NCBI GenBank assembly: GCA_030648515.1
Contig: JAUSHK010000005.1
Coordinates: 226,895-278,130, forward strand
Direction of reading: 5' to 3'
DNA from: Candidatus Jorgensenbacteria bacterium
GTDB lineage: Bacteria; Patescibacteriota; Minisyncoccia; UBA6257; GWB1-50-10
DNA length: 51,236 bases
The position numbers were made by a program, and so were the translations under genes. Below the pieces are notes generated by a model, which saw only the letters and a list, made by a program, of their open reading frames with translations, was not told where the DNA came from and searched no databases. Below, piece after piece: positions 1-51,236 of the stretch. Position 1 is the stretch's first letter. Each line of letters opens with the position of its first letter.

Positions 1-102
1 GACGGAAATATAACAATAATAAGCGTGGGGGCTTCAGCGCCAACAACATCCGCATCAATCTTCGACTCGTTTTTATCGTTTTTTAGAAGATTAATTAAAT
101 AA
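1..102 (+). CDS. C-terminal fragment of a surface protein, paralogous to the tail of the next CDS (5' end outside window)
   Basis: Open frame from base 1: DGNITIISVGASAPTTSASIFDSFLSFFRRLIK*. Resembles the end of the next CDS (DGNISVTNTTSTTTASALDSFTSFFRGLFR*). Confidence 0.65.
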   Translation, partial: DGNITIISVGASAPTTSASIFDSFLSFFRRLIK

Positions 103-182
103 CGACGACGGCCTGGGGGTAATATAACACGCGCTCCGCGTGTGTTATAATTCGCAAAAGGTCGAGAATTTTTTATTTATTT

Positions 183-1727
183 ATGAATAAAAAAATTTAT
201 ATAGCAGTATTTGCTCTTGTAATATTTGTCTTGCCTTACCAAGTTGGGTTTGCGCAGACTGCGACGTCAACAGCTTCAATTGAGGAGTTACAGACGCTCA
301 TTCAGACACTACAGGCGCAAGTCACAGCGCTTCAAGCTCAAATCGCGACACTCAACATAGGAAACGTTCAAACGATTACCGATTCTTCCGTATTGGTTAT
401 CCCTGACAATAATCCTATAAGCAGAGGGTCCGTTGGATCTGTTGTCAGCGAGGTGCAAAAAGCGTTAAAAGATTTACCTGATATCTATCCGGAGGGACTT
501 GTAACGGGGTATTTGGGGCCACTCACTGAGGCCGCGATAAAAAGATTTCAAGAACAGCATTCAATAGAAGCAACTGGCGAAGTTGATGGAGAAACTCTTT
601 CTAGAATAAGAAGAGAGGCATCAACAAGAAAAGCAAATCCTCCATCTGGAACAACCACGGCGGTTCCGGCAATCCCAGGACGCGGCGCAACTTCCACTGT
701 CCCAGCGACTCCAGCTGTACCGGCAAACCGCGAAACTTCTGTAACGACAACAACTCCACCAACGGCGACTTCGACAGACCCGGCTTCTAACCGAAATAAT
801 TATTTACCAATTGGCACAACAATAATTGTTTCTAGTCCTAATGGAGGCGAACAATGGCTAAAAGGGACAACGCATTCCATTCATTGGTCATTTAATTCTC
901 CCGAAGCCCCTGGCGCAACTAATGTGAACATTCTTATTAGTTCCGCTGAAGGAAACGTAAGGAGAAATGTTTACACTATTTCGGATATCCCGACTGTTCT
1001 AGGAAATAATCAGTATTCTCTTTTTGTACCAGAAACAATTGTTTCTGCATCTAATTATCGTATAACCATTGAAGCAGAGCGCCAGGTTTATAACACCGTT
1101 CGTAACGGCTGGACATATCCAGGAGATGAATCTGATGGAAACATCGCTATAATTGATACGTACAACTCATCTGGAAGTTCCAGTAGCGGATCAATTCCAG
1201 TGACGCAGATACAAGGTTCAACACCGACGGCTTCTACAACCGTTTCAGTTGAAAATGCCACAACAACACAAGCGTCGTCTGGAGGTTCGACTACGGGATA
1301 TCTCCCAAACAACACAACTGTTGTTGTTTCGAATCCTAATGGTGGTGAATCATTACAAAGAGAGGTGCCGTATGTTATCCGCTGGCAAGTAAATGCTGGC
1401 ACGAGCACTGATTCGTTCGTAACTTCCATTCTTTTGCAGTCTGCGAGTAACAATGTAAGACAAACTGTTTCTACTATCACGTCGTCTGCTCAATCAGTTT
1501 CTGGGAGTAATGAGTACGTGTGGGCTGTTCCGAGTTCAATTCCACTGGCTTCAAACTACCGCGTGAGCGTTCAGCTTGAAAAAATGTCTTATATCACAGC
1601 AAGTGGAGGATGGACATACCCGAAAGATGAATCTGATGGAAATATATCCGTTACAAACACGACATCAACCACAACCGCCTCGGCTCTTGATTCGTTTACA
1701 TCGTTTTTCCGCGGACTTTTCCGTTAG
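183..1727 (+). CDS. Secreted protein with peptidoglycan-binding domain and two Ser/Thr-rich Ig-like repeats
   Basis: Signal peptide; PG_binding_1-like stretch (VSEVQKALKD...GYLGPLTEAAIKRFQEQHSI..G.VDGETLSRI); two NPNGGE...YRxxxE repeats. Confidence 0.8.
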   Translation: MNKKIYIAVFALVIFVLPYQVGFAQTATSTASIEELQTLIQTLQAQVTALQAQIATLNIGNVQTITDSSVLVIPDNNPISRGSVGSVVSEVQKALKDLPDIYPEGLVTGYLGPLTEAAIKRFQEQHSIEATGEVDGETLSRIRREASTRKANPPSGTTTAVPAIPGRGATSTVPATPAVPANRETSVTTTTPPTATSTDPASNRNNYLPIGTTIIVSSPNGGEQWLKGTTHSIHWSFNSPEAPGATNVNILISSAEGNVRRNVYTISDIPTVLGNNQYSLFVPETIVSASNYRITIEAERQVYNTVRNGWTYPGDESDGNIAIIDTYNSSGSSSSGSIPVTQIQGSTPTASTTVSVENATTTQASSGGSTTGYLPNNTTVVVSNPNGGESLQREVPYVIRWQVNAGTSTDSFVTSILLQSASNNVRQTVSTITSSAQSVSGSNEYVWAVPSSIPLASNYRVSVQLEKMSYITASGGWTYPKDESDGNISVTNTTSTTTASALDSFTSFFRGLFR

Positions 1728-1773
1728 ATTATAATAGCATGTGATTTAACTAAAACAGCCCATAGGGGCTGTT

Positions 1774-3258
1774 TTAGTTTTGCTCGTACCACTTTCCGAT
1801 TCCTAAAATATCGGCTTCGCGGAAATGGCGACCGACGAGCTGAAACCCAATTGGCAACTCACCCCCTCCTACCTTGTATTGTTTCACGGGAAGCGAAAGT
1901 GCCGGAACGCCGACAAGATTTTGTGTAACGGTAAAAACGTCGGAGAGATACATCTGCATCGGGTCGCTGGTTTTCTCGCCGATTTTAAATGCCTGCGTCG
2001 GCGTGGCCGGAGAAAGTATCACATCTACTCCGCCAGATTGCGGGTTAAATGCTTTTTTAAAATCTTCCGTGATAAGCTTGCGGACTTTCTGCGCTTTCGC
2101 ATAGTAAGCATCGTAATAGCCGGCCGAGAGAACGAATGTTCCTAAAAGAATTCTCCGCTTTACTTCTTCGCCGAATCCTTCTCCCCTTGTTTTGAAATAT
2201 AGATCGCGAAGCGTTTCTGCGTCTTTCTTTACTTCAGGAATCCCGCCGTAGCGCTTGCGGTGAGCTACGCCGAACCGAATACCGTCATATCGCGCCATGT
2301 TCGCCGAAACTTCCGCGGGCATTACAATGTAATACGTTGAAAGCGCGTACTTCGTGTGCGGAAGCGAGATTTCTTTTATTTTGAATCCGCCATCCTTTAG
2401 TTTCTGAATCGCTTTTTCTATTTCTTTTTTAACTTCTGCGTCCATTCCCTCCACGAAATACTCTTTCGGAATGCCAATGGTCAGTTTTTTTACTCCGTCA
2501 AAATCAGGATTGAGTAAATTTTCGTCATACTCGGCGTCAACACTCGTGGCGTCATATTCATCTTTGCCGCGAATAGCATTAAAAAGAATCGCCGCGTCTT
2601 CAACGGTCTTCGTAATCGGGCCAATCTGGTCTAGGCTCGACGCCATCGCCATAAGCCCGAACCGCGAAACCGCGCCGTAGGTTGGTTTTAAGCCGACTAC
2701 CCCGCAGAATGCCGCCGGCTGGCGTATAGAGCCGCCAGTGTCGGAACCGAGCGCCGCGAGCGCAAGTCCGCCTGAAACTGCCGCAGCTGAACCGCCAGAC
2801 GAACCGCCAGGCACGCGTTCCAAATCATGTGGGTTTTTTGTAATCTGGAACCCTGAGTTTTCAGTTGACGAACCCATCGCGAACTCATCGAGATTTGTTT
2901 TTCCTAAAAATACCGCGCGCGCGCCTTTTAACTTTTTTATAACCGTCGCGTCATATGATGCTTTGTACGTTTTTAAAATTTTTGATGCCGCCGTCGCGCG
3001 CGCGCCTTCAATTACTATACTGTCTTTTATCGCCAGCGGTACGCCTGTAAGCGCTCCGGCGTCGCCTGACGCAATGGCCTCGTCCGCGATTTCTGCTTCT
3101 TTAATTGCTTCATGCTCAAAAACCGTAAGATACGCGCCAAATTTTTCATCTTTGTCTTTTATAGCGCGCAGAAACGCATCCGTCGCTTCTCGCGCAGAGA
3201 ATTCCTTTTTACGCAAACTTTTCGAGAACGAAGAAATGGTGAGTGAATCCAAATTCAT
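1774..3258 (-). CDS. gatA: Aspartyl/glutamyl-tRNA amidotransferase subunit A
   Basis: Amidase signature GGSSGGSAAAVSGGLALAALGSDTGGSIRQPAAFCGVVGLKPTYG; next to gatC. Confidence 0.95.
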   Translation of the reverse strand: MNLDSLTISSFSKSLRKKEFSAREATDAFLRAIKDKDEKFGAYLTVFEHEAIKEAEIADEAIASGDAGALTGVPLAIKDSIVIEGARATAASKILKTYKASYDATVIKKLKGARAVFLGKTNLDEFAMGSSTENSGFQITKNPHDLERVPGGSSGGSAAAVSGGLALAALGSDTGGSIRQPAAFCGVVGLKPTYGAVSRFGLMAMASSLDQIGPITKTVEDAAILFNAIRGKDEYDATSVDAEYDENLLNPDFDGVKKLTIGIPKEYFVEGMDAEVKKEIEKAIQKLKDGGFKIKEISLPHTKYALSTYYIVMPAEVSANMARYDGIRFGVAHRKRYGGIPEVKKDAETLRDLYFKTRGEGFGEEVKRRILLGTFVLSAGYYDAYYAKAQKVRKLITEDFKKAFNPQSGGVDVILSPATPTQAFKIGEKTSDPMQMYLSDVFTVTQNLVGVPALSLPVKQYKVGGGELPIGFQLVGRHFREADILGIGKWYEQN

Positions 3259-3260
3259 GT

Positions 3261-3572
3261 TTATTCAAAAACCGGCGGGATTTTCAAAAATCCGCCTTCT
3301 TTTTCAGGGAAAGCTTCGGTGGACTTTTCAGTTTTAAAATCCGAATGTTTTAACTCGTCATCGCGAAATCCGTTTCTATTCTGTGTTCCGCTTGTGGTGA
3401 GCTGGGCCGAACTACCGGTCATAGGCTCAACCGAGTTCGTAGTAACCTCACTGAGTTCCTTAACGTGCGCAAGAATTTCCTCAAGATCACGCGCGAGTTT
3501 CTTTTTTTGCTCGGGGGAAACTTCAATTCTCGCGAGTTCCGCAAGATGTTCTATTTCATTCTCGGATATCAT
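3261..3572 (-). CDS. gatC: Aspartyl/glutamyl-tRNA amidotransferase subunit C
   Basis: N-terminal EIEHLAELARIEVSPEQ...; directly upstream of gatA. Confidence 0.9.
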   Translation of the reverse strand: MISENEIEHLAELARIEVSPEQKKKLARDLEEILAHVKELSEVTTNSVEPMTGSSAQLTTSGTQNRNGFRDDELKHSDFKTEKSTEAFPEKEGGFLKIPPVFE

Positions 3573-3592
3573 ATTGAACCAGTGTAACTGCT

Positions 3593-5665
3593 CTACTTCA
3601 AGAGTTCAAGAAACTCCCTTTCAGTTATGATTTTCACCCCGAGCTCTTTTGCTTTATCAAACTTCGAACCTGGGTTTTCGCCTGCAACTACATAGCTTGT
3701 TTTAGATGAGACGGATTCCGAAACATCTCCTCCGTACGAGCGGATTTTTTGTTTCGCCTCGTCGCGTGACATAACCGACAAAGTTCCGGTTACGACAAAG
3801 GTTTTTCCTTTCAGCTTTTTATTGGTGATAATCTCGCGCTCGGACTCCAGCTTTATGTCCACATCGCCAAATTTGCATAACAATTTTATATTTCTGTCTT
3901 CCTTAAACCAGTTAACAATGCTTTCCGCGACTTTAGGGCCTATTCCTGAAACTTTCTGGACTTCTTCTGCTGATAGATTCTCAAATTTCTTTTTGAAGTC
4001 CGCCACGGAAAACGTTTTTGCGTGCGACGGAGGGAATTCCCGCGCGAGAAGAATTGCCGTTTCTTCCCCCACGTGCTGGATTCCCAAACTAAAAATAAAT
4101 CGCTCAAGTTTTATAGTTTTTTTCGTTTCAATTTCGCGCGTTATGTTTTCGGCTGATTTTTCCCCGAATCTCTCTAAAACTGAGATATCTCCTTTCTCTA
4201 ATTTAAAAATGTCGGCCGCGTCCGCAATCAACCCCTCGTCCAGAAAACGATCAATTATTTCTTCCCCGAGTCCGCGAATATCAAACGCGTGCCGCGAGAC
4301 AAAGTGCGACAAGGATTCCTTGACCCGCGCGCCGCATTTCGGATTTGAACAGCGATACAGCGCTCCTTCATGGATAACCCTTGAGCCGTCCACCGGGCAC
4401 TTTTCCGGCACGGTGAATTTCTTCTCCTTCCCCGTACGAAGATCAACTAGTACTTTCGTTATCTGAGGAATCACGTCTCCCGCGCGGCTCACAACGACCG
4501 TATCCCCGATTTTTATACCAAGCCTGCCTATTTCATCAAAATTATGAAGGGTTGCGTGGCTTATACGGACTCCCCCGACTTCCACCGGCTCAAGAACTGC
4601 GACAGGCGTAAGAACGCCGGTTCTCCCAACCTGGATTTTTATGTCTTTCACTATTGTTGTTTTTTCTTTCGGCGCGAACTTGTATGCTATTGCTCCTCGC
4701 GGAGCTTTTCCGACAACGCCCGCCGCCGCGGCTAAACGATTCTCGTTTATAATAATAACCGTCCCGTCAATTTCATATGGCAATTTTTTCCTATTCTTTT
4801 CCCAGTGATCCCTGAACGTGAATATGCCGTCCAATGAGTTAACTTTTTTGTTATGAGGATTTGTTTTGAAACCAAACGCCCTAAGAATCAAATGCTCTTC
4901 TTCGTGGGTTTTCTGCCCGACGTCGGTTACTAAATCATATTGGTATGAATCAAGCTTTCTTGACGCGGCGATTTTCGGGTCAAGCTGGCGTATGGAGCCG
5001 GCCGCGATGTTCCGCGGATTGGCATACAATTTTTCTTCTTTCTTCCCCTGTTCCCTGTTTATCCGCTCAAATTCTTTTGTCGTCAAAAAAACTTCGCCGC
5101 GCACGACGAGTTTTTTAGGAATTGCGAGCGAGGACGCGCGCAATCCAAGAGCTTTCATATTTTTTTCTACTTCATCTTTATCAAACAGTGTAAGCGGAAT
5201 TGCTTCCACGGTTTTGAGATTTTGCGTCACGTTTTCCCCTATTATTCCGTTTCCGCGCGTTGACCCTTCCACAAATACGCCGTTTTCATATGTCAGCTCA
5301 ATTGAGAAACCATCAAGCTTAAGCTCGCAATAAAATTCTTTTACTTTTTCGCCCATGAATTTCTCTGTCCGTTTAAGCCAATCTTTAACGTCTTCTCTTG
5401 AAAACGTGTCGTTCAGTGATATCATCGGCTCTTCGTGCCGGACTTTTTTAAACGCTTTGAGCGGCTCGCCGCCCACGCGCCGAGTCGGCGAATCCGGCGT
5501 TATCAAATCAGGGAACTTTAGTTCAAGATCAAAGAGTTCTTTTTTAAGCGAATCGAGAGCCTCGTCGGAAATTAATTGCTTATCGAGCACGTGGTATGCG
5601 TACCGATATTTGTTGATTTCCTTCCGAAGCTTTTCGATTCGTGTTTTTGCTTCGTTATTATCCAT
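3593..5665 (-). CDS. ligA: NAD-dependent DNA ligase
   Basis: CELKLDGFSIEL adenylation motif, 4-Cys zinc finger, HhH region and C-terminal BRCT. Confidence 0.96.
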   Translation of the reverse strand: MDNNEAKTRIEKLRKEINKYRYAYHVLDKQLISDEALDSLKKELFDLELKFPDLITPDSPTRRVGGEPLKAFKKVRHEEPMISLNDTFSREDVKDWLKRTEKFMGEKVKEFYCELKLDGFSIELTYENGVFVEGSTRGNGIIGENVTQNLKTVEAIPLTLFDKDEVEKNMKALGLRASSLAIPKKLVVRGEVFLTTKEFERINREQGKKEEKLYANPRNIAAGSIRQLDPKIAASRKLDSYQYDLVTDVGQKTHEEEHLILRAFGFKTNPHNKKVNSLDGIFTFRDHWEKNRKKLPYEIDGTVIIINENRLAAAAGVVGKAPRGAIAYKFAPKEKTTIVKDIKIQVGRTGVLTPVAVLEPVEVGGVRISHATLHNFDEIGRLGIKIGDTVVVSRAGDVIPQITKVLVDLRTGKEKKFTVPEKCPVDGSRVIHEGALYRCSNPKCGARVKESLSHFVSRHAFDIRGLGEEIIDRFLDEGLIADAADIFKLEKGDISVLERFGEKSAENITREIETKKTIKLERFIFSLGIQHVGEETAILLAREFPPSHAKTFSVADFKKKFENLSAEEVQKVSGIGPKVAESIVNWFKEDRNIKLLCKFGDVDIKLESEREIITNKKLKGKTFVVTGTLSVMSRDEAKQKIRSYGGDVSESVSSKTSYVVAGENPGSKFDKAKELGVKIITEREFLELLK

Positions 5666-5683
5666 GATGTTTAACAGTTATCT

Positions 5684-6160
5684 TTAGAATTTTGTTGTGA
5701 CGCGCGTTTCAAGTTCCCGCTGCGCCTTTCCGGAGTCGCCGTACGAACGCACAGTAAATCCGACTGGCAATTGCCCTTGTGTAGGGTTTTGAGAATCAAA
5801 ACGAAAAGTGAGTGAGCTTGAATAACTTGTAGAACCCGCGATAATTCCATTTGCGCCATAATATTCTCGACTTGGGACAATTTCACTTGGAAGAATCGGC
5901 GGTTGGTTAAAGTAATTATAGAGCGCTTGTTCTATGCCGGCGTCTGCGGCGAAAAAGGCCTTCATTGATTCAACTGTATCGTTTGCCTGGCGGATTTGAT
6001 AGGCGGTGAGAAGCCCAGCGACGACGCTGGCGCTCATAAGTGCTCCGCTCAATATAATGACGCTCACAAGTATCACTTGTCCTGAGCGTTGTCGAAGTAC
6101 TTGCCCTCCGATCCGATGTCTTTTTTTTGCTATTTTTGTGTTCATTAAATTAAAATTCAT
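5684..6160 (-). CDS. PilX-like pilus assembly protein
   Basis: N-terminal hydrophobic helix, AFFAADAGIEQALYN motif; within the pilin cluster. Confidence 0.65.
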   Translation of the reverse strand: MNFNLMNTKIAKKRHRIGGQVLRQRSGQVILVSVIILSGALMSASVVAGLLTAYQIRQANDTVESMKAFFAADAGIEQALYNYFNQPPILPSEIVPSREYYGANGIIAGSTSYSSSLTFRFDSQNPTQGQLPVGFTVRSYGDSGKAQRELETRVTTKF

Positions 6161-6702
6161 TAGTGAATGTCTCTTGGGAGCGTGCGCGGGCTCACGGTTG
6201 TTTCTATATTCATAGATTTTCCAGCAAGACGCGGGTCAGTTGACCCGATTTTCATAAGTATCGTGACTCTCCACGGAAGTTCGGCGTTGGTCTGGTTTAC
6301 TTTAAAACAGATGGATTCTATGCGGATGTTTGATGAATTGAGCGTCGATGGGCTTGCATTGTTTACGCTTCGCTTAATAGAATTTCCCTCTAATCTGTAT
6401 CTCACCTGATCTACACTGCCCGTTGTGGCCGGGAAGCGATTAAAAGTTAGGTCGTTGCTGCATACGCCTCCTGCGGGAGAAAATTCGTAACCTACCCTGA
6501 TTTCGCGCATCATTTGCTCAATCATAAGCCCCGCATTGCTGTTTCGCTGTATTAATGAGTTCAACAGTTTCTGCGAACTCAGTGCCTGGCCGAAAACGCC
6601 GACTATTATTGAAATTGCAAATGCAAAAAGCCCCGCCGCTATAATGAGCTCAACAAGCGTGAAGCCGCCTATGCGTCGTGAGTTTGTTTTATTTATCTCC
6701 AT
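6160..6702 (-). CDS. Prepilin-type N-terminal cleavage domain protein (PilW/PilJ-like)
   Basis: GGFTLVELIIAAGLFAFAISIIVGVF; start trimmed to the Met before EINKTNSRRIGGFTLVEL. Confidence 0.75.
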   Translation of the reverse strand: MEINKTNSRRIGGFTLVELIIAAGLFAFAISIIVGVFGQALSSQKLLNSLIQRNSNAGLMIEQMMREIRVGYEFSPAGGVCSNDLTFNRFPATTGSVDQVRYRLEGNSIKRSVNNASPSTLNSSNIRIESICFKVNQTNAELPWRVTILMKIGSTDPRLAGKSMNIETTVSPRTLPRDIH

Positions 6703-7172
6703 CTTTTGAATATATCCCGCACTTCGACGGACTGGTCTTTTGCGCGAGCATTCCATGAAACTTTGGCAATTACAGTTACACTATCAGTGTCATTTATAAT
6801 CTGAATTGTCCGCGTATAAGGCGTGGGATTACCATTATCATATTGGTACTCGCCGCCATCCGGCGGTAATTTCAATTTAGTCCCCGTCGTTTGCCGCAAA
6901 ATTGGGTCCGCAGCGCTTGTTTTATACAATCCATCATTAACATCCGTATTCCATATAGCGCCATTCGCAACATTTGTATCAATAATATTTTTTACAATCT
7001 CAATTCCCTCTGCGGCAAGGTATGTAGCGACAAATTTTTGGCTCGCGTCGTTTGTAAATGCGAGCGACGCCGAAACAAGTGCGAGGACGCCGAGGAGCCC
7101 GACAAGCGCGATTGATATTGCAACCATTGCCTCAACAATTGTCTGCCCACTGACATTTTTATACATAATCAC
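6693..7172 (-). CDS. PilV-like minor pilin
   Basis: GQTIVEAMVAISIALVGLLGVLALV N-terminus; position in cluster. Confidence 0.7.
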   Translation of the reverse strand: MIMYKNVSGQTIVEAMVAISIALVGLLGVLALVSASLAFTNDASQKFVATYLAAEGIEIVKNIIDTNVANGAIWNTDVNDGLYKTSAADPILRQTTGTKLKLPPDGGEYQYDNGNPTPYTRTIQIINDTDSVTVIAKVSWNARAKDQSVEVRDIFKRWR

Positions 7173-7702
7173 TCGGTATTAATTTGCCCGCCTTGCGTAA
7201 TAGTGACTTTTGCTATTCGAGAATTGTCCGCGTTCTGGATTGTTATTATAAACGGCAGCGACGATCCCTCAAGTCTTAAATCCGGCGGCACAAAAATTAT
7301 ATCTTGGCCAATGCCTGACGTGAATGAAAGTCGCTTATCAAGTGAAAAACTTTCAAGCTCCTCACTGAGATCATATTGGTAGTTTGACGCTGGTTGTCCA
7401 TTATCATTAATACACGGGAGATTTGCGGAGCTCTTTTTGTCGGCAAAAATAAAGAAATCTCTCTCGCTATTAATACGCACCCCAAATGCGCAGGCATTTA
7501 GGGCTTTATTATTAGCATCAACACTAAGTTTCTGCTGCGCAAGCGCTTTCGCGCGGTTTATTGCCCCAACAAGCAGTGCCTGGTCCTTAAACAGCGCAAC
7601 TTGCTCGTCCGCGGTTCTGTTGTACCCAACGAAAAGCCCCGAGAGCAGCATCATTATGCCAATAACGACTATCGTCTCCACGAGCGTGAAACCTTTTTCC
7701 AT
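7169..7702 (-). CDS. GspH/FimT-like pseudopilin
   Basis: KGFTLVETIVVIGIMMLLSGLFVGYNR prepilin motif. Confidence 0.75.
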   Translation of the reverse strand: MEKGFTLVETIVVIGIMMLLSGLFVGYNRTADEQVALFKDQALLVGAINRAKALAQQKLSVDANNKALNACAFGVRINSERDFFIFADKKSSANLPCINDNGQPASNYQYDLSEELESFSLDKRLSFTSGIGQDIIFVPPDLRLEGSSLPFIITIQNADNSRIAKVTITQGGQINTE

Positions 7703-7796
7703 AGTATTCGCTTTATTATACCTCCTGCGCCGTCGAGTGGCTAATAAATAATCTACGCCAACAGGATTATCGGTAGAGGCAAACTAACCAAATTTT

Positions 7797-8711
7797 TTAT
7801 AAGCCGAATAATGTAAAATACCCCTTCAAAATCGCTTCGCCGAAGAAAAATACCAAAGCAATACCAATAACAAAAAAGGGAGCAAAGGGAACCCTATCCT
7901 TCATACTGAGTCGTCCGGAAATAAGTAGATATGCGCCAAAAATTCCTCCAAGAATAAATGCAATAACAACCGCAAGCGCCATATCCGGCCACCCTAGAAG
8001 AAAGCCCGAGGCGAGCGCGAGCTTTACGTCTCCAAACCCCATACCCTGCCCGCGGCTCGCGAAAGAAAGGAGCGCAAAAAACACCGCGGCCGTAAACGCG
8101 CCTATCACGTGGCTTAAAAGCAGATTTCCGGTTGGCGCGAGAAAAAGCGAGTATTGTTTCAAAAATGATGTAGAAAAAAGCGGGAGTTCGTTTTTGTACT
8201 TCCACATGATTCCAACCACGATAATTCCTAAAACTCCCAAAATGACATTTAATTCGTTCGGCACTACATAATGTTTAAGATCAATAAGTAGCACGAGAAG
8301 CAAAATGATAAAAACAAGAATCCACGCGCCAAGAAGCGCGTAGTGCCACCACGGAGCCGCGAGCGAAGCGAATACGAAATCAGGCACGCTGTATATTGAG
8401 TTTAGGTAATACGCAACTGCAACCGCGATAAGCCCTCCTAAAAATTCAATGATTGGGTACTGTATAGAAAGCGGCGCGCCGCACGATCTGCACTTTCCAC
8501 GCAGGACGGCAAAACTTACAAGAGGAAAAAGCTCAAACCATGTGAGCTTTTTCTTGCATTTCATGCAATGCGATCTTCCACCAATGCTTTTTTCCGCAAA
8601 AACGCTTCTCTCCGGAGCATACCGCATTGAGAGAACGTTTAAAAAACTCCCGAGCGCGGAGCCGATTATAAACAGCGCTCCGTACGCGATAATCTCAACT
8701 GTTATAGGCAT
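7797..8711 (-). CDS. pilD: Prepilin peptidase (leader peptidase / N-methyltransferase)
   Basis: GSFLNVLSMR, CMKCKKKLTWFELFPLVSF..CRSC, GMGFGDVKLALASGFLLGW motifs; multiple TM helices. Confidence 0.93.
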   Translation of the reverse strand: MPITVEIIAYGALFIIGSALGSFLNVLSMRYAPERSVFAEKSIGGRSHCMKCKKKLTWFELFPLVSFAVLRGKCRSCGAPLSIQYPIIEFLGGLIAVAVAYYLNSIYSVPDFVFASLAAPWWHYALLGAWILVFIILLLVLLIDLKHYVVPNELNVILGVLGIIVVGIMWKYKNELPLFSTSFLKQYSLFLAPTGNLLLSHVIGAFTAAVFFALLSFASRGQGMGFGDVKLALASGFLLGWPDMALAVVIAFILGGIFGAYLLISGRLSMKDRVPFAPFFVIGIALVFFFGEAILKGYFTLFGL

Positions 8712-8768
8712 TACAAATGGGTTGTTACTGCCTCACTAGCCCCGCGATATTGATTGTAGGAATGATTT

Positions 8769-9200
8769 TTATGGGCAGGTGGTCGCCGAATTTCCAGGTT
8801 CAGTAGTTTCTGTTTTTGTCGTGCCAGCGCTATCTACGCAATAGTATTTACTACTATCACTCGCAAGTTTCGAATACGCCGCGTATGCCGTTGTAGGATT
8901 TAAAGTTATGACCAACGCGCCGCCCTGGTTAGTAATATCAGTTGAAATCTTAGAAATATTCGTTTCGGTTGTCTTTACATTAGAATACGGGCTTGAACTC
9001 CCCGGATCATAGAGCGTTTCCGCGATTGCGCGCACTTGGTTAACATCTGAAACTATCCTCGCGTCTTTCGCTTTGTTTCTCGCTGGACCAAGCGCCGAGA
9101 GCACGGTTGCCGAGAGAATGCCGATAATCGCGACCACGACGAGCATTTCAATGAGCGTGAATCCTGAGCTTTCCGAATGAACGTTATTTTTGAAAAACAT
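8769..9200 (-). CDS. Type IV pilin
   Basis: SGFTLIEMLVVVAIIGILSATVLSALGPARNKAKDARI; start trimmed to MFFKNN. Confidence 0.85.
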   Translation of the reverse strand: MFFKNNVHSESSGFTLIEMLVVVAIIGILSATVLSALGPARNKAKDARIVSDVNQVRAIAETLYDPGSSSPYSNVKTTETNISKISTDITNQGGALVITLNPTTAYAAYSKLASDSSKYYCVDSAGTTKTETTEPGNSATTCP

Positions 9201-9265
9201 ATGAATTAGAACTTTTTTTCGACTTTGTTCTTTGTAGTAGTATAGCACACCGATTTTAATAGTGT

Positions 9266-10471
9266 CTAAAATGTCTGTGTGAGCGAGTAGAGCGGCAAAA
9301 GTATTGCGGCAAAGAGAAGCGCCACGAGTCCGCCGATTATTACGAGAAGCGCCGGCTGGATAAGCTCAACAAGGTTCCCTACTTTATCCTCCACCTGCCT
9401 GCGATAATAGTCGCTGATTTTTGAAAGCAGCATTTCGAGCCGGCCAGTTGATTCTCCGATTGCAATAAGCTGGGAAACGAGCGGAGGGAAGTACTGGGCG
9501 TTCTTTAATGCCTGCGAGAGCAATTCTCCTTTCCGGATGCTCTGCGCGGCCTCGCGCAGGGTGTCCCGAAAAACAACGTTTCCGACCGTGTGCGATGAAA
9601 TTTCAATTGCTTGCGGGATGGTAAGGCCTCCTTGTATTAAAACGCGGGCGGATTCCGCAAATCGCGAAAGGTAGAGATATTGGAAGAGCGTTCCAAAAAG
9701 CGGAATGCGCAAACTTATCTCGTTAAAAATCACTTTGCCTTCTTTTGTCTGCGCGTAATCAATAACGAGAAAAACGCCGACAACAAGCGCGATTAAAACC
9801 GCGAACCACCAATGCGAAATGAAAGTTCCCACGGAAATAAGCACCGATGTCGCGAGCGGAAGCGCTATTTTTGACTCAAGGAAAATCGGCGTGATTTGCG
9901 GCAGTACCACGGTGACCATTATGACGACAACAATGAAAAACAAAACGATGACGAAAACTGGATAGATGAGCGCGTTTTTTACTTTTCCCGTCAGGATTGA
10001 CTGGTTTTCAAGATAATCCGCTAAAAATTCCAAAACTTGGCCGAGACGTCCGGTTACTTCCGCCGACCGTACCATGTTCGTGTAAAATTCCGAAAACACG
10101 TTCGGGTGGCGCGAGAGCGCCTGCGACAGAGTGAGGCCGGCATCAACGTCGCCCGCGACATCCGCAATCACCAGTTTTAAGACAGGCTTTGTGGTTTGCT
10201 GGTAAAGCGAGCGAAGGCTGTCGCCCAACGGTACCTGCGAAGCGAGCAGTGTTGAAAACTGCCGCGTGAAAATCATGAGGTCGGACGTGGACGTGCGCTC
10301 AAAGAAATCCGAGATGCGCCGATACCATGCGTCGGTCTTCACCTCCTCAATACTTAAAACAAACAACGCGTGATTTAAAAGCACGTTTGTCGCCGCCTCC
10401 CGCGATGCCGCGTCAACTGTGCCAACCTGAAGTTCTCCTTCTTTAGTTCTTGCTTTATAACTAAACTTCAT
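9266..10471 (-). CDS. pilC: Type IV pilus inner membrane platform protein
   Basis: MKFSYKARTKEGELQVGTVDA... and duplicated GspF domains. Confidence 0.92.
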   Translation of the reverse strand: MKFSYKARTKEGELQVGTVDAASREAATNVLLNHALFVLSIEEVKTDAWYRRISDFFERTSTSDLMIFTRQFSTLLASQVPLGDSLRSLYQQTTKPVLKLVIADVAGDVDAGLTLSQALSRHPNVFSEFYTNMVRSAEVTGRLGQVLEFLADYLENQSILTGKVKNALIYPVFVIVLFFIVVVIMVTVVLPQITPIFLESKIALPLATSVLISVGTFISHWWFAVLIALVVGVFLVIDYAQTKEGKVIFNEISLRIPLFGTLFQYLYLSRFAESARVLIQGGLTIPQAIEISSHTVGNVVFRDTLREAAQSIRKGELLSQALKNAQYFPPLVSQLIAIGESTGRLEMLLSKISDYYRRQVEDKVGNLVELIQPALLVIIGGLVALLFAAILLPLYSLTQTF

Positions 10472-10530
10472 CCCGTTTATTATACCAGTTATCCATTTCC
10501 ACGGCTTGCAAACTAACGCCTAGTTTTCTT

Positions 10531-11601
10531 TTATGATCTCTCTATCAATAAGCGCAACTCTGCGGGGTTCAATGAATGCAGCTCGCCTTCCTCAAGCGAG
10601 ATCTCTTTCCGTTTTATAAGTCCGACGAGTGAGCGGTTCAACGATATCATTCCCTCCTGTACGCTCGTTTCTATCACGAGATCAATTTGATAAATCTTGC
10701 GCTCGCGGATGAGGTTTCTGATGGCGGGATTCGTAAGCATGATTTCAACCGCCGGAATTCTTCCTCCGCCGAGCCGCGGCACAAGGCGTTGGGAAATTAT
10801 CCCGACGAGCGTCGAGGCAAGCTGGGATATAATCTGCCCCTGCTGCTCAGGAGAAAAACTATCAATGATGCGGTCAATTGTTTGCGCAGCCGAATTTGTG
10901 TGAAGCGTTGAAAATACAATGTGGCCGGTTTCCGCCGCCGTCATCGCGGTCGCAATCGTTTCCGGGTCGCGCATCTCGCCAATCATTAGTACGTCCGGAT
11001 CCTGCCGAAGAACAGCGCGGAGCGCGTCATGAAACGATGTTGTGTCTTGCCCGACTTCGCGCTGAGAAATAATGCAGCGGTCCTGCGCAAATTGGTATTC
11101 AATCGGGTCCTCAATCGTGATGATGTGGTCGTTGCGCGCGTGGTTCACTTCATCAAGAACAGCGGCAAGCGTAGTAGATTTCCCCTGCCCCGCGGGTCCC
11201 ACGACAAGCACGAAACCCTGCTGGAGCCGCGCGAAGTCGTGGAGTATCGTCGGCAAACCCAATTCATCAATCGTCCTTATCTGCGCCGGAATGAGACGCA
11301 GCGCCGCCGCCATAAATCCGCGCTGTAAAAATACGTTCACTCGGAAGCGCGCCTTATCTTCAAAGTTGTATGAAAAATCCAGCTGTTTCAGCTGCGAGAA
11401 ACGGAGCTTTTGCTCGTCCGAAAGCATCGCGAGCACTAATCCTTCCGTATCTTCTTTTGTAAGCACCGACTCTTTCGTGAGCGGAATGAGCACGCTGTCA
11501 ATCCTAATCGTTGGATATTTCCCCACGGCGATGTGGAGGTCAGAGGCGCTTTCTCGCGCTGTTATAAGCAATAATTCATTCAGTTTTTGTTTGTAGTCCA
11601 T
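10531..11601 (-). CDS. pilT: Type IV pilus retraction ATPase
   Basis: GPAGQGKSTTLAAVLDEVNH, HIITIEDPIEYQF, VLMIGEMRDPETIATAMTAAETGHIVFSTLHTNSA; start trimmed to MDYKQKLNELLLI. Confidence 0.93.
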   Translation of the reverse strand: MDYKQKLNELLLITARESASDLHIAVGKYPTIRIDSVLIPLTKESVLTKEDTEGLVLAMLSDEQKLRFSQLKQLDFSYNFEDKARFRVNVFLQRGFMAAALRLIPAQIRTIDELGLPTILHDFARLQQGFVLVVGPAGQGKSTTLAAVLDEVNHARNDHIITIEDPIEYQFAQDRCIISQREVGQDTTSFHDALRAVLRQDPDVLMIGEMRDPETIATAMTAAETGHIVFSTLHTNSAAQTIDRIIDSFSPEQQGQIISQLASTLVGIISQRLVPRLGGGRIPAVEIMLTNPAIRNLIRERKIYQIDLVIETSVQEGMISLNRSLVGLIKRKEISLEEGELHSLNPAELRLLIERS

Positions 11602-11615
11602 TTTTAAATTAAATA

Positions 11616-13343
11616 TTATGTCGACTCCTGTATTACTTGTTCCAAAGAAACTTCGCCGAGGAGCGCTTTTATAACTCCGTCTTGACGCAATGTCATCATA
11701 CCTTGCCGCTTTGCTTCCGCCCATAGCTTTCCTTCCGTAAATCCGCTGCTTATAAGGTCGCCCAGTTCTGGCGTCATTTTGAAAATCTCAACGATTGCGA
11801 CGCGCCCTGACACTCCTTTCCCTTTGCATGTTTTGCAATCCGGCTTATTCCCTGTTTTGTACAGCGTGAACGGCGCCGAGGTTTGTTTTATGCCGACACG
11901 CGCTTCTTTAGGAAGTTCTTTGAGCGTTTCTTCAATAATTTCTTCCATTTCTTTTGCCGCCGTGAATTTTTCTTTGCATTCCGGACACAAGCGAAGCACA
12001 AGGCGCTGAGCAATCATAATATTGAGCGCCGAGGAAAGTAGGAACGGCGGGACGCCCAAATCAACGAGCCGCGGCGGTACGCCGATTGAATTATTCGTGT
12101 GGATTGTCGAGAGCACGACGTGGCCAGTCAAGGCCGCGTTCACCGCGAGGTTTGCCGTTTCAGAGTCGCGGATTTCGCCGACCATAATCACATCGGGGTC
12201 CTGCCGGAGAATTTGGCGGAGGCCCGACGCGAACGTGTATCCGATTTCCGGCTTCACCTGCGACTGGTTGATGCCCTCCATAAAATATTCAACCGGGTCC
12301 TCCAAGCTCACAACGTTTACCGTATCCTTATTGAGCTGCTGCATAATCGCGTAGAGCGTCGTCGTCTTACCGGATCCCGTAGGACCGCTTATTAAAATCA
12401 TGCCGTACGGGCGGCTCGTTCCTTCGCTGATGATTTTAAGATTGTAGTCGGAAAGCCCTAAACTGCTCAGTCCGCGGAGGCCCGTCTTCGGGTCAAGAAC
12501 GCGAATCGCGACTTTCTCGCCGGCTGGCGTCGGAAACGTGGCAACGCGGTAATCAATGTCGCGTCCGAATAAAAACGTACGGAAACGGCCGTCCTGCGGA
12601 ATTCTGTTTTCATCAAGCTTAAGTTTTGCAAGCACTTTAACGCGGGAAACAACCGGCTGAACAAGGCTCGACGGAAGCGATGCAACTTCTTTAAGGTCGC
12701 CGTCAGTGCGGAATCTAACGCGGAGGCGCGTGCGTTGCGGTTCTATATGAATGTCGGATGCTCCGGTTTCAACCGCCTGCCGCAACGTTGACGCAACGAT
12801 TTTAATAATAGGCGCGTCTTCCTGGCTTCCTCCCTCTTCGAGTTCCACCCCCTTGTCTTCTTTTGCATCTTTACCTATTTCGCTAACCGCCGCGGCAATC
12901 TCGTCTTTATATGGAGCGTACCGCCTCCACACCGCGTTTAAATCAGAGAGTGTTATGAGGTAGACGCCGAGACTCAGTCCGCTTTGCTTTGCGATGAATC
13001 TAAGCGCTTCCTGTGCCCGCTCGTCGTCCGGACGAAACATTCCGACAACAAGCATCCCTTGCCGCTTTTCAAGCGGCGCCACTTTGTATGTCGTTGACGT
13101 TTCCTGCGGGATAAGTTTCAGGACGTCATCAGGAATCGCCGCCGCGTTTACTTTTTTGTATGGCGCGCCGGTTAGTTCCGCTTTTACTTTCGCGATTTCA
13201 ACTTCGTCCCCCGCGTGCTCATCGTATAACAAATCTTCTGGCGGGCGGTTTGAATACTGAGCCGTTGAAAAAATTCGCGAAGCAACTGATTGCTCCACGA
13301 TTCCGCGTTCAACAAGCGCTTTGAATAGCTCTTGGTCTGTCAT
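11616..13343 (-). CDS. pilB: Type IV pilus assembly ATPase
   Basis: GPTGSGKTTTLYAIMQQLN, VVSLEDPVEYFMEGINQSQV, CPECKE...CKTCKGKGVSGRVAIVEIF. Confidence 0.94.
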   Translation of the reverse strand: MTDQELFKALVERGIVEQSVASRIFSTAQYSNRPPEDLLYDEHAGDEVEIAKVKAELTGAPYKKVNAAAIPDDVLKLIPQETSTTYKVAPLEKRQGMLVVGMFRPDDERAQEALRFIAKQSGLSLGVYLITLSDLNAVWRRYAPYKDEIAAAVSEIGKDAKEDKGVELEEGGSQEDAPIIKIVASTLRQAVETGASDIHIEPQRTRLRVRFRTDGDLKEVASLPSSLVQPVVSRVKVLAKLKLDENRIPQDGRFRTFLFGRDIDYRVATFPTPAGEKVAIRVLDPKTGLRGLSSLGLSDYNLKIISEGTSRPYGMILISGPTGSGKTTTLYAIMQQLNKDTVNVVSLEDPVEYFMEGINQSQVKPEIGYTFASGLRQILRQDPDVIMVGEIRDSETANLAVNAALTGHVVLSTIHTNNSIGVPPRLVDLGVPPFLLSSALNIMIAQRLVLRLCPECKEKFTAAKEMEEIIEETLKELPKEARVGIKQTSAPFTLYKTGNKPDCKTCKGKGVSGRVAIVEIFKMTPELGDLISSGFTEGKLWAEAKRQGMMTLRQDGVIKALLGEVSLEQVIQEST

Positions 13344-13347
13344 GATG

Positions 13348-13635
13348 TTACGGGCGAAATGGATTGCTTCGTCCAGCGGGCGGGAGAGAAGAAGGCGTGC
13401 TGTAATCTTGAAGCAATTTGAATGTTGGAAGGTTTAATATGCTCGTCGGGTCTATGCTCGTATTTGAGAGCTGGCTCACATTTTGAAGAGTCGCAGGAGC
13501 AACTTGGTCAATAACGCCTGGGTTGCTGAAAAACACGTAGTATCCTCCGGCGAAAAGGAGAGCGACTATAATGACGCCCGCTGTGATGCCTATCCAGTTT
13601 ACCGGCCGTTTTTCTTCTTCAAGTAATATAGCCAT
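13348..13635 (-). CDS. Small single-TM pilus-locus protein
   Basis: One TM helix then Pro/Ser-rich tail ending GRSNPFRP; between pilB and pilO. Confidence 0.6.
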   Translation of the reverse strand: MAILLEEEKRPVNWIGITAGVIIVALLFAGGYYVFFSNPGVIDQVAPATLQNVSQLSNTSIDPTSILNLPTFKLLQDYSTPSSLPPAGRSNPFRP

Positions 13636-13686
13636 AGTGTTTAGTTAGTAGTTTGTAGTGGGTAGTTGGTAGGTTCCGGTTATTAG

Positions 13687-14265
13687 TTACTCCTGATAGT
13701 ACATCTCAACTTTTATATCCATTTGTTCCGGCCCTCCGGCGCGCTGCTGACCGTTTCCCTGCCCGAGCGCTGATTGGTATTTGAATTCCTGTACGTTTAC
13801 TATCCGCGCGTTTGTTTCAAAAAGCTGAAGAAATTGCCTCAGTGCTTCATAACTTCCCGCGGCGCCGAGCGTCACTTCAAGCACGCCGATTTTTTTGAAA
13901 AACGTGCTTGGTGCTGGACGCGACGCCGCCTCTTTAAATCCGAGCGACGTTAATGTCACGCCAGTCCGATTTGAAATCGCTTCAATTTGGCGAAGCGCAC
14001 TGATGGTGTCAACGCCGCTCGGTATCGCAAGCTCAACTTTCTTTTTCACGTCCTGCGCGTTCTGAAATTGCGAGAAAGCGCTTTGAACCTGGCCAATTGC
14101 GTCATTTTGATTTTTAAACAATGCCTCCTTCGTGCCCAGTTCCGCGCGCTTCTCGTTAACTGTTTGCATTTCGCCCTGAATAAACCACGAGTACGTTAGA
14201 AACGCCCCGAGAAAAAACACGCCCGCGAGCCCGATGCTTAAAATTCTTTTTGTTGATGCGCGCAT
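13687..14265 (-). CDS. pilO: PilO-like pilus assembly protein
   Basis: N-terminal TM, coiled coil, ferredoxin-like C-terminus; gene order M-N-O. Confidence 0.75.
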   Translation of the reverse strand: MRASTKRILSIGLAGVFFLGAFLTYSWFIQGEMQTVNEKRAELGTKEALFKNQNDAIGQVQSAFSQFQNAQDVKKKVELAIPSGVDTISALRQIEAISNRTGVTLTSLGFKEAASRPAPSTFFKKIGVLEVTLGAAGSYEALRQFLQLFETNARIVNVQEFKYQSALGQGNGQQRAGGPEQMDIKVEMYYQE

Positions 14266-14282
14266 AATGTGTAGTTTAAAAA

Positions 14283-14852
14283 TTACGGGGTAAGCGGCCG
14301 CTTAAAGAAATCGGGCGTAAATGTAATCGTAAACGAAAACCCGACGCCGCCTCCTTGGAGATTTACTTCATTGAGTACGACATCCTTCACGTTTTTCTGA
14401 TCCGCTTCAATAACCGCGATTTGCCGACTTAAGTCGCCCAATGTCGGCGCAAAACCCTTGAGCGCGACTTCTTGTCTTGGGGTGCTTATATCTGCTTCCG
14501 TGAAATACACCGGCGCGATAACGTTACGCTCAAGAAACGTGAATACGTTCGCAGTAAAGCTCCGCTTCTCAAGTACCGATTTTAAATTCACTACCTGCGA
14601 ATAGAAAGTAACAAACTCCTGTTGTTTTTGCGCGACGCTTGCCGCAAGCGTTTGGATTTGGCTGTCGGCGGCCGCAATCTTTCCATTAAGGTATCCTTCA
14701 TATCCGAACGCAAGGCCAAGTTCAATAAATATCGCGAGCGCGAAAATAATAAATGAAATGATAAGTACGCGCCACGGCGTTCCAATGGAAACCTGAGCAT
14801 CCGCAAACTGTTCGCGCATGCCTCCCTGTTGTGGAATAAATTGATCAGTCAT
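14283..14852 (-). CDS. pilN: PilN-like pilus assembly protein
   Basis: TM plus coiled coil between pilM and pilO; start trimmed to MTDQFIPQQ. Confidence 0.72.
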   Translation of the reverse strand: MTDQFIPQQGGMREQFADAQVSIGTPWRVLIISFIIFALAIFIELGLAFGYEGYLNGKIAAADSQIQTLAASVAQKQQEFVTFYSQVVNLKSVLEKRSFTANVFTFLERNVIAPVYFTEADISTPRQEVALKGFAPTLGDLSRQIAVIEADQKNVKDVVLNEVNLQGGGVGFSFTITFTPDFFKRPLTP

Positions 14853-14856
14853 TGTA

Positions 14857-15954
14857 TTACTGTGCGAAGAAACGCAGAGCAAGACCCGCGGCTACCGCAA
14901 GCTCCCTGTTTAAATACTGGAGCACCGGCTCAAGCTCCGGGCTGTACGCAAAGCGGTTCAGGATGGCGGGGACTATTGTGGTGAGGTTCAGCTGATTTTT
15001 TATATATTCCTCAATGCCCACGAGATTTGCCCCGCCCCCTACGATTGAAAGCGACTGAATTTTCATACCGCTCTTCTTTTCGTAGGTATCCCTCACGTGC
15101 TGTGCTTCTTGTATTATAACATCCAAAAATGGGTAGAGCGATGTTGATAACTCGTATTCGTTTCCCGATTTCGAAAGACCGCGCCGGCATTTCAAATCTT
15201 CCGCGCGCACCGTGCTTATTCCAAGGCTCCGGCTGATTGCCTGCGTAAGCGTCAGTCCGCCGTGGTCTGTTTGTCCAAGCTCATGCGGAATGCCTTTATG
15301 CACGACGGTTGCCGCGGATGATTCCCCGCCGATGTCAATGATAAGCTTCGGCGTTGCTATATCTCTTTCAAATGCACGCGCTAGCGAGCTTGTTTCAATT
15401 TCGAGCGCGACGAGTTTTAACCCAGCGGCGTGGAAGATGGATCGGTATCGCGCGATTAAATTATTTGGAATGCCGGTTATGAGTATGCGCTGGACCGGCT
15501 CGTGCTGGTCGTTTTCAAACTCTCCGATTTTCACCCAGTCAACCGTCACGTTCCCCGGCTCAAGCGGAATGTACTGCCTCGCTTGGAAAGAAACTGCTTT
15601 TGCAGTGTCCTCTGAGGACATAATCGGCATATCAATCGGCGCGAAAAATGCGCCGAAGGATGGAAGTGAAGCGACGACGCGATTCGTCTTTACGCCGGAT
15701 TCGCGGACAATTGTTTTTAAGAGCGGCACGATATCGCGTTCCGAGATTTTGAGCGAGCCCGTTTGAAGCGCCGCGTTTGCTCTCCGCAGATAATCTTTTG
15801 TTTCAAGGATGCCATATGAACTCACGGCAAGCGCGCCGCGTGTCCGCGACACTTCAATGAGTTTCACGGAAACCGTCCCGATATCAATGCCGAGCACGCG
15901 GTTCGATGAGAACGCGTTTTTGATATCATTTATAAAATCACTGAATACGCTCAT
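14857..15954 (-). CDS. pilM: Type IV pilus assembly protein PilM (actin-like ATPase)
   Basis: VLGIDIGTVSVKLIEVSR, LIIDIGGESSAATVV, LSIVGGGANLVGIEEYI. Confidence 0.92.
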   Translation of the reverse strand: MSVFSDFINDIKNAFSSNRVLGIDIGTVSVKLIEVSRTRGALAVSSYGILETKDYLRRANAALQTGSLKISERDIVPLLKTIVRESGVKTNRVVASLPSFGAFFAPIDMPIMSSEDTAKAVSFQARQYIPLEPGNVTVDWVKIGEFENDQHEPVQRILITGIPNNLIARYRSIFHAAGLKLVALEIETSSLARAFERDIATPKLIIDIGGESSAATVVHKGIPHELGQTDHGGLTLTQAISRSLGISTVRAEDLKCRRGLSKSGNEYELSTSLYPFLDVIIQEAQHVRDTYEKKSGMKIQSLSIVGGGANLVGIEEYIKNQLNLTTIVPAILNRFAYSPELEPVLQYLNRELAVAAGLALRFFAQ

Positions 15955-15974
15955 TAGTATTAATAATACCACGA

Positions 15975-16718
15975 ATGAAGTGCTTTAAATTAAAAATTCG
16001 CGCAGTCGCGCATAGCATTCTTGATATTCTCTTCCCTCCTCAGTGCGCTGCGTGCGGAGTGAAACTTGCGAGCAGTTCCGCTACGGCAATATGCGAAACA
16101 TGTTTTTCAAAAATTCCCGCGCGGAGCGGCTTTATCTGTCCCGCGTGCGGACGCCGGCTTCCCGACATTCAAAATCTGTGCCATCGCGACGCCGGTTTTA
16201 TTCTCGCCGCCGCGACTGATTACGGAAATGCCGAGGCGCGCGAGCTTCTTCACGCGCTCAAATATAATCACATCCGTTCCGCGGCGCACCCGATTGCTGA
16301 AATCCTCGCGTATTACGTTACCGAACTCGTGCTTCATCACGGGCTCATTACCGCTGGCGCGCTTCTTGTACCGATACCGCTTCATCCGCGGAGAGAGCGC
16401 CTCCGCGGATACAACCAGGCGATGCTCGTGGCGCAAATATTCGCGTCAAAAATTTCTCCCGCCGATTTGCCTGTTGTCACGGACGCTCTCGCGCGCGTGA
16501 AACACACGCATTCGCAAACCGAGTGCGCGGATTATGCTGAGCGCGCGAAAAATATCGCGGGAAGTTTTGTGGTAAAAAATCCTGATACCGTTTTTGGAAA
16601 AACCGTCATTATATTTGATGATGTCTATACGTCCGGCGCGACTATGCGCGAGGCCGCGCGGGTGCTAAAACTCGCCGGCGCGAAAAAAGTTGTGGGCTTC
16701 GTGTTTGCGAAAGCGTAA
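15975..16718 (+). CDS. comF: ComF family amidophosphoribosyltransferase-like competence protein
   Basis: CxxC zinc motifs, LVPIPLHPRRERLRGYNQAMLVA, VIIFDDVYTSGATMREAARVLK PRTase motif. Confidence 0.93.
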   Translation: MKCFKLKIRAVAHSILDILFPPQCAACGVKLASSSATAICETCFSKIPARSGFICPACGRRLPDIQNLCHRDAGFILAAATDYGNAEARELLHALKYNHIRSAAHPIAEILAYYVTELVLHHGLITAGALLVPIPLHPRRERLRGYNQAMLVAQIFASKISPADLPVVTDALARVKHTHSQTECADYAERAKNIAGSFVVKNPDTVFGKTVIIFDDVYTSGATMREAARVLKLAGAKKVVGFVFAKA

Positions 16719-16727
16719 CGGAATGAA

Positions 16728-19277
16728 TTATTGAGTCGGCTTGCCTACATTCACGCAATCGGCGTTTGTAAGGCACTGCCGTTCGGACTTCTCGCCTAAA
16801 GCGTTCGGGCCCCATTGCTTGATTGATGTGTTGCAAAAATTATTTCCGGCGCAGATCGGGCGCGGCGTTTGGTCTGCGTCTTTCGGAAGCGGCGAGGCGA
16901 GTGTTTTTGTTGCGGCTACGTTTGACCAGCCCGAACATCCTCCACTTGTTCCTCTCGGGCACAACCGCACGCGATATATGTACACCGTGTCGGAGTGGCC
17001 TATGTCCTGAAATGACGACCCGGGAGCCATCTGCGGCATATCAACAAAATATATTTCGTATTGCGAAAGCAATGTTTCCCCGTGCGCGACGAATGAATTT
17101 TTTATAAGTTCAATGGTGCTTCTAAGCTTTTCTAATGCCGCGCCGTACCAGTTTTGCAAAATATCCACTATTGTTTGCGCCTGTTTTTTAATAACGTCGT
17201 AGACCGACGCGGTGTATCCGCTTTTCATCGCAAGCGTTGCGAACTTGCTTACCGCGATTCTCGCTGACGCGATTTTTTGCGCGTCGCTCGTTACTTGCGA
17301 AACAAACTCGGAAATGCGCGGCAGCGGCAAAGAAATTTGTTCCAGTAGCGCCGCGGTTGCTACTTTTTTATTAAACACCGCTGTTACGCTGGCATTCCCC
17401 CAAAGTAATACATCGCAATATGCGCTCCCGCCGCTGCACGTTCCGCCCGACCAGTTCGTAAAAGAATATCCGGCCGCGTACATGGGAGTGAGCCGCACCT
17501 GCGTGCCACTGTCATAGCTCGTTTCGCACGGCGCGTTCATGTCTTTGCATGTTGCTTCAGCTCCGAGCCCAGGGCCGTTCAATATCGTTGCCGGCGCCGC
17601 GATAACTTTTTCCTGTACTTGGTTGCCGTACGCGCCGAGCGGCTCAAATGACGTGGTAATATTGCTTCGGAACGGGGCGAACCGCGCGGTTACCGTGGCA
17701 TTCCTTATAATTTGAAACGCGCATATTTTACTTAATGTGTTAGTGCACACGTCCTGATTCCAATCGCGGAACACGAAGAGCGCTTCCGGATTTGCGGTAA
17801 GCGTTACCGTGCTCCCGCGTATGAAAGCGGCTGAAGCGGTGGAGGAACCCACCGTGCACGTTGTTCCGCATACAATGGTATTGCCGTCGGTTATCGTTCC
17901 GCCGGCTTGCGGATCTTTCATCACCCTTACGGTGTAATATTTTTTAGCGAACGTCGCCGTTATCACCGCATTGCCGGAAACGCTGCACGTTCCAGTTCCG
18001 GAACATATTCCAGCCGGATCAGACCAGCCGACAAACACGAAATTTTTTGTCGCGTCGTCTGGATATAGGGAATCAGTAACTGGCGTTGCGGTGAGTTGTA
18101 CCGTCGTCCCCGCTTTGAATGTCACATTCTCCATCCGTGTGCATGAATTTGCTCCGCACGTTACGGCAATACTGCTAGTTGAGTCGCCTGCCGTCCCCCT
18201 GCCGTCTCCGCTTCCGATAAGCGTCACGAGAAAATCCGTTGCCTGTGACATTTCACTGGACATTGAGTATGTGTATCCGCCGCCCAGGATGTCGTAGTAT
18301 GCGCGGACTACATATTTGTACGTAGTGTTTGTCTTGAGCCCCGTGTCAGAATATTTCATCACGCCGGTTAGTGCTCCTTTTGTCGCGTAGTTGTCAAATT
18401 TTTTAATTAACAATCCATCGCGGTAAAGTTCGTATCGCGTATCTTTTTTGGAATTATCCGTCCACTGCACGTCTATGCTTGTAGTCGCAACGCTTACTGC
18501 GGCGAGTTGTGTCGGAGCGTTCGGCTGCGTTGTTATTCCCACGCTCGCGGTATACGGCCCGCACGGCGTGTTCGGTTTTGCATTCAAATCAGCATTTATA
18601 TCACCCGCACCTTTAACTGTGTAAAAACTTGCAACATCAATCGTTGAACAAACAGTCGCGCGGTAGTAGTACGTCGTTGCTTCGCCAAGTCCGGAATCTA
18701 AAAACGCGAACCGGCCGGCGTTGGGAACAAGCACGCTGTTTTTTAGCGGCGGACTATATGTTTCACCGCGGTCGTAAAGAATTTTATTCGTAGCGTCGAA
18801 TGTTGTGAACCGTTGCGCCGAGTTCGCGTTTGAACTTCGCATAAATCTCCCGAAATACGGCGTTTTCGTCGTGCTGTTTTGCCATATGAGTTTTACGGAA
18901 TTGGGGCCGGTTGAGGTCGCCGAGAGATTTTCGCTTTGCGCCATTTCAAGCGCGATGCGCTGGATTTGAAACTGGTACGGGGTCGCCCGCGTCGCGTTAT
19001 CTCTCCAGTTTATATAAATAAGCGACGTATTATTCACGAACGCTTTTAAATCGGATGGCGCTTCGCTTCCGGTAGCTGAAATGCTTCTAACTGCAGCGGG
19101 CGCGGAAACGGCCGGAGCTTGCGCTACAGAAACAGCGGGCGCCGGCGGCGCTGGTTCGGCAAGTTTTACGTTCGCCTGCTGAGCCGGCTGTGTTTGAGCC
19201 GGCGGAAGCGTGCGCACGATAAAAATCACTTCTATTACAATTATGAGCGAAACAACAAAAAACAAAACTATCCGCAT
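16728..19277 (-). CDS. FN3 and InlB-B-like repeat surface protein with Cys-rich C-terminus
   Basis: N-terminal TM (MRIVLFFVVSLIIVIEVIFIV), FN3 repeats, GWSDPAGICSGTGTCSVSG-type repeats. The upstream start at 19361 would overlap a terminator hairpin, so 19277 is preferred. Confidence 0.75.
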   Translation of the reverse strand: MRIVLFFVVSLIIVIEVIFIVRTLPPAQTQPAQQANVKLAEPAPPAPAVSVAQAPAVSAPAAVRSISATGSEAPSDLKAFVNNTSLIYINWRDNATRATPYQFQIQRIALEMAQSENLSATSTGPNSVKLIWQNSTTKTPYFGRFMRSSNANSAQRFTTFDATNKILYDRGETYSPPLKNSVLVPNAGRFAFLDSGLGEATTYYYRATVCSTIDVASFYTVKGAGDINADLNAKPNTPCGPYTASVGITTQPNAPTQLAAVSVATTSIDVQWTDNSKKDTRYELYRDGLLIKKFDNYATKGALTGVMKYSDTGLKTNTTYKYVVRAYYDILGGGYTYSMSSEMSQATDFLVTLIGSGDGRGTAGDSTSSIAVTCGANSCTRMENVTFKAGTTVQLTATPVTDSLYPDDATKNFVFVGWSDPAGICSGTGTCSVSGNAVITATFAKKYYTVRVMKDPQAGGTITDGNTIVCGTTCTVGSSTASAAFIRGSTVTLTANPEALFVFRDWNQDVCTNTLSKICAFQIIRNATVTARFAPFRSNITTSFEPLGAYGNQVQEKVIAAPATILNGPGLGAEATCKDMNAPCETSYDSGTQVRLTPMYAAGYSFTNWSGGTCSGGSAYCDVLLWGNASVTAVFNKKVATAALLEQISLPLPRISEFVSQVTSDAQKIASARIAVSKFATLAMKSGYTASVYDVIKKQAQTIVDILQNWYGAALEKLRSTIELIKNSFVAHGETLLSQYEIYFVDMPQMAPGSSFQDIGHSDTVYIYRVRLCPRGTSGGCSGWSNVAATKTLASPLPKDADQTPRPICAGNNFCNTSIKQWGPNALGEKSERQCLTNADCVNVGKPTQ

Positions 19278-19298
19278 TAGGTTTATTATATCACCAAT

Positions 19299-19335
19299 AA
19301 AATCCGCTCCGACTTTTTGCCGGAGCGGATTCCGC
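19299..19335 (-). terminator. Intrinsic terminator of the 1817-aa surface protein gene
   Basis: Perfect 11-bp stem AATCCGCTCCG / CGGAGCGGATT followed on minus by TTTTATT. Confidence 0.7.
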
Positions 19336-19381
19336 TTCAAATTTTTTCTACTCACTACCAACTACTCACTTCCGTTACTAC

Positions 19382-22300
19382 CTACCTCTCCCTGAACGTC
19401 TGGTCCGCGCGGCCGACATCGCGGCAATCGGCGTTTATCTGACATTGTTGTTCCGATTTTTCATTGGCGCCGTTGTAAGATTGCGTGATTGAGAAGTCAC
19501 AGAAGCTTGGCTTACATATCGGCCTGGCGGTGCTATTTGAAATAATTCCTGCGCTATCAAGCGTCTTTGTTGCCACCATATTTGACCACGGGGTGCACGT
19601 ACCACCCGAGCATAATCTCACGCGGTAGACGTACACTGCGTTTGCGGTAAGTCCCATGTCATTATAGAAAGAGTCTGCTAAGCCACTCTTAATTGAAGTG
19701 AAGTAACTTTCTTGTATAGACGATTGTCCGTGAGCGGTAAACAGGTTCATCATGAATTCGGATGCGCCGTTTAGCGCGTCTGATATTGTGCTATACACAT
19801 TGAGCGGCGCGATTATTTTTTGCGAAGAGCTATTAAACGCCGCGTTGTATGCCGAGGCAAAGTTTGTATTTCTCTCCGGCACGCTGATTCTGATACCCTC
19901 CGAGATTTGTGAGAAAAACGCGCCTACACTCGGAAGTGAGAATGAAACCTGATTTGAATTGAGCGCGCTTGCCGTTGTTTTAGTAAACACTGCGGTTGCC
20001 TGTCTTGAGCCGACAATCTGAGCAGTGTCGCATACTGGCGATGTACTGCCAAAACATTCTCCTGTCCCCCAATGCGTGAAAGAGTATCCGGTAACTGGCT
20101 GAGCGCTCAACCGCATTATTGTATCGGTTGTTAAACTTATTGCGCACGGAGACATGGAATCCACGCAGTTTATTGAGCCGCTCCCGCCGCCGGTAGCTGT
20201 TCCAGTAACCCGGTTTCCATTTGAACCCGCCGGCTGAATTGTCACTGTGAGCGTACTTACGGATGAGGCGAAGTTGGCGGTTGTATCTGCGTCCCGTGTT
20301 ACCTGGAAGCTACAAGTTAGATTACTTATGCCATTGCACGGCGATGGAGCAATTTGGCCTGAGGGATCTGTTGATATCCAAGAAGAGAGAATGTAATTAA
20401 CATTGGGGCTCGCGGTAAATTGAACGGTTTGTCCGCGTTCTATTATTCCCGAACAAACTCCGCTTGCGCACGAAAGGTCATTTGAAGCGATTAATCCTTT
20501 ACCGCCATCATATCGGGCGTACACCCTATAATATTTGAGCGCGAAGTTTGCAGTTATATCTGCATTGCCAGAAAGCGTGCATTTTTCGCCTTTTGCGCCG
20601 CTTATGTTTTGGCAACTACCGCCCCATCCGGCAAACACATAATCTCCTTGTGCTTGTGTCGCAGTGAGTGTGACGGTTTGGTCATTTTTGAACACAATAC
20701 CAGTGCATGTGGTTTCCCCTGGGTTGGGCCCGCAATTAATTTTATCTCCACTGACGCCTGGAATATCACTCGTCACGGTTCCCTGCCCGTCACCGCCTCT
20801 TGTAACCGACACGATATAGTCAGTTTTCTGATTTACCGCTATCTGGTTTGAGTATAGTTTGCTCTGCCCTCCTGGAATATTGTAATAGGCGCGCACTGTG
20901 TAGGCGTATGTAGTACCCGCATTAAGCCCGGCATCCGTATACTCTATGGTATTTCCAACGGTGCCTTTTATAGTTGCGCTGGATTCAAGCGTCTTAATTA
21001 CCGCGCCGTCGCGCACAACTTCGTACCCAGTTTCTTTTTTGGAATTATCAGTCCATGAGAGCTTAATACTTTTATCCGTAACTTGGACCGCTTGCACGCC
21101 TGACGGCGCGTTCGGCCACGTTGTCGTTTTAACAGACGTTGTATACGGCCCACATGGAGGATTAGGTTTCCCCGCGCTCAAATCCATATGCGCGTCCGTT
21201 GCCCCTTTCTTTGTGTATATATCCGGAATCGGAAGCGATGAACACGCGCGCGCCTTGTACCAATACGTCGTAACTTCATCAAGACCATTCCCTTGGTCCA
21301 ACGAGTATGTCGGCGACGCCATGGGCCCGTTTTGTTGCGTGTTGTCTTCCACTGTCTTCACTGTTGAGAAATTCTGGTCAGTGCTTCTCGCAAACTGCCC
21401 CGTGAACGGCTTTGTTGTGCTATTTTGCCACACAAGTTTTGTGGAATTGGACCCAGTTGATGTCGCGGTAAGGCCGGTGCTTTGCGCCATATCCAAACCG
21501 AAGCGTTGAATTTCAAACGTGTATGAGCCAGCTGGACGCGTGGAATTATCTTTCCAGTTCAGATAGACAACCTTGTCGCTGTTTGCAAACGCTTTGAGGT
21601 TTGACGGCGTTTCATTTGTTGTTTGCGCCGTTCTGCATGGCTGCGTGTTTTCTATTTCCTTTGTAAATTGCGGCGCCGGGCTTGAGTATGCCGCGTCCAA
21701 CTTATAGTAGTAATCCACGCCTGATTTCAGGCCGACATGAGTATATAAACCGCTGCTTGGTGACGGTGAATTTATTTTTGTCCACACGCCGGAAGCGCCT
21801 TCTTTATATAAGAGAGCGAGTGTATGCGGAGCATAGGTTGTGTAAGACATGTCTGTGTAACGCTTGGTCCAATTTACATCAATCGTGTTCTGATTCTTCG
21901 GCACGCACGTTGGCGGATAGTACGGGTCCAGTGCGGAAAATGTAAACGAATCGCTTACTTTTGAATTGTCCTTTTTCATTGCCTTCACTGTTATATTATT
22001 TTGGTTTACCTGCGGCGCGGTATATGTCGCCTCCCCGTAGGTGTCGGTGCTCTCGGGAGTTATTGAACCGCACGTTCCACCTGGTGGACAGGTTATGGAC
22101 CAATCAGCCCCCAACCCCGAACTCACCTTTGTTTTAAATTGTTCAAGGATTGCGAGGTCTCCATACGGCTCTGTTATGCTAAATTCTCCAGGCGGCGTTG
22201 TGAACGCCACATATTGGCCGTAACCCGTGCCCCCCGCGAAGTTTGTCGCGAATGCACGGACGTGATATGTGACGCCAGGGGTAAGTCCCGTTAGCGAGCC

Positions 22301-24835
22301 GACAAATGCCCCAATTCCGAAGGCGCCGTTTTCTACTGGCGTCGTCCACATGTCGGTTTCTGTCGTACCATACTTAAACCCGCGGACCGACGCATTCTCT
22401 CCGCCTGTCGCGGTAATGGTTCCGTTTGCCGTTGCTCCCCCTCCCGTTATTCCCGTTGGTGCCTGCGTCGTTACAGTCGGCGCGACTGTCTGCGAAATAC
22501 CCGAATGATTATCCTGTGGCAACGGCGATTGTGTTGTGAATTGTTGATCAAAACCATAACCTGTTCCGCCTGTCTGACCCGTTTGATTTGTAGCAAAAGC
22601 GCGAACGTGGTATATCGTTCCGGGCGAGAGGCCTGTTAACGGCTTATTAAACGCTCCTGTTCCAAATGAGCCAGGTTCGCTTACCGTGTTTCCATACATT
22701 GCCGTAAGTCCGTACTCAAATCCGCGGACTGTTGCGTTTTCCCCGCCGGTTCCCGTGATTGTTCCATTCGCCGTCGCGATTGTTTCTCCTATATTAGTAG
22801 CGCCTCCCGTTGTTACCGCCGGAGCGGTGATGGTTGGAATAAATGTGGTTCCGCCGCAGTTCGCCCTGCATACGTTATCGGAACAGCGCGTGGTACCCGT
22901 AGGGCAAGAAGTGTCTACAATGATATTCGGCGTAGTGCATAACTTTGAGACATCCATCGCAAAATTGTCGCCATATTTCGTTTCAAGCTTGAACGTATAA
23001 TCCGCGTCTGAATAAAGTCCGGTTAAAGTTTGTGAGTTGCTTCCAACCGAGGGAATTGCGGCGGCTGTCGCCCATGGACCGCCACTGCTATAGAAAAGCG
23101 TAAGCGCGTGCTGGGCGTAGTTCGCCTCCGTGTATTGCTTCGCCCAGCTGACATTAATTGAGCTTGCATTAATAGTGTTGCATGACAGGGCGTACGGCGT
23201 TATAACAGCAACCGTTTTGGAATCCGTTTTTTTACTAACTTCCGTAGTATTTTCTATCGCGGTAATTACCACGGACTGCGTGGTGTCAGGCGCGGTATAT
23301 GTCGTTGACTGGTTTGTATTCGTTGAAGCTTTTGAAAAAATGCCGGCGGTCGCGCTCCAGTCCGTTTTATAATCGCTAACGTTCAAATCTACTTTCTCTC
23401 TAATCGCAAGTGGCGTCCTGCTTCCGGTTATTGAGAATGGCAGTAGGGGCGGAATGTCCTTTGATTTTGATATTGTAAAGCTTTGCCAAATTGGGATTTC
23501 GGGACCGGTCTTTTCTATTATTAGTGGGAGGGCGCTTGGATCGGTGTCTGATAATAAATTTGTGGCAAATGCGTAATATTTATAATCCCCCGCGGCAAGA
23601 TTTTTAAGCACTACGCTGAATGAGTTTGATGTCTGGAGAGCCAATACGGTTTGTATGGTGCCGTCTATAGTGCCATCTGTTTTGAGTTTGTAATAATTAA
23701 AACCTCTGTACTTAATCGTCGTCCAGTCCGCATCTCCGCCGATATCGCTAACGTTGCCGGTTAATGTAACCGAATTTTGCGCCGAGTTTTGCGCCAACAC
23801 TGTATTTATCAAACTGGCAAAATTCGGCGTTTTAGCAGAACTCACCACCGCGGATTTTGTTACCACCGTTGGCGGATTTGCTTGTGTTATAGCTTTCGCA
23901 TCAAATGTGCTGTAATTCCTAATAGGAACACCATAGACATCTTTTGCTTTATCATTTTCAGCAAAAGCCCTTACTGAATATTTGGATCCTAATAAAACAT
24001 GTGGACCTTCTGTTGATAGTGAGAAGTTATGTATTAAGAGTGGGTTATTTTGCTTTGTAAGTGCTGTAATTCCATTTTTATCTGTGTACGAAAAACCAAC
24101 TACTGTAATCTTCGTATTTGTCCCTCCAACACCTCCGATACTTGAAACATCGCCGGTTGCGGTTATTGATCTTGTTGCGGTACTTACCGCGCTTCTTGTC
24201 GCAACAGTCGGCCCGACTGGCTGAGCTGGCGGTTGTGGCGGAGTAACTGCCACCGTGTCCGCTGTTATGCCGTCAATAGGCAGTGTGTCTGAAAAATTTA
24301 TTCCGCCAACGCCTCCGCGTTCCGCGTTTTGAGTTGTGCCGGAAAACCTGATGCGGTTACTACCGCCAGTAATTATATTGAACGTAACACCGCTCAAATT
24401 TATAAATCCTCCGGTATTTTCGGAATATGCATATCCGCTTAGGCTTTGGTTTGTCGTGTCGAATTTTGCTTCATTGCATTGAGCGCCTCCGCAGTGATTC
24501 GCGAAATTTTTACCGAATACAAGCGACCCAATGGACTCGAAAGTGTTGTCAAAGCGCATATCCGCTGACCCGGAAAGATTACCAAAATCGTCCGAGGACA
24601 CATTTGACGTTATGGTTCTACCCAACCCATTAATTGTTTCATTATTTACATTGAATACTACCCATATTAATTGCCCTTCGCCTATATTCGCAGTTTTCGC
24701 GGCGCCATACATCTTTGTAATTTTGTACCCCATGTACGGCTGTGCCTGCGCCTGCGTAAACTGCGCGGACATTGTTAACGCAACCCCGACCGCGATTACA
24801 ACTGCAAGCCCGCCGAAAAGTAAAATCTTTTTCAT
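19382..24835 (-). CDS. Giant (1817 aa) secreted FN3/repeat surface protein
   Basis: Signal peptide, cohesin-like N-terminus, repeated TVTTQAP..GENA.VRGF.YG..YHVRAFATN modules, FN3, GWGGSCQNISGAKGEKCTLSG repeats, Cys-rich tail. Confidence 0.85.
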   Translation of the reverse strand: MKKILLFGGLAVVIAVGVALTMSAQFTQAQAQPYMGYKITKMYGAAKTANIGEGQLIWVVFNVNNETINGLGRTITSNVSSDDFGNLSGSADMRFDNTFESIGSLVFGKNFANHCGGAQCNEAKFDTTNQSLSGYAYSENTGGFINLSGVTFNIITGGSNRIRFSGTTQNAERGGVGGINFSDTLPIDGITADTVAVTPPQPPAQPVGPTVATRSAVSTATRSITATGDVSSIGGVGGTNTKITVVGFSYTDKNGITALTKQNNPLLIHNFSLSTEGPHVLLGSKYSVRAFAENDKAKDVYGVPIRNYSTFDAKAITQANPPTVVTKSAVVSSAKTPNFASLINTVLAQNSAQNSVTLTGNVSDIGGDADWTTIKYRGFNYYKLKTDGTIDGTIQTVLALQTSNSFSVVLKNLAAGDYKYYAFATNLLSDTDPSALPLIIEKTGPEIPIWQSFTISKSKDIPPLLPFSITGSRTPLAIREKVDLNVSDYKTDWSATAGIFSKASTNTNQSTTYTAPDTTQSVVITAIENTTEVSKKTDSKTVAVITPYALSCNTINASSINVSWAKQYTEANYAQHALTLFYSSGGPWATAAAIPSVGSNSQTLTGLYSDADYTFKLETKYGDNFAMDVSKLCTTPNIIVDTSCPTGTTRCSDNVCRANCGGTTFIPTITAPAVTTGGATNIGETIATANGTITGTGGENATVRGFEYGLTAMYGNTVSEPGSFGTGAFNKPLTGLSPGTIYHVRAFATNQTGQTGGTGYGFDQQFTTQSPLPQDNHSGISQTVAPTVTTQAPTGITGGGATANGTITATGGENASVRGFKYGTTETDMWTTPVENGAFGIGAFVGSLTGLTPGVTYHVRAFATNFAGGTGYGQYVAFTTPPGEFSITEPYGDLAILEQFKTKVSSGLGADWSITCPPGGTCGSITPESTDTYGEATYTAPQVNQNNITVKAMKKDNSKVSDSFTFSALDPYYPPTCVPKNQNTIDVNWTKRYTDMSYTTYAPHTLALLYKEGASGVWTKINSPSPSSGLYTHVGLKSGVDYYYKLDAAYSSPAPQFTKEIENTQPCRTAQTTNETPSNLKAFANSDKVVYLNWKDNSTRPAGSYTFEIQRFGLDMAQSTGLTATSTGSNSTKLVWQNSTTKPFTGQFARSTDQNFSTVKTVEDNTQQNGPMASPTYSLDQGNGLDEVTTYWYKARACSSLPIPDIYTKKGATDAHMDLSAGKPNPPCGPYTTSVKTTTWPNAPSGVQAVQVTDKSIKLSWTDNSKKETGYEVVRDGAVIKTLESSATIKGTVGNTIEYTDAGLNAGTTYAYTVRAYYNIPGGQSKLYSNQIAVNQKTDYIVSVTRGGDGQGTVTSDIPGVSGDKINCGPNPGETTCTGIVFKNDQTVTLTATQAQGDYVFAGWGGSCQNISGAKGEKCTLSGNADITANFALKYYRVYARYDGGKGLIASNDLSCASGVCSGIIERGQTVQFTASPNVNYILSSWISTDPSGQIAPSPCNGISNLTCSFQVTRDADTTANFASSVSTLTVTIQPAGSNGNRVTGTATGGGSGSINCVDSMSPCAISLTTDTIMRLSAQPVTGYSFTHWGTGECFGSTSPVCDTAQIVGSRQATAVFTKTTASALNSNQVSFSLPSVGAFFSQISEGIRISVPERNTNFASAYNAAFNSSSQKIIAPLNVYSTISDALNGASEFMMNLFTAHGQSSIQESYFTSIKSGLADSFYNDMGLTANAVYVYRVRLCSGGTCTPWSNMVATKTLDSAGIISNSTARPICKPSFCDFSITQSYNGANEKSEQQCQINADCRDVGRADQTFRER

Positions 24836-24926
24836 TAGCTCTATTATAGCAAATACTGATTTCTTATAAAAAATGAATGAACTCCTTTCCGCACTTCAGT
24901 GCGGGGGGTGCTCCTGAGAAAGCAAC

Positions 24927-24956
24927 AACCCCAAAGTGTTTAAATACTTTGGGGTT
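24927..24956 (-). terminator. Intrinsic terminator overlapping the stop of the radical SAM gene
   Basis: Perfect 11-bp stem AACCCCAAAGT / ACTTTGGGGTT. Confidence 0.6.
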
Positions 24957-26187
24957 TAGGGAATACGTCTTGCTTTAAAAGATGTTCATTAAACGCCGTA
25001 ATGCTATAAGGGTCAGGCGTCGTCGTATCTTTATGAAATATAAACGAGCGAGCTTGACACCCGCCTAGTCCATCCAACCTAAATTGTTTGAATATCTCAT
25101 GGTTTTTCCACGTTTCAATAAATTTTTTATCAAACAATGGTAAGTCCTCGGGTCGGTAATAGCCAGCGTAAACAAGTGACGGACAGGGAAGCATTTGCCC
25201 CGTAGTATTGATTACCAAGCCAGATTGGGCAGCCCGACATTCGTTGTAGACGCGGCCATTGAGTAATTTACCAACAATCGCGGCATTTGAAATGCCGACC
25301 TCGTACACTCCAGCCTGTCTGAGTCGAAAGAGATCAATAACAATGTCAAAAAACGTTTCAGGTCTAAGCGTCAAACTTTCGTGCGCCGACTTGAAAGGCT
25401 TGAATAGGTTGAAATTACAAATCACGCCAATAGTTTTGCAATAATCAAGTATTTCACGATAAGTCGGAGCATTTATTGCGTTCAAGGTAGAAATAACCTC
25501 GACTTCAATGCCATGTTGTTGAAGTCGCTGAATCGCTGCTTCAACTCTCCGGAACGTACCCTTGCCACGGATGCGATCGTGCTCTGATTCTATCCCATCC
25601 AAGCTCACAAAAATCGAGAGGCGTTCTACAGACGCGAGCCAGTCCGCTGTTGTTTCATCAATTAGAAGACCATTCGTTACGGTGTCGATGGCAAATTCGT
25701 GTTTTTGACAATGTTTGAGAATTTCCTGGATATCGGGATGGAGAAAGGGTTCGCCACCGATGACACTCACCTCAAAAATCCCTGCATGGGCGAGGATATC
25801 AAGGATCTCAAATACTTTCCCTTTCGGCATAAACACCTCAGAATAGTTATCCTGAAAACAATGCAAGCAGCGCAAATTACAGCCGGTTGTCACTTCAAGT
25901 TCAACACCCAAAGGAATGTCGGTTTGCGTCTGCGTGATCAGGCTGAACCTTTTAGGACTCAGTTCTTCCTCAACTTTATTGATGAAATCTGTGACATCCA
26001 CTTGAGCTTCGGCTAACTGTACTCCGTACTCAATTGCAATGGCGTGCGTTATTTCGTCAACGCTGTTTTGCTGGTTGAATAAAGAATTAAGAATTTTCGC
26101 TCCCAGCTCGTTTACTCCCACGATTCTACGAGAATCTATGAAGTAGGCGAAAATTTGGTCACCATCACTTCTGATTTTGACTAACAT
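24940..26187 (-). CDS. PqqD-like domain + radical SAM peptide maturase with reduced SPASM/Twitch-like C-terminus
   Basis: N-terminal PqqD-like region (ILNSLFNQQNSVDEITHAIAIEYGV...V..FINKVEEE); radical SAM CNLRCLHC; VIGGEPFLHPDI; C-terminal CRAAQSGLVINTTGQMLPCPS and GGCQARSF. Confidence 0.87.
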   Translation of the reverse strand: MLVKIRSDGDQIFAYFIDSRRIVGVNELGAKILNSLFNQQNSVDEITHAIAIEYGVQLAEAQVDVTDFINKVEEELSPKRFSLITQTQTDIPLGVELEVTTGCNLRCLHCFQDNYSEVFMPKGKVFEILDILAHAGIFEVSVIGGEPFLHPDIQEILKHCQKHEFAIDTVTNGLLIDETTADWLASVERLSIFVSLDGIESEHDRIRGKGTFRRVEAAIQRLQQHGIEVEVISTLNAINAPTYREILDYCKTIGVICNFNLFKPFKSAHESLTLRPETFFDIVIDLFRLRQAGVYEVGISNAAIVGKLLNGRVYNECRAAQSGLVINTTGQMLPCPSLVYAGYYRPEDLPLFDKKFIETWKNHEIFKQFRLDGLGGCQARSFIFHKDTTTPDPYSITAFNEHLLKQDVFPKPQSI

Positions 26188-26213
26188 ATGACTCCCTTCT
26201 TTATGTTTTAGTA

Positions 26214-26248
26214 GAAAAAAAGGGGCCTGATTTTATACTTGGCCCCTT
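26214..26248 (-). terminator. Intrinsic terminator between precursor peptide and maturase genes
   Basis: Minus strand AAGGGGCC-AAGTATAAAATCA-GGCCCCTTTTTTTCTAC: 8-bp GC-rich stem plus T-tract. Confidence 0.8.
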
Positions 26249-26278
26249 AAACTCCTACTCGGTGGTTGGTTACTCCAC

Positions 26279-26449
26279 TTATTGGTATTTTTTTGCTTGT
26301 CCAATAATCAAGGCGGCTCTCGCGTTACCTCTCTTGCCTACCTGCATTGGACCCGGAACTCCTCCGCAACTACGGAGACAACAGCCTGATTCCACCGGTT
26401 CTGGACTTGATCCCTTGATGGTTACCGCTGGTTTTTCGTAGGTTTTCAT
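26279..26449 (-). CDS. Candidate RiPP precursor peptide (56 aa)
   Basis: MKTYEKPAVTIKGSSPEPVESGCCLRSCGGVPGPMQVGKRGNARAALIIGQAKKYQ*; strong SD (AAGGAGGTGAGAACC-ATG); YxxPxVxxxG leader motif; CCxxxC core; directly upstream of the radical SAM maturase. Missing from the 60-aa-cutoff ORF track. Confidence 0.8.
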   Translation of the reverse strand: MKTYEKPAVTIKGSSPEPVESGCCLRSCGGVPGPMQVGKRGNARAALIIGQAKKYQ

Positions 26450-26509
26450 GGTTCTCACCTCCTTACCTACCGTTATGGTTTCTATATTGTTTTGAAGTAT
26501 CTGGCCTAA

Positions 26510-26537
26510 ATACTAACAGAACCGTGGGATTTGTAAA
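26510..26537 (-). promoter_or_regulatory. Predicted promoter of precursor/maturase operon
   Basis: Minus strand TTTACA-N16-TAGTAT upstream of the precursor. Confidence 0.5.
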
Positions 26538-26549
26538 GAACGCGTTCTT
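26536..26549. promoter_or_regulatory. Perfect 14-bp palindrome, candidate operator
   Basis: AAGAACGCGTTCTT between divergent promoters, overlapping the predicted minus-strand -35; a similar half (TGTAAGAACTTGCGTT) follows. Confidence 0.45.
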
Positions 26550-26589
26550 CTGTAAGAACTTGCGTTTTTCCTTCTCGTATTGCAGAATA

Positions 26590-26618
26590 TTGACAGTAAA
26601 TTGCAAAAGGAATCTAAT
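26590..26618 (+). promoter_or_regulatory. Predicted promoter of the ABC-F gene
   Basis: TTGACA-N17-TCTAAT just upstream of AAGAGG-N8-ATG. Confidence 0.65.
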
Positions 26619-26633
26619 TAAGAGGAAACGCAT

Positions 26634-28229
26634 ATGATTCAAATTCGTAATGTCAGTAAAAGCTACGGGCCTCGGACTCTCTTTGAGCGACTCACGGTCT
26701 CAATTGATCGCGGGCAAAAGTTTGCATTAGTGGGTCCGAACGGCTCTGGTAAATCAACTCTCTTAAAAATTCTCTCTGGTACGGAAGTGCCGGACGAGGG
26801 TCAAGTAACGTACGGGGACAGTGACTGTGTAGGCTACCTCCCTCAAGAAATTGCCATTGAGTCAAATCAGTCAATTCTCAACTACGTGTCGGAATACGTT
26901 GAACATCGAAAAGGGCCAGGCACTTTTTTGCCGGTAAAGCATCGCATGCTTGCGATGATGGATACCTGCAAATTAAGCGCACTTTCAACGGATCGTTCTG
27001 TCACGTCGTTGAGCGGCGGAGAAAAAACAAAGATTGCTCTCATTGCCGTCCTATTAGCCGAACCAAACTTCCTTGTGCTTGATGAACCGACTAATAACAT
27101 CGATCTCCCGACGCTTCTGTGGATTGAGGCATATTTGCGGCAAACCGATGCTGGGGCAATAGTGGTATCTCACGACCGGAGATTTCTTGAGCGCGTGACA
27201 AATCGTGTGATGGAAATTGACCCGCACACCACGTCTGTAACGATACGTCGTGGAACTTTTACCGACTATCTCCATGACCGAGAAAAAGAACGGGTGCGTC
27301 TTCTGCAGATGTATGAGGAGCAACGAGTGGAGGTCAAGCGACTTACTGAACAAGCGGTCCGTCTGCGCGCCGCGGGGGAACAAGGATCTCAATGGGTTGG
27401 CAGTGACAACGACAAGTTTCTTCGGGGATTCAAACGAGATCGTGCCTCAAAGTCGGGGAAAAAAGCGAAAGTGATTGAAAAGCGTATTGAGCAGATGGAA
27501 CACATTGAACGTCCATTGGAAAACAAGGAACTGCAGTTCCGGCTCCGCCCAGACATTACCAAAGGATCCGGAGATATCACACTTGAACATGCGATTACTA
27601 AGTATCCCTCTGGATTTTCGTGTGGGCCGATATCATTTTCCATTCCCTACGGGTCTCGAATTGTGCTTATGGGCGCGAACGGTGCGGGAAAAAGTACGCT
27701 TCTTAAAATGATTTCTGGAGAGATTCAGCCAGCGTCAGGCATTATATACCGCGGACAGGGAATACGTTTCGGCAATTTCTCACAGGGGCACAAAACGCTT
27801 AATTTGAAACAAACCCCGCTTCAGTTGATTCAGGAAAAAGCCACGGTGCGCGAGCAAGACGCCTATGCTGTTTTGTCTTTGTACGGAATCAAAGCAGAGA
27901 AGACGGATCAACTAATTGGTTTACTAAGCCCCGGGGAGCGAGCACGAATACTTCTTGCGCTGTTCTCTGCGCTTTCGGCAAATGTTCTTTTACTTGACGA
28001 ACCAACTAATCATCTTGACATCGAAGCGCAGGAGGCGCTTGAAACGGCGTTGAGGAATTTTACAGGGACACTTGCGTTGGTTTCCCACGATCGGCTTTTC
28101 ATTGACCGGATTGGCGTAGCCGATATATATGTGATGGAAAATGGCAAACTAGGAAGGAAAGAAAATCTCCATGCATATATGTCTCAAGTTGAACGGATTT
28201 CACAAAAAATGTTACGAGTACTTGTATGA
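26634..28229 (+). CDS. ABC-F family ATPase (two ABC domains, no TM)
   Basis: Walker A GPNGSGKSTLLK and GANGAGKSTLLK; LSGGEKTKIALIAVLLAEPNFLVLDEPTNNIDL and LSPGERARILLALFSALSANVLLLDEPTNHLDIEA; charged linker. Confidence 0.93.
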   Translation: MIQIRNVSKSYGPRTLFERLTVSIDRGQKFALVGPNGSGKSTLLKILSGTEVPDEGQVTYGDSDCVGYLPQEIAIESNQSILNYVSEYVEHRKGPGTFLPVKHRMLAMMDTCKLSALSTDRSVTSLSGGEKTKIALIAVLLAEPNFLVLDEPTNNIDLPTLLWIEAYLRQTDAGAIVVSHDRRFLERVTNRVMEIDPHTTSVTIRRGTFTDYLHDREKERVRLLQMYEEQRVEVKRLTEQAVRLRAAGEQGSQWVGSDNDKFLRGFKRDRASKSGKKAKVIEKRIEQMEHIERPLENKELQFRLRPDITKGSGDITLEHAITKYPSGFSCGPISFSIPYGSRIVLMGANGAGKSTLLKMISGEIQPASGIIYRGQGIRFGNFSQGHKTLNLKQTPLQLIQEKATVREQDAYAVLSLYGIKAEKTDQLIGLLSPGERARILLALFSALSANVLLLDEPTNHLDIEAQEALETALRNFTGTLALVSHDRLFIDRIGVADIYVMENGKLGRKENLHAYMSQVERISQKMLRVLV

Positions 28230-28231
28230 TT

Positions 28232-28264
28232 ACGACTGGCCCTTTCTAAAGCCAGTCGTTTTTA
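28232..28264 (+). terminator. Intrinsic terminator of ABC-F gene
   Basis: ACGACTGGC-CCTTTCTAAA-GCCAGTCGTTTTTAT. Confidence 0.85.
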
Positions 28265-28496
28265 TAATAAAAATATTAACCGACAGTATTTCCTACAAAA
28301 TCTAGATTTCTAAAATGATCTCCTCCTTGCACTCGCGTGCGGGGTTTTCTGGTAAAGTAAAAACCAATAAAAATGGTTTAGTAGTCTAACATCATCCCAG
28401 TAAGCGGGTGGATTAACGTTTAAGTAGCGTCTCGGAAAGCCGATTATTGTATGTGATATCAGCTAGTTTTTTTACCTATTTACACGGCTAGTGCTT

Positions 28497-28515
28497 CACA
28501 AATCCCCATAAAACC
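28497..28515 (+). repeat. Left copy of a 19-bp inverted repeat flanking the T9SS-domain gene
   Basis: CACAAATCCCCATAAAACC, inverted copy at 29995..30013. Confidence 0.75.
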
Positions 28516-28688
28516 CTCATTCCCCCCCCTTATGATGAGCTTGTCGAATGGCCTACCACAACAGCAGTATTGCCACGTTCTAACAGCGATTTTTGGACTT
28601 GCTTTTTTCGGAGAAGTATGGTAGAATGGCTTTAGATTAATTAAGAATTAAATAAATTCAGAACTTACATAGAAAAGGAAGGTTAGAA

Positions 28689-29933
28689 ATGAGAAAATCC
28701 TTAGCACTTTTGATTGTTGTAGCGTTGCTTGGATTTGCGGCGCCTTCCAAGGCGCAGATCCAAACCGATCCAGTCAATGGATGGTATCCGGATTCAGTAT
28801 CGTCTGGCGTAACCAAGTTTTACCAAAGGTTCGTCAAGAACGATAACCCATTCTCAAATGATTTAGGAAAGGGTTCCCAGCTTTTTGGGGTAGCGATGAA
28901 AGCGGGAAAGAAAATTTTGATGAAAAAGGATTTAGAGAGAGAACAAGATTTACCGGCAAAGGGATTAACACTAAAGCTTGACTTTAATTACGTTACACTT
29001 AAACCGGACAGTACACCCTTTGGATTTAATTTCTTTTTTTCTCATGGTGATACTGTAATCTATTCTTTTGGACACGAGGTCGAGCAACGTGTGGCAAGTG
29101 AGTGGGGTCGTATTACTTCTTCCGTAACCTATCTAAATGACTATGGCTACGGTATCCAAAAAATCGATGCAATTGGATTTGAATTTTACGCGCGCGGTAA
29201 AGATATTGAGTTAGCGGAAATCATGCTCGATAATCTGATTCTCATCCAGGACAGCTCCGTAGTTGTCTTGGACAACTTCGACGGCGACGCGGGTATTGCG
29301 AAAGCATCATTCTCAATGCCCGAAGGAACATACGATTTCGGTGTTGTGAAATTCGGAGAAAAAAAGACAGTAATTCTACGCGCCAGAAATGACACAACGG
29401 ATAGGGCCGGAGGAACCGCCTATGTTACTGGAACCCAAAGCAGGGATCCGCGGATTACAGTAACTCCTGACACAGCAATCATTAGTCCTGGAAATTATAA
29501 GGACTTCAGAGTTACCTACGCTCCTATAGCTGGGATGGGACCAGGGCCTTGGTACATCGTTTTCAATCTTGAAAATTGCGTCACATCAGCTGAGTCAGTG
29601 TCAGTCACCGCCGATATCTCAACGGGCATTGACGACGAAACTGGCGATACCCCAGGAGTTTACTCATTGGGCAAGAACTATCCGAACCCTTTCAACCCAA
29701 CGACAAACATGAAGTTCACTATTCCCAAAGCTGGGATGGTGGAGTTCACAATCTACAGCATCCTTGGACAAAAGGTTAGGACACTTATCAGAGAACCGAT
29801 GAGTGTCGGTGTTCATGAAATCGCATTTGATGGACGCAACGACTCAGGCGAGAAACTTGCCTCCGGCGTTTATATCTATCAAATCGAGTCAGAAAATTTT
29901 ATCAAAGCCAGAAAAATGGCCATGATGAAATAG
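28689..29933 (+). CDS. Secreted protein with C-terminal T9SS type A-like (Por/FlgD-like) sorting domain
   Basis: Signal peptide MRKSLALLIVVALLGFAAPSKAQ; C-terminus YSLGKNYPNPFNPTTNMKFTIPKAGMVEFTIYSILGQKVRTL...GVYIYQIESENFIKARKMAMMK. Confidence 0.85.
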   Translation: MRKSLALLIVVALLGFAAPSKAQIQTDPVNGWYPDSVSSGVTKFYQRFVKNDNPFSNDLGKGSQLFGVAMKAGKKILMKKDLEREQDLPAKGLTLKLDFNYVTLKPDSTPFGFNFFFSHGDTVIYSFGHEVEQRVASEWGRITSSVTYLNDYGYGIQKIDAIGFEFYARGKDIELAEIMLDNLILIQDSSVVVLDNFDGDAGIAKASFSMPEGTYDFGVVKFGEKKTVILRARNDTTDRAGGTAYVTGTQSRDPRITVTPDTAIISPGNYKDFRVTYAPIAGMGPGPWYIVFNLENCVTSAESVSVTADISTGIDDETGDTPGVYSLGKNYPNPFNPTTNMKFTIPKAGMVEFTIYSILGQKVRTLIREPMSVGVHEIAFDGRNDSGEKLASGVYIYQIESENFIKARKMAMMK

Positions 29934-29940
29934 TTCTTTT

Positions 29941-29983
29941 AATAATCAAAAGCCCTATGCTATGCATAGGGCTTGATTATTTT
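29941..29983 (+). terminator. Intrinsic terminator after T9SS-domain gene
   Basis: AAGCCCTATGC-TAT-GCATAGGGCTT then GATTATTTT. Confidence 0.75.
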
Positions 29984-29994
29984 CAAAAAACGCC

Positions 29995-30013
29995 GGTTTT
30001 ATGGGGATTTGTG
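29995..30013 (-). repeat. Right copy of the 19-bp inverted repeat
   Basis: GGTTTTATGGGGATTTGTG, reverse complement of 28497..28515. Confidence 0.75.
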
Positions 30014-30046
30014 CTGTGTTAGCCTGCAAAATAGACAAAAAAGACT

Positions 30047-30077
30047 AGCCAATATACGTACCGTATATTGGCTTTTG
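30047..30077 (+). terminator. Hairpin, terminator-like
   Basis: AGCCAATATACG-TAC-CGTATATTGGCTTTTG, perfect 12-bp stem. Confidence 0.5.
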
Positions 30078-30091
30078 AGACACTGTTCAAA

Positions 30092-30121
30092 AATAAGGGG
30101 GGCTATTAAATAACAGCCCCC
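30092..30121 (-). terminator. Intrinsic terminator of the GreA-like gene
   Basis: Minus strand AGGGGGCTGTTATTTAATAGCCCCCCTTATTTTT. Confidence 0.75.
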
Positions 30122-30138
30122 TGAGTTAAATTAGTGTT

Positions 30139-30603
30139 TTACTCGAGATTTCTGATGATATAAGTACGTCCATTAATTGAGACTTCCTCATTTTCTTTTT
30201 TGCCAACGCAGGCACGAGCGAGAGGAGCAGCTGCGGTAATTGTTGTAACCGAAGAATCTCCAACTTGCACAGTTTCTCCGCCGCCTTTCGGAATGACAAA
30301 ATATAAGGTCCTTTTAGATGAGCTTTTCTCTTCGAGCTCTACGAGTGATCCGACTTGCACAGCTGAACTTTGACACACAGGCGTGTTACGGATGGAAACC
30401 AATGCTTCGTTTGCCTCCCGTGTCTGTTTTTCAAGTGAGAGCGCAAGTTCACTGAGTTGGAATTTTGACGTATCCGAATGGCTAATGTTACTTCCCGGAG
30501 CACCGCAGGCACTGTCTCTGGTTTCCTCAAGTGTTTTTGTTAGATTTTTTTCCTTTTCTAAAAAAAGTTTCTCAAGGACTGAAACTATTTCTTCTTTTTT
30601 CAC
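30139..30603 (-). CDS. GreA/GreB-family transcription elongation factor-like protein (GTG start)
   Basis: N-terminal coiled coil, C-terminal VQVGSLVELEE...YFVIPKGGGETV...SPLARA-like (AAPLARACVGKKENEEVSING); SD AAGGAGG. Confidence 0.7.
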   Translation of the reverse strand: MKKEEIVSVLEKLFLEKEKNLTKTLEETRDSACGAPGSNISHSDTSKFQLSELALSLEKQTREANEALVSIRNTPVCQSSAVQVGSLVELEEKSSSKRTLYFVIPKGGGETVQVGDSSVTTITAAAPLARACVGKKENEEVSINGRTYIIRNLE

Positions 30604-30817
30604 AACAAACCTCCTTATTTAACTAAGGCGACTGTTATTGGCTAATGAAAATTAATATCTTACTACTACTAGTAAAACACAGTATTGGTAAGAAAGCAAC
30701 CGCTTATCTGTATTTGCACTATTGACAAATTATTAAAATTGTCCGATTATTCTACGAGCACAGGTGTGCCCATTAGATTGGGATACTTTAACATTTTAAC
30801 TATATAAGGGAGGTAAA

Positions 30818-31957
30818 ATGGAACAGACGGCTAAAAGAATTCTGAATAGGTCCTCCTTGAGTATCCCTTGCCACTGGGATAAGGAAGTGATGGATCGGAT
30901 TGTAAACATCAAGGCAGTAAATGGCATTAAGGTGATGGAGGTTTACGGCGTTCTTGCTGAGGGTGGGCCAGTTGGTCATGGCAGATCCAGAAACTCAGTT
31001 GTAAATATTGAAATGGATGACGCCTTAAAATTCAGAGCTTACTTGAAAAACCTGGGGTTAAGGTTTGTTTATCTCTTAAATGCTCCGTTTAAATTCGATG
31101 GAAGTGCGGAACAAAAAAAGCAACTCAATAGTTACCTTGAGTGGATCTTGGGAAGTCTTCGCCCTGACGCATTAACACTTACCTCGCATGAATTAATGAG
31201 ATATGTTAGGGTGCTGGACAAAAAAATTCCGCTCTATATCTCGACTATAGCCGGGATTAAATCTTGGAAAGATTTGGAGGAATTCCTTGATATCTCCCCG
31301 AGTAGGGTTATTCCTCATCATGACGTTGGGAAAGACTGGAAAGTTTTTATGAAACTTAGCAAATTTTGTAAAAAGGAGGGTGTAGAGATTGAACTAATGG
31401 CCACTGAGAGTTGTCTCTTTAGATGTTCTAGAAGGGATGCCCACTACAAGTATTTATCACAGGGTAGCAGGGATGTATCATTCCACGTAGTTTGCAATAG
31501 TAGAAAATTAATTCATCCAAGGGAATTTCTTTTAGCTGGTGGGGTAATCAGACCTGAGGATGTCTGCATCTACGAGGATGCTGGTGTGACATGCTTTAAA
31601 ATAACGGGTCGTTCAAAACCGTCTAACTGGCTTCCTGAGGTGGTTAATGCTTATCAGAACAGAGGGTATAACGGTAACCTTATACGACTGCTCGGAATTG
31701 ATCCATCTCTTTGTGCTGAGAATTGGATATATATTAGCAATGCCGCGCTCAACGGATTTCTTGGTGGGTTTATTAATAAAAAAACACGCCGCGAGATGAT
31801 CCGTTACTCCGAAACATGGATTGCTATGTTATACAACAATGGGCAATTTAAATTGTTCGATGGATCTCAGTATAAGCAAAGAAATGGATCGCTTGTTTTG
31901 TCTGACGATGGCGGAAAACAGGCAAAATTAATCATTTCCCGCGAATCGGAAAAATAA
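30818..31957 (+). CDS. Peptidase U32 family-like protein
   Basis: ELMATESCLFRCSRRDAHY and GGVIRPEDVCIYEDAGVTCFKITGRSKP...VVNAY resemble U32/UbiU-type Cys motifs. Confidence 0.6.
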   Translation: MEQTAKRILNRSSLSIPCHWDKEVMDRIVNIKAVNGIKVMEVYGVLAEGGPVGHGRSRNSVVNIEMDDALKFRAYLKNLGLRFVYLLNAPFKFDGSAEQKKQLNSYLEWILGSLRPDALTLTSHELMRYVRVLDKKIPLYISTIAGIKSWKDLEEFLDISPSRVIPHHDVGKDWKVFMKLSKFCKKEGVEIELMATESCLFRCSRRDAHYKYLSQGSRDVSFHVVCNSRKLIHPREFLLAGGVIRPEDVCIYEDAGVTCFKITGRSKPSNWLPEVVNAYQNRGYNGNLIRLLGIDPSLCAENWIYISNAALNGFLGGFINKKTRREMIRYSETWIAMLYNNGQFKLFDGSQYKQRNGSLVLSDDGGKQAKLIISRESEK

Positions 31958-31986
31958 AAATTGATGTTTTTATCTTTTTAAAATCT

Positions 31987-32020
31987 AAGCTCTGGACATT
32001 GTTTCAGAGCTTTATTTTTT
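31987..32020 (+). terminator. Intrinsic terminator of U32-like gene
   Basis: AAGCTCTG-GACATTGTTT-CAGAGCTTTATTTTTT. Confidence 0.8.
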
Positions 32021-32060
32021 AGACTTGTACTGAAAAATAAAATCTACTATGATATTTCGT

Positions 32061-32606
32061 ATGACAATCTATTTAGTTACTAAAAACCCCTTCAAATTAA
32101 GCGCGGCGAAATCTGTTTTTGATAAATACAATATTGAAATTGAGCCGCTCGGAAAGGAATATCCCGAGATACAATCGGATTCCAGTTTGGAAATTGCCCG
32201 ATCTGTGGCGCTTCAAGTAGCAAAGGATACTGGCAAGCCGGTTATTAGAGAAGATCATAGTTTCTTTATTAACTACTTAGGCATACCGGGTCCGTATATG
32301 TCTTATATTGATAAGAGAATATCGCCGGAGCGGCTCATAGAGCTACTTGATGGGATTGTTGATAGAAGCGCTTATTTTGAAGTTTCTACTGTATACGCTA
32401 ATCCTGACGGAACTACTATTGAGCACACGTTCAAGGTGCCTGCTGAAATTACTGATAAGGTAGTGGTTAAGGATGCTGGATGGGATGGATTAATAAGACT
32501 GTCACATGAAAAACGTGTTTTAGCCGAGGGCGCGGAAGAGGAAAGATATGAAATTTTTGGAGAGGGTTATAGAAAAATAGCGGAAACTCTTATAAAAAAT
32601 AAATAG
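32061..32606 (+). CDS. Non-canonical purine NTP pyrophosphatase (RdgB/HAM1 family)
   Basis: MTIYLVTKNPFKLSAAKSVF; REDHSFFI; WDGLI. The upstream Met (32049) lies in a predicted -10 TATGAT, so 32061 is preferred. Confidence 0.75.
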   Translation: MTIYLVTKNPFKLSAAKSVFDKYNIEIEPLGKEYPEIQSDSSLEIARSVALQVAKDTGKPVIREDHSFFINYLGIPGPYMSYIDKRISPERLIELLDGIVDRSAYFEVSTVYANPDGTTIEHTFKVPAEITDKVVVKDAGWDGLIRLSHEKRVLAEGAEEERYEIFGEGYRKIAETLIKNK

Positions 32607-32625
32607 CGAGTAGGCAAAACTAGTT

Positions 32626-33207
32626 TTACTGAGTAGGTAAGGCCAAAACAGCCAGTCCTTGTTGCAAAAGATCATCAATGGTTGTTTCTTCATTATTGTT
32701 TATTATGTAGTCCGCCGCGATTTTAAGTTTTTCGATACCAAGCGACCGATCTACAATAAGTAACTGACTAAATTCATTTTGACTAAGATTTTTATTTTCT
32801 TTATGGTTGTATCTTTTCCTTAGGATTTCGCGTGATTTAACATTAAGCCAAATTATAATGTGCTCCCATTCCGGGGCAATTTTTTTTAGATCATTAATGT
32901 TTTTTAAACTCCTCATGCCAATAACAAACACAAAGATTGGTTTCCCCACTTCTGTGATCGCTTTTGATATGCGGTTTTTTAGCAAACGCGTGAAATACAT
33001 TGGGTCTTCGTCTTCCTTTTTTCTAACATAGTCTGCGATATCTAGATTATTAAACGAAAAATCTCTATTAGTATAGTCAGCTCTTACCATTGCACCAGTT
33101 TCGACTATCGGCGCTTTAATCGCACGTAACAATTGATTCCCCAGCTCAGTTTTTCCACAGGCATGGTATCCCGTTAGATAGACTAATTTTAACTTTCCTG
33201 CGCTCAT
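32626..33207 (-). CDS. P-loop nucleotide/small-molecule kinase-like protein
   Basis: Walker A YLTGYHACGKTELGNQLL; Met start overlaps upstream stop (ATGA). Confidence 0.6.
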   Translation of the reverse strand: MSAGKLKLVYLTGYHACGKTELGNQLLRAIKAPIVETGAMVRADYTNRDFSFNNLDIADYVRKKEDEDPMYFTRLLKNRISKAITEVGKPIFVFVIGMRSLKNINDLKKIAPEWEHIIIWLNVKSREILRKRYNHKENKNLSQNEFSQLLIVDRSLGIEKLKIAADYIINNNEETTIDDLLQQGLAVLALPTQ

Positions 33208-34085
33208 TTTTTTGATAAAACAGTATACCACGTGGCCTTATTAATTTGAAGTGTTTTTGACGTGTCATTAAGTGCTGTTTTAAGTTGGTACGATGTAAGG
33301 AGTGATTGGCTTGACATAAGGCATCGGCAGGGCTTATCGAGAATGAAACCGGCCTTTTGGCATAAATTAAGAAAGTCGGAAAATTTTTGGCCGTAGCCCT
33401 TACATTCCTCTGGTCCTCTTTGTCCGGCGTTAGTGATCTTAGCACCACCTTCTTCACTTAAGAAAAAATCCGTGATTATAAATTCCCCTCCTCGTCTAAG
33501 CGATTTGAATATCGATTTTAAAACATTTGCTTTATTTTCAAATTTAATATGATGCATAGCCATGCAACTTACGGCGTAATTAAAAATGTTCGGCTGGAAT
33601 GGCCACATTAGAGAATTAAAGTCGTATTGGACATTAATGACATTACCTGGACTTGGAACTATCTTAGTTCTCTCGGCGCCAATCTCCATAGAGGATCTGT
33701 TCTTGTTATTCCACGGACCAGATATATCACAATTAATGAAGTGTGCTATTAACCTGCTATTTTCGGCTGGAATTTGTCTGTAAATATTTAAAGTTCCGGC
33801 ACCAATATCAATGATTGTTTTATTTTTTAGTCCTAGATTATTCAGATTGGCCACTATTCTTTTTCGACCATATTCCTCTGGGGTACCCATTATTGGAAAA
33901 TCCGTAGTTGGATCTTTAAACAAAAATTTCCCTTTATAAAATTTGTTATCGAAATCATACGTTCTAACTATAAAAGGGCTTTGGGTGTCAATTGGGAACG
34001 TGGCTAAAACAAAAAGGTGCCCGTGTTTTAAAACCCTCGGTGCGTTTGGATTAATAAGGACTGTTTTTAAAATATCTTTATTCAT
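33204..34085 (-). CDS. Class I SAM-dependent methyltransferase
   Basis: IDIGAGTLNIYRQIP motif I; YAVSCMAMHHIKFENKANVLKSIFKSLRRGGEFIITDF. Confidence 0.75.
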   Translation of the reverse strand: MNKDILKTVLINPNAPRVLKHGHLFVLATFPIDTQSPFIVRTYDFDNKFYKGKFLFKDPTTDFPIMGTPEEYGRKRIVANLNNLGLKNKTIIDIGAGTLNIYRQIPAENSRLIAHFINCDISGPWNNKNRSSMEIGAERTKIVPSPGNVINVQYDFNSLMWPFQPNIFNYAVSCMAMHHIKFENKANVLKSIFKSLRRGGEFIITDFFLSEEGGAKITNAGQRGPEECKGYGQKFSDFLNLCQKAGFILDKPCRCLMSSQSLLTSYQLKTALNDTSKTLQINKATWYTVLSKK

Positions 34086-34128
34086 AGAGTGTTTGAAATA
34101 ATCTTAGGTGTAGAATTAATTTCGCAGA

Positions 34129-34794
34129 CTAAAACTTTTTAAAAACCCCACGGAAAACCGACCTCAAACCAGTGCTGACTTTTCTATTGTAAGTTGTTAT
34201 TTTTTCAAATGGCAGAAACCTTGAGTTTTTAAGCAGTGAGAGAATTTTTCTTTTTGGAAGAAGAATTAAGCACAACCCTTCCTTTGTAATAAATGTGTTT
34301 GTATCAGGCCCCGTTTTCTTTAACTCCGACGCTATAATTCCCTTGTAAAAAACATTTAAGCACAAGAAACCGTCCTTTTTTAAAACCCTACTTGTTTCCT
34401 TCACTGCATTGGTAAAATGTTTCAATGAATCCGCGTTGTGATAGACCCCGTTTGCAATAATAATGTCAAAGCTGTTTGCCCTAAATGGTAATTTAAGCAT
34501 TGTTGCTTTTACTATTCTTTTTCTCATGTCTTTGTTACTTATGAGACCCCTCAATCTTTCTCTTGTTGCTTTAACCATTGAGCTGTGCAAATCACATGCC
34601 CAGGTGTCAAAGCCTGTTTTTGCTATAAACTCTGTATTTCTTCCTCCGCCACATCCTAAGTCAAGAATGTGATAATGATATGGTTTTTCAAGACTACTTA
34701 AAAATTTTTTCCAGTATGGGGATGTCTTAGCTTTAAAAAATTCTTCAACAACTTTCGGATCGTTCCAAAATTTTTGCTCTGGTGTTTTAACCAT
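34129..34794 (-). CDS. Class I SAM-dependent methyltransferase
   Basis: HILDLGCGGGRNTEFIAKTGF; FDIIIANGVYHNADSLKHF; KKDGFLCLNV. Confidence 0.85.
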   Translation of the reverse strand: MVKTPEQKFWNDPKVVEEFFKAKTSPYWKKFLSSLEKPYHYHILDLGCGGGRNTEFIAKTGFDTWACDLHSSMVKATRERLRGLISNKDMRKRIVKATMLKLPFRANSFDIIIANGVYHNADSLKHFTNAVKETSRVLKKDGFLCLNVFYKGIIASELKKTGPDTNTFITKEGLCLILLPKRKILSLLKNSRFLPFEKITTYNRKVSTGLRSVFRGVFKKF

Positions 34795-35899
34795 TTTTCA
34801 TTCTCCTAACAATCTTATAGCCATCGTTATTGACTGCCCACGAATATATCTTGAGCCTTTCTGAACGGAATGCTCGCTCGCATAATTTTGGCTGTTTCGT
34901 AATTACAAATATTCCTGGACCTACCGAAGAAATTGAGAGTATTTCTGCTATGCCGTCATTTTTCAAATATTCTAATCGTTTACACAGTTTAGGAAGGTTT
35001 TTGTAAGTAAACGAACAATTTTTTATACTTCCCATCTTAAAACGATATTCGTAAATAACATCCCCAATTGCTTTTAAATCGCGCATAACCATAGCTGGAA
35101 GCATTCGATGTAAAATATTATAGGCAATTATTTTCCCGTATTTCCTCCCGGTAGCAACAAATTTATACAAGTTTTTCTTTTCTTTTCCCATTAGAATGCG
35201 CGAATCAGCATCGCGGATATCTTTCGGGATGCCAACAATGATACTATAGGTTTTGGGGACGCGCATTGTTGCTATTGGTACGCTTTCTCCCGATAATATG
35301 ATCATCCCTGCCTTGCACAGTCCCGCTGCAGCTGATCCTCCAATGCATTGGACTGGATTAAGGTGAAAATTGTCTCCGTCGATTTCTTCCCCATGGTTTT
35401 GCGCTAGATATGCAATAAGAGTTTTTTTATCTACTGGATTTCCATACACTTCATTAATCGCGCAGGCAACGGACGCCAGCAATCCACTACTGGAGCCTAA
35501 ACCACAATGTCGTAACTCTTCTGAATTCTCGACGTCCACGTTCAAACCGTCTTTAAAATGTAGGGCGCTTTTCATTAGTAATACTGCGTGCATAATTAGA
35601 GCATGCCGTTTTGATGATTTAGAAATAACTATTTCTTGATCATGCCGCACAGAGATCGAGACTCTTTTAAAGAACGGTACAGAAAATATCACTTCGCCGG
35701 GCGTGTAACGAAAATCTTTACTCATTACTATCTTACTTGGATCTATCGCCATTGCATTGAGTCTACTAGGATAGTCTAGAACCACGTATTTATATTTTAA
35801 GTAGCATCGATTTAGCTTTGTTCTAACCGGATTAAAAACACTTCCTACTTTAAATAAGGTTAGGACTTTGCTCCTTGGTGATTTATTGATTGTGTTCAT
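34787..35899 (-). CDS. GHMP kinase-superfamily protein (beta-RFAP synthase-like)
   Basis: GLGSSSGLLASVACAINEVYG GHMP motif; HGEEIDGDNFHLNPVQCIGGSAAAGL; ISSVGPGIFVI. Confidence 0.65.
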   Translation of the reverse strand: MNTINKSPRSKVLTLFKVGSVFNPVRTKLNRCYLKYKYVVLDYPSRLNAMAIDPSKIVMSKDFRYTPGEVIFSVPFFKRVSISVRHDQEIVISKSSKRHALIMHAVLLMKSALHFKDGLNVDVENSEELRHCGLGSSSGLLASVACAINEVYGNPVDKKTLIAYLAQNHGEEIDGDNFHLNPVQCIGGSAAAGLCKAGMIILSGESVPIATMRVPKTYSIIVGIPKDIRDADSRILMGKEKKNLYKFVATGRKYGKIIAYNILHRMLPAMVMRDLKAIGDVIYEYRFKMGSIKNCSFTYKNLPKLCKRLEYLKNDGIAEILSISSVGPGIFVITKQPKLCERAFRSERLKIYSWAVNNDGYKIVRRMKNG

Positions 35900-35919
35900 A
35901 ACGAAATTTCTAAAAACTC

Positions 35920-36612
35920 CTAGTTTTTAAGAATTTCTCGGGTCGTAGCATCTGCGAGTATCTCCATTGTGTCGTAGATTTTTAGTCCTGGGCACTTTAG
36001 TTTTAGTAATTGTAAATCCGTGCAAGCCAAAATAATACTGTTCACACCCTTGTTTTTAAAATCATTTATTATCTTAATTAATTTTTCCCTGTCTTTGTTA
36101 TTATATCTATTACAAACCAAGTTGTGAGTAATTTTACCTATCTTAGCTTGTTGAGAACTCTCTGGTGTAATCTGTATAATTCTATTGACTGCGAATGAAT
36201 TTTTATATAACTTTCTATTGAGTGTCATATAAGTGGAAATAATTCCTACTTTAGAAACTCTCTTTTTCTTTAAAAACTCAGTGGTTTCTTCAATAATACT
36301 AAGCACTGGAATTTTTACCGAGTTCCTAATTTTGTTAACGAAGATATGTAGAGAGTTACAAGGCATGACTAAAAAATCGGCACCAGCCTTTTCTAATCTT
36401 TTCGCTCCATCAATGAGAAAAGGGAGGCACTTTTCTTCTCCTTTACCATTAATAATTGCCTTTCTCTCAATATCATACGGGAGAGGGATGCTATAAATTA
36501 AAATTGGCGGCCTATTGAGTTTATTAAACTTTTGACACGAGAAAATCAGCTTCAGATAAAAATTTGAGGTTGTTTCCGGACCTAGGCCGCCTATTATTCC
36601 GACTGTTTTCAT
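35920..36612 (-). CDS. Aspartate/glutamate racemase family protein
   Basis: MKTVGIIGGLGPETTSNFYLKLI; DFLVMPCNSLHIF; ILACTDLQLL. Confidence 0.85.
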   Translation of the reverse strand: MKTVGIIGGLGPETTSNFYLKLIFSCQKFNKLNRPPILIYSIPLPYDIERKAIINGKGEEKCLPFLIDGAKRLEKAGADFLVMPCNSLHIFVNKIRNSVKIPVLSIIEETTEFLKKKRVSKVGIISTYMTLNRKLYKNSFAVNRIIQITPESSQQAKIGKITHNLVCNRYNNKDREKLIKIINDFKNKGVNSIILACTDLQLLKLKCPGLKIYDTMEILADATTREILKN

Positions 36613-36628
36613 GTTTTGACTTCGCTTT

Positions 36629-36657
36629 ATTCTAAATCTAAATTAATCTTGAGTCAA
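36629..36657 (-). promoter_or_regulatory. Predicted promoter of racemase/GHMP/methyltransferase operon
   Basis: Minus strand TTGACT-N17-TAGAAT upstream of the racemase start. Confidence 0.65.
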
Positions 36658-36684
36658 GTCTTTATTTTTCGAAATATGCCTCTC

Positions 36685-36714
36685 TTGACTATCGCTGCAT
36701 GTATGGAATATAAT
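36685..36714 (+). promoter_or_regulatory. Predicted promoter of the Trp-leader/GCS2 unit
   Basis: TTGACT-N18-TATAAT, 10 bp before the leader ORF ATG. Confidence 0.65.
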
Positions 36715-36723
36715 GGATTTATC

Positions 36724-36783
36724 ATGGTTATTGTAGTGAAAAAGCTTGCATGGTGGGCGTACAGAAATCCCTTACAATCGTAG
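36724..36783 (+). CDS. Candidate 19-aa leader peptide with tandem Trp
   Basis: MVIVVKKLAWWAYRNPLQS*; leaderless or near-leaderless relative to the predicted TSS; followed by mutually exclusive hairpins. Confidence 0.55.
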   Translation: MVIVVKKLAWWAYRNPLQS

Positions 36784-36835
36784 GGCCTGGTTCTCGCGCG
36801 CTGATGCTAACCCCCACCCTACGGCGGGGTTTTTA
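36779..36835 (+). promoter_or_regulatory. Candidate transcription attenuator
   Basis: Antiterminator CGTAGGG (36779-36785) pairs CCCTACG (36817-36823); competing terminator AACCCC-CA-CC-CTAC-GG-C-GGGGTTTTT (36809-36834). Confidence 0.55.
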
Positions 36836-36950
36836 GTTTCCGTGCCGGCGTTTCCGCATGAAAACGTGCCGAGCCGCCAGCACAGAAATTAGCTCATTTA
36901 CAATCACGTAGTTCGTGGTGCTGGAACTACATTACTAATAAGGAGGTTTT

Positions 36951-37727
36951 ATGGAAGAACTGCAAAATTTTCTTACGCGGTTTAAGTTCTGTCCTGAGGG
37001 AGAAATGTTAGTCGGCATTGAGCGTGAAGCGTTTCTCGTTCGGAGCGGCTCTATTGTGCCTATCGCTCGGGAAGTACTCGAAATGCTCGGAATGAATGGC
37101 CGATATGGCTACGAACTCTCAGCGTGCCAGTTGGAAGATCGCGTGGGACCAATTGATATCGCGCATCTTCTTGAAAAACTTTGCGCTAACGAAGTAGAGA
37201 TTGCACGCGCTGAACAATCGCTTAAGTTTCAACGGTTTGTTTGTGAAGTAGCTCCTGATGATATGCCTTTGGATGTTTACCCTGATCCGACAGGGAGGTA
37301 TCAGGAAATCACTAAAACTATGCCGCGCGAGATATTACTTGCAGCGTGCCAAGTGATCGGCACCCATGTTCATATTGGCATGCCTGATACCATCACGGCA
37401 TTGTTGGTCTACAACAATGTAATCAGCCATTGGGAAGAATTGTGTCGAATGGGAGATGGTTCGTGTGGACGTCGCCTTGAAATTTATAAGAAAATGGCGC
37501 CGGATTTTGTGCCTCCACATTATCCCAGTTGGGAACATTTCTATCGCGAGGCAGTGGAAAAGGGCTTTGAGACAGATCCGCGTAAGTGCTGGCATCTCAT
37601 CCGTTTGTCGGTTCATGGCACTATTGAGTTCCGTATGTTTGGGACTACCTGCGAACTTGAGCGTATCGTTACGTGGGCAAAACGATGTCATGAATTGTGC
37701 CGTGTTGCGCGCGAAACCACGCGCTAG
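36951..37727 (+). CDS. GCS2 family carboxylate-amine ligase (glutamate-cysteine ligase-like)
   Basis: LVGIEREAFLV; ACQVIGTHVHIGMPD; WHLIRLSVHGTIEFRMFGTT. Confidence 0.8.
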   Translation: MEELQNFLTRFKFCPEGEMLVGIEREAFLVRSGSIVPIAREVLEMLGMNGRYGYELSACQLEDRVGPIDIAHLLEKLCANEVEIARAEQSLKFQRFVCEVAPDDMPLDVYPDPTGRYQEITKTMPREILLAACQVIGTHVHIGMPDTITALLVYNNVISHWEELCRMGDGSCGRRLEIYKKMAPDFVPPHYPSWEHFYREAVEKGFETDPRKCWHLIRLSVHGTIEFRMFGTTCELERIVTWAKRCHELCRVARETTR

Positions 37728-37734
37728 TTATCAC

Positions 37735-37785
37735 ATCATGCAGAGAACAGGCATTTATCGCCTGTTCTCTGCATGATATATTTTT
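37735..37785 (+). terminator. Intrinsic terminator of GCS2 gene
   Basis: Perfect 18-bp stem ATCATGCAGAGAACAGGC / GCCTGTTCTCTGCATGAT followed by ATATTTTTATT. Confidence 0.85.
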
Positions 37786-37788
37786 ATT

Positions 37789-38565
37789 ATGAAAACAAAT
37801 CGCTCAAGCGTCGCTATTGTCGCCTGCGTTCACGGAGACGAGATAGCGGGAAAGCTGGTTATTAGAGAACTTAATAAAAATTCTTTTATCCGAGGTCGTG
37901 TCGGCTTTTTTGTTGCGCACCCGAAAGCTGTTGCTAGAAAAAAACGTTTTTTTACACAAGACCTCAATCGTAGTTTTCCTGGACGCTTACACGGATTATT
38001 AGAAGAACGACTTGCGTATGTGTTACGGGAAAAACTAAATGCCTACGATATAGTACTTGATCTTCATGCAACAAATTCTAATATTCATCGGCTTGCTATC
38101 GTAACCGGGCTTTCCACGCGCGTGCGTCGCGTACTTTGCGCGATCCCGATACAAAAAGTTGCCTTAATGCCAAAGCGGGTTTTTGGCGGTAAAGAGCTCG
38201 TGCGTTACCACCGCGCGGGAGTATCACTTGAATACGGCCCAGACAAATCAGGAAAAAATTATCGGACAATATTAAAAGACGTATATGTAATATTGAGAAA
38301 TCTTGGAGTAATTCCGGGTCCAAGAAAATGTTTTCCAAAAAAGGATTTGTATCGTGTTTTTGAAACATACGAGGTGGGTAAAGACATAACTCCCGTGCCA
38401 TCACTCCGCGACTTTCACTTAATAAAGAAGGGGCAGATTATTGGGCGACACAAAAATGGTACTACTGTGGCTTCCCGCGCCACCTTTTACCCACTTTTTG
38501 TAGGTAAGGGACGCTATCCTAAAACCCTCGCACTCATGTCTTTCAAAAAGAAATTAGTTCTTTGA
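37789..38565 (+). CDS. Succinylglutamate desuccinylase/aspartoacylase family zinc hydrolase
   Basis: VACVHGDEIAGKLV, FTQDLNRSFPG, DIVLDLHATNSN, GVSLEYGP. Confidence 0.82.
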   Translation: MKTNRSSVAIVACVHGDEIAGKLVIRELNKNSFIRGRVGFFVAHPKAVARKKRFFTQDLNRSFPGRLHGLLEERLAYVLREKLNAYDIVLDLHATNSNIHRLAIVTGLSTRVRRVLCAIPIQKVALMPKRVFGGKELVRYHRAGVSLEYGPDKSGKNYRTILKDVYVILRNLGVIPGPRKCFPKKDLYRVFETYEVGKDITPVPSLRDFHLIKKGQIIGRHKNGTTVASRATFYPLFVGKGRYPKTLALMSFKKKLVL

Positions 38566-38687
38566 AATGGCGTGTGTGGTGGTTGCTATACGTAAATTTG
38601 TTACCCTTGATAAATTGTGCGCTTCATTTAATATAATGGAAGTTTTTATCAACTTAACATAATAAAATAAAGAAAGAGAGGAATGTT

Positions 38688-39590
38688 ATGTCACCTACTA
38701 TTGATGAAGTTTTTGGTTTTCTTTCTGGTGTCCACCGGATAGTTTGCGGAGAGAGATTGACCTTAGGTAATATTGTGGATACTGTTTTCCACGCAACAGA
38801 TGGAGAAAAAGCGTTAGTGGTAAAAATTGGACTTTCCGAACGCGCGGCCGAGGAAGTGCGATTAAATCAAAAAGGTTACGATGCGCTCAGAGGCATAGGG
38901 GCAACGCGCCTCCTCCCTGATCCGCTCTTCAGTATAGAGTATGCTGGCGTGCCTATTGTGGTTATGGAGGATTGCGGACTTGATTTTTATCACGCGGTTC
39001 AGATAGCACGTGATCCAGTGATTCTCTACTCACAATTAGTTGAAACTATGAATTCGATTTACCACGAGACTCGTTGTGTCTCTTCTGAAAACTTATATCT
39101 TAATTCTCTCCGTCTACGATTAGAGAAAGAGTATGATGTCCGTTTTCGGGATAGAGTTGATCGTGCTTTGGTTCACAAACTTCATGACTATGATTTTCGG
39201 AGATTCAAACTTCCCTTTATCTGCTTTTCCAGTTTTGATTTTACCCCAGAAGATGTGTTCGTAAGTGCGCAACGCGTAAGATATGTTGACCCACTACCTG
39301 AAGTGCTTGGTATACCGGCTGTCGACTTAGCTTGTTTTGCAGGAGTCGCACTAGATGCTTATGGTTTACCGGGAGCAAAGGAGGGTTATAAATTACTAGC
39401 CGATTTTGCCGTTCGCGAGTTACCTAAAATTCTTAGTATGAACGAGGAAGAATCTTGTCGTCTTTTTTGTCTCGGGCGTGCACTTCAGTGCGCACTTTCG
39501 GCACGTTTTCGACTGATTTCCAATCCACAGAAGGCTGGGGATCTTATCAGAAAAAGTGTGACGTTCTTGAAAGATTTTCTACTAGTGTAA
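38688..39590 (+). CDS. Aminoglycoside phosphotransferase/choline kinase-like protein with degenerate catalytic loop
   Basis: Lys-containing KALVVKIGLSERAAEEVRLN; VVMEDCG hinge; CFSSFDFTPEDVFV in place of HGDxxxxN; VRYVDPLP. Confidence 0.6.
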   Translation: MSPTIDEVFGFLSGVHRIVCGERLTLGNIVDTVFHATDGEKALVVKIGLSERAAEEVRLNQKGYDALRGIGATRLLPDPLFSIEYAGVPIVVMEDCGLDFYHAVQIARDPVILYSQLVETMNSIYHETRCVSSENLYLNSLRLRLEKEYDVRFRDRVDRALVHKLHDYDFRRFKLPFICFSSFDFTPEDVFVSAQRVRYVDPLPEVLGIPAVDLACFAGVALDAYGLPGAKEGYKLLADFAVRELPKILSMNEEESCRLFCLGRALQCALSARFRLISNPQKAGDLIRKSVTFLKDFLLV

Positions 39591-39638
39591 AATCACTCCA
39601 TTAACAATAAAGCTCGTGATTGCTTTATGAAAATAACA

Positions 39639-39663
39639 AGGCGCGTTTCATTGAAACGCGCCT
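39639..39663. terminator. Hairpin terminator
   Basis: AGGCGCGTTTCA-T-TGAAACGCGCCT perfect inverted repeat between convergent genes. Confidence 0.65.
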
Positions 39664-39720
39664 AAGTAGTTTTAAAAGACATTGATTACGTTTTTAGTTA
39701 ATTAAACTATCTTCCAGTAA

Positions 39721-41067
39721 TCACTTTTGTTTTCTCCATTCATGGAAGAATTTATCAATATGTTCCGTCGTAACGTGCGGCATAAGTGCAAAACGGTACG
39801 CTTTTGCCATATGTCCCCTGAAAGCGCTATTCCCGTCACGCTCCTTTCGAGAGAGAGGAATTGGGAATGTACATGGAACAATACAGTAACGTATCCGTAG
39901 ATTTTCATCCAAAAGATGTTGGAAACGCACCGTTAGAATGTTCACACGGCTTGGGTATGTAATCACGCCGGGAATCTTTTGGAACCTCTCTGTGAGATAA
40001 TTCCGCACATTCATGCATTGCGCGGCCATTGAGGCATATCCTTCATAGCCGTAATGCTGAAATGTCGCCCAGCACGCTGCTGCAATTGCGCCGGAACGGG
40101 AACCGGGCACTGTATAATCCTCGTGGCCGAAAATGTACGGCGCGGCGGTTTTTGTGTATTCCAATAGTCCCTTTCGGCAGAGAAATATACCTGCCGAATA
40201 AGGAATGCCGCCTGTTTTGTGCGCGTCAAGCGATATTGAGTTCACCAGTGAATTCTGGAATGCGAAATGGCAATTTGGTTCCACGAACGGGATTACAAAT
40301 CCGCCAAACGCCGCATCTACATGTATTGTCACCGTGATGCCGAGTTCTCGCTGAAGACGCTCGAGCACTGTGTTGATGGCGCCTATTTGATCAATACTTC
40401 CAAAGTTGATAGTGCCCGCAGTGAGAAACACAGCGAACCTGCGGTATCCTTTTTGGGAATACTGCAGAATGCATTTTTCCAAGATTTCGGGGGTAAGTTC
40501 TCCTTGTTCGTTTGTAGGAAGTCTTTTGACAACACCTCGGCGCTCGTCTGTTGGTTCATCTGCGTCTCCGAGAAGTTGTCCAAATGCTTTTTCTGAGCTG
40601 TAGTGGAATAAAAAAGAATGAAGAACAACAATCCCTTTTCGTTCGGATTTTGAAACCTTCCGCTCCCGCCACAGCATATTGCGGGCAAGCCAAAGGCCGT
40701 GGTGGTTCCCATCTGTCCCACCCCCTTAGATATAGCCGTCAATATTCTTCTCCGGATCGCAAACGCCAAGCATTTCGGCAATTCCATAAATAAAATCTCT
40801 CTCCAAAATTTGAGTTCCTTCAAATCCGATTTCGGATGGAATTTCTTTTGTGTGATAACCAAGATTGTTTGGTTGTCGCTCTGCAAACTTTACATGCGCC
40901 TCAAGCGCAATTTTAGCCGGGGTGGTCCCAGGAAAACCTAGTACAGGGTGCTTGCCACCCCCGTACTGAATACAAGTTTCAAGAGCGTGTTCAAGTCTTG
41001 AGTTAATTTCTGAATGAGAGATGCCGTTTTTCGGCATCCATCGCCAGTGCCAGTTGTCATCTTTCAT
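39721..41067 (-). pseudogene. PLP-dependent group II amino acid decarboxylase interrupted by one in-frame TAA
   Basis: ORFs 40726..41067 and 39721..40677 are in the same frame; TAA at 40726-40728. Readthrough gives DPEKNIDGYI*GGGTDGNHHGLWLARNMLWRERK; PLP-Lys motif SISLDAHKTGGIPYSAG. Confidence 0.82.
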
Positions 41068-41332
41068 GGTATTCTCCTTGTAACTAGTGAGGTGCTTGTG
41101 TTTACAATGTGTACGACGCCAGTCCTTATTATTAGCATTGAAAAGTAACTAATTACGTTCTACGCCGATACACAGACGAAGTCAATAAGCGATACCGGTT
41201 CAATATTTAGCATCACTAAATAAAAGTATGAGAGCAAAAGGGCTGGATTTACCCGAACTGAAAAAGTTACTAAGAAAATGGCAGAAAAATCTTTTGTTGG
41301 AAGATTGGTTTTTATCAATAAAAATGAATATT

Positions 41333-41361
41333 AAAGCCCCGATGTTTAGAACGGGGCTTTT
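41333..41361 (-). terminator. Terminator downstream of GNAT gene
   Basis: AAAGCCCCG-ATGTTTAGAA-CGGGGCTTT. Confidence 0.75.
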
Positions 41362-41367
41362 GGATAG

Positions 41368-41946
41368 TTACCGGAGATTTGTTTTCCGGTACTTTCTCCA
41401 GAGCGGAAGCCAGTCTTTTTTGAAAACCGCTGTAAATATTTCGTCCCAGTACCGGCCGTTTTTATAGACCTGCTGTTTCCGTCTACCTTCTTCCTTGTAT
41501 CCGCATTTCAGCTGGTACGCGTGACTCCGCCCATTGAACGATAAAACGGAGGCGCAAACCTTGCGCAAGTTGAGTGAGTTGAAAGCGTAGTTTAAGAGCA
41601 GCATCTTAGCCTCGGTTCCATATCCCTTCCCCCAGTATTTTTTCTCTCCGATGAACGCGCCAGTAATCGCTGTTTTGTCTTTCCAGTTTATGCGGTGAAT
41701 GCCCATGCAACCAATCGGCTGATCGTCCGCAATTATCAAAAACACAATGTCGGTTTCTTTTGACTTTGACAGATTTTCAAACCACGCCTGCTCGTCCGCC
41801 TCCATCACTGGGAGATACATAGAAAGATACTGTCTTACATCGGGATCGTTGATCCATACAAGAAAGCGCGGGACGTCTTCCTTTACAACCGGGCGAAGCG
41901 TTACTTTCTTTCCCCTGAGAAATTGGATGCTATTATTTGTTTCCAT
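41368..41946 (-). CDS. GNAT (RimJ/RimL-type) N-acetyltransferase
   Basis: VTLRPVVKEDVPRFLVWINDPDVRQYL; KYWGKGYGTEAKMLLLNYAFNSLNLRKV; GYKEEGRRKQQVYKNGRYWDEIFTAV. Confidence 0.9.
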   Translation of the reverse strand: METNNSIQFLRGKKVTLRPVVKEDVPRFLVWINDPDVRQYLSMYLPVMEADEQAWFENLSKSKETDIVFLIIADDQPIGCMGIHRINWKDKTAITGAFIGEKKYWGKGYGTEAKMLLLNYAFNSLNLRKVCASVLSFNGRSHAYQLKCGYKEEGRRKQQVYKNGRYWDEIFTAVFKKDWLPLWRKYRKTNLR

Positions 41947-41994
41947 GGCTGTTACTCCTTTTATAAAATGTTTTAAATGAACTTTTGGCTAAAC

Positions 41995-42080
41995 AAAAAT
42001 CTCGGCTTTTGTTCAGCCGAGATTTTTCTAAAATGTGTTTAAAAGTTTAGAAATGTAGATTAAAACTATCTCGGCTAAAC
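41995..42080 (-). promoter_or_regulatory. Terminator/antiterminator leader (attenuator) of the GNAT gene
   Basis: 13-bp terminator stem AAAAATCTCGGCT/AGCCGAGATTTTT (41995-42027); upstream GUUUAGCCGAGAU (42068-42080) pairs for 13 bp (one GU) with AUCUCGGCUGAAC of the terminator 5' arm and loop. Confidence 0.7.
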
Positions 42081-42187
42081 GAAAGAACGCTGTTTGAAAA
42101 CAAAACAAAACAGCCCGGCATTGTAATAGCCATGTTGTGGTCGTTTACCGATTTGTAGTTTTTCCTTTCCATACTAGATTTATACAT
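42047..42187 (-). CDS. Candidate 46-aa leader peptide of GNAT attenuator
   Basis: MYKSSMERKNYKSVNDHNMAITMPGCFVLFSNSVLSFSRDSFNLHF*; AGGAG close upstream of ATG; codons 36-40 form the antiterminator arm. Confidence 0.5.
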   Translation of the reverse strand: MYKSSMERKNYKSVNDHNMAITMPGCFVLFSNSVLSFSRDSFNLHF

Positions 42188-42310
42188 CACTCCTAGGTAT
42201 GTGTCAATTTGCGTTTTTATCCATTGTGGGGGTTGATTGGCTAGTACGGCGGGGGCATAATGGAATTATAGGCAGGGCAGTTCATTATCAACTAAACCAC
42301 GGAGGCCGGT

Positions 42311-42730
42311 ATGAAGCGCGGCGTGAGAAACTGCTACAGAAATAATCTAACAAAAAAACAAAAGAGGCGGAGGGAACGCATTTCGCGTTTTAACAACAAG
42401 GAGCCCAGAAGTTTTAAAATCGGCAAGCAGTCAGAAGAAATTGTAGTTGTTGTACTTGAAAAGCTTAAGGATGATGGCCTTATTAAGGGTTTTAAACGGA
42501 AAAACGCGCGAGGCATTGATTTTATAATATTCCTCTGGGACGGGAGGAAAAAACCGTTTCAGGTAAAAAGCAGTTGGTACTGGGTTCAGAAACATTACGA
42601 AAAGTTTCCCAACATCCCGGTTGTTGTCGTCGGTAATCGTTATCCTGATTTAGGCAAAAGGCCTAAAAGATTCAGGTATTTAGTAAATAGTGTTTATCCA
42701 TCTGTTCGGAATTTGCTTTCTGTCGCATAG
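42311..42730 (+). CDS. Hypothetical basic protein, possible PD-(D/E)XK nuclease-like fold
   Basis: GKQSEEIVVVVLEKL...ARGIDFIIF...KPFQVKSSWYW resembles E..D..xxK spacing. Confidence 0.4.
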   Translation: MKRGVRNCYRNNLTKKQKRRRERISRFNNKEPRSFKIGKQSEEIVVVVLEKLKDDGLIKGFKRKNARGIDFIIFLWDGRKKPFQVKSSWYWVQKHYEKFPNIPVVVVGNRYPDLGKRPKRFRYLVNSVYPSVRNLLSVA

Positions 42731-42817
42731 TCCTGATTTGCATTTTTACATCTATCCCCCTGTGACACCGCACAGGGGGCTTTTATTTTCACCGTTTGAA
42801 TTTGCTATACTATAGAT

Positions 42818-43282
42818 ATGAATAAAACTCTTGTTGCGGTCCTTGCCGTGGTCGTTCTCGCGGTCGTCGCCTTTGGCGGATTCTACTTCGGCTCCGCGCA
42901 GGGCAAACTGGCGACTGAGAAAAAACTGGCGCCGCTTTTGAACAGCGCGTTTCCCAAACCTCCCGACGACATCCGCTTTTTGGACGGGATTGTGAAAAGC
43001 GTTTCCGGCTCGGCGATTGATCTTGAAATTGATAATATAGACGATTACATTCCGCATACTGACGGAACGCCTCGCCTTAAAGACGTGCGGCACGCCATCG
43101 TTTCGGATAAAACCACTATTACGCTGATTGATTTGGGAAAGTTCACGTCAAATGGGCAACCGACAAGGACTATTGTTAAACTCTCCGACATCAAGCCCGG
43201 CATGAATGCGACGGCGCGAAGCGGGGTAAATGTCAGAAACGTAAAAACATTTGACGCAACATCCATAGAGGTAATTCAGTAA
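42818..43282 (+). CDS. Membrane-anchored hypothetical protein (DUF5666-like beta domain)
   Basis: N-terminal TM helix; FLDGIVKSVSGSAIDLEI...KPGMNATARSG. Confidence 0.5.
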   Translation: MNKTLVAVLAVVVLAVVAFGGFYFGSAQGKLATEKKLAPLLNSAFPKPPDDIRFLDGIVKSVSGSAIDLEIDNIDDYIPHTDGTPRLKDVRHAIVSDKTTITLIDLGKFTSNGQPTRTIVKLSDIKPGMNATARSGVNVRNVKTFDATSIEVIQ

Positions 43283-43336
43283 GCGGATTTTTACTGAAAC
43301 AACTTTTCTGCCTGCCAAAAACAAAAGCCGCCGGAA

Positions 43337-43909
43337 TCATACTGACTCCAGCGGTTTTTCGATAATTTCATCAATGAGACCGAACGCGAATGCTTTCTCC
43401 GCGCTCATTCCTTTTTCTTTTCTACATTCGGTTCTTATTTCTATTATCGCTCTACCCGTATGGCTACTTAGAATTTTGTAAATTAACTCTTGGTTTTCTT
43501 CTAAATCCTTGTATATCCTGTCCATTTTTCTCTTGTCTCTAAGCATATCCAAACTTACCTCTTTACTGTGCGATATGTGATGGATCAGAATTTCCGAGTG
43601 ACGCGCGGCCAGCCGCTTATCACACGCCTGTAGAATGATAACAGCCATTGATCTTGCAAATCCCATGACAATACCTGTCTTCTTTCCTTTGTATAGCGTC
43701 AGAGCATCATAAATACTAAGGGCTACACTAACAGAACCTCCTGCGCTTGTGATAAACACCGTGATATCGGGAGAACCTTTTTTTATAAGACGAAGCAACG
43801 CATCACGGACATATGCCCCAGTTTCACTATTAATCTCTCCCCCGATATCAATTATTCCCCGCTCTAAAAGTCCAAGCTGGAGATCGTCTAAGTGATCATA
43901 TTTCCACAT
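43337..43909 (-). CDS. Divergent ClpP-like serine protease paralogue
   Basis: FITSAGGSVSVALSIYDAL; GFARSMAVIIL (Ser); SEILIHHI (His); MSAEKAFAFGLIDEII. Confidence 0.83.
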   Translation of the reverse strand: MWKYDHLDDLQLGLLERGIIDIGGEINSETGAYVRDALLRLIKKGSPDITVFITSAGGSVSVALSIYDALTLYKGKKTGIVMGFARSMAVIILQACDKRLAARHSEILIHHISHSKEVSLDMLRDKRKMDRIYKDLEENQELIYKILSSHTGRAIIEIRTECRKEKGMSAEKAFAFGLIDEIIEKPLESV

Positions 43910-44096
43910 CTGCGCATCCTCCTTTTATCTGTGTTTGTATTTTTATGTTTTTCTACGTTTTAATAAACTGGGCAAAGTTTAATACAGAAATTCCGCTTTG
44001 TCAATTTAAATTCTCCGCAAGGATTCTCATCTGTAACTTGCGCACCATATTTATAGAGGCAATTCAATGGACTGATTAATCCATCAGAAAAATAAA

Positions 44097-44134
44097 CTGC
44101 CCTGAACACTTAGTGTGCCAGGGCAGATATCTTT
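44097..44134 (+). terminator. Strong hairpin, terminator-like
   Basis: CTGCCCTG..ACAC-TTA-GTGT..CAGGGCAG. Confidence 0.5.
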
Positions 44135-44486
44135 ATTTGCCGAGAAGCTCCGGCACGCAGCGCTGATAGCGCTAATGGCGCTGGCTAATGGTGGTCATAT
44201 AGACGGCCGGCCGGCGCTTGCTTTTAAAAATCTAGAATTTTTAAATTGAGTCCTACAGGAGAGATTAAACTAAGGAGCTCTTACCATTGGGCAACCTCCT
44301 TTTGTCTTTTCGCCGAAGAGATTTTCGCTTAATTTGTCCGGACAAAAAATAATTTTTCTGCCAGGTTAGTTACCTGTGGCTCCTCACAGTGTCCGAAGCA
44401 CTGCGGCCGCCAGTTCCGTTCGTTTACGAATCATTTTTTCCCTCATATAAGGTAAGGGGGTGTTCCCAGGCATTCGGGCGCGGTTT

Positions 44487-44618
44487 TTATTTCGCCCTTG
44501 CCGCGGTATTGATGATCTGGCCGGTGTTTCGTTCGCCGCCAATGGCCGGTGATAAGGTATTATTAAGGTGTTTTTCGCTTCTCTTGCCCTTGCTGGAGGG
44601 TGATCCTCGTCCCTTCAT
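44487..44618 (-). CDS. Candidate 43-aa basic small protein
   Basis: MKGRGSPSSKGKRSEKHLNNTLSPAIGGERNTGQIINTAARAK*, SD AAGGGGAGCAGAACA-ATG. Confidence 0.4.
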   Translation of the reverse strand: MKGRGSPSSKGKRSEKHLNNTLSPAIGGERNTGQIINTAARAK

Positions 44619-44757
44619 TGTTCTGCTCCCCTTTTTGTGTTTGTAATGAACAAATGTGAACTAATCTTTACTGCTCTAGTAGTATACCACACCCCCAAAA
44701 ATAATGCAATAGGTTGCTAAAAGCGCTTAAAATGTGGGTATTTACCACTATCAAACA

Positions 44758-44816
44758 AAGTCCCTGCTCAGTTATGCTCACAATATGTACTGTGAAACTG
44801 AGCAGGGCTTTTTAAT
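44758..44816. terminator. Bidirectional terminator-like hairpin
   Basis: CCCTGCTCAGTT ... AACTGAGCAGGG, flanked by AAAG and CTTTTTAA. Confidence 0.65.
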
Positions 44817-44851
44817 CTTGCCGGTTAGGTTACAACTCCACTGTGAGATCC

Positions 44852-44965
44852 TTAGGAATTGGTCCGGCCAACCGCGACGCTCATCGTATCAACACTTTCC
44901 GCCCTTTCGGCAATGCTGTTTGAACCTGCTTGAACTGCACTGGTTTGAAATAAAAGTACTCTCAT
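44852..44965 (-). CDS. Candidate 37-aa small protein
   Basis: MRVLLFQTSAVQAGSNSIAERAESVDTMSVAVGRTNS*, SD GAGGAAGG upstream; followed by a hairpin. Confidence 0.4.
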   Translation of the reverse strand: MRVLLFQTSAVQAGSNSIAERAESVDTMSVAVGRTNS

Positions 44966-45136
44966 AAACACCTTCCTCTGTACAAACGTACAAATTATTC
45001 GGTTAACTGCATTATCCCGTCTTTCTTATGTCGTAGGCAACGGGTGGTGAGCTACTTTTAGTATACCACAATCGGCTTTTTGTGTTATTTGACGAGATAC
45101 GCTGTTGCCGATATAATGTTCGTGTAAAATAACAGC

Positions 45137-45745
45137 ATGAATCCAGATGATTTTGATATGAATTTAATTCCAACCGTAATAGAAAAATCAGCGTACGGCG
45201 AACGGGCGTTTGATATTTATTCGCGCCTCCTTAAGGACCGCATTATCTTTTTGGGCGGGCCGATTGTTGACCCTGTTGCAAATAGCGTCATCGCCCAGCT
45301 TTTACTTTTAGACCATGAGGATTCAAAAAAAGACATTCAAATCTATATTAATTCCCCCGGCGGGTCCGTCACGGCAGGCCTCGCGATTTACGACACGATG
45401 CAATTCGTAAAGGCGCCGGTTTCAACCATTTGCGTCGGCATGGCAGCATCAATGGGCGCAGTGCTTCTCGCTTCTGGCGCGAAAGGAAAGCGATTTGCCC
45501 TTCCAAATTCTGAAATTCTCCTTCACCAGGTGATGGGTGGGGTTGAGGGACAGGCGATTGAAATTGAAATTACAGCAAAGCATATTTTGAAAATCAAAGA
45601 GCGTTTAAACCAAATTCTCGTAAAACACACGGGGCAAAAAACGGAAAAAATAGAAAAAGACACCGACCGCGATTTCTATCTTACCCCGCAGGAAGCAAAG
45701 GAGTACGGGCTTGTGGATGAGGTGCTGAGGAAGAATGGAAAGTAA
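45137..45745 (+). CDS. clpP: ATP-dependent Clp protease proteolytic subunit
   Basis: [61 protein letters not shown]. Confidence 0.96.
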
Positions 45746-45766
45746 GGGTAGTAATTGGTAATTTCC

Positions 45767-46924
45767 TTATGATATTCGGAAGAACCGCCGCTTGCCGATT
45801 TTAAGAATTGTCCCACTTCTAAGATTCAGCACTTCTGCTGGGTCTTTTTTTGTTTCATCCCCGATGGTGACTCCGCCCTGCTCAATAAGCCGTCGCGCCT
45901 CACTTTTACTTTCAATACCCGCCTTAATCAGTAAATCAATCACGGAAATCTTTTTTGAAACCTTAAGTTCCGCTACGTCATCGGGAGTTTCTTTTTTTGA
46001 AAACACGCGAATCCATTCCTCGCGCGCGCCTTTCGCGTCTTTAGAGGAGTGATATTCTGAAATGATTGTTTCCGCGAGAAGCATTTTTGCGTCCCGCGCC
46101 CCAAGATTTTTCGGGGCATCAATATCAGTAAGCGTCGTAAAATATTTTGCGACAAGTCCGTCAGGAACCGCCATGATTTTCCCAAACATATCGTTCGGCT
46201 CATCATCAAGCGCGATGTAATTCCCATAGCTCTTGCTCATCTTGCGGACGCCGTCCGTGCCTTCAATAAGCGGGACGGTCAAAACATCCTGTTCCGGCAT
46301 CCCAAAACTCCGCTGAACCCTGCGTCCCATAAGCAGATTAAATTTTTGGTCGGTGCCACCGAGCTCCACGTCCGCCTTAACCATCACCGAATCGTACCCT
46401 TGGAAGAGCGGGTAGAGAATTTCAAGAACGGAAATATCGTTGCCGCCGCGCATCCGCTTTTCAAAATCGTCGCGTTTCAAAACTTGCTGAATGGTCGCGG
46501 AACGCGTGAGTTTTAGAAACGGCTGGATTCCTTTCTCATACCACGCGCTGTTATAAAACACCTCTGCCTTTTTTATATCAATAACTTTTCCAGCCTGCTT
46601 AAGGTATTTTTTAAAATTTCGCTCAACCTCGTCTTTTGAAAGCGCGGGGCGCGTTTCTGATTTTCCTGATGGGTCACCGATTTGCGCCGTGAAATCCCCA
46701 ATAATAAGGACGACCTTGTGGCCCAAATCCTGAAACTGGCGGAGCTTGCGGAGCACGACCGTGTGTCCAAGATGAATGTCGGGGGAAGTAGGGTCAATAC
46801 CAAGCTTCACGCGCAGTGTTTTTTCGGACGCGAGCTTCTTTTCCAAACTACTCCGATCAATAATCTCTTCCACACCGCGCGAAAGGACGGTTTCTATGAG
46901 TTTCGTTTTATCCATTTGAAACAT
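45767..46924 (-). CDS. tyrS: Tyrosyl-tRNA synthetase
   Basis: LGIDPTSPDIHLGHTVVLRKL; GGTDQKFNLLMGR; KMSKS; C-terminal S4 domain. Confidence 0.93.
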   Translation of the reverse strand: MFQMDKTKLIETVLSRGVEEIIDRSSLEKKLASEKTLRVKLGIDPTSPDIHLGHTVVLRKLRQFQDLGHKVVLIIGDFTAQIGDPSGKSETRPALSKDEVERNFKKYLKQAGKVIDIKKAEVFYNSAWYEKGIQPFLKLTRSATIQQVLKRDDFEKRMRGGNDISVLEILYPLFQGYDSVMVKADVELGGTDQKFNLLMGRRVQRSFGMPEQDVLTVPLIEGTDGVRKMSKSYGNYIALDDEPNDMFGKIMAVPDGLVAKYFTTLTDIDAPKNLGARDAKMLLAETIISEYHSSKDAKGAREEWIRVFSKKETPDDVAELKVSKKISVIDLLIKAGIESKSEARRLIEQGGVTIGDETKKDPAEVLNLRSGTILKIGKRRFFRIS

Positions 46925-47036
46925 TGTACCGCGCGCGTTTCCAAAATAAAAGCTCCCCGGTTTTTACCTGAGGACGTTCTAGTTACCAGTTATGTCCCTT
47001 CGGGACATCTCCAGTAGGGAGACCAATTGCCGGCTT

Positions 47037-47672
47037 TTACTGCGCAATCATTTTCCCCACCTCGCCGCGAGAGGCGTGGCCCGGAACGCTGCATTGAAAC
47101 GCGTACTCCCCCGCGGGCGGGGCAATAAATGAAACGGTGCGGATCTGGCCTGATCCAATTCCCACCGAAACATCAGCGAGCGCCGGAGATTCAAATGCGA
47201 TTAAGTGTGACTCCGAATCAAGCGACGTAACGGCGATTGTAACTCGGATTCCTGCTTTAACGCCGATTATATTCGGAATAAATCCTTGCGACGATACTCC
47301 GAGCTTTATCGCGTCCGCGGGCACGTCGCTTGCCGTTATCAGCCCGGAAATTTTTGCATTCGGCGCATAGCCGGCTGGCACGTTTACAGAACCGCCCTGC
47401 CCGCCATTACTCGTTCCAGGCGTAACTGGCGTTGGTATTTGTTGCTGTGAAAATTGACCGCTAAAAATCGCTTTCAGTTTTTCAATAACCGAGGTTTCAT
47501 TGAACTGTTCAATGTTTGTTGTGTTCCCCGCGCTTGGGGTTACAGTCCCGCCTTTTCCGACTCTCGCAATTCTTTCTGCTGGCACAATAAGAAAAACGCT
47601 AAACAGAACAATGCCGCCGACAACAAGCCCGATAAAAAAAATCGTGATGACCGCTTTTATAAATGTTTCCAT
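47037..47672 (-). CDS. Membrane-anchored cupredoxin
   Basis: N-terminal TM; C-terminal SHLIAFES...YAFQCSVPGHASRGEVGKMIAQ (His-Cys-His-Met ligand pattern). Confidence 0.82.
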   Translation of the reverse strand: METFIKAVITIFFIGLVVGGIVLFSVFLIVPAERIARVGKGGTVTPSAGNTTNIEQFNETSVIEKLKAIFSGQFSQQQIPTPVTPGTSNGGQGGSVNVPAGYAPNAKISGLITASDVPADAIKLGVSSQGFIPNIIGVKAGIRVTIAVTSLDSESHLIAFESPALADVSVGIGSGQIRTVSFIAPPAGEYAFQCSVPGHASRGEVGKMIAQ

Positions 47673-47718
47673 GAGTCCTATTGTATTCTATCAAAAACGG
47701 TTATGCACTCTAATAAAA

Positions 47719-48168
47719 TTAATCTGCGATTTTCTTTGCGAGTAGTTTCAATTTCTCATCATCAGCGCGTTTGTAATCATGCGATGAAATATACCCTTCG
47801 TATTTCTCAAAGTATTTATCAACGCTTGACTTAATCGGTTTCCACTCAGCTATTTTTGTGCCGTGCATTGGGAAAAGCTTAGAATGTACATGGTCGACGC
47901 CAAAACCCTCAAAAATCATACCAGTGCGTCCGACATCGTCTAACTTTATATCAAGTAACTTCGCCGTTTGCTTTGAAGCTTTTACTAATCCAGTCAGAAT
48001 TTCTTCCGGCAGATCGAAAGCATATGATGGATAATGTTCTTTTGTAATCACAACGGAAAAACCCTCAGTATTTGGAAAGATAGAAAGAAAAGCAAGATGT
48101 TTTTCATCTTCCCAAATTTTGTGCACAGGAACCTCTCCTCTTGCGATTTTACAGAAAATACAGTCCAT
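47719..48168 (-). CDS. HIT family protein
   Basis: MDCIFCKIARGEVPVHKIWEDEKHLAFL; variant HIT motif GVDHVHSKLFPMHG. Confidence 0.85.
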   Translation of the reverse strand: MDCIFCKIARGEVPVHKIWEDEKHLAFLSIFPNTEGFSVVITKEHYPSYAFDLPEEILTGLVKASKQTAKLLDIKLDDVGRTGMIFEGFGVDHVHSKLFPMHGTKIAEWKPIKSSVDKYFEKYEGYISSHDYKRADDEKLKLLAKKIAD

Positions 48169-48176
48169 AAATTTTG

Positions 48177-48247
48177 TGCGGGTAGGGAGAATCGAACTCC
48201 CGTCTCATCCTTGGCAAGGACGTGTTCTACCACTAAACCATGCCCGC
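48177..48247 (-). tRNA. tRNA-Gly (GCC)
   Basis: Cloverleaf GCGGGCA...CTTGCCAA...GGGAGTTCGATTCTCCC-TACCCGC-A. Confidence 0.93.
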
Positions 48248-48261
48248 TTTTATTGTCTTTC

Positions 48262-48441
48262 TTATCGTGCCGGCGGTGGTGTTACAGGGCCCTCTACGTA
48301 CGGCTGGCCCGTCGGACCTGTAAACTTGTTTCCCGCTGTCGGGGCCGAGGATTGTTTTGGCGCAAACGCCGTAAGCCCGATATAGAAAATGAGCACCAGC
48401 ACGAATATCACTATTAAAACCGCTAAAACACGCTTATGCAT
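48262..48441 (-). CDS. Small single-TM hypothetical protein
   Basis: MHKRVLAVLIVIFVLVLIFYIGLTAFAPKQSS...TPPPAR. Confidence 0.45.
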   Translation of the reverse strand: MHKRVLAVLIVIFVLVLIFYIGLTAFAPKQSSAPTAGNKFTGPTGQPYVEGPVTPPPAR

Positions 48442-48488
48442 CGTGTCTATTATTACCGAAATCCTGCAATGATTCAAGTATAAAATTG

Positions 48489-48571
48489 TGCCCGGGGTCG
48501 GAGTCGAACCGACAAGAGCTTTCGCTCACAACATTTTAAGTGTTGCGCGTATACCATTCCGCCACCCGGGC
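48489..48571 (-). tRNA. tRNA-Leu (TAA)
   Basis: GCCCGGG...CACTTAAAATG...long variable arm...CGGTTCGACTCCG...CCCGGGC-A. Confidence 0.93.
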
Positions 48572-48573
48572 TT

Positions 48574-49044
48574 CTACTTCTTTTCTTTACGACCTCTGTG
48601 ACCTGGAGTTAAACTATGGCAATTTGGGCATAAAACTCGTAAGTTTTCTAGTCTGTTATCATGACGGTTGCCATTAATGTGATCCAGTTCAAGTGGTAAA
48701 TAACCGCCCCGTGTTTTTTGTGCCCAGTTACATTGTTCACAATACTGCGGTTTAAGTCCTTCCGCAAATAATCTTTTCTTTAGTTTAAAACTTTGGAAGT
48801 AACTGTTCTTAGAAAGAATCTTCTCCAGTGGAATTCTAGGCTTGCCAATTCCCGACAAACCAAGATTCCAACCACGACCTTTGAAATGTTTATTGTCCAA
48901 CCCGAACTCTTTTATATATTTTTTAATTTGTTCGTAATTACCACCAGCCTCTCGCAAACCGAGTTTTACAAGAACCTGACGAAAGCTGAATGAGTTTTTA
49001 ACTGCGTCTTTTAATTGGGTTTCTGTCCAAGATCTTTTCTTCAT
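48574..49044 (-). CDS. HNH endonuclease
   Basis: CEQCNWAQKTRGGYLPLELDHINGNRHDNRLENLRVLCPNCHSLTPGHRGRK. Confidence 0.88.
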   Translation of the reverse strand: MKKRSWTETQLKDAVKNSFSFRQVLVKLGLREAGGNYEQIKKYIKEFGLDNKHFKGRGWNLGLSGIGKPRIPLEKILSKNSYFQSFKLKKRLFAEGLKPQYCEQCNWAQKTRGGYLPLELDHINGNRHDNRLENLRVLCPNCHSLTPGHRGRKEKK

Positions 49045-49111
49045 CTAAATAATTGTATCAAATGGTAAACGCAGAAGCAATACGAAACTAGTCGTATTCC
49101 ATTAATTTATG

Positions 49112-49183
49112 AGGCGGCAGCCGGAATCGGACCGGCGCATAGCAGTTTTGCAGACTGCTGTGTTACCACTTCACCATGCCGCC
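49112..49183 (-). tRNA. tRNA-Cys (GCA)
   Basis: GGCGGCA...GTCTGCAAA...GCCGGTCCGATTCCGGC-TGCCGCC-T. Confidence 0.93.
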
Positions 49184-49212
49184 TATTTTTTCAAACAGAG
49201 TTTTTAGAACGC

Positions 49213-49500
49213 TTACTCTTCCGCTATCCCGAAGGTGATGTGCGGTGTCGGGCGGATGTTCAGTTTCCGCGAGATTTCGTAGTTAACTTCACGCGTTCGT
49301 TTCTGAACCCTAAAAAACACTTCGGGGCCGCGTTCTTTTGGAATAATACCAAGTTTGACCGTGGCGTGCAATAAATCTTCGGAAACTATGACGTCAAGAA
49401 TCGTGACGAGCGCGCCCTCAAAATTAAATTCGCGTTCAAGGAGCCCGCCGACTTCCTGCCGTATAAGTTCCGCCATCCGCAAGTTTCTGTGCTGTCTCAT
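49213..49500 (-). CDS. rbfA: Ribosome-binding factor A
   Basis: RMAELIRQEVGGLLEREF...VTILDVIVSEDLLHATVKLGI; overlaps infB stop. Confidence 0.88.
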   Translation of the reverse strand: MRQHRNLRMAELIRQEVGGLLEREFNFEGALVTILDVIVSEDLLHATVKLGIIPKERGPEVFFRVQKRTREVNYEISRKLNIRPTPHITFGIAEE

Positions 49501-50954
49501 TATTCAAAAATTAACGTATTGCCAACTTTTATCGGCTCGTCGCTTTCAACCGATAATCCGATTTCCTGCCCCGCGTTCGCTTCTGCAATATCTTTCCTTT
49601 CAGATTGCATATTTAAAATTCTTCCGGCGCATATTTTCCGTTTCTCGTGCCACATTTCAAACGCGCTCTGGTTCTTGACGGGCCCCACAAGCACGCGCCC
49701 GCCGATAATTTGCTGTCTGCCTTTTCGCCCGCCGAATACCGCCAAAATCAGCATTGACGGCAAAACTTTTGAAACGGCCTTGCTCGCGTACGCGACAAGC
49801 TCTTTCTCAAGCTCGTAGATGATATTTGACGAGATAATCGGAATTTTTCTCGCGTCGCTCACATTGTGTGCCGCCTTATCAATTTTCACGTGGAAGCCGA
49901 TGATGACTGCCGCGGCGTGCTCCGTGTTTTTGAGGTCGGTTTCGTGGATGTCGCCCACTGACGCGCCAACAACAACGAGTGGAAGCGCGGCCGAGAGTTT
50001 TTGAATGAGCCCTTCAAGCGCCTCAAGCGACGCCGATTCGTCCGCCTTGAGCACGAGCGGAATTATCTCTTCGCCCTCTACCTCCGTCCGCGCTTTTTGC
50101 TGCGCTTTCGTTGTTTTTATTTTGGCATTGTCTTCCGCGACGGCTTTTTCTACCGCCATGGCGTCGCTTCCCGCGAAAAACTGCTCGCCGATTTTTGGCA
50201 GTGATTCAAATCCGATTATGGCGCACGGCGCGCTCGGCTTCAATTCTTTTTCTTGTTTCCCGAGAAAATTTTCGAGCGTCCGCACTTTTCCTGATGCGCT
50301 TATTGTTCCGATAGTGTTTCCCTGCGCGAGCGTTCCCCCGCGGATGATGCCGCCCACGATAATGCCACGGCGCGGGTCAAGCCGCGCTGATGTAACAATT
50401 CCCGACGCGCATCCGTGCGGCGTTTCTTCTTTTATATCCTCCACTTCTGCGACAAGAAGAATGTGGTCAAGCAGTTCCGAAACGCCTGTTCCTTGTTTTG
50501 CAGAAATTTCCTGGAACGATATGTTTCCTCCGCGCCCTTCAAGAAACACTTCGGCCTGCGCGAGATCGTTCTTTGTTTTTTCCGTGTCCGCGTTCGGCTT
50601 ATCAATTTTATTTATCGCGACGACAAACGGAATTTTTTCGGCGCGGATGTGAATCAGCGCGTCTTTCGTCTGCGGTTTCACGCCGTCATCCGCCGCGACA
50701 ACAAGAATGGCGATGTCCGCGACTTTCGCTCCGTACGCGCGCATGTTTGAAAACGCCTCGTGCCCCGGGGTGTCAATAAACGTGATTTTGCGTCCGCCAG
50801 CCGGCGGATGCGTAATCTCGTATGCGCCGATGGATTGCGTGATGCCGCCCGCCTCGCGTTCAGCAACGGCGGTTTTCCTGATGTAATCAAGCAAGGTTGT
50901 TTTACCGTGGTCAACGTGCCCCATCACGGCGACAATGGGAGGCCTGGTATTCAT
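49500..50954 (-). CDS. infB: Translation initiation factor IF-2 (short form)
   Basis: [66 protein letters not shown]. Confidence 0.96.
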
Positions 50955-51013
50955 ATAACGATTGTAAAAATAGCAGAGAAATGATATAAAAACAAGGATT
51001 CAACCGATTATTT

Positions 51014-51103
51014 GGAGGCGTGGCCGAGTGGTTGAAGGCAGCATCCTGCTAAGATGTTGTGGGAGAAATCCCATCGGAGGTTCGAATCCTCCCGCCTCCG
51101 CCA
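51014..51103 (+). tRNA. tRNA-Ser (GCT), encoded CCA
   Basis: GGAGGCG...CTGCTAA...long variable arm...GGAGGTTCGAATCCTCC-CGCCTCC-G-CCA. Confidence 0.94.
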
Positions 51104-51236
51104 AAATTGAAAATCGGAATCGGAAGCCGAAATGGGGTCGGCACGAAGTGCCGACACAAATGTATTCCCCCCAAAAAATCCTGATTCTGAAAGGATTCGC
51201 CACGCTCCGCGTGGCTCAAAAAGTACGGTTCGAGCT

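Follow-up and report, generated by a model that had tools for sequence, protein, structure and literature searches.

Closest described systems

SkfB, the sactisynthase of the sporulation killing factor of Bacillus subtilis, combines an RRE, a radical SAM barrel and a Twitch domain with a single auxiliary cluster, and its precursor contains Cys (PMC6231123). The module described here, from Candidatus Jorgensenbacteria, resembles it in these respects, but the precursors are unrelated, and the module lacks transporter genes and is linked to ribosome-protection genes. Those sactipeptides that PMC8183687 discusses act on membranes. SuiB (streptide) and CteB (thermocellin) have the same three-domain architecture as the maturase of the module, and PqqE and MftC its core architecture. 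All four have different precursors, and SuiB, CteB and PqqE are only 15-18% identical to the maturase. Unlike the latter, SuiB and CteB carry a full SPASM domain with two auxiliary clusters (PMC6231123).

With regard to the presumed target, two RiPPs, klebsazolicin and phazolicin, bind in the exit tunnel of the 50S subunit (PMC5960728, PMC8183687), which an Erm or ABC-F protein would protect; they are made by azole chemistry, whereas no azole enzymes occur in the module. In a review, the RiPPs listed as targeting the ribosome are LAPs, thiopeptides and bottromycins. The antibiotic-resistance ABC-F proteins (NF000355: Msr, Lsa, OptrA, PoxtA and TlrC-type) share a broad model and intact ATPase motifs with the ABC-F studied here, which is nevertheless only 25-31% identical to the tested named proteins and belongs to a separate patescibacterial clade. 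A relative of Erm(42)/Erm(53), the 23S A2058 methyltransferases, is found in one of seven loci and not in the window, that is, the whole stretch of 51,236 nucleotides analysed. RiPP-type clusters are likewise described in small-genome CPR bacteria, namely graspetide (PMC8939145) and YcaO (PMC12153355) clusters, but their enzymes are ATP-grasp and YcaO proteins, and the bearing sections of both papers describe no radical SAM/ABC-F unit. The sequence-only reading, which considered any RiPP system in a small-genome patescibacterium noteworthy, needs the qualification that such clusters have precedent in this radiation.

Organization of the locus

An ORF and domain check confirmed all three genes, and the gene content of the unit is thereby shown. 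The precursor gene (26279..26449, reverse strand) starts with ATG and encodes 56 aa (MKTYEKPAVTIKGSSPEPVESGCCLRSCGGVPGPMQVGKRGNARAALIIGQAKKYQ); its Shine-Dalgarno region AAGGAGGTGAGAACC (26450..26464, reverse strand; Shine-Dalgarno sequence AAGGAGGTG) lies directly before the start codon. The maturase gene (24940..26187, reverse strand; 415 aa) is co-oriented with it and ends in a terminator-like hairpin (24927..24956, reverse strand). The gene of a ribosome-protection-like ABC-F ATPase (26634..28229, forward strand; 531 aa) is divergent from both, across a divergent promoter region of 184 bp shared with the precursor (26450..26633, strand-neutral). The arrangement first proposed, a 56-aa peptide with a co-oriented maturase and a divergent ABC-F, thus held in full, as did the shared region of about 180 bp.

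Between precursor and maturase, a hairpin AAGGGGCC/GGCCCCTT is followed by a T-run (26215..26248, reverse strand; z -2.95), and comparable hairpins occur at the same site in three related loci (G134, L062 and G310). It likely serves as a leaky terminator that keeps the precursor above the maturase, a function that is inferred. An Rfam search of the window returned matches to tRNAs only. Aminoacyl-tRNA synthetase genes (ileS, cysS, pheST, alaS) are located nearby; no background comparison is available and no association is claimed.

The maturase

The maturase meets the SkfB-type layout, with the order RRE-radical SAM-Twitch and about three C-terminal cluster cysteines. PqqD (PF05402) was matched at aa 18-74 with 36 bits against a cutoff of 23.4, as expected of a leader-binding RRE, and Radical_SAM (PF04055) with 84 bits, the barrel motif being CNLRCLHC. 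SPASM remained below threshold (E=0.12), indicating a reduced, Twitch-like C-terminal domain, in which C317, C335 and C377 are invariant in all seven homologues. These scores bear out the early proposal of a PqqD-like N-terminus and a reduced SPASM/Twitch-like C-terminus. The enzyme is the sole PF04055 match in its genome (691 kb, 100% complete).

Its structure model (pLDDT 80) matched the RiPP maturases SuiB, CteB, SkfB, TigE and PqqE in Foldseek, with SuiB at the top and SkfB at rank 16; the best PDB profile match was SkfB (97 bits). Two family models were missed: the best NCBIfam match, mycofactocin maturase MftC (TIGR03962), reached 100 bits against a cutoff of 265, and the SkfB family model TIGR04403 64.6 bits against 300.

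Distribution and the conserved precursor

Six more maturase homologues (38–54% identical) were recovered from other families and orders of the same phylum, making seven loci with the window. An alignment-based scan of genome contigs was successful, whereas a single-sequence maturase scan, with overly strict peptide patterns, had come back empty. Only these seven loci are known, mainly from draft metagenome-assembled genomes, and the distribution of the module across genomes is very patchy. Neither a maturase scan of viral contigs nor a DNA search of plasmids gave a match.

In every locus the maturase is adjoined by a small ORF, divergent in one, whose core matches that of the window precursor, so that the short leader-core precursor gene expected of a RiPP cluster is present throughout. 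The conserved core, ESGCCLRSCGGVP (26354..26392, reverse strand), covers precursor residues 20-32 in an alignment of the seven sequences: E20, G22, C24, G29 and G30 are invariant, and GCC..SCGG is present in six. The core DNA pattern had exactly one match per genome in six of the seven genomes, and a reversed control pattern had none. Recurrence beside all maturases together with this single match per genome indicates an arrangement beyond chance. Comparison with the precursor of G134 (pN 0.14, pS 0.86) shows purifying selection. Two candidates were discarded: four core-pattern matches in viral contigs lay in unrelated reading frames with no comparable precursor and were rejected as chance, and the leader matched DUF5972 too weakly for use (E 0.13).

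Linkage to ribosome-protection genes

Linkage to protection genes is recurrent. An ABC-F of one clade adjoins the maturase in five of the seven loci, in four different gene orders, and no full ABC-F was found in 78 distant radical SAM control loci. The sixth locus (G310) has an Erm-type 23S rRNA methyltransferase in its place, and the seventh (L063), whose core is degenerate, has no protection gene. The maturase and ABC-F trees have one deep split in common, at odds with taxonomy, indicating that the unit seems to move together.

The window ABC-F has two intact nucleotide-binding (ABC) domains, their Walker motifs being preserved, and passes NCBIfam NF000355 (cutoff 380) with 404.8 bits, while the remaining four linked copies score 407-428; it falls below every cutoff of the named resistance subfamilies (Msr, Lsa, Vga, OptrA and others). 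All linked copies lie inside one 100/100 clade apart from the housekeeping references, EttA and YheS-like proteins. They are not monophyletic within it, as unlinked members share the clade, and a paralogue in the same genome (48%) is closer to the window copy than the other linked copies are. An ABC-F on contig C51 of G310 was rejected as a linked copy, being of a different, unlinked type.

The G310 neighbour scored 229 bits with the Erm model (cutoff 212) and 158.7 with the KsgA model, below its cutoff of 171. It is about 40% identical to Erm(42)/Erm(53) over 92-99% of length and groups with them (88/91) in a 95/95 clade apart from KsgA. The genome also has a separate KsgA of its own, and on model scores, tree and gene content together the reading of the neighbour as a KsgA was rejected. 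Only 4 of 384 genomes of the class exceed the Erm cutoff; G286 exceeds it although it groups with KsgA in the tree, which means that passing the cutoff does not by itself settle the assignment. Linkage to an Erm occurs only once, in a convergent and not an operonic arrangement near a contig end. Erm in the place of ABC-F is nevertheless an independent pointer to a 50S target. A separate short leader-like ORF is also present in G310.

On sequence grounds, the sequence-only reading would have been refuted by a small ORF not conserved beside maturase homologues, or by an ABC-F of a housekeeping clade without co-occurrence. Neither came about, and the predicted co-occurrence of maturase homologues with core peptides (7/7) and ABC-F (5/7) held, with the caveat that the ABC-F clade also holds unlinked members.

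Proposed mechanism

On balance, and by a modest margin, the three-gene unit is best regarded as a minimal RiPP cluster of a new family, whose product would act near A2058 of the 50S subunit and against which ABC-F or Erm would serve interchangeably for self-protection; its chemistry and target, like cleavage and export, are inferences. From family knowledge, the PqqD-like domain would bind the KPxV-type precursor leader. The radical SAM centre, together with a single auxiliary iron-sulfur cluster, would then modify the GCCxxSCGG core, most likely to a Cys-derived thioether or another Cys-centred cross-link. Judged from the linked protection genes, the product may act on the large subunit near the peptidyl-transferase centre and the entrance of the exit tunnel, while ABC-F, or Erm in one relative, would shield the maker's own ribosomes. 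The original proposal of one modified-peptide system with ABC-F immunity and a ribosome-targeting product is largely supported; that the peptide is modified, and how, is inferred only. No dedicated exporter or leader peptidase recurs at the loci, although RiPP clusters usually, but not necessarily, include such genes; genomes outside the loci were not covered, and such genes could be encoded there.

Alternative explanations

Instead of being secreted, the modified peptide might be retained inside the cell and act as the toxin of an addiction or phage-defence unit whose antidote at the ribosome would be ABC-F or Erm. The lack of a recurrent exporter or leader peptidase, the patchy distribution and the deep split incongruent with taxonomy speak for it. 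Nevertheless, PADLOC gives generic fold matches only, with no known defence system at unit level, a PqqD-type leader and maturase would be unusual for toxin-antitoxin pairs, and Patescibacteria may rely on general exporters or pili. This reading is considered unlikely. The same holds for a product of mycofactocin or PQQ type, either a redox cofactor or a peptide that binds metal, with the ABC-F as a translation factor that lies nearby for unrelated reasons. The sub-cutoff mycofactocin maturase match, a three-Cys core that could bind metal, and the homologue without protection gene favour it; however, dehydrogenase or cofactor partner genes do not recur, ABC-F stays linked in five loci despite shuffled gene order, with Erm substituting once, and a core cofactor would not be distributed so patchily.

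ABC-F factors relieve nascent-chain stalling, and one adjoining the maturase in five loci could aid precursor synthesis in this way rather than confer immunity. This is very unlikely: G310 has an rRNA methyltransferase there and L063 neither, so peptide production seems possible without ABC-F. Finally, short attenuator ORFs often precede ribosome-protection genes, and ErmCL is annotated ahead of erm(C), but a stalling leader peptide regulating ABC-F is all but excluded because the ORF persists without ABC-F (G310, L063) and can lie downstream of it (L062); moreover, in the window it precedes the maturase and points away from ABC-F, its length and leader-core organization suit a precursor, and G310 has its own leader-like ORF besides.

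Implications

The preferred reading, a minimal RiPP cluster with ribosomal self-protection, can be extended to a horizontally moving RiPP family of ultrasmall bacteria, in which a Cys-rich GCCxxSCGGxP core made by a Twitch radical SAM enzyme would block the 50S subunit at the macrolide site under interchangeable ABC-F/Erm immunity, a non-azole ribosome inhibitor that an episymbiont might direct at its host or at rivals. This bolder version remains tentative, and the evidence falls slightly short of favouring it. Two unlike protection genes predict the binding place of the product, and the three-gene size makes reconstitution practical. If the proposal is true, a new chemotype would join the small number of RiPP classes for which ribosome inhibition is known, and the module would be a concrete candidate for the means by which bacteria that are genome-poor and probably host-dependent fight or manipulate their neighbours.

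Genes of the Module and Host Genome

The sequence-only reading had described a precursor, a PqqD/radical SAM maturase and a divergent ABC-F gene, and all three genes held as described. The precursor gene (26279-26449, minus strand), preceded by a strong ribosome-binding site (AAGGAGGTG), encodes the peptide MKTYEKPAVTIKGSSPEPVESGCCLRSCGGVPGPMQVGKRGNARAALIIGQAKKYQ. The maturase (24940-26187, minus strand) combines a PqqD-like N-terminus (PF05402, 36 bits) with a radical SAM core (PF04055, 84 bits) and a SPASM signal that is sub-threshold only; it is the sole PF04055 match in the host genome (690.8 kb in 5 contigs, estimated 100% complete). The ABC-F gene (26634-28229, plus strand) diverges from the precursor across 184 bp, and its product scores 404.8 bits with the NCBIfam ribosome-protection model NF000355, above the cutoff of 380.

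Directly downstream of the maturase (16728-24835), two genes encode very large proteins that bear fibronectin III and InlB-type repeats. On the other side, a protein (28689-29933) carries a C-terminal domain resembling the sorting domains of type IX secretion (TIGR04183, 36 bits over a cutoff of 23), which is unexpected for a Patescibacteria-like genome.

Relatives of the Maturase and Conservation of the Precursor

Close maturase homologues are rare. In a first search, some radical SAM match was obtained in 35 of 119 genomes, with one true homologue besides the window gene (genome G062, 39% identical). Profile searches at the level of the order (244 genomes), the class (384 genomes), a phylum sample (380 genomes) and 84,980 GTDB species genomes (the last possibly incomplete) added genomes G134, G310 and G504, a Falkowbacteria locus (L062) and a Portnoybacteria locus (L063; G303 was taken as the same genome and counted once). 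The total stands at seven loci at least, the six relatives' maturases being 38-54% identical to that of the window.

A small ORF with a matching core was found in all seven loci, beside the maturase or directly within its operon: ...PEPVESGCCLRSCGGMPAAMQ in G134, ...PEPIEAGCCLTSCGGSPAVMQ in L062, ...PEPVEAGCCLTSCGGSPGGMQ in G310 (start apparently ATT after a good Shine-Dalgarno), ...ESGCCFRSCGGVP in G062, ...ESGCCFRSCGGSP in G504 and EFGFCFRGHGGK in L063, where the core is divergent or degenerate. The core pattern occurs exactly once per genome in six genomes, and a backward control pattern had no occurrence in the same scan. Between the window and G134, 86% of synonymous and 14% of nonsynonymous sites differ over 36 aligned codons (Nei-Gojobori proportions), so the precursor is under selection as a protein. 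Only E20, G22, C24, G29, G30 and leader P7 are invariant in all seven precursors; because of this invariance, the second Cys of the CC pair (C24) is inferred to be the best candidate for an essential modified residue. It is very likely that ORF and enzyme form a precursor/maturase pair.

Putative Protection Genes Beside the Module

An ABC-F gene adjoins the module in five of the seven loci, in varied arrangements: divergent in the window, precursor-ABC-F-maturase in G062, precursor-maturase-ABC-F in G134 and G504, and ABC-F-precursor-maturase in L062. A full ABC-F is absent from all 78 loci examined around distant radical SAM relatives. In G310, the convergent neighbour of the module is an Erm-type 23S rRNA methyltransferase gene (229.1 bits, cutoff 212), on which the KsgA model remains under its own cutoff. 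The protein shares about 40% identity with Erm(42) and Erm(53), with which it groups (88/91) in a clade separate from KsgA, and the genome's own KsgA is on another contig. The Erm cutoff was exceeded in only 4 of the 384 class genomes, and of these at least G286 is placed on the KsgA side by the tree. This Erm linkage rests on one locus, located near the end of a contig. The Portnoybacteria pair (L063, 4690-9238), located between pheS and pheT, has neither protection gene nearby, and its degenerate core lacks two of the three cysteines. Thus, an intact core is accompanied by a protection gene in 6/6 cases and the degenerate core by none.

ABC-F and Erm differ in their biochemistry, yet each defends the peptidyl-transferase/exit-tunnel region of the 50S subunit. 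That both occupy one position next to a common type of precursor is the strongest pointer to the target, which is itself inferred.

The G310 contig also contains a 91-bp direct repeat (98.9% identical; L147, 5401-5491 and 8345-8435) carrying a Shine-Dalgarno and a short ORF starting MSICYSSLTKT. One copy lies upstream of the precursor and the other runs towards the contig end and off it; the repeat is a candidate for an attenuation leader and may also mark a second cassette. Elsewhere, a further Erm-like methyltransferase gene of the Erm(42)-side clade (genome G534; L179, 1375-2262) adjoins type IV pilus-like genes, with no peptide module within that stretch.

Phylogeny of the ABC-F and Movement of the Unit

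The five linked ABC-Fs fall within a clade of eight patescibacterial sequences (support 100/100), apart from EttA, YheS-like, Msr, Lsa, OptrA and PoxtA references. Three unlinked members also lie inside the clade, namely a window-genome paralogue (G000:C5:22009-23637), G052 and G081, so linkage does not define a monophyletic group. The clade is sporadic: 7 of 11 module-free relatives have no ABC-F match (E<=1e-30), and only two (G052, G081) have one of this clade. The maturase tree separates window, G134, L062 and G310 from G062, G504 and L063 (100/99), against taxonomy, as window, G134 and G062 belong to the same order. The same division appears in the ABC-F tree, and this common deep split fits a unit moving as a whole.

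The paralogue (L057, 7007-8779) is 48% identical to the linked copy and 71% to that of G052; nearby are genes recognised by eye as type I restriction-modification-like and one as serine-recombinase-like. In G081, the contig with the ABC-F also carries a possible other RiPP unit (L166, 8380-10430), a 468-aa radical SAM protein beside a 209-aa gene that is C39-peptidase-like by eye.

Predicted Chemistry, Expression and Release

The AlphaFold maturase model (mean pLDDT 80, pTM 0.83) matches SuiB, CteB, SkfB, TigE and PqqE in the PDB, and SkfB is the best PDB sequence by profile. SkfB, a sactisynthase of RRE-radical SAM-Twitch architecture, carries a single auxiliary cluster (PMC6231123). Like it, the window maturase family keeps three C-terminal cysteines (C317, C335, C377), which may hold one such cluster. 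Because of this match and these cysteines, the maturase would, by analogy, introduce a Cys-derived cross-link in the GCCxxSCGG core; epimerisation or a different radical modification remains possible. Between precursor and maturase, a hairpin followed by a T-run (z -2.95) is present, with hairpins in the corresponding position of G134, L062 and G310; this element would keep the precursor in excess over the enzyme.

No exporter or leader peptidase was found to recur across the modules, so release is unexplained and an alternative is still open, namely that the product is possibly an unreleased intracellular toxin with its antidote. A U32-family peptidase-like protein (30818-31957) is a possible leader peptidase candidate, yet it was not seen beside other modules.

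Known Context and Implications

One review gives LAPs, thiopeptides and bottromycins as the ribosome-inhibiting RiPPs, with klebsazolicin and phazolicin binding in the exit tunnel (PMC8183687); a lasso peptide joined the list later (PMC11451635). RiPP clusters are already known from this radiation, including graspetides (PMC8939145) and YcaO clusters (PMC12153355). The open-licence literature searched yielded no account of a radical SAM/ABC-F unit, although absence is not proof. The earlier proposal of a modified-peptide system with ABC-F as immunity held as far as sequence can tell, and we lean, by inference and by a modest margin, towards a product that acts on the 50S subunit and against which ABC-F provides immunity. 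The module would represent a new family within an established class, the RiPPs, and its high interest lies in a target and an immunity that can both be tested directly.
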